DNA of 53,626 nucleotides from a virus. Shown piece after piece: positions 1 through 53,626 of this stretch (the stretch's first letter is position 1; every line of letters starts with the position of its first letter). Under the pieces are notes generated by a model. It was not told the origin of the DNA. It saw only the letters and a program-made list of their open reading frames with translations, and ran no database searches. The position numbers and the translations under genes were made by a program. The stretch covers positions 1 to 53,626 of the IMG/VR virus record IMGVR_UViG_3300030117_006365. One strand, 5' to 3'.

Positions 1-62
1 GGCCGGGGGCGGTAGTGGGGCCCGGGTGGGGGATTGGACTTTTGGGGGGAGGGGGGTAGGGT
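1..62. other. G-rich window/contig edge, probably unreliable sequence
   Basis: The first ~60 bases are dominated by runs of G, including six- and five-G runs, while everything after about position 90 is AT-rich like the rest of the window. No coding frame continues through it. GGGTAGA at 59-65 can pair with TCTACCC at 81-87. The most economical reading is a low-quality or chimeric assembly end. A genuine genome-terminal structure cannot be excluded from sequence alone. Confidence 0.5.
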
Positions 63-142
63 AGAAGAGAAGCGCAATACTCTACCCCAATATTTGTAAT
101 ACGGGAGAAGTACGGGTACTTATAGTAAATGTACACTTCTAT

Positions 143-160
143 ATGTAATTATCTACAATA
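143..160 (+). promoter_or_regulatory. candidate phage promoter element (ATGTAATTAT core)
   Basis: ATGTAATTAT followed by an A/T-rich stretch lies about 55 bases upstream of the first gene. The same [AG]TGTAA core recurs in four other gene-free leaders, at 5584, 18442, 30999 and 46454. Its placement at the head of gene blocks suggests a phage promoter motif, but no transcription start is shown and AT-rich DNA produces such matches easily. Confidence 0.3.
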
Positions 161-167
161 TGGAAAA

Positions 168-182
168 ACGACATAGTGTCGT
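168..182. repeat. short inverted repeat ACGACA-tag-TGTCGT
   Basis: A perfect 6-bp inverted repeat with a 3-base centre sits in the leader of the first gene. On the minus strand it is followed by a short T run, so it could act as a weak terminator for leftward transcription. On the plus strand it would be a 5' UTR hairpin. It could also be a protein-binding palindrome. Confidence 0.35.
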
Positions 183-207
183 ATACAACAACTAAAAATT
201 AAAACGA

Positions 208-675
208 ATGTCAACATATATAAAACCCACATTAACAGTTGTTTCGAATGCTAATTCAGCTGCTAACGATAAAGGACCATTGAGTATAGCTTTAGCTTTA
301 ACAGCTAAACCTCTTAATAATAGAATAGGAATAGCACACGTTAAGTCTGGTATAATAACACCAACTACAGCGGCTACTGAGTTATTTCAAGATATAACAT
401 TAGCAGGTGACGCAGCAGGTACTAATGGTGCTTTTATATACTTAAAAAATACTAGCGCTGCTGATCACGATATTTATATTGGTGCTAAAGCATCAGGTAG
501 TGAAGGAGCTGGTGCTACGGAACTAGAAGGAGATGGTGATCCAGATAGATTAGGAACATTAAAACAAGGAGAATTTCTTTTTATGCCATATGATTATGCT
601 ATGGATATAACAGTAGATGCTGAGGACAACGCTGCTACTTTAGAGTGGTGGTTATTTTCAAGAACAACACCTTAA
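208..675 (+). CDS. putative virion protein, paralogue of the next gene
   Basis: This 155-aa protein has no recognised enzyme motif. It is rich in Ala, Gly, Thr and Asp, with a beta-strand-like pattern typical of phage decoration or fibre proteins. It ends in LEWWLFSRTTP, matched by LEWWLFDRA in the next gene, and both share a YLKNT segment and an LK-x-x-E...P-[YW]-D-Y stretch. The two are therefore tandem paralogues or share a fold. Its position at the head of a virion-gene block supports a structural role. The exact function is unknown. Confidence 0.6.
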   Translation: MSTYIKPTLTVVSNANSAANDKGPLSIALALTAKPLNNRIGIAHVKSGIITPTTAATELFQDITLAGDAAGTNGAFIYLKNTSAADHDIYIGAKASGSEGAGATELEGDGDPDRLGTLKQGEFLFMPYDYAMDITVDAEDNAATLEWWLFSRTTP

Positions 676-688
676 TAAAGAATAAAAT

Positions 689-1243
689 ATGGCAACAATA
701 ACACCAAAATTTAACTTAACATCGACAGCAGCTACAGGACCATCATCTGTAGCACTAACGTTATCAAACTCTAATACGTATACATGTGATAACTTTTTAC
801 AAGGCATGCATACATGTATTGAGTCAGATGGTAGTAATGATCCTCAGAAATTATTTGATGGTTCATATTACGCTGAATTATGGGCATCGGCAGCAACTAA
901 TGGAACTGGTTACACAGCGGGTACTGTTGGAGGGTATGTATATTTAAAGAATACAGCTTTAACTTCAGCAACAACAGAATTGATTGTTGTAGGTATAATG
1001 CCAGCTTCCACTGAAGCGGATGACGCTTCAATAACATTCACAAGAGATATAGTAGCACCTCATAGCAGCGAAGAAGCAGCTGAAAATGGTTTAGGGTTAG
1101 CAACTGGTGATTCAGCTAGAACGTTTACACTAAAACCGCAAGAGTGGACTTGGTTCCCTTGGGATTATAACAGTGATATATATGTTGAATCATTAAATGC
1201 AAATTCACCAGTATTAGAGTGGTGGTTATTCGATAGAGCATAA
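689..1243 (+). CDS. putative virion protein, paralogue of the preceding gene
   Basis: This 184-aa protein is related to its upstream neighbour. It has a YLKNTALTSATTE segment mid-protein, LKPQEWTWFPWDYNSDIYVE near the end, and the same WWLF terminus. It lies 13 bases after the neighbour, clearly in one transcript. It is longer by an N-terminal/central insertion containing two Cys residues (TYTCDNF...MHTCIES). No catalytic motif is visible. The beta-rich composition and context suggest an outer virion component. The assignment is by context, not by a recognised family. Confidence 0.6.
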   Translation: MATITPKFNLTSTAATGPSSVALTLSNSNTYTCDNFLQGMHTCIESDGSNDPQKLFDGSYYAELWASAATNGTGYTAGTVGGYVYLKNTALTSATTELIVVGIMPASTEADDASITFTRDIVAPHSSEEAAENGLGLATGDSARTFTLKPQEWTWFPWDYNSDIYVESLNANSPVLEWWLFDRA

Positions 1244-1247
1244 TAAT

Positions 1248-2594
1248 ATGGGGTTTAAATTAAAATCAGGAAATAAACCAGAACTATCTGGAGGTGTACT
1301 AGCACCTAAAGTAGATGTAACTGTTGTACAGGTAACTACTGCTACACCTATAGTAGAAGGAGAATCTCCATCACCCCTACAAGATCATACACACGCGCAC
1401 AGAGTGAGGCAGGCTAACAGGAAGTATAAAAAGAACATAAAAAAGATAAACAAAGATTTTGCTGAAAAATACTCTAACAACGATAGCGATAATGAGAAAA
1501 TGTCTAGCGCGGAGGATATCGACGCAATAAGAGAGATAAATCAATCATATGCCCCTAAAACACCAGGTGCGTCTCTAGGATTACGTCAAAGACCAGAAGG
1601 TGATTCTGCTTTTGCTAAAACAGCTCCATTAAAACAAGGTGTTGATGCGGGAGAAGGGTATATGCCTGAAGGCGAAGCTGGACCAAGGAATTACAAAGCG
1701 CAACTCGGTGGACCTTATTTAAAAGCGTCTCCTTATAAAGAAGAAGATGACGATGACGATGATAGTAATGAGCCAGATCCGCCAGCGGAACCAGATCCAC
1801 CTGCTGAACCAGATCCACCAGCAGAACCGGATCCAGATCCGGGAGGGGGAGAACCTGGAGAGCAAGAACCATTACCTCCAGGTATAGGTGCTCCACCCGC
1901 AGAAGATGATAAAACTGCTGGACCAGCACAACAAACACCAGAGGAGAAGGCAGATGCGGAAGCTAAAGAACAAGCTGACAGAGCTGAAAGAGAGGCATAT
2001 GTTGATAACTACATGGAGGAGCAATTAGGTATAACACCTGATGAAATTTCTGAAATGAAAGATACTACAGCTGCTAAAGAAGCTAATATGACTGAAACAG
2101 AAAAGATAGAGGAATCTGTGAAATCTGATTCAGAGAAAATGGAAGAAGCTAATCAAGAAAGAATAGAAAAAGAAGCTAAAGAAGCTCAGGAGACAGCTAT
2201 GCCGACTATGCCAATGCCTGGCTCAGAGGATGGTGCAGCTATTGGTACAGCTAGTGGACCATTGACACCTCAACAACAAGCACAGTCAGAAGCAATAAAA
2301 CAACAACAAATTGCTCAGGAAAATAAAGGTGTAACAGATACGCTTAAAAAAACTAGAGACACTGCAGCAAAACAACCTGTTAAAAAACTTATAAAAACTG
2401 GACTTAAAAAAGGATTATTAAAGGCTGGTTTAAAAACAGGTGCAAGATTTATACCAGGCGTAGGACAAATATTAATGGCGAGAGATGCTATTAAATTAGG
2501 TGTTTACGCTTATAAAAATAGAGATGAAATAGCTGGTTGGGCGATGAGACAAAAGAGTAATATGAAGAACAAGCTAAACGAATGGATGGGATAA
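1248..2594 (+). CDS. putative internal virion protein with acidic/proline repeats and amphipathic C-terminus
   Basis: This 448-aa protein starts MGFKLKSGNKPELSGG, the basic 'MxFK...GN[KR]' leader seen in several other genes here. An SPYK motif (LKASPYKEE) lies near residue 160, just before a poly-Asp run. EPDPPA hexapeptide repeats follow (about residues 175-198), then an acidic, charged coiled-coil-like region. The C-terminal ~80 residues switch to basic, glycine-punctuated amphipathic helices (KKLIKTGLKKGLLKAGLKTG, then FIPGVGQIL). Such a segment could associate with membranes, as expected of an ejected internal protein. That role is inferred; no family was recognised with certainty. Confidence 0.6.
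   Translation: MGFKLKSGNKPELSGGVLAPKVDVTVVQVTTATPIVEGESPSPLQDHTHAHRVRQANRKYKKNIKKINKDFAEKYSNNDSDNEKMSSAEDIDAIREINQSYAPKTPGASLGLRQRPEGDSAFAKTAPLKQGVDAGEGYMPEGEAGPRNYKAQLGGPYLKASPYKEEDDDDDDSNEPDPPAEPDPPAEPDPPAEPDPDPGGGEPGEQEPLPPGIGAPPAEDDKTAGPAQQTPEEKADAEAKEQADRAEREAYVDNYMEEQLGITPDEISEMKDTTAAKEANMTETEKIEESVKSDSEKMEEANQERIEKEAKEAQETAMPTMPMPGSEDGAAIGTASGPLTPQQQAQSEAIKQQQIAQENKGVTDTLKKTRDTAAKQPVKKLIKTGLKKGLLKAGLKTGARFIPGVGQILMARDAIKLGVYAYKNRDEIAGWAMRQKSNMKNKLNEWMG
1770..1841 (+). repeat. in-frame EPDPPA hexapeptide repeats
   Basis: Three 18-bp units encode EPDPPA, followed by a variant EPDPDP. They form a Pro/Asp spacer within the 1248-2594 gene. Their synonymous differences (gcggaa, gctgaa, gcagaa) show that the repeat is not a very recent DNA duplication. 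Confidence 0.85.
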
Positions 2595-2636
2595 ACCCAA
2601 ACCAATTAATTAATAACCAATAAAACAAAAACCAAT

Positions 2637-2930
2637 ATGACTTATTTTTATTATAGGAGTACTACGCGTACTTCTGAACCAAATGTATCAGAAAAAACAA
2701 TTTCAGAATGGAAGCATTTATCTGATAAAAAGAACTGGAGAATTACACAACTACCAAATGGATATTACCAAACAGAGGTAAGTGATCCTGACAACGAAGA
2801 CAAATGGGTTGATGTAACTAGAAGAGAGACGTTAGAGGGAGCTGAACAAGCTATAGAAAGCAGCATTGAGCATTTCTCTAAAAAATTAGAATATATTAAA
2901 GGACCAAAAGTAGTTAAAACTTTTAAGTAA
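2637..2930 (+). CDS. hypothetical protein
   Basis: This 97-aa soluble, charged protein has several Trp and Tyr residues (SEWKHLSDKKNWRITQLPNG) and no transmembrane segment or signal peptide. Its stop codon overlaps the start of the next gene by one base (TAATG), so it is probably translationally coupled to the metallopeptidase-like protein. No family was recognised. A 42-base A/C-rich leader precedes it. Confidence 0.55.
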   Translation: MTYFYYRSTTRTSEPNVSEKTISEWKHLSDKKNWRITQLPNGYYQTEVSDPDNEDKWVDVTRRETLEGAEQAIESSIEHFSKKLEYIKGPKVVKTFK

Positions 2931-3697
2931 TGGGATTTAAACTAGGGAGTGAAAGACGGAAAATGAATATACCTAACGGTAAAACACCTATTGTTAGAAA
3001 AAATCTAGCACCCGGTGTTCATGCTGAAGCTAATAATGATGGGTCAATATTTGTTGATAAAAAAATACCTGTTAATAGCAATAGGTTTAAGAAGTCTATA
3101 GCTCACGAGTTGCAACACATAAAGGATATAGATTCTGGTAAAGCTGACTACGGTGACGAATGGGTTGAGTGGGAAGGTAATATATATATCAGAAAAACTA
3201 TTGATGGTAAAAAGTTTATAGATGGCCCAGCGGGTAGATTACCTGAGGGCCATCCAAACCATCCTTGGGAAAAATCAGCTATAGATGCAGAGAGAAAAAA
3301 CGTAAATGTTACCATGGGTGATGGAGGGTTAGAAGCTGGATACGGAGAAGATGGTGAATCACCTTTGAAGTTTTGGAAAAAATTAAAGAAAGCTGCTAAA
3401 TTTGCTGTTCAGAATAATCCTATATCTATGGCTACAAGAGCTATAAAAGGAGATGATGTAATAAGAACAGACGCATTAACTGGAGGTAAAGGTGCTGAAG
3501 GTGAAGTTGCTGAAGAAGGAGGTGATCCACGTGATGGAGACGCTAGAGCTGCGGCTAAAAAGAAGCATGAAGAGATGAGAAATAAACTTTTTGGTGGTGG
3601 CATAGGTGGATTATTTGGCGCTGGATTTGCTTTTCAAAAAATGAAACAAAGAGCAGCAGAAAACGATGGAGACCATGGTGCTGGTGAAATGGTTTAA
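2930..3697 (+). CDS. HExxH metallopeptidase-like protein with SPxK motif
   Basis: This 255-aa protein has a zincin signature, H59-E60-L-Q-H63 (IAHELQHIKDID), preceded by a strand-like FVDKKIPVNS. This matches the N-terminal core of small zinc metallopeptidases. A Trp-rich WVEWEGN stretch follows. The first residues, MGFKLGSERRK, resemble the basic leader of other genes here, and ESPLKFWKKLKKAAKF near residue 143 carries an SPLK motif followed by a basic amphipathic helix. The C-terminus is Gly-rich (GGGIGGLFGAGFAF) and may interact with membrane. It could be an ejected peptidoglycan- or protein-cleaving virion enzyme, or a maturation protease. The HExxH is seen; the substrate is unknown. Confidence 0.6.
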   Translation: MGFKLGSERRKMNIPNGKTPIVRKNLAPGVHAEANNDGSIFVDKKIPVNSNRFKKSIAHELQHIKDIDSGKADYGDEWVEWEGNIYIRKTIDGKKFIDGPAGRLPEGHPNHPWEKSAIDAERKNVNVTMGDGGLEAGYGEDGESPLKFWKKLKKAAKFAVQNNPISMATRAIKGDDVIRTDALTGGKGAEGEVAEEGGDPRDGDARAAAKKKHEEMRNKLFGGGIGGLFGAGFAFQKMKQRAAENDGDHGAGEMV

Positions 3698-3709
3698 ATA
3701 CACTACATA

Positions 3710-3727
3710 ATAGGTGATAATACCTAT
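3710..3727. repeat. inverted repeat ATAGGT-N6-ACCTAT upstream of groEL
   Basis: A 6-bp inverted repeat with a 6-base centre lies in the 55-base gap before groEL. It does not match the CIRCE operator (TTAGCACTC-N9-GAGTGCTAA) of bacterial groE operons and has no T tract, so it is not a convincing terminator. It may be a leader hairpin or a chance match in AT-rich DNA. Confidence 0.3.
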
Positions 3728-3752
3728 AACAATTTAATTAAATAAAATACAT

Positions 3753-5321
3753 ATGGAATATAATTTACCAAGTGAATTGGTGAAGAACCTCGATTTTGGA
3801 GGTGAAGCCAAAGAGAAGGTTATAACAGGAGTAAACAAATTAGCTCGAGCCGTTAAATCTACATTAGGTGCGTCAGGGAGATGTGTCGTGTATGAGGATG
3901 CGAGGGGCAAACCGGTCATTACAAAAGATGGAGTAACCGTAGCAGAAAGCGTAGTCTTGTATGATCCGGTTGAGAACATGGGTGCAACCTTAATAAAGGA
4001 AGCAGCTATGAACACGGTTAAAGAAGCTGGAGATGGTACTACTACAGCCACAGTGCTAGCAGAAGCACTAATCAAACAAATAGACGCTGCGATCGCAGAT
4101 GGTCTTACAATCAGAGAAATTAAAGATGGAGTAAACGAAACACTGGATAGTGTCATTAGCTATTTAAATAATATAGCTACAGACGTCGAAGGTGACATGC
4201 TTAAATCTATAAGTTCTATATCTTGTAATAATGATAAAGAACTTGGATCCATAATAGCTGAGGCATATGATAAGGTTGGGAAGAATGGAGTTGTGTTAAT
4301 GGAGACTAGTGATTCAGAAGACACTTATGTTGATATTGTTGATGGTGTTCAGATTGATTGTGGACTAACATCACCTCATTTCGTTACTAATACTGATAAA
4401 CATTTATGTGAATTAGATAAACCTTTAATACTAACTGTTTCGTCTGAAATACCTAATATTAGAAAAATACAATCTATATTGGAATACGTTATTAAAAACA
4501 ACCGATCTTTACTAATAATAGCTCAAGTAGCACAGTCGGTAAAGTCGGCGCTCATGATGAATAAAGTTAAAGGTAATATTAAAGTTAATATAATTGACAC
4601 ACCTGGATTTGGACCAACTAGAGTAGATGCAATAGAGGATATAGCTATATTAACTGGAGCAACAGTACTTAATGAAGAATTAGGTGATGATTTAGATCTC
4701 ATGAAGCCAGAACATTTAGGTGAAGCTGAATTTTCTGTAACCGATGATAACAACACGGTCTTGACATTGAGTGGAATGACAGATGACATAGAAAATAGAA
4801 TAGATGATTTAAACAAAAAGTTAGCTGAATGTAAGAATGGTTTTATAAAAAAGAAATTAGAGCAGCGTCTTGCAACGTTGTCGGGTAGTGTTGGTATTAT
4901 TAAGGTTGGTGCTAATTCTAAGGTTGAGTTAAAGGAAAAGAAGGATAGAGTAGAAGATGCGATTCATGCTACAAAAGCAGCATTAAAAGAAGGCATAGTA
5001 CCAGGTGGTGGAATAGCGTTGTTAAACGCATCTCAAAAAATTTCGACCGGACGAGCCGGTAAAGTATTACTAAACGCATTGTCTTCTCCATACGAAACTA
5101 TAATGGATAACGCTGGATTAATGATGAAGCCTAGTAATATGAAAGAGGGTTACGGATGTAATGTGGTTAATGGGACATTTCCTAATATGATTAAAGAAGG
5201 AATAATTGATCCAGTACTAGTAACTAAGTCTGCACTTAAGAATGCTGTGAGTGTAGCTTTAACTATTATGTCAGCAGATTGTGTAATTTCAAATATAAGA
5301 GTAGAAAATGCAAGCGATTAA
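3753..5321 (+). CDS. groEL: phage GroEL-type group I chaperonin
   Basis: This 522-aa chaperonin-60 would form ring cages that fold proteins with ATP and a GroES lid. It has the nucleotide-binding signatures: TKDGVTVA around D59 (equivalent to E. coli D52), GDGTTTATVLA at residues 93-103, and RVEDAIHATKAA with D402 (equivalent to D398, needed for hydrolysis), followed by GIVPGGGIALL. It is somewhat shorter than the ~548-aa bacterial protein and lacks a Gly-Gly-Met C-terminal tail, ending in VENASD. Phage-encoded GroELs are known (for example Pseudomonas phage EL and virioplankton chaperonins), and likely clients are capsid or tail proteins. The gene overlaps groES by 14 bases, with groEL first, the reverse of the usual bacterial order. 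Confidence 0.95.
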   Translation: MEYNLPSELVKNLDFGGEAKEKVITGVNKLARAVKSTLGASGRCVVYEDARGKPVITKDGVTVAESVVLYDPVENMGATLIKEAAMNTVKEAGDGTTTATVLAEALIKQIDAAIADGLTIREIKDGVNETLDSVISYLNNIATDVEGDMLKSISSISCNNDKELGSIIAEAYDKVGKNGVVLMETSDSEDTYVDIVDGVQIDCGLTSPHFVTNTDKHLCELDKPLILTVSSEIPNIRKIQSILEYVIKNNRSLLIIAQVAQSVKSALMMNKVKGNIKVNIIDTPGFGPTRVDAIEDIAILTGATVLNEELGDDLDLMKPEHLGEAEFSVTDDNNTVLTLSGMTDDIENRIDDLNKKLAECKNGFIKKKLEQRLATLSGSVGIIKVGANSKVELKEKKDRVEDAIHATKAALKEGIVPGGGIALLNASQKISTGRAGKVLLNALSSPYETIMDNAGLMMKPSNMKEGYGCNVVNGTFPNMIKEGIIDPVLVTKSALKNAVSVALTIMSADCVISNIRVENASD

Positions 5322-5565
5322 TGATTACGTTATAGTTGATATATTGAAAGATGGTCCAAAAAAAGTAGGAGGTCTTATATTAACAGATAACACAGATGAG
5401 ACAAATAGATATAAAAAAGCAAATATTATATCTGTTGGAAATATGGTTGAAGTTGTGAAAAAGGGCGATAGTATATATTATGACGCTATTGCTGGACATG
5501 ATATTGCTTATAATAATACTATGTACAGAGTTATACGCGCTAGAGATATAGTTATAGTAGAATAA
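5308..5565 (+). CDS. groES: phage GroES-type co-chaperonin
   Basis: This 85-aa chaperonin-10 homologue is the probable lid for the adjacent GroEL. A mobile-loop-like segment (GGLILTD, corresponding to bacterial GGIVLTG) lies at about residues 21-27. It is followed by the Cpn10 beta-barrel pattern (ANIISVG, KKGDSIYYD, AGHDI, YRVIRARDIVIVE). It is about 12 residues shorter than E. coli GroES (97 aa), mostly in the loop and roof parts. It starts inside the last codons of groEL (14-base overlap), ensuring coupled production. A 118-base gene-free gap follows. Confidence 0.9.
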   Translation: MQAINDYVIVDILKDGPKKVGGLILTDNTDETNRYKKANIISVGNMVEVVKKGDSIYYDAIAGHDIAYNNTMYRVIRARDIVIVE

Positions 5566-5683
5566 TTACTATTTCTAAAAAACATGTAATATCTATTAAA
5601 AGAAGATTATACACAAACCTAATCCACAAACCTTAAACAATCAATCAGAATCAATTAATTAATAATCATTAAAAAAAGAAAAT
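5566..5683 (+). promoter_or_regulatory. 118-base leader with candidate promoter element
   Basis: This is the longest gap between genes in the window, and it contains no reading frame. ATGTAATATC at 5584-5593 matches the [AG]TGTAA core found ahead of other gene blocks. The rest is an A/C-rich, G-poor leader ending in aaaaaaagaaaatATG. It could supply a promoter for the 5684-9958 block after the chaperonin genes. No T-tailed hairpin was seen after groES. Confidence 0.35.
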
Positions 5684-6001
5684 ATGAAAAAATTATTATT
5701 TTTCCATGAAGATGCAGACGAAGGCGGATGTTATCCAGTGGATAAGTTTTTAGGAGCTAAAGTTTCCGGCATTAAACGGATAACTATGGCTTTTAAAAAA
5801 ATGGATGGTCAAAAACTAGCTGAGAATGCTACGGTGACAGCAGTAGAAGATCTAGATGGAGTAGCAATTAAAAGAGCTTTTCAAGTTCTAGCAAATAGTA
5901 TGGGCCCAACCGGTCCAAAAGCGGCTGTTAAAACCGTTATAGCAGATAAAATAAGTAATAACTACATTGGAGACGTTTTTAACGACGTTAACGCTGTTTA
6001 A
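5684..6001 (+). CDS. putative virion protein, 'YLYF'-type family member 1
   Basis: This 105-aa protein begins MKKLLFFHEDADEGG. The hydrophobic start is too short to be a signal peptide. It resembles the next two products, which start with NYLYF/NYLFF-type strands. With the 129-aa neighbour it shares a pattern of acidic turn, FP/YP-containing loop, central [MV][AV]F...DG strand and a late region of alternating Val/Thr. The three probably arose by duplication and encode small beta-rich virion components. No known enzyme motif is present. Confidence 0.55.
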   Translation: MKKLLFFHEDADEGGCYPVDKFLGAKVSGIKRITMAFKKMDGQKLAENATVTAVEDLDGVAIKRAFQVLANSMGPTGPKAAVKTVIADKISNNYIGDVFNDVNAV

Positions 6002-6013
6002 AATATATAAATT

Positions 6014-6403
6014 ATGATACAAGAAAATTATTTATACTTCGCGAATAATGGTGAAAACGATGCAGATAAAGACGCTGCAATGTTCCCTGCCTCTGGTTGT
6101 TATGGTTTGGTTGCTGCAGGCTTTAGAGCAATGGAAATGGTTTTTGCTCCAATCGATGGAACAGAGACTGTTGGGGATAAAGTTACAATAACTTGCGGTG
6201 GTGAACCTTTAGTGGGAACTCACGCGACAGCTAAGCAAGCTGAAGCAGTCGTTGAACTAGTAAACAGCAATAGAGTTAATACAAATAATTTCACAGTAAT
6301 ATGTGATTTGAATACTAATAATCCAGCTAACGAAGGAGCTATCAGCAAGATTGGAATTGCTGATAAGTTTTCTCTTGCAAGCTGTGTAATAACAACAACT
6401 TAA
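6014..6403 (+). CDS. putative virion protein, 'YLYF'-type family member 2
   Basis: This 129-aa protein starts MIQENYLYFANNGENDADKD and continues with MFPASGCYGLV and a beta-rich body (MEMVFAPIDG, DKVTITCGG). The composition and small size fit phage structural proteins rather than enzymes. It sits between two proteins of similar start, separated by 12 and 2 bases, in one transcript. It is likely paralogous to the 5684 product. The precise location in the virion is unknown. Confidence 0.55.
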   Translation: MIQENYLYFANNGENDADKDAAMFPASGCYGLVAAGFRAMEMVFAPIDGTETVGDKVTITCGGEPLVGTHATAKQAEAVVELVNSNRVNTNNFTVICDLNTNNPANEGAISKIGIADKFSLASCVITTT

Positions 6404-6405
6404 TT

Positions 6406-7110
6406 ATGGAAAATTATTTATTTTTTAGAAAAATACGCCCGAAAGTGTTTAAGTATACTGTTACGGCAACAGATGTAAGTAACTGGGCAAACACCACTCA
6501 AGGTGGCGCAACAACCTATATTGATCCCAGTCCATTACTTGGTGCTGCTGACTTAAAGGCAAACGAGACAGCAAAGATAGAGATAAAATCAGCTGGTAGT
6601 AATAGTAATATTGGTAGTTCTTATGGATCAAGCGTTAGTGCTGGTGATGTAACAACACTCACACAATCTACGCTTTTCGCCACTCCTTCATCAAATAGAA
6701 TTACTTTTAAGGAAGCAAGTGGATCTGGATCTCCAGATACGACTTATGGTTACACTTGTATAGATGGTGATGAATTAACAATTTACTTTGGAGATGGACA
6801 AGAAAACTGGGTTGCTTATCCCGCTAGCAGGTTGCTTGGAGTATCTCTTGGCGGCGCCGATGCTAGTTCGGTGCATTTTAGATCATTAAAAGGAGGTGGT
6901 ACTGATGACGTAGTAGTTTTTAGGCATGAAGCTGGCAAATATCCACTTTTTTGCAAAATGATAAATGACGCTTGCAATTACAAAGCTGGAAAAGAGGGTA
7001 GTTTCGTTACTGTTTTTGATGGAGCAGGTGGTGAAAGTAAGTATCTAGGTTCTGAATATGCAGATTTAGGTATAGATAGAATTGATATTTCTCTTGAATC
7101 AGGATATTAA
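6406..7110 (+). CDS. putative virion protein, 'YLYF'-type family member 3
   Basis: This 234-aa protein starts MENYLFFRKIRPKVFKYTV and is rich in Ser, Gly, Thr and Asp with predicted beta structure. Its second half (VSLGGADASSVHFRSLKGGG, then a VVVFRHE strand and FVTVFDGAGG) resembles the strand pattern of the two preceding proteins, so it may be a longer member of the same family. Its stop overlaps the next start by one base (TAATG). No catalytic motif was seen. Confidence 0.55.
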   Translation: MENYLFFRKIRPKVFKYTVTATDVSNWANTTQGGATTYIDPSPLLGAADLKANETAKIEIKSAGSNSNIGSSYGSSVSAGDVTTLTQSTLFATPSSNRITFKEASGSGSPDTTYGYTCIDGDELTIYFGDGQENWVAYPASRLLGVSLGGADASSVHFRSLKGGGTDDVVVFRHEAGKYPLFCKMINDACNYKAGKEGSFVTVFDGAGGESKYLGSEYADLGIDRIDISLESGY

Positions 7111-7550
7111 TGATATTAACTAGTCACGATCTTCGTGATTTACAAATCCTTAAGTATTACAGGCTCGTTAGAAAATGGGCCTGTAAAACTTATGGGTTGA
7201 CTGACGCAGACTTAGAACTTCTTATTTACTTAGATTGTAAAGGAAGATTCACGCGCCAAGAATTTATCGATGGTACTTATACCATGAGTTGGGATAAGAA
7301 CCGTTGGGAAAAATTAAGGAGGAATGGTTGGATAGAAACCTGGAGATATAGAAATAGAACAACCATCAAATACTCTGTATTCAAAACCTCCTTTAAGTGT
7401 TCACACTTAATAAGTAGAATTTATAGAATACTCTTAGGTGAAGAGGATATACCAACCTCTGAAAAGAGTGTTTTTTTTAATAACAAATCATACACCGATA
7501 AGGTAATGAATAAGTCTATCGATGATATGGTAAAAGATAATAAACGATGA
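7110..7550 (+). CDS. winged-helix (MarR-like) DNA-binding protein
   Basis: This 146-aa protein looks like a winged helix. A helix (ADLELLIYLDCKG) and the phrase FTRQEF are followed by a recognition-helix-like WDKNRWEKLRRNGWIETW and a basic wing (RYRNRTTIKYSVF). This arrangement is typical of MarR-type regulators and of conserved wHTH proteins of marine phages. It lies in a structural-gene block, one base overlapping upstream and four bases overlapping the holin-like gene downstream, so it may time late genes or act as a virion-associated DNA-binding protein. The regulatory target is not shown. Confidence 0.6.
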   Translation: MILTSHDLRDLQILKYYRLVRKWACKTYGLTDADLELLIYLDCKGRFTRQEFIDGTYTMSWDKNRWEKLRRNGWIETWRYRNRTTIKYSVFKTSFKCSHLISRIYRILLGEEDIPTSEKSVFFNNKSYTDKVMNKSIDDMVKDNKR

Positions 7551-7963
7551 TAGGAAAATTTATAGGTGGCTTATTCGGCAAAGTAGTTGAAAATGCAGAA
7601 GGTATACTTGACAAAGTTATTACAACAGACAAAGAAAGAGATGAAGCGAAACATGCTCTTAAGCGCTTACTACTCGATGCCGAAAAGCAAGCTTTCGCAA
7701 AGGAAGTTGAAGACAGAAAGAGCGCTAGAGATATGTACAAAGACGATGCACTTATTCAAAAAATACTTGCAACGTTATTTACAGCAGCGTACTTTGGATT
7801 AAGCTTCATGATGTTTAGGGTTTTTGTAATGCAAGATCTAGACCTTGGAGAATTTGAGATAAGTTTTATCTCTACAATATTTGGCGCAATGAGCGCAAAA
7901 GTTAATACGGTTGTCGATTTCTTTTTCGGCGGATCGTCAAAGAAAAATGAACAAACTAAATAA
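7547..7963 (+). CDS. holin-like protein (GTA/3TM holin type)
   Basis: This 138-aa protein begins with a short amphipathic helix (MIGKFIGGLFGKVVENAEG). A charged helical region with DKERDEAKHALKR follows. The C-terminal half holds two hydrophobic segments, ILATLFTAAYFGLSFMMF (about residues 73-90) and ISFISTIFGAMSAKVNTVVD, before a basic tail GGSSKKNEQ. This layout fits the 3-TM holin family found in gene-transfer agents and marine phages, which would open the inner membrane at lysis. It overlaps the wHTH gene by four bases (ATGA). A second lysis-membrane candidate is at 51056. Confidence 0.65.
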   Translation: MIGKFIGGLFGKVVENAEGILDKVITTDKERDEAKHALKRLLLDAEKQAFAKEVEDRKSARDMYKDDALIQKILATLFTAAYFGLSFMMFRVFVMQDLDLGEFEISFISTIFGAMSAKVNTVVDFFFGGSSKKNEQTK

Positions 7964-7971
7964 TAAATAAA

Positions 7972-8835
7972 ATGGCAAGATATTACTCAACAGAAATAAT
8001 AAAACCTTATATTAATGGGGAAGACCAACACACACAGTTTACGATAGGGGATACCATATTTTCCTGGACTTCGTTCGAAATACCATCTGGTGCATGTAGG
8101 TTAATAGGAGTAGATGCGTGGGTTAAAAGTCAGGGAAATGCAGCTAAAACCACTAATGGTTACGGGATGGGAATTTATTTCGCTCATGATTTTTCATATA
8201 TAAAACAAGGAGTTGAAACACCTTGTGACAATCTATATGGTAACGAACTCATTGATCAACCCAATAGGGTTTTTGCCCCAACCGCTCCCATAGTGAATAA
8301 TATGATAGGTCAGGCAGCTATCGAATCAATAACCACCGCAAACAATGCTAACGGAAGAATGTGGACTCATCTTAGTGGTTGTGGTGCTAGTGGTACTTCC
8401 GTGGGTGCTCCTATACCGAGTTTAGTTTTCAATCCACCAGTAGATGTGGATTATCAATTGTCTAGTAGTGTTAGTAAAACGAGATATTGGATGCTTGGAG
8501 TTGCTGGTGGTAAAAGTACAGACACCTTGAAACTCACATCTGTTTTAAGTATTGCTGAAACTGGTACTGCTGGTCATGCTGCAACACAGGAGATAACAAC
8601 TGATGATGGTTCCGGTGGGACAACCGTTTCCCCTACACATCAGTTTGAAATAGGAGATAAGCTAGAGATTGGAACGTCAGTAGGAACCCCTGCTGCTGGA
8701 TCTGAACTTGGGACAGTACAAACCTTGAGTTCTAGTTCGATAACTCTAACAGCTCCATCTGCTATAGATCTAGTTGATGGTGATGTTATTTATTCGGTTA
8801 ATCCAATTAAAATAAGATTACACTTTGAATATTAA
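7972..8835 (+). CDS. putative virion structural protein
   Basis: This 287-aa protein is beta-rich with many Gly, Ser and Thr residues, and has no signal peptide or transmembrane segment. The N-terminal half contains aromatic loops (YYSTEIIKPYINGEDQHTQF, then TIFSWTSFEIPSGACRLIGV). The C-terminal third looks like a carbohydrate-binding or Ig-like module (FEIGDKLEIG, SSITLTAPSAIDLVDGDVIY). It is a plausible head fibre or baseplate-associated protein. The assignment rests on composition and neighbours. Confidence 0.5.
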   Translation: MARYYSTEIIKPYINGEDQHTQFTIGDTIFSWTSFEIPSGACRLIGVDAWVKSQGNAAKTTNGYGMGIYFAHDFSYIKQGVETPCDNLYGNELIDQPNRVFAPTAPIVNNMIGQAAIESITTANNANGRMWTHLSGCGASGTSVGAPIPSLVFNPPVDVDYQLSSSVSKTRYWMLGVAGGKSTDTLKLTSVLSIAETGTAGHAATQEITTDDGSGGTTVSPTHQFEIGDKLEIGTSVGTPAAGSELGTVQTLSSSSITLTAPSAIDLVDGDVIYSVNPIKIRLHFEY

Positions 8836-8869
8836 TAAATAAAATTATAATTAAATAAAATTAAGTACA

Positions 8870-9154
8870 ATGGCAAAAACAAAAGAAAAAGAAATAAGAG
8901 TTAAAGAAAGAATGGAAAAAATTCACGACAAGCATTTGAAAGAAATGCAAGATTTAGTGAATACAATAAATGCAATACAATTTAATATCGGTAAAATGGA
9001 AGTTCAAAAACATACCGCTTTAGATGAAATGAAAAAACATCAAGGTAGAATTAGTGATTTTCAGAGCCTACTACTTAGGGAATATGGTTCTTTTGACGTA
9101 AATGTCAACGACGGTACTATAAATTGGCCTAAGGAAAAAGAAGATGAAAAATAA
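8870..9154 (+). CDS. small coiled-coil protein
   Basis: This 94-aa, highly charged, helical protein (KEKEIRVKERMEKIHDKHLK) has heptad-like spacing of Met, Leu and Ile through residue ~70 and a short acidic/basic tail. It precedes the packaging genes and overlaps the next gene by 11 bases. Small coiled-coil proteins at this place are common in related marine phages, but the function is not established. Confidence 0.5.
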   Translation: MAKTKEKEIRVKERMEKIHDKHLKEMQDLVNTINAIQFNIGKMEVQKHTALDEMKKHQGRISDFQSLLLREYGSFDVNVNDGTINWPKEKEDEK

Positions 9155-9371
9155 TATAATAAGAAAAATCACAATAGGTAGAGATTATAAAAATGACTCC
9201 ATGCATTATGCTGTTGGGCAAGAAGTTTATGGTGGGCATAAAATATGCGATATAATAGAGGAGGAAGATAAATATTGTATATATATTAGAAAAGAGGATG
9301 TAGTTATACCTTGGAAGGACTTCAATAAAAATATGGCTATATCGGTTGAGTATAATTTAGAGTATAAATGA
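9144..9371 (+). CDS. conserved small protein upstream of the terminase genes
   Basis: This 75-aa protein has a beta-rich pattern (IIRKITIGRDYKND, YAVGQEVYGGHKICDII, YCIYIRKEDVVIPWKDF). It looks like the small hypothetical proteins often found upstream of terminase genes in marine phages. It overlaps both neighbours (11 bases before, 4 bases after), so it is translated as part of the packaging operon. No function was recognised. Confidence 0.5.
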   Translation: MKNNIIRKITIGRDYKNDSMHYAVGQEVYGGHKICDIIEEEDKYCIYIRKEDVVIPWKDFNKNMAISVEYNLEYK

Positions 9372-9958
9372 AAGCCTACAAAGACTTTATTGTGACCCCA
9401 ATAGGAGAGCGTTATAATAATTCTAAAGAAATTGGCGATAAAGAACTTATACTTAACACTGAAGTATTTAATCACCAATATGTAAATAGAAAAGCAAAAG
9501 TAATCGCTACTCCACTATTATTTCAATCACCTATTAATGTAGGTGATGAAGTAATAGTACATCATAATGTATTTAGAAGATGGCATGATGTTAAGGGTAG
9601 AGAAAAAAATAGTAGATCTTACTGGGAGGATAATAAGTATCTAATAACTGAAGATCAAATATTTTTATATAATGAAAAAGCTATGCCTGGTTACAGTTTT
9701 GTTAAACCAATAAGATCAACAAATCCATATCATTATAATTTAGATTTAGATGTAGAAAAGCCACTAGTTGGTATTATAAAATACTCTGATGGAACTTATA
9801 ATAAAAAAGAGTTAATAGGTTTTACCCCGGGTAGCGAATATGAGTTTGTTATTAACGGTGAGAGATTATACAGAGTTTTAAATAAATTTATTACAATTAA
9901 ATATGAATATCAAGGAAACGAAGAAGAATATAATCCAAGCTGGGCACAAGGCGGTTGA
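9368..9958 (+). CDS. putative duplicated GroES-like (Cpn10-fold) protein
   Basis: This 196-aa protein appears to hold two Cpn10-like halves. In the first, KDFIVTPIGERY is followed by a mobile-loop-like LILNTEVF, then RKAKVIATPL, INVGDEVIVHHNVF and a closing ITEDQIFLYN. In the second, FVKPI, PLVGIIKYSDG, LIGFTPGSEYEFVINGERLY and NKFITIKYEY repeat the strand order. This resembles GroES-like proteins near terminase genes in marine phages. It could be an alternative lid or assembly factor. Its 3' end overlaps the small terminase candidate by 56 bases. The fold assignment is by pattern and needs structure prediction. Confidence 0.5.
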   Translation: MKAYKDFIVTPIGERYNNSKEIGDKELILNTEVFNHQYVNRKAKVIATPLLFQSPINVGDEVIVHHNVFRRWHDVKGREKNSRSYWEDNKYLITEDQIFLYNEKAMPGYSFVKPIRSTNPYHYNLDLDVEKPLVGIIKYSDGTYNKKELIGFTPGSEYEFVINGERLYRVLNKFITIKYEYQGNEEEYNPSWAQGG

Positions 9959-10178
9959 AGAACTAATTAAAGTTGCTAGAGAAGAAATAGTTGACTCAGA
10001 TGAGGATATATCAGCAGATAGACTAAAGAATGCTGCAGCTACGAAGAAATTAGCTATATTCGATGCTTTTGAAATATTAACTAGAATCCAAGAGGAAGAA
10101 GCTATGCTTGATGGTAAACCCATTGAAGAGGAAAAGAAAAGTACTTTTAAAGGATTTGCAGAGGGTAGATCTAAGTAA
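9903..10178 (+). CDS. putative small terminase subunit
   Basis: This 91-aa helical protein lies directly before the large terminase, whose start overlaps its stop by one base (TAATG). It contains an acidic helix (EEIVDSDEDISADRLKNAAA) and a second helix (KKLAIFDAFEILTRIQEEEA), the pattern of an oligomerising small terminase. The tail is basic (FKGFAEGRSK). No helix-turn-helix is obvious, so the call depends mainly on position and size. It begins inside the preceding gene, and no other in-frame Met occurs before the Met near residue 68. Confidence 0.55.
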   Translation: MNIKETKKNIIQAGHKAVEELIKVAREEIVDSDEDISADRLKNAAATKKLAIFDAFEILTRIQEEEAMLDGKPIEEEKKSTFKGFAEGRSK

Positions 10179-12412
10179 TGTATAAACAAACATTATATAA
10201 GGTTGTAGAACCTATAAAATTAACTACCATTAAAAGACTTAATAAGTCTAAAAAATGGGAGTACGGTTATAACAAAGAGAATGATGTTGTTGTTATATCA
10301 AAAACTGGAATGATAGGAGATATACTTGAGATTCAAGGTTTTAAAATAGCTTTACCAAAAAAACCTGATAAAGTTTATTCTAGTAGTAAAAACCCGGTGG
10401 GACAAATGTGGAAACAGTTTCCTATAAATGAAGCTTTCAAAAGAATTAAAACTGTATTTGATTGGCAGGCATATCCAGATGATTTTAAGGAAAAACATTA
10501 TGGATATATAGACGAGGAGTTTAGAAGAAGAGAAGAGGGTTTTTGGTTCATGAATAATGGTAAACCAACCTATATTACAGGAACACACTACATGTATCTA
10601 CAGTGGAGTAAGATAGATGTTGGAGCGCCTGATTTTAGAGAAGCAAATAGATTGTTCTTTATATTTTGGGAGGCTTGTAAGGCAGATAGAAGATGTTATG
10701 GAATGTGTTATTTAAAAAATAGACGTTCTGGTTTTTCTTTTATGAGTTCAGCTGAAACTGTTAATTTAGCCACATTAGCTAGTGATAGTAGGTTTGGTAT
10801 ACTATCTAAAACCGGTGCTGATGCTAAGAAGATGTTTACGGATAAAGTAGTACCAATTAGTATTAACTATCCATTCTTCTTTAAACCAATACAAGACGGT
10901 ATGGATCGTCCTAAGTCAGAGCTAGCATATAGAGTTCCTGCTAAAAAGTTTACTCGTAGAAAAATGGGTGTACATGAGGAACAAGATGACATGGAAGGAT
11001 TAGATACAACTATTGACTGGAAAAATACAGGTGACAACAGTTATGATGGTGAAAAACTTTCTTTATTAGTTCATGATGAAAGTGGTAAGTGGGAGAGACC
11101 TGATAATATAAAAAACAACTGGAGAGTAACAAAAACTTGTTTACGATTAGGTAGTAGGATTATAGGTAAATGCATGATGGGATCAACAAGTAATGCTTTA
11201 GATAAAGGAGGTGATAATTTTAAGAACTTATATAACAATTCAGATGTTACACAGAGAAACAGAAACGGACAAACAAAATCTGGCTTATATTCCTTATTTA
11301 TCCCGATGGAATGGAACTACGAGGGTTTTATTGACAAATACGGACAACCTGTTTTTAATACTCCAGAAAAACCAACATTTGATCCACATGGAATAGAAAT
11401 AGATTACGGTGTAATAGACCACTGGGATAATGAAGCTGAGGGATTAAAAGATGACCAAGACGCTTTAAATGAATTTTTTAGACAATTCCCTAGAACAGAG
11501 GAGCACGCGTTTAGAGACGAGACTAATAATAGTTTATTTAATCTTGTTAAAATATACGAGCAAATAGATTACAATGAAGGAAATAGAAATTCATCTGTAT
11601 TAACAAATGGTAATTTCCAATGGATAGGAGGAATAAAAGATACTCAAGTTGTTTTTAATCCAGATCCAAATGGTAGGTTTAAAGTAAGTTGGGTGCCAAA
11701 TAATAATATGCAAAATAATATTATTATAAAAAATGGAATAAAATATCCAGGTAATGAGCACATGGGCGCTTTTGGTTGTGATTCATATGATATATCAGGA
11801 ACGGTAGATGGTACTGGATCAAAAGGAGCTTTACACGGATTAACAAAGTTTTCAATGGAAGACGCTCCTGCAAACACGTTTTTCTTAGAATACATAGCTA
11901 GACCACAAACAGCTGATATATTCTTCGAAGATGTTTTAATGGCACTAGTATTTTATGGTATGCCATTATTAGCAGAGAATAATAAACCTAGACTTTTATA
12001 CTATTTAAGAAGAAGAGGTTATAGAGGTTTTAGTATGAATAGACCTGATAAGGTTTGGAACAAACTATCTGTTGCGGAAAAGGAAGTTGGTGGAATACCA
12101 AACTCTAGTGAAGATATAAAACAAGCTCATGCTGCTGCAATAGAAATGTATATCAATGACCACGTTGGATTATTAGGAGATGGTACTTATGGAACCATGT
12201 ATTTTAATTCTACTTTGAATGATTGGGCTAAATTTGATATAACAAAAAGAACGAAACATGATGCTTCAATAAGTTCAGGTTTAGCTGTAATGGCTTGTAA
12301 CAGACATTTATACAAACCGAATCCAAATAGAGAAGCAACATCATTAGGTATAAATATATCAAAATACGATAATAAAGGATTTTCGTCAACAATAATAAAA
12401 CAAGAAATATGA
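10178..12412 (+). CDS. terL: terminase large subunit
   Basis: This 744-aa packaging motor and headful/site nuclease pumps DNA into the prohead through the portal. The ATPase domain has LKNRRSGFSF (residues ~179-188) at the Walker A place, but without the usual Lys before Ser. Walker B is SLLVHDESGKW with D300-E301, and the coupling motif is MMGSTSN. The C-terminal RNase H-like nuclease begins with FGCDSYDISGT (D535), with further acidic candidates in FFEDVLMAL. Length, order and neighbours (portal overlapping by four bases) agree with TerL. The Walker A variation is discussed as a finding. Confidence 0.9.
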   Translation: MYKQTLYKVVEPIKLTTIKRLNKSKKWEYGYNKENDVVVISKTGMIGDILEIQGFKIALPKKPDKVYSSSKNPVGQMWKQFPINEAFKRIKTVFDWQAYPDDFKEKHYGYIDEEFRRREEGFWFMNNGKPTYITGTHYMYLQWSKIDVGAPDFREANRLFFIFWEACKADRRCYGMCYLKNRRSGFSFMSSAETVNLATLASDSRFGILSKTGADAKKMFTDKVVPISINYPFFFKPIQDGMDRPKSELAYRVPAKKFTRRKMGVHEEQDDMEGLDTTIDWKNTGDNSYDGEKLSLLVHDESGKWERPDNIKNNWRVTKTCLRLGSRIIGKCMMGSTSNALDKGGDNFKNLYNNSDVTQRNRNGQTKSGLYSLFIPMEWNYEGFIDKYGQPVFNTPEKPTFDPHGIEIDYGVIDHWDNEAEGLKDDQDALNEFFRQFPRTEEHAFRDETNNSLFNLVKIYEQIDYNEGNRNSSVLTNGNFQWIGGIKDTQVVFNPDPNGRFKVSWVPNNNMQNNIIIKNGIKYPGNEHMGAFGCDSYDISGTVDGTGSKGALHGLTKFSMEDAPANTFFLEYIARPQTADIFFEDVLMALVFYGMPLLAENNKPRLLYYLRRRGYRGFSMNRPDKVWNKLSVAEKEVGGIPNSSEDIKQAHAAAIEMYINDHVGLLGDGTYGTMYFNSTLNDWAKFDITKRTKHDASISSGLAVMACNRHLYKPNPNREATSLGINISKYDNKGFSSTIIKQEI

Positions 12413-14796
12413 GAAACACTTTCATTAATTTTCCATCTCAAGCTGTTAGTGACAAGGAGAAATTAAGTCAAGAATACGGTGAAAAAGTAGCTAAAGCTAT
12501 TAGACATGAGTGGTTTTCGGATAGCACGAATAAGTTTGCTGGAAATTTAAGTGAATTTAGAAAAATGAGATTGTACGCTAGGGGCGAGCAAGATATACAA
12601 AAGTATAAAAACGAGTTATCAATAAACGGAGACTTATCATACTTAAATCTTGATTGGAAACCCGTACCTATTATTCCTAAATTTGTAGATATAGTTGTTA
12701 ATGGTATGGCTAATAGATCTTATGAGATAAATTGCTATTCTCAAGATAGATACGGTGTTAGTAAAAGAACTGAGTACATGGAATCCCTCATGAGAGACAT
12801 GATGGCGAGAAGTTACAATGACGCTGTTAAGTCTATGTTTAACTTTGATTTGTATGAAACTCCACCAGAGAGATTACCAGACACAGAAGAGGAATTACAA
12901 TTACACATGCAGCTTAGTTATAAACAAGCTGTTGAATTAGCTGAAGAACAAGCATTGAATGTTTTATTTGAAAATAGTGATTACGATCTTATAAGAAGAA
13001 GAACTCTTTATGATATATGTACTATAGGTATTGGAGCTACTAAAACAACATTTGATTTTTCAGAAGGAGCAAAGGTTGAATATGTTGACCCAGCTAATCT
13101 AGTTTGGTCACACACTGAATCACCATATTTTGATGATTTATATTATGTTGGAGAAATAAAAGAAATACCAGTAAATGAACTAGTAAAGCAGTTTCCAAAC
13201 TTATCACAAGAGGAGGTGAAAGAAATAACAGACTATTCTCATGACCCAATATCACGAAGTCCTCATGATGATAAAAACAAAGTTAGTGTTTTATATTTTA
13301 ATTATAAAACTCACTCTCACGATATATATAAATTAAAGAAAACAAAACAAGGTGGAGAAAAGGTTATTAAAAAAGATCAAAAATTTAATCCACCACAACA
13401 AAAACAACAAGATGGAGATTTTGAGAAATTAGAAAGAGTTACAGAGGTTTTATTTGAGGGTGTATATGTTATTGGTTCTGAGAAGCTACTAGAGTGGAGA
13501 ATGATGCCTAATATGATGCGAACAAAATCTAATTTCCAAAAGGTAAAAATGAACTATCAAATTGTCGCACCTAGAATGTACGAGGGAAGAATAGAATCTT
13601 TGGTTGGTAGAATAACAGGTTTTGCTGATATGATTCAATTAACTCACTTAAAGTTACAACAAGTAATGTCTAGAATGGTACCTGATGGAGTTTATCTTGA
13701 TGCGGACGGACTTGCTGAGATTGATTTAGGAAACGGTACAAACTACAACCCACAAGAAGCATTAAATATGTTCTTCCAAACTGGTAGTGTTATTGGTAGA
13801 AGTTTTACATCTGAAGGAGACATGAATCCTGGTAAAATACCTATACAGCAAATAAACAACGGTGTTTCAGGAGGAAAGATCCAAGCTTTAATACAAACCT
13901 ACAATTATTATCTACAGATGATAAGAGATGTAACCGGGTTGAATGAAGCTAGAGACGCTGCTTCACCAGATCCTAACGCTTTGGTTGGAGTTCAAAAAAT
14001 GGCAGCCGCTAATTCAAATACAGCAACTAGACATATACTACAATCAATGTTGTATTTAACCTCTGAAGGAGCTGAAAAATTATCACTAAGAATAGCTGAT
14101 ATACTTGAATACTCTCCAACAAAAGAAGCATTTATAAGAGCTATAGGTTCTCACAACGTTGCTACGTTAAAAGAGATGTCCGAGTTACACTTATATGATT
14201 TTGGTATATTTATAGAACTATTACCAGATGAAGAAGAAAAAGCTGTTTTGGAAAATAACATACAGGTTGCGTTAGGTCAACAAATGATAGATCTTGATGA
14301 CGCAATTGATGTTAGAGAGGTTAAGAATTTAAAGTTAGCTAACCAACTACTTAAGTTAAAAAGAAAACAAAAACAAACAAGAGATCAAAGACTAGCCCAA
14401 GAAAACATGCAGGTTCAAGCTCAACAAAATGCTCAACAACAACAAGCGGCGGCACAAGCGGAAGTACAGAAAAATCAAGCTCAAGCACAAATAGAGCAAC
14501 AGGTTGAACAAACAAAAAGTGATTTAAAAATACAGTATTTACTAGAGGAAGCTAAAGTAAAGAAAGAATTAATGGCGTTTGAGTATAACTTATCGTCAAA
14601 AGCTTCTGAGCTTGAAATGCAAAATACAACTAATCTCGAGAGTATGAGAGAAAGAGGTAAAGATAGACGAGAGAAGATGAAAATGAAGAATCAAAGAAAA
14701 ATAGAGAATAGTAGAAATTCAGCTAAATCTGTTAAAAGATTTGAATCTTCAGGTAATGATATAGTTACAGGGGACGCCGGTATTGATCGGTTTTAA
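12409..14796 (+). CDS. portal protein
   Basis: This 795-aa protein follows TerL with a 4-base ATGA overlap, the standard place for the portal. The N-terminus contains the typical helical and Tyr/Arg-rich start (FRKMRLYARGEQDIQKYK) and PIIPKFVDIVVNGMANR, where portals contact the DNA channel. The middle has PANLVWSHTESPYFDDLYY and a stem/wing-like region around IQLTHLKLQQVMSRM and MIRDVTGLNEARD. The C-terminal ~150 residues are Gln/Ala-rich coiled coil, consistent with a barrel extension. It would form the dodecameric vertex. Confidence 0.88.
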   Translation: MRNTFINFPSQAVSDKEKLSQEYGEKVAKAIRHEWFSDSTNKFAGNLSEFRKMRLYARGEQDIQKYKNELSINGDLSYLNLDWKPVPIIPKFVDIVVNGMANRSYEINCYSQDRYGVSKRTEYMESLMRDMMARSYNDAVKSMFNFDLYETPPERLPDTEEELQLHMQLSYKQAVELAEEQALNVLFENSDYDLIRRRTLYDICTIGIGATKTTFDFSEGAKVEYVDPANLVWSHTESPYFDDLYYVGEIKEIPVNELVKQFPNLSQEEVKEITDYSHDPISRSPHDDKNKVSVLYFNYKTHSHDIYKLKKTKQGGEKVIKKDQKFNPPQQKQQDGDFEKLERVTEVLFEGVYVIGSEKLLEWRMMPNMMRTKSNFQKVKMNYQIVAPRMYEGRIESLVGRITGFADMIQLTHLKLQQVMSRMVPDGVYLDADGLAEIDLGNGTNYNPQEALNMFFQTGSVIGRSFTSEGDMNPGKIPIQQINNGVSGGKIQALIQTYNYYLQMIRDVTGLNEARDAASPDPNALVGVQKMAAANSNTATRHILQSMLYLTSEGAEKLSLRIADILEYSPTKEAFIRAIGSHNVATLKEMSELHLYDFGIFIELLPDEEEKAVLENNIQVALGQQMIDLDDAIDVREVKNLKLANQLLKLKRKQKQTRDQRLAQENMQVQAQQNAQQQQAAAQAEVQKNQAQAQIEQQVEQTKSDLKIQYLLEEAKVKKELMAFEYNLSSKASELEMQNTTNLESMRERGKDRREKMKMKNQRKIENSRNSAKSVKRFESSGNDIVTGDAGIDRF

Positions 14797-14828
14797 TCCT
14801 TATTTTTAATATTTTATAAAATTTTATT

Positions 14829-15977
14829 ATGGCAGAAGAAAAAGAAAACAAAGCCAAAGAGGCTAAGGTTGAGGAACCTAAAAAACCAGAAGTAGCAAAG
14901 GTTGACTTAAAGAAAAGAGCTAAAGAATTAACTAGTAATGTTATAAAAGTAGATCTAGGAAAACCACAAGCAAATAACGAAGAGGTTGATAAACCTGCTG
15001 ATGACGAAGTTATTGTGGTTAATGAGGAACCTAAAGTCGAAGCTCCTAAGGAAGAAACAGAAAGCAAACCTACAATAGAAGATGTTACAAACGAAATACC
15101 TAAAGTTGATGTTCCTAAGGTGGATATACCTGATAATCCTGTAAATAACCTACCAGAAAAGTTACAAAAAGTAGCTGAGTTCATGAATGAAACAGGTGGT
15201 GATTTAAAAGATTTTGTAAACTTAAATAGGGATATTTCAAAAATGGACGACGCAGATGTGTTAGATGAGTATTATAGAAGTACTAAGTCACATCTCACAC
15301 CGGAAGAAAGAAGCTTTATATTAGAGGAAAAATTTAGTTATAATAAAGACGAAGATGATCCTAAAGATATAAAGAGAAAAAAAATAGCACTCAAAGAGCA
15401 AGTTGCCGAGGCTAGAAGCCACTTAGACGGGCAAAAGTCTAAATATTATGAAAATATAAAAGCAGGAACTGGTTTAACAGAAGACCAGAAGACAGCTATT
15501 AATTTTTATAACAAATATAACAAAGAATCTGCAGAGCAGAATCAGAAAACTCAAATTACAAAAGAAGCGTTTTTAAAACAAACTGAAAATGTTTTTAATG
15601 AAGATTTCAAAGGTTTTGATTATCAAATTGGAGACAAAAAATTTAGGTTTAATGTTAAGGATGTTGAGGATGTTAAGAATTTACAAAGTGATTTAAATAA
15701 CTTTGTAGGTAAGTTTTCTGATGAAAACAGAACTGCTATACAAGATCCCACTGGTTATCACAAGTCTTTATTTACAGCGATGAACGCTGATACTATTGCT
15801 AAGCATTTTTACGAACAAGGTAGAGCCGATGCAATTAAAGATACTGTTGCTAAAGATAAGAATATAGATCTTAATCCTAGACAAACACACGGTGATACTA
15901 ATGTTGGGGGAATGAAAGTTAGAGCTGTTGGGGATTCATCTGCTGATTTTAAGTTTAAGATTAAAAAAAATAGATAA
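14829..15977 (+). CDS. capsid scaffolding-like protein
   Basis: This 382-aa, very hydrophilic protein lies between portal and major capsid genes, the scaffold position. The N-terminal ~120 residues are low-complexity Lys/Glu/Pro/Val (for example IPKVDVPKVDIPDNPVNN). The rest is helical and charged, and the C-terminus is basic (FKFKIKKNR), as in scaffolds whose tail binds the capsid protein. No protease domain was seen. Function is by position and composition. Confidence 0.75.
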   Translation: MAEEKENKAKEAKVEEPKKPEVAKVDLKKRAKELTSNVIKVDLGKPQANNEEVDKPADDEVIVVNEEPKVEAPKEETESKPTIEDVTNEIPKVDVPKVDIPDNPVNNLPEKLQKVAEFMNETGGDLKDFVNLNRDISKMDDADVLDEYYRSTKSHLTPEERSFILEEKFSYNKDEDDPKDIKRKKIALKEQVAEARSHLDGQKSKYYENIKAGTGLTEDQKTAINFYNKYNKESAEQNQKTQITKEAFLKQTENVFNEDFKGFDYQIGDKKFRFNVKDVEDVKNLQSDLNNFVGKFSDENRTAIQDPTGYHKSLFTAMNADTIAKHFYEQGRADAIKDTVAKDKNIDLNPRQTHGDTNVGGMKVRAVGDSSADFKFKIKKNR

Positions 15978-15996
15978 CTTTAAAAAAATATAAATT

Positions 15997-17481
15997 ATGG
16001 CAATTTCAAATCCCGGTGGTAATTTGAATAGTGTTCCAGCTTCACAGCAAGTAGCACTAGATACAAATTACATCGATTTTACGAGTGCAACAACAAAAGG
16101 TTGGGCTCAACAATACTTGCCTGACTTAATGGAAAAAGAAGCTGAAGTTTTTGGACAAAGAACTATAGCAGGATTTCTTGAGAAAGTCGGTGCAGAAGAG
16201 GCTATGTCCTCAGACCAAGTGATCTGGTCAGAACAATCAAGATTACATATTTCATTAAAAGGTACTATTGATTTAGATGGTAACGTATCTACATCAGGTG
16301 CTAAAGGTTCTTTTACTGTTACATCTGATATAGATGGAAACGCTGGAGCAGCTCCAGATTTCGTTGTCACTAAACATGGTGTTAGAAATCACGATATAGT
16401 TTTATTATCATCTCCAGGTAAAGTATCTAGATGTATGGTAGTGGCTGTTGATGGTGCTGCTATAGGTTTAAGAGCTTATGATGAAGATGTACTAACTGGT
16501 CACTCTGAAGTAGCAAGTGCTGCAACACTATTAGTTATCGGTTCTGAATTTAAGAAAGGTGATAACTACGATGGTTTATCTACTAAAGGATCTAACGAAC
16601 CTACTTTCAAGTCATTTTCAAACAAACCAATTATAATGAAGGATTTTTATTCTATATCAGGATCTGATACTTCAAGAGTTGGTTGGGTTGAAATCACTGG
16701 TGAAGAAGGTCAAAATGGTTACTTATGGTACTTGAAAGCAGAAGCTGATACAAGAGCTAGATTTAACGATCACTTAGAGATGACAATGTTAGAAGCTGTT
16801 AAAACTTCTAATTCGTCTAACGTAGATACTGAATTAGGTTTTAGTGCAAACGAAAGTGGTACTGAAGGTTTATTTGCTGCTATCGAAGATAGAGGTAATA
16901 TAACTACAGGTGTTACTGGTGTTAGTGCTGCTACTGATTTAGCTGAGTTCGATGCTATCTTAGCTGAGTTTGACAAACAAGGTGCTATTGAAGAATACAT
17001 GATGTTTGTAAACAGAGCTACTAGTTTAGCAATGGACGACATGCTTGCTTCAATGAATTCTTACGGAGCTGGAGGTACTTCTTACGGGGTATTTGACAAC
17101 GACGAAGATATGGCATTAAATTTAGGTTTCTCAGGATTCAGAAGAGGTTCTTACGACTTCTATAAATCTGACTTTAGATACTTAAATGATAAAGCAACTA
17201 GAGGTGGTGTAAATGCTACTGCTGGTTCTGCTGCTATCAGAGGAGTTATGATTCCAGCTGGTACATCTACTGTGTATGACCAATCGTTAGGTAAAAACCT
17301 AAAACGACCATTCTTACACGTTAGATATAGAGCTTCCGCAACAGACAATAGAAAGATGAAAACTTGGACTACTGGTTCTGTCGGTGCTACTACATCAGCG
17401 CTTGATGCAATGGAGATTCACATGTTATCAGAAAGATGTTTAATCACACAAGGTGCAAACAACTTTATGTTAATGAAGTAA
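15997..17481 (+). CDS. major capsid protein
   Basis: This 494-aa protein follows the scaffold, separated by 19 bases, and is followed by a strong terminator. Its sequence (WAQQYLPDLMEKEAEVFGQR at residues ~36-55, VIWSEQSRLHISLKG, and a long Gly/Ala/Ser-rich C-terminal half ending RCLITQGANNFMLMK) fits an HK97-type capsid protein of the kind found in marine phages. It is Cys-poor and shows regular codon use in favour of A/T endings. Order, size and the single-gene terminator suggest the most abundant virion protein. Confidence 0.88.
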   Translation: MAISNPGGNLNSVPASQQVALDTNYIDFTSATTKGWAQQYLPDLMEKEAEVFGQRTIAGFLEKVGAEEAMSSDQVIWSEQSRLHISLKGTIDLDGNVSTSGAKGSFTVTSDIDGNAGAAPDFVVTKHGVRNHDIVLLSSPGKVSRCMVVAVDGAAIGLRAYDEDVLTGHSEVASAATLLVIGSEFKKGDNYDGLSTKGSNEPTFKSFSNKPIIMKDFYSISGSDTSRVGWVEITGEEGQNGYLWYLKAEADTRARFNDHLEMTMLEAVKTSNSSNVDTELGFSANESGTEGLFAAIEDRGNITTGVTGVSAATDLAEFDAILAEFDKQGAIEEYMMFVNRATSLAMDDMLASMNSYGAGGTSYGVFDNDEDMALNLGFSGFRRGSYDFYKSDFRYLNDKATRGGVNATAGSAAIRGVMIPAGTSTVYDQSLGKNLKRPFLHVRYRASATDNRKMKTWTTGSVGATTSALDAMEIHMLSERCLITQGANNFMLMK

Positions 17482-17493
17482 TCTACTTTAAAT

Positions 17494-17527
17494 ATAGGGG
17501 CAGCTAAATGCTGCCTCTATTTTTTTT
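17494..17527 (+). terminator. rho-independent terminator after the capsid gene
   Basis: Left arm 17494-17504 (ATAGGGGCAGC) pairs with right arm 17510-17520 (GCTGCCTCTAT) around a 5-base loop. This gives an 11-bp stem with one G-T pair, followed directly by seven T. It is one of the two strongest hairpins in the window and would limit read-through from the capsid gene. Confidence 0.9.
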
Positions 17528-17547
17528 AATTTTTATTATATTATATT

Positions 17548-18366
17548 ATGGCAAAGAAAAAACAAACAAAAACCGAGGTTACACCTCAGGAAGAAGTTGC
17601 TGTGGTTGAGCAACCCAAAACAAAACAACCTGTAAAACCTAAAAACTCTTGGGTTATTGAAGATAAGGTTTATTATTTAAAAAACAAAATGAGACCTTTA
17701 TCTTATTCTATTAGATCAGCTAACATTTATTATTTTGATGAAAACAAAGGTTATGAGAGAGAATTAAAATACTGTCAAAACCAAAAAACACCTTTTGTAG
17801 ATGAAATGAAGGGAGACCAAAGACTAGAACATATTATATTTAGAAATGGAGCTCTTCATGTTACTAGGGAAAAACAAACTTTACAGAAGCTTTTATCATT
17901 ATACCATCCAGATAGAGGTACTTTATTTTTTGAGTATAAACCTGTCGAGATAGCTAAGAATCAATTAGACTGGTTAGAGTTTGAGGTTGAGGCTTTAAAA
18001 ATAGCTAAAGAATTAGATGTTGATATGGCTGAAGCTATTATGAGAGCAGAGAAAGGATCTAGTGTGTCTAGGTTGAGTTCTAAGGAGCTTAGAAGAGATT
18101 TACTACTATTTGCTAGAGATAATCCCGCTTTGTTCTTAGAATTAGCCGCTGATGACAATGTACAGCTTAGAAACTATGGTATAAAAGCTGTTGAAGCTGG
18201 TATAATAGCTTTATCAGGTGACCAACGTCATTTTACTTGGGCTTCAAATGGAAGAAAGTTAATGACTGTTCCATTTGATGAACATCCATATTCAGCGTTA
18301 GCTCAATGGTTTAAGACCGACGAGGGTATGGAAATATTCTCAAATATAGAAAAAAGATTAGGTTAA
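17548..18366 (+). CDS. conserved head-module protein, function unknown
   Basis: This 272-aa protein sits between two terminators downstream of the capsid gene. It has a basic, low-complexity start (AKKKQTKTEVTPQEEVAVVE), then a beta-rich domain (SWVIEDKVYYLKNKMRPLSY) containing FRNGALHVTREKQTLQKLLSLYHPDRGT, and a helical C-terminal half (EVEALKIAKELDVDMAEAIM). The layout suggests a head completion or decoration protein in this phage group. No enzyme motif was identified. Confidence 0.6.
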   Translation: MAKKKQTKTEVTPQEEVAVVEQPKTKQPVKPKNSWVIEDKVYYLKNKMRPLSYSIRSANIYYFDENKGYERELKYCQNQKTPFVDEMKGDQRLEHIIFRNGALHVTREKQTLQKLLSLYHPDRGTLFFEYKPVEIAKNQLDWLEFEVEALKIAKELDVDMAEAIMRAEKGSSVSRLSSKELRRDLLLFARDNPALFLELAADDNVQLRNYGIKAVEAGIIALSGDQRHFTWASNGRKLMTVPFDEHPYSALAQWFKTDEGMEIFSNIEKRLG

Positions 18367-18385
18367 TATCTTTTAACTAATATTA

Positions 18386-18415
18386 ATAGCCACTCATTTT
18401 GGGTGGCTATTTTTA
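18386..18415 (+). terminator. rho-independent terminator
   Basis: Left arm ATAGCCAC (18386-18393) pairs with GTGGCTAT (18403-18410) across a 9-base loop and is followed by a T-rich run. It ends the single-gene unit at 17548-18366. The remaining 60 bases to the next gene hold a candidate promoter element. Confidence 0.85.
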
Positions 18416-18441
18416 TTTAGGGGCTAACCTTCCGCTTTATT

Positions 18442-18470
18442 ATGTAACTATAATATAGTAAAATATATTA
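18442..18470 (+). promoter_or_regulatory. candidate phage promoter (ATGTAACTAT element)
   Basis: ATGTAACTAT at 18442-18451, followed by an A/T-rich block, lies just after a terminator and just before the next gene. The identical 10-mer occurs at 30999-31008, again 20-30 bases before a gene at a block boundary. The position downstream of a terminator is what a promoter would need. No start site is shown. Confidence 0.45.
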
Positions 18471-18474
18471 TAAT

Positions 18475-18636
18475 ATGAGCACATCAAAAGGATTAGGAGA
18501 TACAGTAGAAAAGTTCACAAAAGCTACCGGTATAAAATCATTAATGGATATATCCATGGGAGCTATAGGTAAAAAAGATTGTGGATGTAATAAGCGAAAA
18601 CAATGGTTAAATAAAAATTTTCCATATAAAAAATAA
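18475..18636 (+). CDS. small conserved Cys-containing phage protein (53 aa)
   Basis: This 53-aa protein has a start region SKGLGDTVEKFTKATGIKS and a terminal basic module DCGCNKRKQWLNKNFPYKK with a CxC pair. Small proteins of this kind occur near head/neck genes in marine phages. It precedes the neck protein by five bases, after a terminator and promoter candidate. The clear A/T-rich leader and uninterrupted frame support translation. Role unknown; the CxC and basic tail could bind metal or DNA. Confidence 0.65.
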   Translation: MSTSKGLGDTVEKFTKATGIKSLMDISMGAIGKKDCGCNKRKQWLNKNFPYKK

Positions 18637-18641
18637 ATGAA

Positions 18642-19373
18642 ATGGTAAATATAGACACGGTATATCAAAAGGTTTTAGCTCTAGCAAATAAAGAACAGAG
18701 AGGTTATATAACACCTCAAGAGTTTAACTTATTAGCTGACAAAGCTCAATTGGAAGTATTTGATAGTTATTTCCACGAGTTCAAAATGCTTGATCTGAAG
18801 CCAAAGACAAACAATGTTAAAAGTGATGACACTGAATTTGTTGAAGAAAAGCTTGCCCCATTTAAAACTGCGATGGCGTGGTCTCTTCCTGATTCAAATG
18901 GTCTTCCTTATCTTTCATTGCCATCGAATCTATATAGATTAAATAGTGTACATAAAATGGGGAGTTCAAATTTTGAATTTTTCCCTATAGAACCAATGAC
19001 TATAGAAGAAGTAACATACACTGAAATGAACCCTTTAACAAAAGCTACTAAAAAAAGAATGGTTTACGTTAGAGAACCAAACAACATACTTACTATACTT
19101 CCATTTTATCAAGATGGTGATGATCCTATAAGTGGTGTTGTTAATTTTTTTAGAAAGCCCACTACTCCAAAGTGGGGATACGTTGTAGTAAAGGGAAAAG
19201 CTTTGTGGAATAATAATACAACCTACACTACCCACTTCGAACTACATCCCTCTGAAGAAGAAATATTAGTTTCTAAAATAATAGCTATGGCTGGATTAAC
19301 TATAATGAAGCCAGAGATTATACAAGCTGGTGGTGGAATGGAAGCAGCAATTAAACAATCACAAAATGATTAA
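18642..19373 (+). CDS. neck/head-tail adaptor-like protein
   Basis: This 243-aa protein starts with a helical region (VYQKVLALANKEQRGYITPQ) typical of a conserved marine-phage connector family. A beta-rich body follows (YLSLPSNLYRLNSVHKM, then RMVYVREPNNILTILP). The order capsid, small protein, this protein, then a second connector-like gene two bases later suggests it closes the portal and joins the tail. The assignment is from family-like pattern and synteny. Confidence 0.65.
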   Translation: MVNIDTVYQKVLALANKEQRGYITPQEFNLLADKAQLEVFDSYFHEFKMLDLKPKTNNVKSDDTEFVEEKLAPFKTAMAWSLPDSNGLPYLSLPSNLYRLNSVHKMGSSNFEFFPIEPMTIEEVTYTEMNPLTKATKKRMVYVREPNNILTILPFYQDGDDPISGVVNFFRKPTTPKWGYVVVKGKALWNNNTTYTTHFELHPSEEEILVSKIIAMAGLTIMKPEIIQAGGGMEAAIKQSQND

Positions 19374-19375
19374 CT

Positions 19376-20287
19376 ATGGGATTACTAGATAACCAAACTC
19401 AATACGATTATTATACTGGAAACAATCTTGGTAACTACCAATTTGTTTCACTAGACAACATTATAAATGCTTTTATGGTTGCTTATGTTGGTGAAGGTAA
19501 ACTTATAGGTAAAGTAAATAGAACTGATGTGCAGTTCCACGCGATGCGAGCTATTCAAGAATTAACATACGATGTTTTTCGCTCTGTTAAAGCATATGAG
19601 ATTATAGTTCCTAATACTTTAAAAATGCCACTACCACATGACTATGTAAACTATACTAAAGTTTCTCTAGTTGGTAATGATGGTATAAAAAGAAATTTAT
19701 ATCCAACTGGTAAAACATCTAACCCGTTTAGTATAAAACAAAATGACGATGGTACATACACATATGATGACGCTAATGGAGATGGTTCTTTTGACCAATT
19801 AAATACTGGTGATGGTGATCCTTATATACATGGTGATAGTAAAACATGGCAAAAATATAGTCAATCTTCAGCTTCACAATCTACTAGTGAGAAAGATGGT
19901 TCTGACATAGAGATTGACTACAGAGGTAGAAGATACGGAATAGATCCACAACACGCTCATAGTCACGGTTCATTCTTTATAGATCAACAAAGAGGATATT
20001 TACATTTTAGCTCTTCGTTAGCTGGAGAGACAATTGTCTTAGATTATATAAGCGATGGTCTTGGAACAGACAGTGAAATGGTTGTACATAAATTTTGTGA
20101 AGAAGCTTGTTACAAATGGATAGCATATGGCGTGTTATCTTGTAGAACAGGTGTACCCGACAGTATACTGGGAAGATTTAAAATGGAAAAAACATCCGAA
20201 ACTAGAAAAGCAAAAATTAGACTATCTAATATAAAAATAGAAGAATTTACTCAAATCTTAAAAGGTATGAGCAAACAAATAAAATAG
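19376..20287 (+). CDS. neck/tail connector-like protein
   Basis: This 303-aa protein begins MGLLDNQTQYDYYTGNNLG and has helix DVQFHAMRAIQELTYDVFRS, a strand-turn pattern (YEIIVPNTLKMPLPHDYVNY), a Gly/Asp/Ser-rich loop region (residues ~110-185) and a helical end with conserved CEEACYKWIAYGVLSCRTG. This is the second protein of the usual connector pair upstream of the tail hub in marine short-tailed phages. It probably forms a ring between portal and tail. Confidence 0.65.
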   Translation: MGLLDNQTQYDYYTGNNLGNYQFVSLDNIINAFMVAYVGEGKLIGKVNRTDVQFHAMRAIQELTYDVFRSVKAYEIIVPNTLKMPLPHDYVNYTKVSLVGNDGIKRNLYPTGKTSNPFSIKQNDDGTYTYDDANGDGSFDQLNTGDGDPYIHGDSKTWQKYSQSSASQSTSEKDGSDIEIDYRGRRYGIDPQHAHSHGSFFIDQQRGYLHFSSSLAGETIVLDYISDGLGTDSEMVVHKFCEEACYKWIAYGVLSCRTGVPDSILGRFKMEKTSETRKAKIRLSNIKIEEFTQILKGMSKQIK

Positions 20288-20291
20288 TATT

Positions 20292-23200
20292 ATGCCAGAA
20301 ATTAAACACGATTTTTCTGCTGGGAAAATGAACAAAGATCTCGACGAGAGAATTGTTCCCAATGGTCAATATAGAGATGCTATGAACGTCCAAGTAAGAA
20401 CTACAGGTTCTGAAGGTGGTGGCGTTGGAAACGCTGGGTGTATACAAAATATACCAGGAAATAAAGTTGTGACTCAGAGTTTAGATATACACTATGACGC
20501 TGTTTGGAATGCAGGACCAAACTTCGATGAAACAACTTTTATAGGTGGTGTTGCTAATGAAAAAAATAATAATGCATATTTTTTAATATCTTCACCGTCT
20601 TTCGATTTTGCGGAAAAAGATGCACTAGATATGTTAATTAATAATCAACTAACTGGTAACGAACCTAGAATGCTATTTATAGACTATATAGTAGAGGTTA
20701 ATACAGGTGAATCTGATGCTGAACCATCTTGTAAACCAGTTGTTGTAGATAAGTATGGCCTTATAGATTTTAGCCCAAGGGTTGTGCCGTGGAATGTTGG
20801 TTCGGGACAGGTTCAGGAGGTACAAGACAATTGGACCACACTATCTGTAACACAAGAGACCGCGGACGATTTAAGAGTTGGTATGGTAATGCAAGCTTAT
20901 GATGAAAACACAACACCATTAATAAAATCAACTAATATAGTAGATTTTGATGAAAACAACGATCCTGTAGAAGGTGTTAGTTGGGGTGCAGAAATAATGA
21001 AAATTAACCAAGGTTCAGGTTATAATACAATAAGTGTTTATACATCTTGTGATGAAGTTGATTGGGAGGATGCTGTGTTTTATACTTTTAAACACAAAGA
21101 GAGAGTTTTAAATTTCAACACAGACACTATAGTAACTGGTATTAATATCATAGAGGACTTGTTATTTTGGACTGATGGTCAAGACGAACCTAAAAGAATA
21201 AATATAAAAAAATGCAAATCTGGTACACCCAATTTTACTACTCACACGAAGCTGAGGCTAAGTGATCCTAATGATGATAGTATATTATTAGATTATACCG
21301 ACATAGAGCAATCTTTATCTTCAACTATCAATAATGATTTACAGAAAGAAAACATAACAGTTATTAAAAAAGCTCCTCACCAAGCTCCAATTATCGACAT
21401 GTCTATTACAGATAGAGTAGGAGAGGTTGCTGTGATATCAAACAATAATAACCTTGGAATTGTTTTTGATTTTGCTACATATACTGGTGACAACCAAGAG
21501 ATTCCACTTGGAACAACTTTTCAACTACCAAGACAAGAAGATATTGAAGCTTACACGGCTGATCCATTCACAGTTGTTAGTAATATGACCCTAAACAATC
21601 CCGTAACAATGTTTCAAAATACGGATTTTAGGGTTAATGATATAGTTACGTTCCGTGAGCAAACCTATGATGACGATTCTTGGTTGACAGCTATAATAGA
21701 TGATGTACAGCTTGTTGAAACAGATACATTCTCTTACACCACCATCTCATTTAGAGTATTAACAATAAACCAACAATTAACTCCTACTGTTTTTCAAGAT
21801 GATGTACCTACAGTATTAGGATCTGGTATGTGGGATATAGAGTTAATGCAAAAAGATCCAATGTTTGAACTTGTATTTGGTAGATTTTCTACTAGATACA
21901 AATATGAGGATGGAGAGTATTCTAGTTATGGACCTTGGTCTGAGATAGCATTTATACCAGGTCCATTTGATTTTAATCATAAAAAAGGTTACAACCTTGG
22001 AATGACTAATAGAATTAGAAAATTAGTTATAAAAGACTTTATTCCTCACCAAAGAAATAGACCGGCTGATGTTGTTAGTGTTGATGTGTTGTGGAAAACA
22101 ACAACAGGTCCCAACGTATATGTTGTTAAGTCTATAACTAGAGGTAGGGATCCAGAATGGGATAACTTTACTATAAATGATGAAAATTCAACATTATCTT
22201 TTGGGGAAATGGAGATAACATCAGAGATGATACGTAGACCTCTCCCAAATAATCAAAACTTAAGATCTTGGGATAATGTTCCAATAACAGCTAAAGCTCA
22301 AGAAATAGCTGCTAATAGACTTGTTTTTAGTAATTACACTCAGGGATATGAAATAATTAACAAACCTAAATTAAAGCAAAATCTTAAAAATTATGGAGTT
22401 GGACAAGGAGGACCATCACTGATTAGTCCTAAAAAATCAATGAAGTCGATAAGAGATTATAAGATTGGAATGGTTTTTGGAGATAAGTATGGTAGAGAAA
22501 CACCGATAATAGCTCCAGGTTATTTGGAAGAAAAACATCACGGAAGATGGGGGCTCGTAGATGGTAATGTTAAAGTTCCAAAAAGTTTTTCAATATATAA
22601 AAATACTTTAGAAGTGCAACAATTGTGGGGTGATGAAATGAGTGGTATCCCAGATAATTGGATATCGTATGTTAAATACTTCATAAAAGAAACCTCTAAT
22701 GAGTACTATAATCTAGTTATGGATAGATGGTATGAAGCTGAAGATGGTAACATATGGATATCATTTGCTTCTGCTGATAGAAATAAAGTAGATGAAGACA
22801 CATATCTAATATTGAAAAATGAACATGGCACTGATCAAGCTGTAATTGAACCTGCTAAATATAAGATCATAGCAATTGAAAATGAAGCTCCAGATTTTAT
22901 CAAACAACAAATTAGAAATATGGGTGAGGTTACATTAGGTAACTTTACAACAGTAACTGACTTAGGTTCTGACCCTAACTGGGAGGAGTTTATGTGGGAC
23001 GGTTCTCCCGATCCACTAAATTTACCACCACAACAATTAATGAGTGGAACTGAGATAGGTATAAGAGCTGACAAGTGGAATGGTTTTTTAGATAACTATC
23101 AAGAAAAAGGTGATTTACAGGTTAGATTAAAATGTATAAACTCGGAAGGTGTTTTTTACTCACCAGATTGGAGATTGGTAACATATAATCACAAGGTGGA

Positions 23201-26200
23201 TTTACCAGATCCAGAAGACGATCCAGAAAACCTAAATGGAACTGGTGCTGTTAGATGGGACGAACCATTCAATGCAACAGATATGTTTGTACAATTACAA
23301 GCTGCCAGTGGTGTTGAAGCTGGTCAATCACTACCTAGTATAAGGTGGGCGATGGAGTTTAGAGAGTTGATAACTAAAAGTCAACCTGAGTTTGAAGGTA
23401 AGTTTTTCTGTAAAATTGAAAAAGATCAAATATTGTCTGCAGCTGTATTATCAACAACTGCTATTCAGACATCTTATACTGCCGCTAGAAATTATGCTAT
23501 AGCCTATATTGAAAACACTGAGTATAACCCAGCGGCTATTGACCCTATATATCCTGGACAAAGAAGAACGTACAAGTGGTTAAACCAACCGGGACTAGTT
23601 CACTATGGTGGAGACTATGATGGTAGTTGGAGTATACCTGACAACACGAACACTGAAAACATGGAGTCATACGGTGACTTCGAAGACTTTAACGGTGAGT
23701 TACTAGCTGTTAATGCTGAAAAGAACGGTGGAGACGATGTTTCAGCTTCTAATAGAGTTGCCGACGTAAAACCACTTTGGGATGGTGGTACAAGTAGTGT
23801 AATGAATCACGGTGGGTATAGAGGTTCAGGTGGTTGGGGTCCAAGGTGTGGTAACTCTCACACTGTTGGTTGCCACCCTTATGATGCAGAGTATCTTGCT
23901 CTTGGGTGTTTTGATACGGAATCTTATCATGACAATGATTACGGTACTGGCAACCCTGGATATAACAGCGCTACACAAGGAGGTCTATATGGTCAAGATC
24001 GAAATCAGAATATTTATAATAGAACCATAGAAACAGCTGACTTCTGGGGTTGGTATGGTGATTATTGTATTGAGGGTGCTAATGAGTATTCTCATGACGC
24101 AGTAGCGTTTATAGACGGAGCAAGAGCTAGACACGTTAAGTTTTCTAACTCACCCAACGTTAATGGGTATGGGATACGTGAAACTAGTGATGGTGAGATT
24201 GTGGGTGAATATCCTAGTGATTATTATAAACCAACTGGATTAGATCCTGGTATACTAACTAATACCGACGGAATGGGTGGTCCTCCAGATACTTTTGGCG
24301 CCACTGATGGTGAGTTAGGTAGAATGGTTATATCAACCCTTGGTGAATTTACTGGAGCAGCATTAGAATTAAAGCAAGATTTAGAAACATATGGAACACT
24401 ATTTAGATTTCAAGATGATCCAAATGGAAAAATTTATAAAGTTATAAGTTCACCTGGCTACGGAACTACAGTTATGATGGACATGAAAAACCATTCTCAA
24501 GCAGGTGACACTTTACAAGGTGAAGGTGTTAATTTCGCTGCTGGTGTAGCAGTTGGTTGTTTATGGTCAAATAGTCCTCAATACAACAACGCGAATTCAT
24601 CTGTTTCCGTGCAAGGCGAAAACCATATTTACAGTGACGGTGTATACTCGGGAGTTGGTTATGATGGGTTTAATGGTTGGGGAAATAATGGTAGTAATGA
24701 CGCGTACACTACAATAAGTTTTACAAATCGTAATCCTAGAAATGATTGGCAAACTTATTTTCCTAGTGATAGTAGTGGTTTTACAGATCCTGATGGTGAT
24801 GGTCCAGATTGGGCGCAAGACGGTTTAGTTAGAGCTGGTGGTATATTAAATGATAACGAGGGTTATAATGGTGGACCATCTAACCAAAACCCAGCTTTAC
24901 ACTCTAGTTGCCACCCATGTGGTATGGTTGATTTCTCAATGGCTGTACCTGGAGATCACTCTCAATGGGGCGTTCTTTTTGATAATAATGGTCTTAGTGA
25001 AAACGGTTATGGACCAGCAGAATATTTAGATGGGTACGGTGTTGGAAGTGGAAAACAGGGAGGACCACACTGTCAAAGAAATGGTATTAGAGTTGAGTTT
25101 AGAGAATATGATATTGTAAATGAAACGTTAGTAGATAACGGAACAAAAGGTATAGACACAAGTATTTGGGATCCTAGAGGAGAAATATGTCATGATGGTA
25201 GAGAAGCTATGAGAATAAGTATTATAGAATCTACAGTATCAGGTGGAGAAATATATATACCTCCAGCGGATCCAGCTATATTTGAAACAGAACCAAAAGA
25301 AGATGTTGGTTTAGATATATACTACGAAGCTTCAAATGCTATACCAGTTAAGTTAACTAGTGAAAATACTCCACGTTTCGCTCCTTATGGATCTACAGTT
25401 GGATTGAGACAATGGAATAACGCTACACCTGGCTATGTAGATATACAACCAAGTAATGGTGATTGGAATTTAAACAACAAAAACGTACATGTTGGATATA
25501 TAGGTTATACTAAAAATCACTCTATAGTTGGCCTTAAGGTGCAAAAACAATACTCTTCAAATCTTGATGATGATTCCGATGTTGATTCGATAGAGGTTGG
25601 TGAAGTGGGGTATTTGAATCAGTATGTTGATATAGGTGATTTTTTAGTTTTTCAACATCCAGATGGTACAAAAACAATGTCTAGAGTGTTAGCCTACATG
25701 CAACCCATAGATGATGATGATTCAAATATGAGTTCTAGTACACTAATTGGTGTTAATAGTGTGGAGTATGGAATTGATTATCCATATATCAACCATTTAG
25801 AAGAACGTAGGTTTAGAGAGTCTAGTACAAATAAGGGGTTTTATAAAATTGATTCTGATGTTTGGAAATTCCCAGTAGAGTTATCTTGGTTTAATTGTTA
25901 TTCATTTGGCAATGGTGTTGAGTCAGATAGAATAAGAGATGATTTTAACACGCCAACAATAGATAATGGTGTAAAAGTTTCTTCAACCCTACTCGGTTAT
26001 GGGAGAGAAACAATGGCTAGTATGATGATATATTCTGGTATATATAATTCAACTTCAAGTACAAATAACTTGAATGAATTCAACATGGCAGAAAAGATAA
26101 CTAAAGAAATAAATCCTGCTTATGGATCAATACAGAGGTTAAAAACAAGAAATACAGATATGGTTGTTTTAACTGAAGACAAAGCATTAAGAGTTGTTAC

Positions 26201-27326
26201 AAATAAAGACGCACTCTATAACGCTGATGGTAATCCACAGTTAATAGCTTCTAATAGGGTTTTAGGTACAGCTGTTCCTTTTGCTGGCGATTATGGAATA
26301 TCTAAAAATCCAGAATCATTAGCTTGGGACCAATTTAGATTATACTTCACAGATAAACAAAGAGGTGCAGTTCTTAGGTTGTCAATGGACGGTTTAACTC
26401 CAATATCAGACGTTGGAATGAAAACGTTTTTTAGAGAACATCTTAGAAAAACAAAAACAGCTATAGGTACTTTTGATGTTGTGAACGGAGAATATAACTT
26501 AACGTTAAATCCAGGTAACAACAACATGCAACCATTAACTGCTTCTTTTAACGAGGAATCTAAAGGTTGGGTTAGTTTTAAATCTTTTATACCACAAGTA
26601 GGTGTTAGTGTTGGTGGTAAGTATTTAACATCTATATCTAAAGATGTAAAAAGTGAAACTAAAAATAAAGTAGGTATATATCAACATTATGTTGATATCA
26701 AAAAAAGTGATCCAACAGCGTTAAATTATAATGAGATAATTAATAAGAATGTTTTTTATGCTCCTAACGAAAAAATTGAAGATGAAGATGTAGATGAATA
26801 CTTTGAACCATCATCATTTACTGTTTTATTTAACGATATGCCTGAAGTTGTAAAAGCTTTTAGAGCTGTTAACTATGATGGTTCACAAGCTAAAGTTAAT
26901 CAATTCACATCTGAACAAGCTAGTGATTCACTCTTTTATTCAGACGGAGAGTATTATAACTTGACACCCGAAGAAGGATGGTGGGTTGATAATATAAAAA
27001 CAGATTTATCAAACGAAGGTGATGTACAGGATTTCGAGAAAAAAGAAGGTAAATGGTTTCAGAAAATTGGAGGTGGAGATAGAGCTTTTGGTAATGATGA
27101 TTTAAGTGAATTCAGTGTTCAGGGCTTAGGACAAGCTATAGCCGAACCAGATCTTAGTACTGATACCAATGGGGATGGTAGTGGTGATGGTAGTGGTGAT
27201 GATAGTGGAGATGGTGATGAAGTGGGTGGTATAAACTGGGTGGACAACCAACAAGACATGCAAATACAATTAATAGACAACCCTAATGATCCTCAAGAAG
27301 GAAGTCCGGGTAATCAACAAGGTTAA
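20292..27326 (+). CDS. very large tail hub/stabilisation-like protein (2344 aa)
   Basis: The N-terminus FSAGKMNKDLDERIVPNGQY matches the start of tail hub or stabilisation proteins of short-tailed phages that cap the neck. A beta-rich body continues to residue ~950 (ERVLNFNTDTIVTGINIIED; RYKYEDGEYSSYGPWSEIAF). Residues ~1080-1660 are a Gly/Asn/Asp/Tyr-rich region with Cys and His. The C-terminal part returns to strands with propeller-like features (RLKTRNTDMVVLTEDKALRV; DQFRLYFTDKQRGAVLRLS) and ends with an acidic GDGSGDGSGDD tail. Length is much greater than typical hubs, apparently through the central insertion, perhaps for receptor contact. Confidence 0.75.
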   Translation: MPEIKHDFSAGKMNKDLDERIVPNGQYRDAMNVQVRTTGSEGGGVGNAGCIQNIPGNKVVTQSLDIHYDAVWNAGPNFDETTFIGGVANEKNNNAYFLISSPSFDFAEKDALDMLINNQLTGNEPRMLFIDYIVEVNTGESDAEPSCKPVVVDKYGLIDFSPRVVPWNVGSGQVQEVQDNWTTLSVTQETADDLRVGMVMQAYDENTTPLIKSTNIVDFDENNDPVEGVSWGAEIMKINQGSGYNTISVYTSCDEVDWEDAVFYTFKHKERVLNFNTDTIVTGINIIEDLLFWTDGQDEPKRINIKKCKSGTPNFTTHTKLRLSDPNDDSILLDYTDIEQSLSSTINNDLQKENITVIKKAPHQAPIIDMSITDRVGEVAVISNNNNLGIVFDFATYTGDNQEIPLGTTFQLPRQEDIEAYTADPFTVVSNMTLNNPVTMFQNTDFRVNDIVTFREQTYDDDSWLTAIIDDVQLVETDTFSYTTISFRVLTINQQLTPTVFQDDVPTVLGSGMWDIELMQKDPMFELVFGRFSTRYKYEDGEYSSYGPWSEIAFIPGPFDFNHKKGYNLGMTNRIRKLVIKDFIPHQRNRPADVVSVDVLWKTTTGPNVYVVKSITRGRDPEWDNFTINDENSTLSFGEMEITSEMIRRPLPNNQNLRSWDNVPITAKAQEIAANRLVFSNYTQGYEIINKPKLKQNLKNYGVGQGGPSLISPKKSMKSIRDYKIGMVFGDKYGRETPIIAPGYLEEKHHGRWGLVDGNVKVPKSFSIYKNTLEVQQLWGDEMSGIPDNWISYVKYFIKETSNEYYNLVMDRWYEAEDGNIWISFASADRNKVDEDTYLILKNEHGTDQAVIEPAKYKIIAIENEAPDFIKQQIRNMGEVTLGNFTTVTDLGSDPNWEEFMWDGSPDPLNLPPQQLMSGTEIGIRADKWNGFLDNYQEKGDLQVRLKCINSEGVFYSPDWRLVTYNHKVDLPDPEDDPENLNGTGAVRWDEPFNATDMFVQLQAASGVEAGQSLPSIRWAMEFRELITKSQPEFEGKFFCKIEKDQILSAAVLSTTAIQTSYTAARNYAIAYIENTEYNPAAIDPIYPGQRRTYKWLNQPGLVHYGGDYDGSWSIPDNTNTENMESYGDFEDFNGELLAVNAEKNGGDDVSASNRVADVKPLWDGGTSSVMNHGGYRGSGGWGPRCGNSHTVGCHPYDAEYLALGCFDTESYHDNDYGTGNPGYNSATQGGLYGQDRNQNIYNRTIETADFWGWYGDYCIEGANEYSHDAVAFIDGARARHVKFSNSPNVNGYGIRETSDGEIVGEYPSDYYKPTGLDPGILTNTDGMGGPPDTFGATDGELGRMVISTLGEFTGAALELKQDLETYGTLFRFQDDPNGKIYKVISSPGYGTTVMMDMKNHSQAGDTLQGEGVNFAAGVAVGCLWSNSPQYNNANSSVSVQGENHIYSDGVYSGVGYDGFNGWGNNGSNDAYTTISFTNRNPRNDWQTYFPSDSSGFTDPDGDGPDWAQDGLVRAGGILNDNEGYNGGPSNQNPALHSSCHPCGMVDFSMAVPGDHSQWGVLFDNNGLSENGYGPAEYLDGYGVGSGKQGGPHCQRNGIRVEFREYDIVNETLVDNGTKGIDTSIWDPRGEICHDGREAMRISIIESTVSGGEIYIPPADPAIFETEPKEDVGLDIYYEASNAIPVKLTSENTPRFAPYGSTVGLRQWNNATPGYVDIQPSNGDWNLNNKNVHVGYIGYTKNHSIVGLKVQKQYSSNLDDDSDVDSIEVGEVGYLNQYVDIGDFLVFQHPDGTKTMSRVLAYMQPIDDDDSNMSSSTLIGVNSVEYGIDYPYINHLEERRFRESSTNKGFYKIDSDVWKFPVELSWFNCYSFGNGVESDRIRDDFNTPTIDNGVKVSSTLLGYGRETMASMMIYSGIYNSTSSTNNLNEFNMAEKITKEINPAYGSIQRLKTRNTDMVVLTEDKALRVVTNKDALYNADGNPQLIASNRVLGTAVPFAGDYGISKNPESLAWDQFRLYFTDKQRGAVLRLSMDGLTPISDVGMKTFFREHLRKTKTAIGTFDVVNGEYNLTLNPGNNNMQPLTASFNEESKGWVSFKSFIPQVGVSVGGKYLTSISKDVKSETKNKVGIYQHYVDIKKSDPTALNYNEIINKNVFYAPNEKIEDEDVDEYFEPSSFTVLFNDMPEVVKAFRAVNYDGSQAKVNQFTSEQASDSLFYSDGEYYNLTPEEGWWVDNIKTDLSNEGDVQDFEKKEGKWFQKIGGGDRAFGNDDLSEFSVQGLGQAIAEPDLSTDTNGDGSGDGSGDDSGDGDEVGGINWVDNQQDMQIQLIDNPNDPQEGSPGNQQG

Positions 27327-27331
27327 AGAAT

Positions 27332-29284
27332 ATGGCACAACCAAATTATATAGTAATAGGTAACTCACCTTTAACAATATCCTCTGGAGGATTTTGGGTA
27401 GATAAAGATGTGGCAACACCACTATCTAATTCTACAGTTGGAGATGGTGTAGTAGATAATGCTGAGGTTCCATTACACTTGCAGATGAGACCAGAAAGTC
27501 CTTCTGTGTGGATACATAGTGATATGTTTACAATAGGTGGAGTTGATCCTCAAGGTGGTAGCCTACCTGGAAATGGTGAGCAGTTATGGCCAAATGGTGT
27601 AACTATCACCAACTGGGTAGCTAGATGGAATGGAACTGACGGTGAATTTCCAGAGGGGGTAGATAAGATATATATGGTAAACACTATAGCAGCTGACGAC
27701 ATGAATGTTACTGGTGTTTTACCGGACAACTATATAGATGTTTATGTTTGGTTGAAACCAGATTTCGCTTTAGATAATTCAAACTACCAATCGATTGTAA
27801 TAGATATAGATGGTTTTGCTGGTAATATTATGCAGTGGGAGGGTAACAGTAATAATAACACTACTACTACTACTACCACTGATGCTCTATTAGTTCCAAA
27901 CGTGGTCATTGAGGTTCAATTAGAAAGTAGTAGTTCAAACTGCAAGGTACTTTGGATGCCAACAAGGGAGATTAGTTATAACACGAATGTACCACACTGG
28001 GAACCAATGAGTATTCAATCATCTCAATCCAACAACACTGCTAAAAGGGTGACATTTAAACCGATTATTCCTGGTGTAGCTTCCTCCAACGTGACTGTTG
28101 ATCAATTTCCTAATGATACGCCTTTAACAGGTGGTGGTGGTGTGGGGAGTTATGGTCATTTTCTTATAATACCAAATGAAGGTTACACTGTTTGTCGACA
28201 CAACTTCGCTCTTCAAGTTTTACAACCACCGAGACCAGAGACATCATCATATATAGCTGGTCTAGATAACCCATATACTATATCATCTGATTCATATTAT
28301 CCTAATGGTTGTCCTATGTGGAAAGTTCCACATAATTCAGATTCTATAGCGTCTTATAGCGACTTCGTTAATAACATACCAGCCAGTACGGGTGGTGGGG
28401 CTGAAGGATCAGTTGGTCCTGATTGGAGTCAAGGGTTTAACTTAGGTGCTTTTGAGGATATGAGTATTTTACCTGGTGGTAGTGATGGTGGCCCTTCACC
28501 AGTAGGTGCTTTTGACGAGATTCAAATGCTTGTTGATTTTTTATCAACGCAATATCCTGATTGGCAAACTTACACTTCAGCTGGCACACCTTCAGGAGAA
28601 TTCCAAGTGGAGTCTGGATTGAGTAGCATAGCTCCTAGTTCTGGAAACTACGCTAGAACGACTTATCGTAAAGTTAGTGTTGATATAGGAATAAACCCAA
28701 CTAACTACGCTAACGATGGTGAGCCGTGGGGACAAAATCTTGTTTGGTACAGAGATGTTTGGGAGAACCACAAGGGAAACGCAAGTGGTATTGATGGAGG
28801 TGTATCTCTTTTAGATTTCAAATCTTATCAAGCATCAGGGTCAGTTCAGACTAGTTCAAACGATGAATGGCAAGAGCAGGGATATGGTTCTGGTCAAGAG
28901 TGGATCACACCAGCTATTTACAATGGTAGTTATGATAACCCGTATAACGGACCTTTTCCATATAAACGCAATAACCAAATGACAGGCGTAGGAAGTGTTC
29001 CATCGGTGAGTGTGAATAGTGAAGGGTGGACGCAGTATAACCCCACGTATGATAATTCACAGGAAGCTACTATACCAAACGATATATGTCCATCTGATTT
29101 TGTCGGTAATTTTGTTATAGTTCATATTAGTGGATTGGAGACGATGACACCAGGAGTTAGTACGCCGTGGGGTCCCACGCAAAATCCTAATCAGCATAAA
29201 TATATTTTTAGAATATATGGTAAAGCTATGCCCTACGACCCAGATGAAGAGTGTGTTAATTTTAATATTGATATAGATGGCTAA
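27332..29284 (+). CDS. putative tail/fibre-associated protein
   Basis: This 650-aa protein is rich in Gly, Ser, Asn, Trp and Pro and lies right after the tail hub with a 5-base gap. It starts with strands (NYIVIGNSPLTISSGGFWV) and has repeated aromatic and Asn/Gly loops (WPNGVTITNWVARWNGTDG). Around residue 178 an NNN-poly-Thr tract is encoded by (AAT/ACT) triplets. It is plausibly a receptor-binding or hub-decorating protein. Its last codons overlap the next gene by eight bases. Confidence 0.55.
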   Translation: MAQPNYIVIGNSPLTISSGGFWVDKDVATPLSNSTVGDGVVDNAEVPLHLQMRPESPSVWIHSDMFTIGGVDPQGGSLPGNGEQLWPNGVTITNWVARWNGTDGEFPEGVDKIYMVNTIAADDMNVTGVLPDNYIDVYVWLKPDFALDNSNYQSIVIDIDGFAGNIMQWEGNSNNNTTTTTTTDALLVPNVVIEVQLESSSSNCKVLWMPTREISYNTNVPHWEPMSIQSSQSNNTAKRVTFKPIIPGVASSNVTVDQFPNDTPLTGGGGVGSYGHFLIIPNEGYTVCRHNFALQVLQPPRPETSSYIAGLDNPYTISSDSYYPNGCPMWKVPHNSDSIASYSDFVNNIPASTGGGAEGSVGPDWSQGFNLGAFEDMSILPGGSDGGPSPVGAFDEIQMLVDFLSTQYPDWQTYTSAGTPSGEFQVESGLSSIAPSSGNYARTTYRKVSVDIGINPTNYANDGEPWGQNLVWYRDVWENHKGNASGIDGGVSLLDFKSYQASGSVQTSSNDEWQEQGYGSGQEWITPAIYNGSYDNPYNGPFPYKRNNQMTGVGSVPSVSVNSEGWTQYNPTYDNSQEATIPNDICPSDFVGNFVIVHISGLETMTPGVSTPWGPTQNPNQHKYIFRIYGKAMPYDPDEECVNFNIDIDG

Positions 29285-30563
29285 AGAAACATTAAAAAAT
29301 CAAAATAATTTAGAGATACTAACTAATAGAGGTAGTGTAACAACATCTATTATCAATGGAGGTACCACACAGGAAAAGATTAGATTTAATCTAAAAGGTA
29401 GAGTTAGAAAAAACGTACCAACAGTTATAGGTACTTTAGAGCTAACACCTGAAGCAAGTAAATATATACCTAAGAAACCAAGCTTGATATCGGGTGGTAA
29501 TGTTGGATTAAATAGTTTACTAAAACTAAAATTAAAAAAGACAATAACAAACGAAAAAGGTAGGGTTACTAGTTATCTTTTTGATGTTATATATACCGCT
29601 AAAGAGAGTTTAAAGTTTAAAAAAATAGCATACTCTTTAAAAAGCAACACTAGAGTAGATACTGCAATTGATACCACAAAGAAAATATACAAAGTTGATT
29701 GGGGTAGAAGAACTAAAATATCACCAGCCGGAGAAAGTAAATATATAGTAATACATGGTGATCCTGGAGCTTCGTTTAAATTTTCAATTAATCAATATAT
29801 AGATTCTAGAGATTCTAATAATAAAGTATTAAGTTACACTGAAAAAAGTATTCTTGAAAGAAAATATTTCAAAGCTGGACTTGTGGGTGATGCACTACAC
29901 ACGCAGCTTACAATAGGTAGTAGCGGTAAATATATTATAAACCAAAGCTTTCCAAAAATAAGTAACAATTATAATAATGGATACAATCTAAACACGTATC
30001 CTGATCAAAATAGATACTCTATAAACATACGCCCCGCATACTCGGGTTTTGCTAATTCTAGTGGTTGGGATTTTGATCCTGTTAGAAATCCAAAACCTGA
30101 ATGGTTAGATTGTTACAGTAAAACCTTAACTCAAAATGCTGAAACTGTATTTGTGTTTAGAGCTACAACAGAGAGCGCTAGATATAAGATAAACAACCAA
30201 ACAGTGGCACTAGTTGATCACGATAGCGACGGTGGAACACATGCTGTTCAGGTGTACGATAAGAGAATAAGACCTAGAGTGGGAAATATACATGTTAGAT
30301 TAGATCTATCTGTTGTAAATACAGTTCATGCTATAACTGGCAAAGGGACGTCGTTTGTTCAAGATACTCATTTTACTAATTCCGACTTCACAGCTATCGG
30401 ACACCCTAGTTTAGGTAGTGGAACAATTTTCCAAATAAGGAACTTTACTATCCAAGCTTCTGACGACACAGCTGTATTATCTTTTGATTTAGGTTTAACA
30501 AAGCTTGGAAGTAGAAATTTATTAACAACATTAAACTTAGACACATTTATAAACTGCGCTTAA
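29277..30563 (+). CDS. putative tail/baseplate protein
   Basis: This 428-aa basic, beta-rich protein starts inside the end of the previous gene (8-base overlap), so it is likely made with it. Segments such as TPEASKYIPKKPSLISGGN, KAGLVGDALHTQLTIGSSG, DWGRRTKISPAGESKYIVIH and VALVDHDSDGGTHAVQVYDK alternate strands and turns. No enzyme motif was recognised. Its place after the hub suggests part of the tail tip or fibre complex. Confidence 0.5.
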   Translation: MAKETLKNQNNLEILTNRGSVTTSIINGGTTQEKIRFNLKGRVRKNVPTVIGTLELTPEASKYIPKKPSLISGGNVGLNSLLKLKLKKTITNEKGRVTSYLFDVIYTAKESLKFKKIAYSLKSNTRVDTAIDTTKKIYKVDWGRRTKISPAGESKYIVIHGDPGASFKFSINQYIDSRDSNNKVLSYTEKSILERKYFKAGLVGDALHTQLTIGSSGKYIINQSFPKISNNYNNGYNLNTYPDQNRYSINIRPAYSGFANSSGWDFDPVRNPKPEWLDCYSKTLTQNAETVFVFRATTESARYKINNQTVALVDHDSDGGTHAVQVYDKRIRPRVGNIHVRLDLSVVNTVHAITGKGTSFVQDTHFTNSDFTAIGHPSLGSGTIFQIRNFTIQASDDTAVLSFDLGLTKLGSRNLLTTLNLDTFINCA

Positions 30564-30564
30564 T

Positions 30565-30984
30565 ATGGACGAAACAATAGTATATTTACCATTACCTCTA
30601 AACCAATCAGTTCAAGTTGGTGATATCTTATATTACACACCAACATCTGGTAGTGCTGGAGCAGATCAATTTGGACAAAACTTCATTGTTGATCAACCTG
30701 GTACAAGTATTGTTGAGGTTGGTAAAATCAAATCAATAGTAGAACTAGATGTACCTTTTGGTGGATCACTTGATGGTGTTAATGATGTAGCGGCGATATA
30801 TTGCGAGATAGATTTAACAACAACTAGTCCACCTAATCCAAGTGATTTTATACTATTCGCTAAAGATAGAAATGTTAATGAGGCGTCTATATTGGGATAT
30901 TACGGTGAGTTTGTTTTTAAAAACGATTCAAAAAAACATGCTGAGTTATTTATGAGTGGCGTGGAGGTGACATCAAGCAGCTAA
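30565..30984 (+). CDS. small virion-like protein
   Basis: This 139-aa acidic protein reads as a small beta-barrel (QSVQVGDILYYTPTSGSAG; SIVEVGKIKSIVELDVP; DFILFAKDRNVNEASILGYY). It ends the tail block and is followed by a 44-base gap with a promoter candidate. Similar small proteins follow fibre genes in related marine phages. It may be a tail-tip or hub accessory. No recognised family name. Confidence 0.5.
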   Translation: MDETIVYLPLPLNQSVQVGDILYYTPTSGSAGADQFGQNFIVDQPGTSIVEVGKIKSIVELDVPFGGSLDGVNDVAAIYCEIDLTTTSPPNPSDFILFAKDRNVNEASILGYYGEFVFKNDSKKHAELFMSGVEVTSSS

Positions 30985-30998
30985 ATAATCAACAAAAA

Positions 30999-31019
30999 AT
31001 GTAACTATATTACTATAAA
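30999..31019 (+). promoter_or_regulatory. candidate phage promoter (ATGTAACTAT element)
   Basis: ATGTAACTAT at 30999-31008 followed by attactataaat lies 20 bases upstream of the start at 31029. The 10-mer is identical to the one at 18442. It separates the tail block from the leader-bearing virion proteins. It is supported only by recurrence and position. Confidence 0.45.
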
Positions 31020-31028
31020 TAAAGAATA

Positions 31029-32471
31029 ATGGCAAGGAAAAAATTTAACTTAAGATCTGGAAATAAATCAAGCTTTAAATTAATGGGACATAGACAGTCT
31101 CCTTTAGCAAAAGCTAACATGGATAGTGCGGCTGAAGACCCAAGAGGTGAAGCTAGATCTGTTTTTATAAAATCTGACCCTATGTTAACTAGAGGCATAG
31201 ACCCGGATAATTATAAAAAAAGATCTCCACTTACTGATACAGAAGATGAACCAGTGGAGGTTGACACTCCAGAGCCGGTAGAGGTTGACACTCCAGAACC
31301 AGTAGAGGTTGATACTCCAGAGCCAGTAGATAATGAACCAGCAACTGAAACTAATAATGTTACAGACGCTACTAATGAGGATGATACTACATCTAAAGAA
31401 AATATGTCTTTTGAAATACCAGAAGAAAACGTCCCTGATCCGGATAGAGAAGATGGTGGGTTTGAAGACCCAGATTACGACTTAGATCCTATGCCAGAAA
31501 AGGGAGAGGACTTATCTGGAACCGATTGGGCTTATGACGCTAAAGGGAATATAGTGAGAAGAGATGGTAGTGATATGACCGATGAAGATTTGGAAGATCC
31601 TAATTTAAATTACTATGGTGAAGACAAAGATGTAGTAACAGGTATTACATCAGAAGATTTAGAATCAATTGGACAAAGAGGTCGTGATTATGATGGAAAA
31701 CTTAGTGGTCATCACACAATTTTTGGACCTAACCCAAATCCTTTAATAGAAGATTTAGGTCAAGACGTTGCTGACACTATAGATGGTAGAACTCAAACAA
31801 CTGGAATTGATGCTGATGGTAACGAAGTTACAATGATAGAAAGTATGGGTGACGCTAAAAATAGATTACTAAACAAAACAGTAACTAGAGATCAAAAGGG
31901 GATTCTTGGGAATGATGGTATTCTGAGAATTAGACCAAACAGAAAAGTTGAAAAAAGTAAATACAAAGGTCACAAGGGGAATCTTGTGGTTAATTCAGAT
32001 ACAGGTGAATTAGAATTTAAAAAAGGAGGTGTTGTACAAAAAGAAGGTGAAGGATTCTTAGGATTACAAAATAGAAAGCAATATATTGATGGAAAAGAAA
32101 TAACACCAGAATATAAAAAACAGATTAAAGAAGTTAAAAAGCAAGAGAAGAAAGACGCTAAAGCAGAAGAGAAAGCAAAGAAGAAAGAGGAAAAAAGAGT
32201 GCATAACGAAACAAAACATATCTACAGAGGTATGAACGTTAATGAGGCTCAAAAACTTAAAGAAGAAATTGGATCAAAAGCAATTGCAGCTGGTATGTCC
32301 TATGAGCAATATATAAAAAAGAATTTCCCACCACCACCAAAAGACGATAGTATATTAGCTGGTGGACCTTTTGGTACTAAAGAGGAAAGACAACAAAGAA
32401 GAAAAGAAAGAAAAGAAAGAGAGCAAAGAGAAAATTACGACAACTATTACGCCTCTAACGAACCTTATTAA
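31029..32471 (+). CDS. putative internal virion protein with basic leader and EPVEVDTP repeats
   Basis: This 480-aa protein starts with a basic leader, KKFNLRSGNKSSFKLMGHRQ, followed by SPLAK. The same '[KR]xGN[KR]xxFK..G...[ST]P' arrangement occurs at 52027. The middle is acidic: EPVEVDTP repeats and many Asp/Glu pairs. The C-terminal 150 residues are basic coiled coil with Lys-rich strings (KEVKKQEKKDAKAEEKAKKK) and an Arg-rich end. A soluble, unfolded, strongly bipolar protein in a virion block suggests an internal head protein or an ejected DNA-associated factor. Inference only. Confidence 0.55.
   Translation: MARKKFNLRSGNKSSFKLMGHRQSPLAKANMDSAAEDPRGEARSVFIKSDPMLTRGIDPDNYKKRSPLTDTEDEPVEVDTPEPVEVDTPEPVEVDTPEPVDNEPATETNNVTDATNEDDTTSKENMSFEIPEENVPDPDREDGGFEDPDYDLDPMPEKGEDLSGTDWAYDAKGNIVRRDGSDMTDEDLEDPNLNYYGEDKDVVTGITSEDLESIGQRGRDYDGKLSGHHTIFGPNPNPLIEDLGQDVADTIDGRTQTTGIDADGNEVTMIESMGDAKNRLLNKTVTRDQKGILGNDGILRIRPNRKVEKSKYKGHKGNLVVNSDTGELEFKKGGVVQKEGEGFLGLQNRKQYIDGKEITPEYKKQIKEVKKQEKKDAKAEEKAKKKEEKRVHNETKHIYRGMNVNEAQKLKEEIGSKAIAAGMSYEQYIKKNFPPPPKDDSILAGGPFGTKEERQQRRKERKEREQRENYDNYYASNEPY
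31248..31328 (+). repeat. in-frame 24-bp repeats encoding EPVEVDTP
   Basis: Three complete 24-bp units (31248-31319) and a partial fourth encode EPVEVDTP. They are nearly identical at DNA level, with a few synonymous changes, suggesting slippage or recent duplication. The protein at 52027 has a related acidic run, TPEPVEVET. Confidence 0.9.
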
Positions 32472-32482
32472 AAAAAATAATT

Positions 32483-34408
32483 ATGGCATTTAAACAAAGA
32501 TCATCATTTAAATCATCAGATGGAGCATCAGCTTTCAAGCAAATGGGAAGTGGTAGAAGTATGGCTGAAGGGGGAGAAAGTCCTTTTGGTAAACACGCTT
32601 TAGCTCATTATAGATTTGGTAATAAAACTAGAAAAGATTTTGGTAGAGGGTTGAAAGGAGAAAAAAAGTACAGAGAGTACATGGCTAAGGTTCAAGCTGA
32701 ATCAAATAGGAAAACAGTAGAGGATAGAAAGTATCATGCTGATAAAGGTAATGATCATTTTGGAAATCAATTGCTAAGTCCTCTTCAAATTAAGCAAAAC
32801 AGAAAATGGATTGAAAAATATGGTAAACCAAAATGGGAGATACACAAGTCTCCACATGGTCAATTATATGAAAAGCAAAATCACCTAGATGAGAACAATA
32901 GGATTGAGGAAAGTAATGCTACTATATCTAGACTAGCTGGAGGAGGTAATTCTGGGTTAGATCAAAGAGATAAAGATTATTTAAGACACTTTGACTTTAG
33001 TAATCCAGACGCAGACTGGCAACAAGCTGCTGACGACAAAAGAACTGCAGATAGAGAGCAAAAGGAACTAGAAGCACAGTGGAAAAAAGATCCTAGAACA
33101 AAATATAATAAAGAGGGAGGTTCTAGATTATATGCTTCTGATGAAGCTATGAAAGACTATAAACACCTACCTGACTTGAATGAAGGTTTTAGTAGAGTTA
33201 CATTTTCTGGAATGGACGATTATGATAAAATTAGAACATTAGCTAGAAGTAAAAACATAAGCGATCAACAAAGAATAAAGCTTAATGACATGGCTGACAG
33301 ACTTAGATCGGGTAGAATGGTATCAATTACCTTTAAAGACAAAAACATTGCTAGCAACTGGACGGAGTATGATGATCCTACTACTGAAGAAGTAGAAAAC
33401 AAAAGATCTATAAGTGGTGGAGATTACGGCTCTATGACCGTGGGACATGACTTAACGACTAGAGGTGGTACAGATCCAGAATTAACTAGATATTTAGTTG
33501 GATTGGTTGACACTGGAAATAGAATGACAGAGCTTCCAAGTAAAGAAGGCAACAACAATGAGAATCAAAAGAAGATTCTTGACGCCACTAATAATGAAAA
33601 CAATGGTACTCCTGAAAACAATAATACCGAAACTAATACTAATAAAGTTATAAAAACAGATGACGAAGGTAACATAGATGTTGAAACAAAAGATAACGCT
33701 AAAAAAACAGATACAGAGAAAAAAGTAGATGAAAAACTTGACAACAAAAGGAGAGTTAAACCAATGCCAGATGAAGATAACGACGGTATTCCTGATTATG
33801 TTGACGCTGATACTGGTAGAGTTGAGTATGGTCCTGAAAATAAACCTGAAGAAGTTGGTAACTTTAGTGAAGCCTTTAGAAACGCTAGGAATGCTGGTTT
33901 ATCTGAGTTTGAATGGAATGGTAAAAAGTTCCACACTAGAAGAGCTGATGAAACAGTTGAGGACTGGCAAAATAAATTTAATACAGATGCTGACGCTCCT
34001 GGTCCTACACCAGATAGCGACACCGATGTACAGATTGATACTAGTGAAGATGATACAGCTGATACAACCAGTGCGGATGATACAACTGATACAACCAGTG
34101 CAGATGATACAACTGAAGAGAACGTTCCACAGACTCAAATGAGTGATGAACAATTAGCTGAAAAAGCATATGGGCCAACAGGTAAACCACAGACTCAACA
34201 AACTGATGAGGAAATGGACGAAACAGCGTATGGAGAAACTGGTGGACCACAAGCAGATATGACTGACGAGGAGTTAGCAGAAGCAGCATATGGAGAAACT
34301 GGTCAAGCACAATCTCAACAAGATGATACACCAGTTGATGATGGTGGTGACGATGAGTTAGTCTTGAACGACGCTGATGACGATGATGACGATGATGAAG
34401 ACGCTTAA
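32483..34408 (+). CDS. putative internal virion protein with basic leader and acidic repeat tail
   Basis: This 641-aa protein begins MAFKQRSSFKSSDGASAFKQ, and SPFGK follows near residue 33, the leader type shared in this region. A helical, charged domain extends to residue ~300. Around residues 428-443 DEDNDGIPDYVDADTG is a thrombospondin-type-3-like calcium-binding loop. Asp/Thr repeats follow, then three 20-aa repeats of the form Q-x4-DE-x4-E-x-AYG-x-TG, and a poly-Asp end. It is related in architecture to the preceding gene. Function unknown; a virion-internal location is inferred. Confidence 0.55.
   Translation: MAFKQRSSFKSSDGASAFKQMGSGRSMAEGGESPFGKHALAHYRFGNKTRKDFGRGLKGEKKYREYMAKVQAESNRKTVEDRKYHADKGNDHFGNQLLSPLQIKQNRKWIEKYGKPKWEIHKSPHGQLYEKQNHLDENNRIEESNATISRLAGGGNSGLDQRDKDYLRHFDFSNPDADWQQAADDKRTADREQKELEAQWKKDPRTKYNKEGGSRLYASDEAMKDYKHLPDLNEGFSRVTFSGMDDYDKIRTLARSKNISDQQRIKLNDMADRLRSGRMVSITFKDKNIASNWTEYDDPTTEEVENKRSISGGDYGSMTVGHDLTTRGGTDPELTRYLVGLVDTGNRMTELPSKEGNNNENQKKILDATNNENNGTPENNNTETNTNKVIKTDDEGNIDVETKDNAKKTDTEKKVDEKLDNKRRVKPMPDEDNDGIPDYVDADTGRVEYGPENKPEEVGNFSEAFRNARNAGLSEFEWNGKKFHTRRADETVEDWQNKFNTDADAPGPTPDSDTDVQIDTSEDDTADTTSADDTTDTTSADDTTEENVPQTQMSDEQLAEKAYGPTGKPQTQQTDEEMDETAYGETGGPQADMTDEELAEAAYGETGQAQSQQDDTPVDDGGDDELVLNDADDDDDDDEDA
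34130..34309 (+). repeat. three 60-bp units encoding 20-aa repeats
   Basis: Three consecutive 20-residue repeats share AYG[PE]TG and [ST]DE[EQ][LM] (for example QTQQTDEEMDETAYGETGGP). Just upstream are 30-bp repeats encoding DDTTDTTSA. The units are diverged at DNA level. Confidence 0.85.
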
Positions 34409-34419
34409 AATTAAATAAT

Positions 34420-35454
34420 ATGAATAACTATAAACAAGAACGTAGACTACAAGAACCATCTCCTTTTAAGGCTATGCCATGGGGAGCTATTGGTGGTATT
34501 GTTGGTGCTGGTATAAGTTACTTTGGCGCTAAGAAAAGAGCTGACACAGCTAGTGGGTTGCTAAAAGATGCACAGACCGCAATGTCAGACGCTAAGGATG
34601 TTTACGCAACAACCGATATATCTAATCCATTTGAAAACATGAAAAACCAATATCAGGGAATGGAAAACCAATTTGCTGGTATGAAGAATCAATTTGCTGG
34701 AATGGAAAATACTATGGAAGATCTAACAGTCAACCAGCAGCAAGCTCAATTTGAAGCTCAACAATTTCAACAATCACAAGCTAACATAATGGATACAATG
34801 GGTCAAGCGGCTGGTGGATCTGGTATAGCAGCTACAGTTCAAGCTTTAGCACAACAAGGTCAATTGCAAGCTCAACAATCATCAGCTAGTATAGGTCAAC
34901 AAGAATCTCAAAATCAAGCAATGGCCGCTCAACAAGCAGCTCAATTACAACAACTAGAGGCACAAGGAGCAGCTGATGTAGACTTACAACAAAGACAAGG
35001 TGCAGCGGCTGTGGATATGGCTACTAGAAAAGGTGCGTCTGACGTTGATAGAATGAGAGCTCAAGGAAAACAAGTTGAACAACAAAGACAACTAGATTTA
35101 AATGCTACAATGTTAGGTATGGCACAATCAGAGGTCGCAGCGTATCAACAACAAGCTATGCAGGCTGAAGCTCAAAAAACAGAGGCTTTAGGAGGTTTAG
35201 TGGGAGCTGGTGGTAACCTCATAGGTAGTTTATTCTCTGACAGGAGATTAAAAGAAAATATCAAACATATAGGTAGATCACCTAGTGGTATAAAAATATA
35301 TACATTTGAATATAAAAACAAAAACATAGGTGATGGTATATATCAAGGTGTAATGTCCGATGAAATACCAAGAGATGCTGTTGTAAAACACGACAGTGGA
35401 TATGACATGGTAGATTACTCTAAATTGGATGTTGAATTTAAAAATTTAATTTAA
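34420..35454 (+). CDS. internal virion protein with C-terminal Peptidase_S74 (auto-chaperone) domain
   Basis: This 344-aa protein starts NNYKQERRLQEPSPFKAMPW, with SPFK at residues ~14-17, then a glycine-zipper segment (GAIGGIVGAGISYFGAKKRA). The middle is Gln/Ala-rich coiled coil with three NQ-x2-GM[EK] heptads. The C-terminus is a typical intramolecular chaperone: LFSDRRLKENI with Ser273 and Lys278 five residues apart (the expected dyad), then SGIKIYTFEY, YQGVMSDEIP and YDMVDYSKLDVEF. In other phages this domain trimerises and cuts itself from a fibre or needle. Here it likely processes an ejected or tail-associated trimer. Confidence 0.75.
   Translation: MNNYKQERRLQEPSPFKAMPWGAIGGIVGAGISYFGAKKRADTASGLLKDAQTAMSDAKDVYATTDISNPFENMKNQYQGMENQFAGMKNQFAGMENTMEDLTVNQQQAQFEAQQFQQSQANIMDTMGQAAGGSGIAATVQALAQQGQLQAQQSSASIGQQESQNQAMAAQQAAQLQQLEAQGAADVDLQQRQGAAAVDMATRKGASDVDRMRAQGKQVEQQRQLDLNATMLGMAQSEVAAYQQQAMQAEAQKTEALGGLVGAGGNLIGSLFSDRRLKENIKHIGRSPSGIKIYTFEYKNKNIGDGIYQGVMSDEIPRDAVVKHDSGYDMVDYSKLDVEFKNLI
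34645..34707 (+). repeat. three 21-bp heptad repeats (NQxxGM[EK])
   Basis: Three in-frame heptads NQYQGME, NQFAGMK and NQFAGME lie in the coiled-coil part of the S74-domain protein. The period of seven residues suits a continuous coiled coil. Confidence 0.85.
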
Positions 35455-36875
35455 TGGCTTATAAAAATAAAAAAAAATCACCACTAAAAGGAGCTGATCC
35501 AGTATTAGTAAAAGGTGCTTATGAGGCAGCTGGAGGTGGATTATACCAACAGTATGTAGAGCAGTACCATAGAGCTATGATGAATCTAGCTAACCAATTC
35601 CGTTCTTGGGATTTTGGTACTGGTGCTCAAAGAATAATAGACGCTAACGGTAGATTACCTCAGGGAGAAATAAATGGTATTAGAAAGCAGTTGGGAGGTA
35701 AAATGAAAGATGACTACATAAACGGTGATAATGCTAAAAAAGAAGAGTTAACAGCTGAAGTACAGAAGATGCATGAAGAGATGGGACAGTATGCTGATCT
35801 TAGAAAAAACTTAGCAGAAAATTTTAAAAGCAAAAGTCTTAGTCAATCTTTTCTAAGAACACCTCAGGGACAAGAGATGTTGGAGATAATGAAAGACCAA
35901 ACTAGATTAACTAAAAAGAAATGTCCTGATGGTCAAGATGATTGTGATGACAAAGGTAGTTTAGGTGTCATGATGACTGACTGGAAATTAATAAACGATA
36001 CAAACAAAGCTAAGAGAGATATAGAGATGCAAATCCGCCAAATGGAGAAGCTATATCAAGATGGAGCTGTATATCATGATGGCACAGACTTAGATGCACT
36101 ATACGATCAATTAAATGATTTAAACGCATTGATAGAATCAAAGCCAAAAAAATGGACATCTATATCTGAAATGGCTAATTCAATATCATTAATAGATCAA
36201 AGCGCTATAGACTTATTAGCTCAAGCCAGAAACTCAGCTTACCTAAAAGGTAAAGATACTCTTCCAGAAGATAAAACTAAGTTTCAAAGAGATAAAGCTG
36301 GACAGATTGTTAAAGATGTTATTATGAAATCTAGTAATCAAGGTTCTTTAATATATGACGTTATGTTTGGTGACAAGTCATTTTATGATAACATGGTTTC
36401 TCATATTATGGACAATAAATATTCAGACTTTGGATTAACTGAAGAGTATTTAGATTCAATGGGTATATTTGATGATGGTACGATAGATGAACAAGAAGCT
36501 CAACATATTGCAAATGAATTTATAGGTGATGGAGATTTTGAGGAAAATGAAGCGCTACAAAAGGAGATGCAAGAATATTTTGTTCAGCACTTAGAAAACA
36601 ACTATAATCTAGGTAAAGAAGATAGAAGACAATCATATTTAGAGTATGATGAAAGTTTAAATAAAACACAAATTGAAGACAGAGACGCTGATGGTAATTA
36701 TATACCTGACTCACAAAGAGAGGATAACACAACATCAACAGCGACTGATACATCAGAAGAAAACACTGACAACCAAGAAGATACATCGGAAACTGATACA
36801 AGCGACGCTAACATAAATGACGATACGGATGTTAACGACGATGATGAAGAGGACGATGACGACACGCAACAATAA
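35454..36875 (+). CDS. putative virion protein with SPLK leader
   Basis: This 473-aa protein starts MAYKNKKKSPLKGADPVLVK, and the block SPLKGADPVLVKGAYEAA closely matches SPYKAADANLVKGASEVA in the 48748 product. A long helical body follows (EELTAEVQKMHEEMGQYADL), with one Cys pair (KKCPDGQDDCDD), and a strongly acidic tail (NDDDEEDDDDTQQ). It is joined to the S74-domain gene by a one-base TAATG overlap. It may be an internal head or ejection protein. No known family. Confidence 0.55.
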   Translation: MAYKNKKKSPLKGADPVLVKGAYEAAGGGLYQQYVEQYHRAMMNLANQFRSWDFGTGAQRIIDANGRLPQGEINGIRKQLGGKMKDDYINGDNAKKEELTAEVQKMHEEMGQYADLRKNLAENFKSKSLSQSFLRTPQGQEMLEIMKDQTRLTKKKCPDGQDDCDDKGSLGVMMTDWKLINDTNKAKRDIEMQIRQMEKLYQDGAVYHDGTDLDALYDQLNDLNALIESKPKKWTSISEMANSISLIDQSAIDLLAQARNSAYLKGKDTLPEDKTKFQRDKAGQIVKDVIMKSSNQGSLIYDVMFGDKSFYDNMVSHIMDNKYSDFGLTEEYLDSMGIFDDGTIDEQEAQHIANEFIGDGDFEENEALQKEMQEYFVQHLENNYNLGKEDRRQSYLEYDESLNKTQIEDRDADGNYIPDSQREDNTTSTATDTSEENTDNQEDTSETDTSDANINDDTDVNDDDEEDDDDTQQ

Positions 36876-36902
36876 TTATTAACGGGTAACTAACGATACA
36901 GT

Positions 36903-39900
36903 ATGAGTAAAAAAGAATATTGGGTTGGCGACAACCTATACACAGTCGATGATGAACATGAAGAAGAGTTTCTTCAGAATCACGAGAATGCAAAATTAAA
37001 AGAAGAAGACACTGACGATTATACTGTTGGCGAAGACGGTCAACGATATACAGTAAATAAGAACGATAAAGAAGAGTTCTTAGAAAAATATCCTGAAGCA
37101 AAACTGCTGTCGGGAAACCAATCAAGCTCTACAGAAAGTGCGACTGTAGGGCAATCAACTCAAGCACGGAAAAATCAATACGACGATTCGGAATTTGCTA
37201 CGGAAGGTATTTTATCGGAATCACAACTCAATCTTAATTCACTATCAGATCATAATATAGACTTCGGGCCTATGCCCGAGATAACCACTGACATCACTGG
37301 TGTTAGTGAGGAAAAGGCTCAAAAACTACTTCAAGACAAGTGGATGGAGCATGGTTTCACATTTGAACAAAAAACTGTTGGTTTAAATAGAATAGAGGTT
37401 ACAGCTTTAAACGGAGAAAAAGAGATATTTAATCTAGGTGGTTTTAAAGGCACGCAAGAAGAAGAAGCTAAACGTATGGACGCTTGGATGAGAGAAAGAG
37501 CTCAACACCAAGGAGACAAACTTCAAACTTTACTATCACATGTTAATGTCACTCAAGATCAAACTAGCACTATTAGACCAACTCAAGATAATGCTCAAGA
37601 TCAAATAAATAAATTAAGAGAAGCTTGGGAGTTAGAGGGTATGTCTGACGAAGATGTTTTAGAAGTCTATAACAAGTATATGGACAACAATAGAAAATTT
37701 GTTCAATATGACATGGACGAAGGGTATGGTCCCGGAGCATCTCAGTGGGTTGATGATATGCATAAAAAACAAGACCAACTGGAGAAAGCTGGTTTTAATA
37801 AGTCTGGAAGGGACTTTAAAAAAAATATAGATAATTTAAACACTCTTGTTGAGGGTAGAAAAGATTATAGAAAACAGGAGGCGTTAAAAAAATACGAAGC
37901 TCAAACAGGTGTTAGTATAGACGGTATGTACGATGACGATGGTATAACTGATAAGGGTATCAAAATACTAAATAGTCAAGAATACAAAAATATATACAAT
38001 AGTTTAAAAGTAGATAAGGATAAACAACAGAAGCACCTTGACAAATATTTTTTAAATAGTAAAACTCAAGATTTCTTAGAAGCAAATCTTAAAAAAGAAA
38101 TCGAAAAATTTTCAAACAATCCGTTTGTAAAATCTTCCACTCAAAAAGAATTACTTGAACTAGCTATTGACAAAAAGAACGCTATGAGCGATAAGTTAAC
38201 TGAAAAAGTTAATAAGTTTAACGTTGCTCATGGTGATTTAGAAAATATATACACTGAGTTATCTGACGCTGCTAAATGGTTAAACTCGATAGGTAATGGA
38301 GAGGAAAAACTAGAGGAGATAAAAGCGAAACATGATTTAACAACCGAAGAGGGTGTTAGAGCTGCTCAAGCTGAATTAAATTTATTTCAAGCTCAATATC
38401 AAGAGAAGAGAGATAGGTTTGATTTTCTACAGAAAAAAAGAGGTCAATATGAAAAGTTCGCTAACAATATAGCTAAAGACTTAAACTCTAAAGACGCTTT
38501 AACAGAAGGTCAAATAACAACCGTTATTGACGCCTTAAACAGAAACTACCAACAAGGTACAGTTATGAGTGTTCAACTAATGAATGCTACTATAGATCTA
38601 GCTCAAGGTATAGGTGAGGCTGGTGATATGATACTATCTATACCTAAAGAAATAGTTAAAGCTATAGACAATCCAGCTGTTGATGGTTATATACAAGCTA
38701 ATCCAGGTGTTAATTCAAATACATCTAATAAAGAAAAAGAAAATTGGTGGAGTGAACTAAATGCTAGCATAGATGATTGGCAAAAGGGAACACAACTACT
38801 AATTGAAAAACCAACTAAATTTAATGAGATAAATTCTTTAAGTAGTTTTGGAGAATGGGTTAGTGGTATGGCTGCTGGTCAAGTACCAATACTAGCAACA
38901 ATGGCTGTTAGTGGTGGTGCTTCATTATATATTATGGGTGCTTCAAGCGCTGGTTCTAAATGGAGAGAAATGAACGATGCTAAGGACGAATATAATAGAA
39001 CTGGTGGTTTGTATGGTACTAATCATGCTTGGGGAACTATGTTTGCTAATTCTGTATTTACTGGTACAGCTGAAGCATTATCTGAAAGAATAACACTTGG
39101 TCAAGTTAATAGAATGAAAGGTATACTTGGTTTTGGTGACGTTGCTAAACTAGGTTTTGAAAAAACTCTAAGACAGTCAGTTTTTCAAACAGCTAGATTA
39201 GCCGCGACAGATAGATTAACAGAGGGTGTATCTGAGTCTGTTGCACAATTATCTAGTAATTTTGCTGATGTTGTTTCTGGTAGTAAGAGTTATGCTGATA
39301 TATGGGAAGGTATACCAGAGTCATTTGTTAGTGGAGTTATAATATCACAGGGATTAGCAACTCCTGGTCTAGGTAAAGCGCTATCTGCTCCATTTAGATC
39401 AGCTGATACAAACCAAAGGGTTGGTGAAATGTCTAAGAAGATAAACGAACTAACTAAACGTGCTGGAAGATTTGATATTGATTCTAAAGAAAGAAAAGCT
39501 ATAGAGGCTGAAATCGCTGGACTAGTTGATAAGAGTAATAGTTTAATAGAACAAGATATTAAGAGAGTCAATCTACTAACAGATGGGGAAAAGAAAGCTC
39601 TTATAAACATAGAGAAACAAAACTACGAAGCTAGGAAGAAAGCTGAAGATATAATGTTAGATAAGAAACTAACAGATAAAGAAAAGAAACAACAATTAGC
39701 TGATCTACAAGCTAAGGTTGACATGAGGGCTAAAACCAAAAATGATATAATAGGTAAGTACGAGCCTAACGTTGTTGACGCTAATTACGAAAGAGAGATG
39801 GATTGGTTTAAAAGACAAGCTGAACTATCTAATCAACGTGGTGATATTAAAACGAAAGTAAGAGAAGTTAGTAGAGATGAATTTATAGATCTTAATGCTA

Positions 39901-42900
39901 AACAAGAGGGTGAAAAATCTAAAGCAGCAGTTGATGATGCTATTATGCAAAAACAAGGTGAGATAGAGGGTTTGTTAAATGTACTTAGATCACCACGTAG
40001 AAAAAATCAAAGTGTAGAACAATATAATGAAACTAAAAAAGACGCTTCAAGATTACTAAAACAAGCTAGATCACAAGAAAGTCAAATGATGTCTGTCTTA
40101 GCCCAAGGTAATGATTACGGTATGATGATACCTAAAATTAAAAATGGAAACCTAGTTGGAATGGATGTTGTTATAAATAGAAATGCAGCATTAACTGATG
40201 GTCAACTAAACACTGGTGCTCATGAATTTTTACATGCTCAATTTGCTAACACACTTAAAGGAGATCCTGGTGCTAGAAGTGTATTAGGTCAACAAATGAA
40301 TAAAATTATCAACACTGGTAAAATGCGATTTAAAAACCCTAGTGCTAAAGCTGAGTACGCTAATAGAATATCTATGTACGAAAAGGATAAAAGAGGGGAG
40401 GAGCAGTTTACTATACTATCTGAAATGATGAGAGATGGTAAGGTGTCTATAAATGAAGGAACGACACAGAAGTTTAAAGACTTTTTTAGAAGGTTTAGTA
40501 GAAATTATAACAATAGACCTATAGCTTTTAATGAAACTCAAGATGTATTAGACTTTATAAAAGACTTTGATTATAATATAAGAAAAAACAAACTAAGTCC
40601 TGCTATGGCAGAAATGCTACAGAAAGGAGCTAACGGAAGAATGTTTGAAGACGTCAAAGATAGTAAGACTAGAGATCAAATGAAATCTTTTAATAGAGCT
40701 GTTGATTTAAATAGAAGGCAGAATCCAGATTTAAAAAGAGAATACGATCAGTTTGTTCAAAACAGTGATGGGACTAGAAAATACGAAGACCACAAGATGT
40801 TTACAGACTCTCCAGATTATTATGGGGCTTATTTGAATATAGTTGAAGGGAGAGCTCTAGACGGTTTAATTCAGCATGGTATGACTGAACGTGGTTTACC
40901 ACCAGAAGCTTTAAGAGAGTTTACGAGAATGGCTAAGGAGGAGGTTGGAAGACGTTTCTTAGAAAACTACGACTACGATAAGAATGATAGTTTATTTGGT
41001 TGGTTAACTGGTGTGTCAGGAGGAGCTGGTATGTCTATTATATATAGAGCTAAAGGTGACGTGATGGTTAAATATAAGAAAGATAACAAAGCTGAACTAA
41101 CCTCTATAGATAAACCTGTTAGTGATGATGGTGCTAGACTAAGTGATGTGATACAGGACGAAAGAGATATACTGTTAGAAGAAATAGACAATCAAGATTT
41201 ATCTTTAAATAGAAGAAGAGAAGCTAAGCAGGCTGTTAGAGATCTTAAAGTTAAAGAAATGTTAAATTTCTCTGACAACGCTAGAAAAGCTATTATATTA
41301 AATATCCGTGAAATGGATATTCCATTAGATGGGTTAACATACAAGGGTGTTAAAGATCTTTTAATTAGTGTTGATAAAAAAGCTACATCAGAAAAGAAGA
41401 TTACTCCTAATGGACCTTTATTTCCAGTATTAAATGCTGTTGCTACTGAATTTGGTGTTGACCCATTAAGAATATTAGCTAAGCAAGATTTAAACGGGGA
41501 GCAAAGAGAAGCAGCTCAAAGTTACATACTAGACAAAACAACAAACGAAGATGGTAGCTTTAACACCGATTTATTAGATATGTTACCAGAGGGAGAAACG
41601 AGGAGTGGTGAGGCAACTGGTATAGCAAACACCAAACTAGGTCAATTGTATCAAACAGGTGCTAGGCTAAAAGTTGCTGAAGGTGCTGACAAAGCTTTAG
41701 GTCAAAAGAAAGCTCAAATAAAAAGAAGTAACATATCAAAAGCAGAGTTCTTAGATATATTTGGTATTGAACCAAATGGTAAACTTAGGAAAGGAACTAA
41801 AGCTGACGGTGCTATAAGAGCTTTAGTTGTTGCTACTGCTCAAATAGCTGCTAATCAAGATATGCGAATAAACGCATTAACAAATGGTACTACCAATGAG
41901 GCTGTTGCGGCTAAGTTGGGTGATGGAAGATCTGAGGTTATGCTTAGTAAAAAAATAAAAGCAGAAAACCTAGATGTGTTTCAAGATCGTTGGGCTGAAG
42001 CTATTAGTGGTTTAGATTCTATAAACGTTCACGATTGGAAGTCTATAAAAGGACACTTAGTCAATGTGTATGGTGATGTTATGGAAAACAACGAGCTAAC
42101 AGGTATGGCTAAAGATTGGGCCAAGTGGAGTCAAGAGTTTGATGAGTTGAAGTTACCAGATAACTTTGAAAACGTTAATCACTTAGATTATTACAATAGG
42201 GAAACATATGTAATATCTAAAACAAATGAAGCATTATTAGATACCAGTATATTAAAAATGTTTGCTGGTAATTTTGTTTCACCAGTTAAAAGTGTTACAG
42301 AGTTGTTTAATAGTAGAGACAGGGTTAATAAAGCTAGAGGTTCAATTGTTGATTTTGGAAATCACGCTATAGAGAATTTAAAATGGAAACCTGAAAAACT
42401 AATTAGAACGTTATTTACACAGTACCAAGGCATGTATGCTGGTGCTTATAGAATAGGTGATGGTAGATGGACCGTTAAAAAGGGTAGAGTTGTAGCAGCA
42501 CCATTACCAGAGGGTCAAACAAAACACGGAACAAACAGAGGTCAAGTTTTTACTGGAATAGAAGATTTTATATCTACACTATCTAAGATTAATGGTTTTA
42601 AAAATATAAAAGGAAAAAGTAGAAAACAAATAGGTGAGATGTTCAACGTTGATTTAAAAACGTTTTCTGAAACATCTGATGCAGCTATTAAAGATCAAGA
42701 TTACGAAGGTAGATTAAACCAAGCTAAGGAAGCTAGGGAGGCCGTACAAGACTTAGTGGATTTTTATGTTGATAGAATATACAATGGAGAGGCTCAATTT
42801 GAGGACCTAGCTATGTTAACTAGAATGTTTGGTTCTAATATGAAGTCTCCTATGAAAAGAGCGGCTAATTTAGCTTATATAGCTAAAGGTGCTTCTAGTA

Positions 42901-45900
42901 TACCATCAGATCAAAGAGGTAAAAAGTTAGAATATGAACACATGGTTCCAACTAACTTAAAGATATTACAACTGGTAGACAGTTATGTTAACCAAAGAGG
43001 TGTTGTTGATGGATTTTGGGACGATTATACTGTCGCTGTTATACCTAAGACTATGGATAGAGTTTTAATAGATTCTGGTCTTAGAGATTTCATGCAACTA
43101 GGTTATCAACCTGGTATGGCCTCGTGGAAAAGATACTATAACAACCAAACCTTTGGTAAGAAAGGAATAGTACCAATTAAAAACATACAAACCGGAGAAA
43201 TAGTAGGACAAGAGTTTGTTAAAGCTAGTGATAAGTTTGTTGTCAATAAAAATGCTCAAACAGTTATACAAAATACTAGAGCTGAGGTTATGAAAAGTAA
43301 GTGGGGTTGGAAAAAGAAAAAACCAGAGATAAGAGGTATGTCTGCGTTTGACTTTGATGAAACACTTATTATAGATGGAGATAACTTTATAATGGCTAAC
43401 AACCCTGAGACTGGTGAGACAGAAAGAATAAGCTCTGAGGATTGGCCAACTAGAGGAACTGAATTAATGGATCAAGGTTGGGAGTTTGATTTTGATGATT
43501 TTATAAATGTAAGAGGAGGTGTTGAAGGTCCATTGTTTCAAAAGCTTTTAAATAGAATAGAAAAGTATGGACCAGAAAATAACTTTATATTAACAGCTAG
43601 ACCTCAAGAGTCCGCTATTGCTATACATGGTTGGTTAAAATCTAAAGGTGTTGAAATACCATTAGAAAATATAACTGGATTAGGTGATAGTAAAGGTGAT
43701 TCTAAAGCTGCTTGGATATTAGAGAAGTACAAAGAGGGTTACAACGATATGTATTTTGTTGATGACGCTTTGCCAAACGTGAAGGCTGTTAAGCATGTTA
43801 TGGATCAGTTAGATGTTAAGGGTAGTTCTGTTCAAGTTGGTGTAAGAAAAATTGGTGGTTTACTAGTTGATACCAATACACCTGAAGGTAAAAAGATTTG
43901 GGAAGAAATAAAAAACATACCAACTGTTAGATCTTCAACAACCAACTCTGTTAAGAAGTTTGGTCGATGGCTATTAGACACAGCAACACCTGAGGGCAAA
44001 GCTATACTAAAAGAATTTGAAAGCATACCAACAGTGAGCTCAAGTGAACCAGGTAGAGTTGTTAAAAGAGATAGTGACGCTATGAAAAGCAAATCTCTTA
44101 AAGAAAGAATTATTGACACTCAGTCTATAGATAAAGATTTTAACGACATGTTAGCTAGAACTTCTTTTGTTGGAGCTGACAGAGTTATATCAAAATCAGA
44201 AGCTCAACGTTTGGGTATAGGTAAAGGTAGATATGATTGGTTTGTTCCACCTTCAGCTGAGGATATGAAAGGTTTATTCTATAGGTTTTTAGGTAAAGGG
44301 GAACAGGGTAACGCTGATATGAAGTGGTACAGAGAGTTCTTGTCTGATCCATATGCTAAAGGAATAAAAGCTTGGACGAACTATGTTCAAGGTATGGCTA
44401 ATGATTATACGGCTCTTAGAAAAGCCATGCCAAATGCAGCTAAAGTGTTAAAACAAAACCTACCAAATTCTCCGTTTACAGGCGATGCTGCTATTAGAGT
44501 ATACCTGTGGAATAAAAATGGTATTGAAATACCAGGTTCCTCGCCCCAACAAGTTCAACAAATGGTTGAATTCGTAGAGGCTGATCCTGATTTAGTTGGT
44601 TTTGCTGAAGCCTTAAGTAGAGTTAGTAAGAGACCAGAGGGATATGTACAACCTACAGAAAATTGGGCTGTACAGAGTATAGCGTATGATTTAAAAGAAG
44701 CTGGTTATACTTTAGGCAGAAAAGATTTTTTACATGAGTGGGTTGAAAATAAAAACATTATTTTCTCAGATAAAAATTTAAATAAAATAGAGGCTATATA
44801 CGGTAAGCCAACTAGAACAGCTTTAGAAAACATGCTTCATAGAATGGAGACTGGTGTTAATAGACCTACCGGTAGAGATGGTGCTACTAATAGATTTTTA
44901 AACTGGATAAATGGTTCGGTTGGAGCAGTGATGTTCTTTAATATGAGATCTGCTTTACTACAAACTATATCTACAGTTAACTTTATAAACTGGGAGGATA
45001 ATAACATATTTAGAGCCGCTCAAGCTTTTGCTAATCAACCTCAATTCTGGAGTGATTTCGCGATGATATTTAATTCAGATATGCTTAAACAAAGAAGATC
45101 TGGATTACAAATAGATGTCAACGCTAATGAGCTATCTAATGCTTTTAGAGATGGAAGAAGTAAACCAGAAGCTGTTATTAGATGGTTGTTAGAAAAAGGT
45201 TTTATGCCTACTCAAATAGCTGATAGTTTTGCTATAGCTATGGGTGGTTCTAGTTTTTATAGAAACAGGTTGAATGATTATATAAGAGAGGGTGCTACAC
45301 CAGAGCAAGCGCAGAATCAGGCTTGGTTAGACTTCCAAGAGATAGCTGAAGAAACACAACAGTCTTCTAGACCTGATTTAATATCAGAACAACAAGCTGG
45401 TGTTTTAGGTAGATTAATACTTGCTTGGCAAAACACTCCAATGCAGATGACTAGGTTAACAAAGAAAGCTTTGTCCGATCTTGCTAACGGTAGAGGTAGT
45501 GCTAAAGCTAATATATCAAGAATAATGTATTATGGATTTATTCAAAATATTATATTTGGTATACTACAAAGTGGATTAGCGTTTATTGCTTTTGGTGATG
45601 AAGAGGAAGAAAAGAAAAAGAAAACAGAAAGAGTTTTAAATGGAGCGTTTGACACGTTATTAAGAGGTACTGGGGTTGGTGGTGCTGTTGTAGCAACATT
45701 AAAAAACACTATATTAAAATTCATAGAACAGAGAAAGAAAGGTTGGACGGGTGATCAAACATATACTATTATTGAAGCCATAAACTTATCACCTCCTCTT
45801 GGTAGTAAGTTTAGAAAAATATATAACGCTATACAAACTGACAAGTTTAATAAGGGTGTTAGTGAGAAGTTAAAATATAGAATTGAAAATCCATTTTTAA

Positions 45901-46451
45901 GTATAGTTGGTAATGTTGTTGAAGCATTAACTAACTTCCCAATGGCTAGATTAATAAACAAAGCTAATAACATAGAAGAAGCTATAACTGGTAATCACGA
46001 TCTTTGGCAAAGAATAGCAATGTTAGGTGGTTGGAATAGATGGACTGTTGGTGCTGAAGACGAAGAGCTAGAAGAAGCTAAACAAGAAGTTAAAGATGAA
46101 AAGGCTGAAAAAAAGAAAATAGAAAAAGAAATAAAAAAAGAGGAAGAGAAAAAGAAAAAAGAAGAAGAAAAGAAAGCTGAAGAAGAGAAAAAGAAAAAAG
46201 ATGGAATAAAACAAGTTAGATGCTCTGCTACCAAATCAAACGGTCAAAGATGTAACATGATGGTTGAGACTAAAAACAAAACAGCTAAGTGTGTGTATCA
46301 TAGAGATTTAACTGATGAGGAGAAAAAAGAAGGTACTGATAGGGATAACGATGGAATAAAGGAGTTTAGATGTACAGCAACAAAGAAAAATGGTCAACGT
46401 TGTAAAAATAGAACAGAGAATAAAAACAAGAAATGTTATGCTCATCAATAA
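36903..46451 (+). CDS. giant multidomain internal virion/ejection-like protein (3182 aa)
   Basis: The N-terminus has two ~34-residue repeats (YWVGDNLYTVDD...EEFLQ; YTVGEDGQRYTVN...EEFLE). Long coiled coils and a hydrophobic region near residues 650-690 follow. A zincin motif, H1107-E-F-L-H1111, lies in NTGAHEFLHAQF. A HAD phosphatase has motif I FDFDETL (D2150, D2152, T2154), motif II LTARP (T2231) and motif IV VDDALPN (D2287/D2288). A 29-aa tandem duplication (…DT-x-TPEGK…IPTV…) follows. A C-terminal virion-protein region has QNTPMQMTRL and a membrane helix (IIFGILQSGLAFIAFG). Last are two CxATxxNGQRC...KCxxH zinc-binding-like modules. Giant polyvalent proteins of this type are usually packaged and injected. 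Confidence 0.7.
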   Translation: MSKKEYWVGDNLYTVDDEHEEEFLQNHENAKLKEEDTDDYTVGEDGQRYTVNKNDKEEFLEKYPEAKLLSGNQSSSTESATVGQSTQARKNQYDDSEFATEGILSESQLNLNSLSDHNIDFGPMPEITTDITGVSEEKAQKLLQDKWMEHGFTFEQKTVGLNRIEVTALNGEKEIFNLGGFKGTQEEEAKRMDAWMRERAQHQGDKLQTLLSHVNVTQDQTSTIRPTQDNAQDQINKLREAWELEGMSDEDVLEVYNKYMDNNRKFVQYDMDEGYGPGASQWVDDMHKKQDQLEKAGFNKSGRDFKKNIDNLNTLVEGRKDYRKQEALKKYEAQTGVSIDGMYDDDGITDKGIKILNSQEYKNIYNSLKVDKDKQQKHLDKYFLNSKTQDFLEANLKKEIEKFSNNPFVKSSTQKELLELAIDKKNAMSDKLTEKVNKFNVAHGDLENIYTELSDAAKWLNSIGNGEEKLEEIKAKHDLTTEEGVRAAQAELNLFQAQYQEKRDRFDFLQKKRGQYEKFANNIAKDLNSKDALTEGQITTVIDALNRNYQQGTVMSVQLMNATIDLAQGIGEAGDMILSIPKEIVKAIDNPAVDGYIQANPGVNSNTSNKEKENWWSELNASIDDWQKGTQLLIEKPTKFNEINSLSSFGEWVSGMAAGQVPILATMAVSGGASLYIMGASSAGSKWREMNDAKDEYNRTGGLYGTNHAWGTMFANSVFTGTAEALSERITLGQVNRMKGILGFGDVAKLGFEKTLRQSVFQTARLAATDRLTEGVSESVAQLSSNFADVVSGSKSYADIWEGIPESFVSGVIISQGLATPGLGKALSAPFRSADTNQRVGEMSKKINELTKRAGRFDIDSKERKAIEAEIAGLVDKSNSLIEQDIKRVNLLTDGEKKALINIEKQNYEARKKAEDIMLDKKLTDKEKKQQLADLQAKVDMRAKTKNDIIGKYEPNVVDANYEREMDWFKRQAELSNQRGDIKTKVREVSRDEFIDLNAKQEGEKSKAAVDDAIMQKQGEIEGLLNVLRSPRRKNQSVEQYNETKKDASRLLKQARSQESQMMSVLAQGNDYGMMIPKIKNGNLVGMDVVINRNAALTDGQLNTGAHEFLHAQFANTLKGDPGARSVLGQQMNKIINTGKMRFKNPSAKAEYANRISMYEKDKRGEEQFTILSEMMRDGKVSINEGTTQKFKDFFRRFSRNYNNRPIAFNETQDVLDFIKDFDYNIRKNKLSPAMAEMLQKGANGRMFEDVKDSKTRDQMKSFNRAVDLNRRQNPDLKREYDQFVQNSDGTRKYEDHKMFTDSPDYYGAYLNIVEGRALDGLIQHGMTERGLPPEALREFTRMAKEEVGRRFLENYDYDKNDSLFGWLTGVSGGAGMSIIYRAKGDVMVKYKKDNKAELTSIDKPVSDDGARLSDVIQDERDILLEEIDNQDLSLNRRREAKQAVRDLKVKEMLNFSDNARKAIILNIREMDIPLDGLTYKGVKDLLISVDKKATSEKKITPNGPLFPVLNAVATEFGVDPLRILAKQDLNGEQREAAQSYILDKTTNEDGSFNTDLLDMLPEGETRSGEATGIANTKLGQLYQTGARLKVAEGADKALGQKKAQIKRSNISKAEFLDIFGIEPNGKLRKGTKADGAIRALVVATAQIAANQDMRINALTNGTTNEAVAAKLGDGRSEVMLSKKIKAENLDVFQDRWAEAISGLDSINVHDWKSIKGHLVNVYGDVMENNELTGMAKDWAKWSQEFDELKLPDNFENVNHLDYYNRETYVISKTNEALLDTSILKMFAGNFVSPVKSVTELFNSRDRVNKARGSIVDFGNHAIENLKWKPEKLIRTLFTQYQGMYAGAYRIGDGRWTVKKGRVVAAPLPEGQTKHGTNRGQVFTGIEDFISTLSKINGFKNIKGKSRKQIGEMFNVDLKTFSETSDAAIKDQDYEGRLNQAKEAREAVQDLVDFYVDRIYNGEAQFEDLAMLTRMFGSNMKSPMKRAANLAYIAKGASSIPSDQRGKKLEYEHMVPTNLKILQLVDSYVNQRGVVDGFWDDYTVAVIPKTMDRVLIDSGLRDFMQLGYQPGMASWKRYYNNQTFGKKGIVPIKNIQTGEIVGQEFVKASDKFVVNKNAQTVIQNTRAEVMKSKWGWKKKKPEIRGMSAFDFDETLIIDGDNFIMANNPETGETERISSEDWPTRGTELMDQGWEFDFDDFINVRGGVEGPLFQKLLNRIEKYGPENNFILTARPQESAIAIHGWLKSKGVEIPLENITGLGDSKGDSKAAWILEKYKEGYNDMYFVDDALPNVKAVKHVMDQLDVKGSSVQVGVRKIGGLLVDTNTPEGKKIWEEIKNIPTVRSSTTNSVKKFGRWLLDTATPEGKAILKEFESIPTVSSSEPGRVVKRDSDAMKSKSLKERIIDTQSIDKDFNDMLARTSFVGADRVISKSEAQRLGIGKGRYDWFVPPSAEDMKGLFYRFLGKGEQGNADMKWYREFLSDPYAKGIKAWTNYVQGMANDYTALRKAMPNAAKVLKQNLPNSPFTGDAAIRVYLWNKNGIEIPGSSPQQVQQMVEFVEADPDLVGFAEALSRVSKRPEGYVQPTENWAVQSIAYDLKEAGYTLGRKDFLHEWVENKNIIFSDKNLNKIEAIYGKPTRTALENMLHRMETGVNRPTGRDGATNRFLNWINGSVGAVMFFNMRSALLQTISTVNFINWEDNNIFRAAQAFANQPQFWSDFAMIFNSDMLKQRRSGLQIDVNANELSNAFRDGRSKPEAVIRWLLEKGFMPTQIADSFAIAMGGSSFYRNRLNDYIREGATPEQAQNQAWLDFQEIAEETQQSSRPDLISEQQAGVLGRLILAWQNTPMQMTRLTKKALSDLANGRGSAKANISRIMYYGFIQNIIFGILQSGLAFIAFGDEEEEKKKKTERVLNGAFDTLLRGTGVGGAVVATLKNTILKFIEQRKKGWTGDQTYTIIEAINLSPPLGSKFRKIYNAIQTDKFNKGVSEKLKYRIENPFLSIVGNVVEALTNFPMARLINKANNIEEAITGNHDLWQRIAMLGGWNRWTVGAEDEELEEAKQEVKDEKAEKKKIEKEIKKEEEKKKKEEEKKAEEEKKKKDGIKQVRCSATKSNGQRCNMMVETKNKTAKCVYHRDLTDEEKKEGTDRDNDGIKEFRCTATKKNGQRCKNRTENKNKKCYAHQ
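43854..44048 (+). repeat. tandem 29-residue duplication inside the giant protein
   Basis: Segment 43854-43940 (GGLLVDTNTPEG...IPTVRSST) and segment 43962-44048 (GRWLLDTATPEG...IPTVSSSE) encode two copies of a 29-residue unit separated by seven residues, directly after the HAD domain. The DNA has diverged, so the duplication is not recent. Confidence 0.8.
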
Positions 46452-46453
46452 AC

Positions 46454-46476
46454 GTGTAATAATAATAGTATAACAA
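46454..46476 (+). promoter_or_regulatory. candidate promoter element after the giant gene
   Basis: GTGTAATAAT followed by aatagtataac lies in the 39-base gap between the giant gene and the 59-aa gene. It resembles the ATGTAACTAT elements at 18442 and 30999 but with one or two changes. Weak support. Confidence 0.25.
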
Positions 46477-46490
46477 AAAAGATTTAAAAT

Positions 46491-46670
46491 ATGATAAATT
46501 GGATAAATTCCTGGACATCAGGTAATAAGAAAGATAGATATGAACTAACATTTAGAATAAGTACACTAACTGTATTTGAACTAATGTTTTGTCCTTGTTG
46601 GAAGTGCAAGAATAAAGGTACTTGCCCAAGATTTAGATTTATGGTTTTAAACTTTGGGTTTGAAATATAA
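46491..46670 (+). CDS. small Cys-cluster protein (59 aa)
   Basis: The 59-residue frame MINWINSWTSGNKKDRYELT continues to FELMFCPCWKCKNKGTCPRF and ends GFEI. Four Cys within 11 residues (CPCWKCKNKGTC) look like a small metal-binding knuckle. It has an A/T-rich leader and its stop overlaps the next start (TAATG). No family is recognised. Confidence 0.55.
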   Translation: MINWINSWTSGNKKDRYELTFRISTLTVFELMFCPCWKCKNKGTCPRFRFMVLNFGFEI

Positions 46671-46738
46671 TGTGTCCTTGTCCGATATGTGTGACAGCAA
46701 TCGTTCTTGCGGCATGTAGTTATAAGTTGTTAAAATGA
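46670..46738 (+). CDS. 22-aa Cys-rich hydrophobic micro-protein
   Basis: A 22-codon frame (MCPCPICVTAIVLAACSYKL plus LK) fits exactly between two genes. Its ATG overlaps the upstream stop (TAATG) and its TGA overlaps the next ATG (ATGA). The CPCPIC start and hydrophobic VTAIVLAA centre suggest a small membrane or metal-binding peptide. Only the overlap architecture and composition support it. It could instead be only a coupling leader. Confidence 0.45.
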   Translation: MCPCPICVTAIVLAACSYKLLK

Positions 46739-47172
46739 AATGGATAGGTAGAGAGTATTGGCATTATGACGTAAAGACTTACTATTGGGAGTCAAGTGAC
46801 ACAGATGCTGTTTGGATACCACTAGGTGGAGGAGTTGTAGAAGGGGAAACAACTAACCCTTCATTAACTTACGCTAAAGAATACTTTATGGCCCCATATG
46901 ATGGTAGTATTGTGTTGATAAATGTAGCAGCCGGTGGAAGCAGTACTGGTAACGTAGCTTTTACTTATCATAAAAATGCTAGCTCTGGAGCGGTGGGTAC
47001 AACCCATACAACTGGAAACTTTGGAGGCGCAGGTGGTGGTTCATTAAGTACCATTGGAGAAGTTAATGACTGGACATTTGAAAAATATGACAAAATATTT
47101 ATAAAAGCAAATCCAAGTGCAGTTAAGTTTTACTATAATTGTACGGTGGTATATAGATACATAATAACATAA
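46735..47172 (+). CDS. putative virion/tail-tip protein
   Basis: This 145-aa protein is aromatic and Gly-rich with beta strands (MKWIGREYWHYDVKTYYWES; FTYHKNASSGAVGTTHTTGN; DKIFIKANPSAVKFYYNC). No signal peptide. It starts inside the stop of the micro-ORF (ATGA). The composition is like a small fibre or tip protein with a C-terminal strand-rich head. Function unknown. Confidence 0.5.
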   Translation: MKWIGREYWHYDVKTYYWESSDTDAVWIPLGGGVVEGETTNPSLTYAKEYFMAPYDGSIVLINVAAGGSSTGNVAFTYHKNASSGAVGTTHTTGNFGGAGGGSLSTIGEVNDWTFEKYDKIFIKANPSAVKFYYNCTVVYRYIIT

Positions 47173-47173
47173 T

Positions 47174-47560
47174 ATGGCTTTAACAGGTAAAAAATATACT
47201 AGAGTATTCTCTACTGGTGGTAGTGACTCTGATAACGTATCAACTGATTTAAAAGATAAGTTTAAGGCAGATTTTGATAACAACGATTATCTTAATCTCC
47301 CAAACATGAATGCTACATTGTCTCCAGTTTTACATATACTACAACAACTAACAGAGGAGTTGGATTATCTCAGAACTGAGATATCTTCTAATAAAGACCA
47401 TAAGATAACTGTAGGTTCTAACACAACATTATCGTTTGGGGAGATGACAGAAACATTGGTTAAAGGTAAACCAGCTTACAGTATAGTATTAACAGTAACA
47501 AGAGATTTTGGTGGCAAAACTGGTGTGGTAACTAAAACATCAACTATAACACTAACATGA
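47174..47560 (+). CDS. hypothetical protein, structural block
   Basis: This 128-aa protein has an N-terminal acidic/basic segment (VSTDLKDKFKADFDNNDYLN), a predicted helix (LSPVLHILQQLTEELDYLRT) and a strand-rich C-terminal half (NTTLSFGEMTETLVKGKPAY; YSIVLTVTRDFGGKT). The helix plus beta layout would suit a small trimeric virion protein. It lies one base after the preceding gene. No family recognised. Confidence 0.5.
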   Translation: MALTGKKYTRVFSTGGSDSDNVSTDLKDKFKADFDNNDYLNLPNMNATLSPVLHILQQLTEELDYLRTEISSNKDHKITVGSNTTLSFGEMTETLVKGKPAYSIVLTVTRDFGGKTGVVTKTSTITLT

Positions 47561-47561
47561 T

Positions 47562-47885
47562 ATGGCTATTTATAAAAACATAACATCAAACACTGAAACA
47601 CCTTTAATAGCTAAGATAACGTCAGCCGGGTCTATAGCTAAAGGAACTAAAGTGGCTAATCCTGGTTCTATAAAATCTATAGCTATAGCTAATTCTCACG
47701 CGACAACAAACACCTTGGTTAATTTATATTTATCAGAAGGTGTTACAGATTACCAAATAATACAAACTGTTATACCAGCACAAACAACTTTAATATTAGA
47801 TCACAACGTGGCCTTTGATGCTACTAAATATACACTTAATTTTAAAGCTAGTGCTACATGTGAGATAACCGTAATAATTAAATAA
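47562..47885 (+). CDS. small beta-rich virion-like protein
   Basis: This 107-aa protein has many Ala, Thr, Ile and Val residues in strand patterns (SIKSIAIANSHATTNTLVNL; VIPAQTTLILDHNVAFDATK; ASATCEITVIIK). This is typical of small fibre-associated or decoration proteins in marine phages. It ends immediately before the DUF5675-like gene (TAA followed directly by ATG), implying coupling. Confidence 0.5.
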   Translation: MAIYKNITSNTETPLIAKITSAGSIAKGTKVANPGSIKSIAIANSHATTNTLVNLYLSEGVTDYQIIQTVIPAQTTLILDHNVAFDATKYTLNFKASATCEITVIIK

Positions 47886-48377
47886 ATGGAATTAGAAGTA
47901 ATTAGAATAAGTAGTGGCACTGATAGTACAAATGGTATATTATTAGAGACAATACAACAAGGTAATGAAATAGATGGAATTTTTAAACAAAAAAAATTTC
48001 TAGCATACACACTAGAAGATGAATATAGAAGTGAAAAAGTATTTGGGGAAACAAGGATACCGGATGGTAGGTATAGGCTGGGCCTTAGAAAGGTTGGCGG
48101 ATATCATGCGAAATATTCTAAGCGCTTTCCTCATATTCACGTTGGGATGCTCCACGTGCTTGACGTTCCTGGTTTTGAGTATATACTTATTCATTGTGGA
48201 AATACTGACGAACATACAGCGGGCTGCTTACTCGTCGGAGATTCCCAAGAAAACAATCAAATCACGAAGGACGGTTTTATAGGTAAATCCACTCAAGCAT
48301 ATAAAAGAATTTATCCACGGATAGCAGAAGCTATTGATTGTGGAGAGGAAGTAACAATAACATATAAAACAATATAA
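47886..48377 (+). CDS. DUF5675-like protein, putative lysis enzyme
   Basis: This 163-aa protein has the order FLAYTLEDEYR, FGETRIPDGRYRLGLRK, FPHIHVGMLHVLDVPGFEYI, ILIHCGNTDEHTAGCLLVGD and GKSTQAYKRIYPRI. This matches DUF5675, found in phage lysis regions. The H-C-G-N...GC run resembles the H...GC signature of L,D-transpeptidase-like enzymes, so it may act on peptidoglycan. By eye, the gene from about 48040 is more G/C-rich than its neighbours, perhaps from exchange. The substrate has not been shown. Confidence 0.65.
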   Translation: MELEVIRISSGTDSTNGILLETIQQGNEIDGIFKQKKFLAYTLEDEYRSEKVFGETRIPDGRYRLGLRKVGGYHAKYSKRFPHIHVGMLHVLDVPGFEYILIHCGNTDEHTAGCLLVGDSQENNQITKDGFIGKSTQAYKRIYPRIAEAIDCGEEVTITYKTI

Positions 48378-48378
48378 T

Positions 48379-48732
48379 ATGAGTTTTAAGTTAAGTGATA
48401 AACAAATGCAAATGCTTATTGAAACACAAACAGCACCACCATCTACTGGTGATTTGTTTCTATGGGGGTATGTAGATCGTAAGGAGAAGAAAGCTAAAAA
48501 GAAAAAAGATAAAGCTGCTGATCTTAGACAGAGAGCTAACGAAGCTGAAGCCGCTGGGAGGTGGCGTAAAGCTCAAAGACTCAGAAAGAGAGCGGAAAGA
48601 AAATCTGCTAAAGGACAAAAAAAGCAAGACCAAGCTAGCAAGATGAAATCAAGACCAGATTATTGGTTGAGAAGAGGTGAGAGCGCTGGAGGAAGTGGTG
48701 GTGGATATGGAGATGATTTTACTAGTGTTTAA
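48379..48732 (+). CDS. small basic protein with MSFK start
   Basis: This 117-aa protein begins MSFKLSDKQMQML, similar to the M-x-[FY]-K leader but without an SPxK. Residues ~38-90 are extremely basic helix (KKAKKKKDKAADLRQRANEA; RKAQRLRKRAERKSAKGQKK), then a Gly/Ser-rich end. It could bind nucleic acid or be an internal head protein. No family recognised. Confidence 0.5.
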   Translation: MSFKLSDKQMQMLIETQTAPPSTGDLFLWGYVDRKEKKAKKKKDKAADLRQRANEAEAAGRWRKAQRLRKRAERKSAKGQKKQDQASKMKSRPDYWLRRGESAGGSGGGYGDDFTSV

Positions 48733-48747
48733 AATAAATAATTAATT

Positions 48748-49029
48748 ATGAGATCAAGAAAACAAATGACACCTGGCATGAAGAAGTGTAAGGATAAATA
48801 TGGTTCACCGTACAAAGCTGCAGACGCTAACTTAGTTAAGGGGGCTTCTGAAGTTGCTCAAGGTAATATGAATGCGGCGGTTAATCAAAAGACAACAACG
48901 GAAAAACTAGCTGATATAGGGCAACAACAAGTTAATAAATACATGGGAGACGACGCTATCGATTTTGGTAGTTATGGTTACACGTCTAATCAACAGATAC
49001 AAGAAAACAACGAAGCTGCAAGCGTATGA
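48748..49029 (+). CDS. small virion-like protein with RKQMTPG...SPYK leader
   Basis: This 93-aa protein starts MRSRKQMTPGMKKCKDKYGS, followed by PYKAADANLVKGASEVA. RKQMTPG is repeated in the 51797 product, and the SPYK block matches that of the 35454 product. The rest is Gln/Asn-rich helix. The stop overlaps the next start by four bases (ATGA). Its small size and the leader suggest a carrier of a common tag rather than an enzyme. Confidence 0.55.
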   Translation: MRSRKQMTPGMKKCKDKYGSPYKAADANLVKGASEVAQGNMNAAVNQKTTTEKLADIGQQQVNKYMGDDAIDFGSYGYTSNQQIQENNEAASV

Positions 49030-50075
49030 GACTTTTAATATTATTATTGTTTGTTTGCACTATAGGTAGTGCTCAAATAAAAGACTTCTTTAAATACTCA
49101 ACATTCTACACTTCCATGACAATGGGTACATCTTTCACTGAGGAAGAAGATTATGTTGCTATAGATAAAGGTTATGAAGATGTTACCTGGGTTAATCCAT
49201 ATGATTATAACTTAACAATCGGTTTGAGAAAAATTGCTCGTATGGATTATGAGTACAAGGTTAAAACGTGGTATTACGGAACTGAAGATGGAGTTAGTGA
49301 CAACGTTACTATTGGTAATGCTATTGGATGGGAATATCTTTTAAACTATTCTTTTATACGTGAGCGTGGGGAAAAGTTTAATAATCAAAATCTTTGGTTA
49401 AGATATTTGGGTAATAGCTGCGTAACAAAACTACAGTATACGGATAACCAAAGAGTTAATTTAAGATTTGGGTCATTTGATACTAGATTTAGATTAACAA
49501 AAGGTAATTGGGATTTCACTGTTGGTGCGGTAGCTAGAATACACCCTGTTTATGGGGTAACTCCAATAGATGATTTCTGGGTACCAGGAGAAAACACGTT
49601 CCAGGATTTAGCGGAAGACTTTGGTTATGCCGCAGAACCTTGGATGCAGGGATTTTATATCGACCAGAATTGGTACGATGTTAGTGGTGGAGATTCCGTA
49701 CTTATCGCTACCTCAAACGACGAGTTTTTCCACCACTATTTCGGAGACGCAGTTGCTAGGTTTAATGAGAGGGAATTAGAGAAGTTGGGATTACAAAGAG
49801 AATTAAGCGCTGTTATTGGTTTAGCTTACTACAAGTACACTCCTAAAATGTGGTTACACGTTTGGGCTAATTGCTTACCATTACACTATGGGTTAGATGA
49901 ATATTCATTTGAATACGGAAAAGAAAAATATGACAACATAGAATGGGATGCTGGTATTGTTTTTGGTTCTAGAATAACAAAATCTTTAGGAATGTTTGTA
50001 GAAGGAACTCACATGAAGTACTGGGAAAAACCAGTATATGAAGTGAAGTTTGGTTTTAACTATTTAATACTTTAA
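49026..50075 (+). CDS. exported outer-membrane beta-barrel-like protein
   Basis: This 349-aa protein has a signal peptide MRLLILLLFVCTIGSA with likely cleavage before Gln17, as in many Bacteroidota envelope proteins. The mature part is rich in aromatic-flanked beta strands (YNLTIGLRKIARMDYEYKVK; QRVNLRFGSFDTRFRLTKGN; VYEVKFGFNYLIL pattern) and ends in an aromatic/hydrophobic strand, as in outer-membrane barrels. It is probably placed in the host envelope late in infection, for superinfection exclusion, lysis or release. The family recurs in marine Bacteroidota-type phages as far as I recognise. A virion role cannot be excluded. Confidence 0.65.
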   Translation: MRLLILLLFVCTIGSAQIKDFFKYSTFYTSMTMGTSFTEEEDYVAIDKGYEDVTWVNPYDYNLTIGLRKIARMDYEYKVKTWYYGTEDGVSDNVTIGNAIGWEYLLNYSFIRERGEKFNNQNLWLRYLGNSCVTKLQYTDNQRVNLRFGSFDTRFRLTKGNWDFTVGAVARIHPVYGVTPIDDFWVPGENTFQDLAEDFGYAAEPWMQGFYIDQNWYDVSGGDSVLIATSNDEFFHHYFGDAVARFNERELEKLGLQRELSAVIGLAYYKYTPKMWLHVWANCLPLHYGLDEYSFEYGKEKYDNIEWDAGIVFGSRITKSLGMFVEGTHMKYWEKPVYEVKFGFNYLIL

Positions 50076-50077
50076 TT

Positions 50078-50269
50078 ATGGCGTTTAAAATGAAAAGACC
50101 TCCATATAAGGAACACTCTAAATTTGCTCCGTTTTCGGACGAACATAAATACGGTGGGGACGATGACACGGATGGGCCTTATGGCATGCATCCATCAGAC
50201 TGGAAGAGTCCAGAAAGAATAGAAAGAGAAAAAGCAGAAAAAGAAAATAAAAAAGAAGATAATGAATAA
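50078..50269 (+). CDS. small leader-type protein (63 aa)
   Basis: This 63-aa charged protein starts MAFKMKRPPYKEHSKFAPFS, the M-A-[FY]-K-M-[KR] leader with PPYK in place of SPYK. The rest is acidic and Lys-rich without hydrophobic segments. It overlaps the T9SS-like protein gene by eight bases. It is nearly all leader, which argues that the leader itself has a job. Confidence 0.5.
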   Translation: MAFKMKRPPYKEHSKFAPFSDEHKYGGDDDTDGPYGMHPSDWKSPERIEREKAEKENKKEDNE

Positions 50270-51056
50270 ATATATATTAATACTATTTGCGTTTATTGGC
50301 TCGTTCGCTAATGCGCAAGGATATGACTTTCAACAATTGTGTTTAGATTGTGTAGAGCAAAATGGTTTTTATTGTGGAGATGATCCAGCAAACTGGACAC
50401 AATACTCACCTAACGGTTGTGTACCTAACGGTGCTGGTGGATTAGAATATTTAAATGACGGTTGGGAAGACTGTGTAGATGGTAGTGATGAGAATGGAGC
50501 AGTACCAACACCAGCTGAAGAGTGTGGACCCGTTAATCCACCTGATGGTTGTGATACTGTCTACGTTGATGTTCCAATTGTAGAAATAGATACAGTAGAA
50601 GTTGAAGTTCCATTTTATATATATGAAACCGAATTTATATTTGACACAATTATTGAAACAGAATACATCACAAACATCGTTATAGACACGTTTGAGATTG
50701 AAACATTTGTTCCGGAATACATTTATATAACTGATACAGTTTTTGTTTACGAGGATGTGTTAGACACATTATTCGTTGATGTTATTGAATACGTTGAAGT
50801 TGTTGTTTATGATACTGTCGTGGAAACACAAACAGAATATATTGAGATTTTCGTTGTTGACACCGTTGTAGAGTATGTAGAAGTAATAAACACTGAGTAT
50901 ATCGATTGTGACTCTGGTTTACCTTGTAATTCTGGAATACAAGAGGTTATAGATAAATCACTTCAAAACTCTGTAATATATAATCTACAGGGACAAGCGA
51001 TATTAACAAGAGAAGGATTATACATAGAGAACGGTAAAATTTATTATAAAAAATAA
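50262..51056 (+). CDS. secreted protein with LDLa-like module, DT repeats and T9SS-like C-terminal tail
   Basis: This 264-aa protein has a signal peptide MNKYILILFAFIGSFANA with cleavage before Gln19. A Cys-rich N-terminal region includes GWEDCVDGSDENG, like the calcium-binding end of LDL-receptor class A modules. Residues ~97-220 are a run of imperfect Val/Ile/Thr/Glu repeats anchored by D-T (VDTVEVEV, FDTIIETEY, YDTVVETQTEY, VDTVVEYVEV). The end, VIYNLQGQAILTREGLYIE followed by NGKIYYKK, resembles a type A sorting domain of the type IX secretion system (G-x-Y and terminal Lys). It would be carried to the host surface or exterior. Confidence 0.6.
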   Translation: MNKYILILFAFIGSFANAQGYDFQQLCLDCVEQNGFYCGDDPANWTQYSPNGCVPNGAGGLEYLNDGWEDCVDGSDENGAVPTPAEECGPVNPPDGCDTVYVDVPIVEIDTVEVEVPFYIYETEFIFDTIIETEYITNIVIDTFEIETFVPEYIYITDTVFVYEDVLDTLFVDVIEYVEVVVYDTVVETQTEYIEIFVVDTVVEYVEVINTEYIDCDSGLPCNSGIQEVIDKSLQNSVIYNLQGQAILTREGLYIENGKIYYKK

Positions 51057-51400
51057 TGGCTAAAGAATTATCAGAAGATAGCAAGTTTCAAATAAGTGTT
51101 AAAACATTGATAGCTATAGTGATGGCTGTTGTTACAGTCGTTTCAGCTTATTTTGGTTTAATGGCAACAATCAACTCTAAGTTTTCAGAACTTGAAGTTA
51201 AGGTTAATGAAGCATTGGAACTACCAAAACCAGGTACTGGTACATATACTATAGACATGGGCGATCCAGCTGCTACCAACACGTGGCCTCCAACTAGAAT
51301 GGAGTTTAACATGAAAGATCAAATGGCTCGTAATAAAATCGATGCAGTAATAAAGGAGATGGATGAGATAAAAGAAGATATAAAATATTTAAGAAAATGA
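51056..51400 (+). CDS. membrane-anchored holin/spanin-like protein
   Basis: This 114-aa protein has one N-terminal transmembrane helix (LIAIVMAVVTVVSAYFGLMA, about residues 18-37) after a short charged segment. A periplasm- or cytoplasm-facing region with a PKPG turn follows, and a C-terminal charged coiled coil (DAVIKEMDEIKEDIKYLRK). Such proteins in lysis cassettes serve as holins or inner-membrane spanin partners. It starts inside the stop of the previous gene (TAATG) and overlaps the next by four bases. Confidence 0.55.
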   Translation: MAKELSEDSKFQISVKTLIAIVMAVVTVVSAYFGLMATINSKFSELEVKVNEALELPKPGTGTYTIDMGDPAATNTWPPTRMEFNMKDQMARNKIDAVIKEMDEIKEDIKYLRK

Positions 51401-51795
51401 TGAAACAAATAGACATTTCAAACTACCTTTATATATTACTAATGCTACTAGCCTTTGGTTGTGGTACTGTTATGGGTCAAGATTTTATCAATGGAGATTT
51501 TGATGAGAAGATAGCTAAAGATATTGTTGCTGTAGAGTTTTGGGCTGATTGGAATTCTGCTAATCAATTCAACGATTTAGTTAAATTAAAAGAGTGTGAG
51601 AAGTATAGATTAGATATAATGGCTAAAGCTGATATACAAGCTGAATATAATATAACAGGTATTCCAACTGTTATTATATTTGATAACGGAATAGAGAAAG
51701 CTAGGTTTAATCCTAATATAATGTTTAAATTAGATGCTTGTAAAAAAACAGTGCAACATTCTGTTGACACAATTAAACTAAGTAAATTTCAGTAA
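51397..51795 (+). CDS. exported thioredoxin-fold protein lacking CxxC
   Basis: This 132-aa protein has a hydrophobic signal (YLYILLMLLAFGCGTVMG) with likely cleavage before Gln28. The mature part follows a thioredoxin pattern: AVEFWADWNSANQF where W-C-x-x-C would be, then KADIQAEYNITGIPTVIIFD with the cis-Pro loop. The two active-site Cys are replaced by Asn53 and Asn56, so it is probably not an oxidoreductase. It may be a binding or envelope-stress protein. It follows the membrane protein gene by a four-base overlap. Confidence 0.65.
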   Translation: MMKQIDISNYLYILLMLLAFGCGTVMGQDFINGDFDEKIAKDIVAVEFWADWNSANQFNDLVKLKECEKYRLDIMAKADIQAEYNITGIPTVIIFDNGIEKARFNPNIMFKLDACKKTVQHSVDTIKLSKFQ

Positions 51796-51796
51796 T

Positions 51797-52015
51797 ATGA
51801 ATTATAGGAAGCAAATGACACCTGGGTTAAAAAAATTAAAAGATGATAGCCCTTTCAAAAACCCACAAAGTGGATTTGGAATGTGGAATCAAGAGAGAAA
51901 ATTAAGAAGACAGGATAGAGTTAGAGACAGAAGAATAGCAAAAGGTAAATTAAGTGTCGACCCAGGTATGCCTCATTTGGGTTATCAAAAAACACCTAGA
52001 GGAGGTTGGGATTAA
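51797..52015 (+). CDS. small leader-type basic protein (72 aa)
   Basis: This 72-aa protein starts MNYRKQMTPGLKKLKDDSPF followed by KNP. The RKQMTPG and SPFK motifs are shared with the 48748 product. The rest is Arg/Lys-rich helix (ERKLRRQDRVRDRRIAKG) with a Gly/Pro end. It could bind DNA or package in the head. No family recognised. Confidence 0.5.
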   Translation: MNYRKQMTPGLKKLKDDSPFKNPQSGFGMWNQERKLRRQDRVRDRRIAKGKLSVDPGMPHLGYQKTPRGGWD

Positions 52016-52026
52016 AATAAATTATT

Positions 52027-52815
52027 ATGGCTTATAAAATGAGAAGGGGTAATAGACCGGCTTTTAAGTCGCTTGGAAGTACACCATATAAAGCAGAAGA
52101 ATATCACGAATCAGAACCAACTGAGGTTGTAGAGCCAGATCCAGTTGAGACGCCGGAGCCTGTAGAAGTTGAAACAAACGAACCAACTGAAGATTTTAAC
52201 ATGATGGATAATCCTCCACCAGAAGACAACCAAGATCAAAATGTGCCAGAACCACCTCCAGAAGAAGATCGTATTGAAAACGAAGATGACACAGAGGAGG
52301 TTGTTGAAGAAAAAGAAGAAAAAGAATATGATGATCCAGAATTACAAAAGCTAGCTGATGACGCGAAAGCGTTTGAAGAGGAAGCTTTAAAAGCAGAAGA
52401 AGAAGGTAGTTTGTATCAGGATTTATCACCAGAAGAACAGGCTGCGATTGATGCTAATATGGAAAAATTTGCAACTTGGCCACCTAAGTTTGAAAATCAA
52501 GCAGAAGCTAATGCACATGGTTTTTATATAGACGGTAGTGGTAATGTGTGGCCAGACTCTGCAAAAGGCACCGCCAAGTACGACCCAACAAGTTTAATAC
52601 CAACAGGTGCTGCTTTTAATGCGTTTAAAGGTGGTATAAAATTATTAGGTAAAGGTGGGCAATGGTTAGCTAGAACGTTAAAACCAGCGAAAACTATTGC
52701 AAAAGTTAAAACAAAATTAGATAAATTTAAAGACAAAGATGGAAAATATCCACCAGGATATGATCCATTTCCATATAACACAAACGTTCAAGCTCAATAT
52801 GAGGATGAAAAATAA
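52027..52815 (+). CDS. putative internal virion protein with TPYK leader and amphipathic C-terminus
   Basis: This 262-aa protein starts MAYKMRRGNRPAFKSLGSTP, followed by YK. The leader parallels the one at 31029. A Pro/Glu-rich acidic stretch follows (ETPEPVEVETNEP), then poly-acid coiled coil, and a C-terminal basic/glycine amphipathic part (GGIKLLGKGGQWLARTLKPA). This is the same three-part plan as the 1248 product. It is the last plus-strand gene before the convergent terminator. Function inferred only. Confidence 0.55.
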   Translation: MAYKMRRGNRPAFKSLGSTPYKAEEYHESEPTEVVEPDPVETPEPVEVETNEPTEDFNMMDNPPPEDNQDQNVPEPPPEEDRIENEDDTEEVVEEKEEKEYDDPELQKLADDAKAFEEEALKAEEEGSLYQDLSPEEQAAIDANMEKFATWPPKFENQAEANAHGFYIDGSGNVWPDSAKGTAKYDPTSLIPTGAAFNAFKGGIKLLGKGGQWLARTLKPAKTIAKVKTKLDKFKDKDGKYPPGYDPFPYNTNVQAQYEDEK

Positions 52816-52818
52816 AAA

Positions 52819-52840
52819 AAAGGGAGCCGAAGCTCCCTTT
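52819..52840. terminator. bidirectional terminator between convergent genes
   Basis: AAAGGGAGC (52819-52827) pairs perfectly with GCTCCCTTT (52832-52840) around a CGAA loop. An A run lies on the left and T-rich DNA on the right. It separates plus-strand structural genes from the minus-strand unit and could stop transcripts from both sides. Confidence 0.9.
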
Positions 52841-52846
52841 ATTGTT

Positions 52847-53026
52847 TTAACTATTTTTAATAGCTTGAATTTGTTTTCTCACATTCTGAGCAGCCTCCTT
52901 AATTGTTTGCATACTCTTCCTAGCTCTAGTTCCGGCTGATTTATTTCCACCCATAAACTTTTCTATTTCTTCATGTGCGCTGTGCATTTCATCTTGCATA
53001 ACGTCTAATAATTCTTCTAAATTCAT
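52847..53026 (-). CDS. histone H1/Hc1-like small DNA-binding protein (59 aa)
   Basis: A 59-codon frame on the minus strand encodes an acidic first half (MNLEELLDVMQDEMHSAHEE) and a basic second half with GGNKSAGTRARKSMQTIKEA. GNK-x-AGTRARK is characteristic of small bacterial histone H1-like (Hc1 family) proteins common in flavobacteria. It would bind or compact DNA. It lies 18 bases after the ribonucleotide reductase in the same minus-strand unit and has an AT-rich leader. It is not in the virion block, so it may be an early/replication-stage host or phage nucleoid factor. Confidence 0.7.
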   Translation of the reverse strand: MNLEELLDVMQDEMHSAHEEIEKFMGGNKSAGTRARKSMQTIKEAAQNVRKQIQAIKNS

Positions 53027-53044
53027 ATTTTAAATTTTATTAAA

Positions 53045-53626
53045 TTAAACAACTTCACATGATCCACCAGCACAAGCTAACTCGCCTGATAAATCTGTGT
53101 TATCTTCAGCTTCAATAACTTTTGTTAAATCTACATTAGATAATACTTTGGACATTTTATTATATTTAGCTTCGTCAATGTCCTCAAACGGAGCTTGAGT
53201 ATATGTACCACCATCATATGGTAATACTGACAACCCATTGTAATACTCTCTATTTTCCCACATCCAATCACCTGCTTTTTTCCATTCATTCTCTTTTAAA
53301 GATATTGTAGCTGAAACATTGTGAGTGTTACTACCTCGTCTGTGGCCAGGTCGTATCCACTCTTGTGCAACACGCTTAACTCTCTCAAGAGTATCAAATG
53401 GTGATTCAGTTCTAAGTATTGAACCATTAGGTGCTTTTTGTGGTATGGAAATAACAGCGGTATCGTGAGGTCTGAAGTACTCATCTTCAATTAATTCATT
53501 ATGATTACCTAATAGATAGTTATATATAGCCTCATTCTTCCCTACGCGCATTCTACGGACATAATAATCATTATGCCAAGCATGAATACCCGAGGATGTT
53601 CCGAGGACCAGAGATGTCGTCCCTGC
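53045..53626 (-). CDS. adenosylcobalamin-dependent (class II) ribonucleotide reductase, C-terminal part
   Basis: The minus-strand frame runs uninterrupted to the window edge, giving 193 codons of the C-terminal part. TTSLVLGTSSGIHAWHNDYY is the conserved GTSSGIH region of class II (monomeric, RtpR-type) ribonucleotide reductases. RRGSNTHNVSATI, VLPYDGGTYTQAPFEDI and the terminal CAGGSC redox pair also fit. The enzyme makes deoxynucleotides with vitamin B12 cofactor and is frequent in marine phages. The 5' end, including the catalytic Cys and thiyl radical loop, is outside the window. It is followed closely by the histone-like gene. Confidence 0.9.
   Translation of the reverse strand, partial: AGTTSLVLGTSSGIHAWHNDYYVRRMRVGKNEAIYNYLLGNHNELIEDEYFRPHDTAVISIPQKAPNGSILRTESPFDTLERVKRVAQEWIRPGHRRGSNTHNVSATISLKENEWKKAGDWMWENREYYNGLSVLPYDGGTYTQAPFEDIDEAKYNKMSKVLSNVDLTKVIEAEDNTDLSGELACAGGSCEVV

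What the first reader, a model, noticed from the sequence alone, without database searches (positions are those of the whole stretch)
50262..51056. Phage-encoded secreted protein with an LDLa-like module and a T9SS-like sorting tail
A signal peptide, a DCVDGSDE calcium-binding-like element, ten or so DT-anchored beta repeats and a C-terminal YNLQGQ...GLYI-x-NGK...KK appear in one 264-aa protein. The tail closely resembles type A C-terminal sorting domains used by the Bacteroidota type IX secretion system. A phage sending its own protein to the host surface through T9SS would be an unusual strategy (surface masking, aggregation, superinfection exclusion or biofilm control).
Basis: partly seen in the sequence, partly recalled or inferred. 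Interest (0 to 1): 0.75.

Follow-up and report, generated by a model that had tools for sequence, protein, structure and literature searches.

The report
Phage surface protein with sorting-like tail
A marine phage of flavobacteria carries a gene for an exported, disulfide-rich stalk protein whose last 30 residues look like a shortened version of the bacterial type IX secretion tag, next to its own outer-membrane barrel; related phages pair the same barrel gene with proteins bearing the full tag, so these phages probably display proteins on the infected cell.

Summary
The ORF (50262-51056, 264 aa) is real and belongs to a family of 89 distinct phage proteins: signal peptide; Cys-rich LDLa-like module; a stalk with strict two-residue periodicity and no Lys/Arg; a CxxGxPC knot; a conserved C-terminal tail. 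The tail fails TIGR04183/Pfam, and AlphaFold shows no Ig-like CTD, so it is not a standard type A sorting domain. It does match short C-terminal tails of cellular Bacteroidota proteins (hhalign 95%, score 39; best of 100 shuffles 13.5), and those match full type A CTDs (94%). Its N-module occurs in marine bacterial proteins, two of which end in Por_Secre_tail. The gene lies in a conserved envelope cassette: outer-membrane barrel (120/121 loci), cargo, TM/coiled-coil protein, CxxC-less thioredoxin fold. In related phages the same barrel family sits beside bona fide T9SS type A cargo: TIGR04183 above cut-off in 34/50 records; 30/35 hits end upstream of the barrel gene, all 35 on its strand. Best reading: a phage surface-display cassette using host T9SS, with a truncated signal in this branch. 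Secretion, the barrel's role and biological purpose (receptor masking?) are inferred. Phage T9SS cargo is known (Cryophage); the cargo-barrel cassette and short tail appear undescribed in the papers searched.

The parts
50262..51056 (+). 264-aa exported stalk protein (the finding)
   Evidence: ORF; family of 89 distinct homologues
50262..50315 (+). signal peptide (residues 1-18, MNKYILILFAFIGSFANA, cleavage before Q19)
   Evidence: sequence; hydrophobic run and Gln at 16-23 in 89/89 homologues; no dedicated predictor run
50340..50525 (+). LDLa-like six-Cys module (C27, C30, C38, C53, C71, C88; canonical C4 replaced by N65; acidic DCVDGSDE at 70-77)
   Evidence: Pfam 13.2 bits sub-threshold; profile search of PDB ranks VLDLR/LRP1/glucosidase II-beta LDLa modules first; cellular homologues L130-L132
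50550..50909 (+). DT-anchored stalk C97-C216, two-residue periodic, no Lys/Arg
   Evidence: all 7 DT gaps even; in the family Tyr is in one parity in 996/1005 cases, no K/R in 88/88 stalks, stalk 39-177 aa
50904..50927 (+). D-C-x-x-G-x-P-C knot (C216, C222)
   Evidence: at least 95% invariant
50928..51053 (+). C-terminal sorting-like tail (residues 223-264; core 237-264 SVIYNLQGQAILTREGLYIENGKIYYKK)
   Evidence: hhalign to cellular short tails 95.3%, E 2e-8, and those to full type A CTDs 93.9%; found on a different exported phage protein (L212-L216)
49026..50075 (+). phage-encoded outer-membrane beta barrel with signal peptide (OMP349)
   Evidence: AF2 pLDDT 70.8/pTM 0.68; Foldseek top hits are OM barrels; upstream of the finding in 120/121 loci
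50078..50269 (+). 63-aa ORF between barrel and finding, not generally conserved
   Evidence: 2 loci
51056..51400 (+). 114-aa protein: short cytoplasmic N-terminus, one TM helix, coiled coil (i-spanin/holin-like shape)
   Evidence: 107 loci, same strand; alignment; TM topology read from sequence
51397..51795 (+). 132-aa thioredoxin-fold protein with hydrophobic N-terminus, CxxC absent
   Evidence: PF00085 E 8.8e-7; conserved WN..N replaces CxxC region in 81 aligned sequences; 110 loci

Best explanation
The 264-aa protein is the cargo of a phage-borne surface-display cassette. It is exported by Sec (inferred from its signal peptide), folds in the periplasm as a disulfide-bonded LDLa-like head on an extended acidic beta stalk (inferred), and its C-terminal tail, a shortened relative of the end of type A T9SS sorting domains, directs it across the outer membrane through the host SprA/PorV translocon, probably helped or anchored by the phage's own outer-membrane barrel encoded just upstream (inferred from gene pairing, resembling SprB-SprF). 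Displayed late in infection, it most likely coats or blocks the infected cell's surface, for example masking receptors against superinfection or progeny loss on debris; this last step is a guess (about 0.3).
For: Family-wide conservation of signal peptide, module, stalk and tail. N-module shared with marine bacterial proteins, two of which carry Por_Secre_tail (L130, L132). Tail related to cellular short C-terminal tails, and those to real type A CTDs, well above column shuffles; one cellular short tail overlaps a TIGR04183 hit (G227:C15). Tail is portable: same tail on a 166-aa exported phage protein without LDLa. Barrel + TM + Trx cassette fixed around the gene. In a 115-kb phage the same cassette contains a 993-aa protein with bona fide CTD (TIGR04183 40.5 bits) a few nt before the barrel gene and a short-tail protein 1.4 kb after it. 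Official TIGR04183 above cut-off in 34/50 barrel-bearing phage records; 30/35 hits end upstream of the barrel gene (29 within 800 nt), all 35 same strand, all within 4.6 kb. A type B cargo gene followed by a shuttle barrel gene is the known layout in F. johnsoniae (PMC12618676). The last 22 residues of a CTD are required for T9SS export of HBP35 fusions (PMC3120885).
Against: No hit to TIGR04183/PF18962 in the finding itself; direct profile match to full CTDs is only 10 columns, 30%; AF2 shows helix plus hairpin, no Ig sandwich, whereas the 3+4 sandwich is reported essential in P. gingivalis (PMC11285876). None of the LDLa-type phage records tested has a standard CTD, so their cargo rests on the short tail and gene position; and the barrel lies upstream of the cargo here, not downstream. 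The barrel is not PorP/SprF by profile. SprA occurs in 385/395 class genomes, so its presence in short-tail genomes says nothing. Host unknown; loci are related and partly redundant.
Confidence: 0.6

Rival explanations
1. The cassette is an envelope-disruption (lysis) module: the TM/coiled-coil protein acts like an i-spanin, the barrel and the long disulfide stalk span the periplasm, and the tail is only a folding or anchoring element.
For: Late position after structural genes, next to a DUF5675 gene (47886-48377); TM114 has spanin-like shape; holin-like ORF near the cassette in another phage.
Against: Does not explain why related barrel genes sit directly after bona fide T9SS cargo in other phages or why the tail resembles CTDs.
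Confidence: 0.2
2. The protein is a virion component (fibre or decoration) with an LDLa-like binding tip.
For: Encoded among late genes after the giant 3182-aa protein and small decoration-like ORFs.
Against: Signal peptide in all homologues and disulfide-rich design imply export before assembly; no virion proteomics available; no cultured phage carries it.
Confidence: 0.1
3. The tail's likeness to a sorting domain is convergence of a short beta hairpin; the protein is simply periplasmic or released at lysis.
For: No HMM hit; 10-column direct match; the cellular short tails were picked with a GxYIx[ND]GK pattern, which inflates that half of the match.
Against: The YNLxGQ half was not in the pattern, yet nearly all the C-terminal cellular matches have Y-x-x-x-G at the corresponding place; tail recurs on a different exported phage protein.
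Confidence: 0.1

Closest known systems
T9SS type A cargo / Por_Secre_tail (TIGR04183, PF18962)
   Same: signal peptide at the N-terminus, YxLxGx...GxYIx..GK..K tail at the extreme C-terminus; same order of motifs as the last part of a CTD
   Different: tail is about 28 residues, lacks the N-terminal strands and PNP motif; no HMM hit; no Ig-like fold predicted
Short C-terminal tails of Bacteroidota proteins (e.g. L300 RIYNISGQRLTQKPTHGIYIINGKKTTGK)
   Same: near-identical layout and spacing
   Different: cellular proteins; their secretion route is not established here
SprB (type B CTD) - SprF/PorP-like shuttle pairs (PMC12618676, PMC9143113)
   Same: cargo gene next to a gene for an outer-membrane barrel; in related phages the barrel is directly downstream of the cargo
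   Different: phage cargo is type A or short tail, not type B; barrel shows no profile similarity to TIGR03519; in the window the barrel is upstream
Cryophage T9SS cargo proteins (PMC7468147) and crAss-like BACON/T9SS ORFs (PMC6949934)
   Same: phage-encoded proteins with T9SS sorting domains
   Different: enzymes/PA14/BACON cargo with standard sorting domains; no barrel cassette, LDLa module or truncated tail described in the passages read
LDLa repeat (PF00057)
   Same: GC...W/YL.DG..DC.DGSDE core, Cys-rich, T9SS-tailed bacterial proteins carry it too
   Different: C4 replaced by Asn, extra Cys27, long C5-C6 loop

Membership tests
T9SS type A cargo (TIGR04183/PF18962) | sorting-domain HMM match at C-terminus | tested here: not met
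   none at E 10 or E 0.001
T9SS type A cargo (TIGR04183/PF18962) | Ig-like 7-strand CTD fold | tested here: not met
   AF2: helix 226-236 + hairpin 252-263, pLDDT 64-79; segment too short for 7 strands
T9SS type A cargo (TIGR04183/PF18962) | conserved last ~22 residues (D/E motifs, terminal Lys) | tested here: met
   by remote profile comparison through cellular short tails; direct match weaker
T9SS type A cargo (TIGR04183/PF18962) | Sec signal peptide | tested here: met
   pattern in 89/89 homologues, (no SignalP available)
T9SS type A cargo (TIGR04183/PF18962) | T9SS-dependent secretion / host with T9SS | not testable with these tools
   host not identified; related phages infect Flavobacterium, Cellulophaga, Tenacibaculum, Maribacter
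LDLa repeat (PF00057) | six-Cys framework C1-C6 | tested here: not met
   5 of 6 positions; C4 is N65, extra C27
LDLa repeat (PF00057) | acidic calcium-site motif DCxDGSDE | tested here: met
   residues 70-77; C71, D73, D76 and E77 invariant or nearly so
LDLa repeat (PF00057) | Pfam gathering score | tested here: not met
   13.2 vs 24.1 bits for the window; the cellular homologue L130 scores 26.7
PorP/SprF-like shuttle (TIGR03519), for OMP349 | family profile | tested here: not met
   hhalign 4.5%; no NCBIfam hit
PorP/SprF-like shuttle (TIGR03519), for OMP349 | outer-membrane beta barrel encoded beside a T9SS cargo gene | tested here: met
   (in related phages; barrel upstream of cargo in the window)

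The most novel reading that the evidence does not exclude
Marine flavophages carry a dedicated T9SS hijack cassette: a phage cargo with a full or truncated type A signal plus a phage-encoded shuttle/anchor barrel from a family unrelated to PorV and PorP/SprF, which together install phage proteins on the infected cell's surface.
Probability: 0.4. Interest if true: 0.85.

Novelty: new variant of a known kind. Interest (0 to 1): 0.68.

Why it matters
[quoted passage not shown] A recurrent cargo-plus-barrel cassette in many viral contigs would show that phages systematically reshape the surface of Bacteroidota cells, would offer a natural minimal T9SS signal to test against the idea that the whole Ig-like CTD is needed, and would suggest a new class of cargo-specific outer-membrane shuttles. 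T9SS adhesins such as SprB and RemA may serve as phage receptors (PMC13288928), so a link to superinfection exclusion can be tested directly.

Tried and rejected
Direct HMM filing as type A CTD (failed). Foldseek of the low-confidence model (meaningless). Inferring T9SS linkage of cellular short tails from SprA presence (base rate 385/395, uninformative). Tail profile against 295 class genomes (one short spurious match only). OMP349 as PorP/SprF (rejected). A third tail type (ITDILGRP...LLFFIYKDGTVEKKFIK) on 31 cargos upstream of the barrel: not better than shuffles against CTDs, so not counted. Search for cultured phages with the cassette (none). Single-sequence acidic-face test on the window stalk (p 0.09, not significant; the family-wide parity is the evidence).

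Full report
Observation. The window is a 53.6-kb virus record with P22-like portal, terminase and GroEL genes; its terminase is 43-63% identical, in the rows listed, to that of podoviruses, and matching records are phages of Flavobacterium, Cellulophaga, Tenacibaculum and Maribacter. The ORF at 50262-51056 is as described. Ninety-one relatives were found in viral contigs; 89 distinct proteins align with a fixed architecture: signal peptide, six-Cys head, C97-DT stalk of 39-177 residues, DCxxGxPC knot, tail. Nine cysteines are kept in 86 of 89 members.

Head. The head scores only 13.2 bits against Pfam LDLa, but a family profile against the PDB ranks LDLa modules of VLDLR, LRP1, glucosidase II beta and others at the top (E 0.03-0.7). 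In bacterial genomes it finds three marine MAG proteins: L130 (Crocinitomicaceae) has two copies with the same CxxC...LNDGWEDC variant, LDLa above the Pfam cut-off, PKD domains and Por_Secre_tail; L131 and L132 (Neomarinimicrobiota) have the canonical fourth cysteine (YICDG instead of YLNDG), and L132 ends in Por_Secre_tail. The head is therefore an LDLa variant, C4 to N65 with an extra Cys27, shared with bacterial T9SS-type proteins.

Stalk. Seven of seven DT gaps in the window are even; across the family Tyr falls in one parity in 996 of 1005 cases, Pro in 157 of 158, and no Lys or Arg occurs in 88 stalks. This is what a very long two-faced beta structure needs; AF2 gives it no confidence (pLDDT about 25-35), so the fold is open.

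Tail. No NCBIfam, Pfam or PHROG hit. Direct profile comparison with 33 cellular type A CTDs gives a 10-column match, score 19.4 against at most 14.0 in 60 shuffles. A DNA pattern for G-x-Y-I-x-[ND]-G-K in 395 genomes found two genomes with eight such sites each and none for the reversed control in those two; fetched, these are mostly exported-looking proteins ending in ...VYNLSG...GIYIVNGKKVVVK. The phage tail matches this class at 95.3% probability (E 2e-8, score 39; best of 100 shuffles 13.5), and the class matches full CTDs at 93.9%. The pattern selection inflates one half of the first match; the YNLxGQ half is independent. One cellular short tail lies across a TIGR04183 hit. All tested short-tail genomes have SprA and GldM, but SprA is in 385 of 395 genomes of the class, so that is not evidence. 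A tail-only search of viral contigs found the tail on a second kind of exported phage protein without LDLa (L212-L216).

Cassette. Around the gene, the upstream barrel gene occurs in 120 of 121 loci, the TM/coiled-coil gene in 107 and the thioredoxin-fold gene in 110, all on the same strand. The barrel is modelled at pLDDT 70.8 and hits outer-membrane barrels (EstA, FapF, OMPLA). The thioredoxin-like protein lacks CxxC throughout the sequences inspected.

Link to real T9SS cargo. A TIGR04183 search of 51 phage records gave two above cut-off, and both carry a homologue of this barrel. In the 115-kb phage the order is TM protein, Trx-like protein, 993-aa exported protein with bona fide CTD, barrel (a few nt later), then the short-tail stalk protein. 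The barrel family is large (482 confirmed stretches). In 132 barrel loci, 68 hold a CTD-bearing ORF by an HMM trained only on cellular CTDs, 54 directly upstream of the barrel. With the official model, 34 of 50 records score above cut-off; 30 of 35 hits end upstream of the barrel gene (29 within 800 nt, one at 2.7 kb), the other five 2.9-4.5 kb downstream, all on the same strand. These loci are related and the sample leans to the branch nearest the 115-kb phage; the LDLa-type phages themselves have no standard CTD.

Interpretation. The simplest account is that these phages carry a surface-display cassette that uses the host T9SS, and that in the window's branch the cargo keeps only the terminal part of the signal. 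Shown: architecture, conservation, cassette, co-occurrence of the barrel with real T9SS cargo in relatives, remote homology of the tail. Inferred: T9SS-dependent export of this protein, the barrel as shuttle or anchor, and purpose. [quoted passage not shown] gingivalis (PMC11285876); cognate shuttle barrels are encoded directly downstream of type B cargo (PMC12618676); phage-encoded T9SS cargo was reported in Cryophage with superinfection exclusion suggested (PMC7468147). The barrel here is not PorP/SprF by profile.

Verdict. Observation confirmed; interpretation partly supported and extended from one protein to a recurrent cassette. New variant of a known kind.

Noticed in passing
49026-50075: Phage-encoded outer-membrane beta barrel; its family covers at least 482 viral stretches and usually lies next to exported proteins, about half with a genuine T9SS type A sorting domain.
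   Followed up: yes
L396, L404, L412, L416, L424, L426 and others, ORF upstream of the barrel gene: A third conserved C-terminal tail (ITDILGRPA..KNKLLFFIYKDGTVEKKFIK) on exported proteins in the same position; could not be shown to be related to a CTD.
   Followed up: partly
51397-51795: Exported thioredoxin-fold protein without the CxxC active site, conserved in the cassette.
   Followed up: partly
47886-48377: DUF5675 protein with HxG...HCGN...GCLLVG residues, reminiscent of a peptidoglycan enzyme; possible lysis gene.
   Followed up: no
36903-46451: 3182-aa giant protein with two Cys/His repeats (CSATKSNGQRC...CVYH / CTATKKNGQRC...CYAH) at the C-terminus; similar repeats end giant proteins of other phages just upstream of the barrel (L402, L418, L423).
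   Followed up: no
3753-5321: Phage GroEL homologue (phrog_5725).
   Followed up: no
L358/L360 (IMGVR_UViG_3300030098_004828): 245,646-bp contig holds two near-identical cassette copies about 119 kb apart, probably a concatemer assembly of a ~119-kb phage.
   Followed up: no
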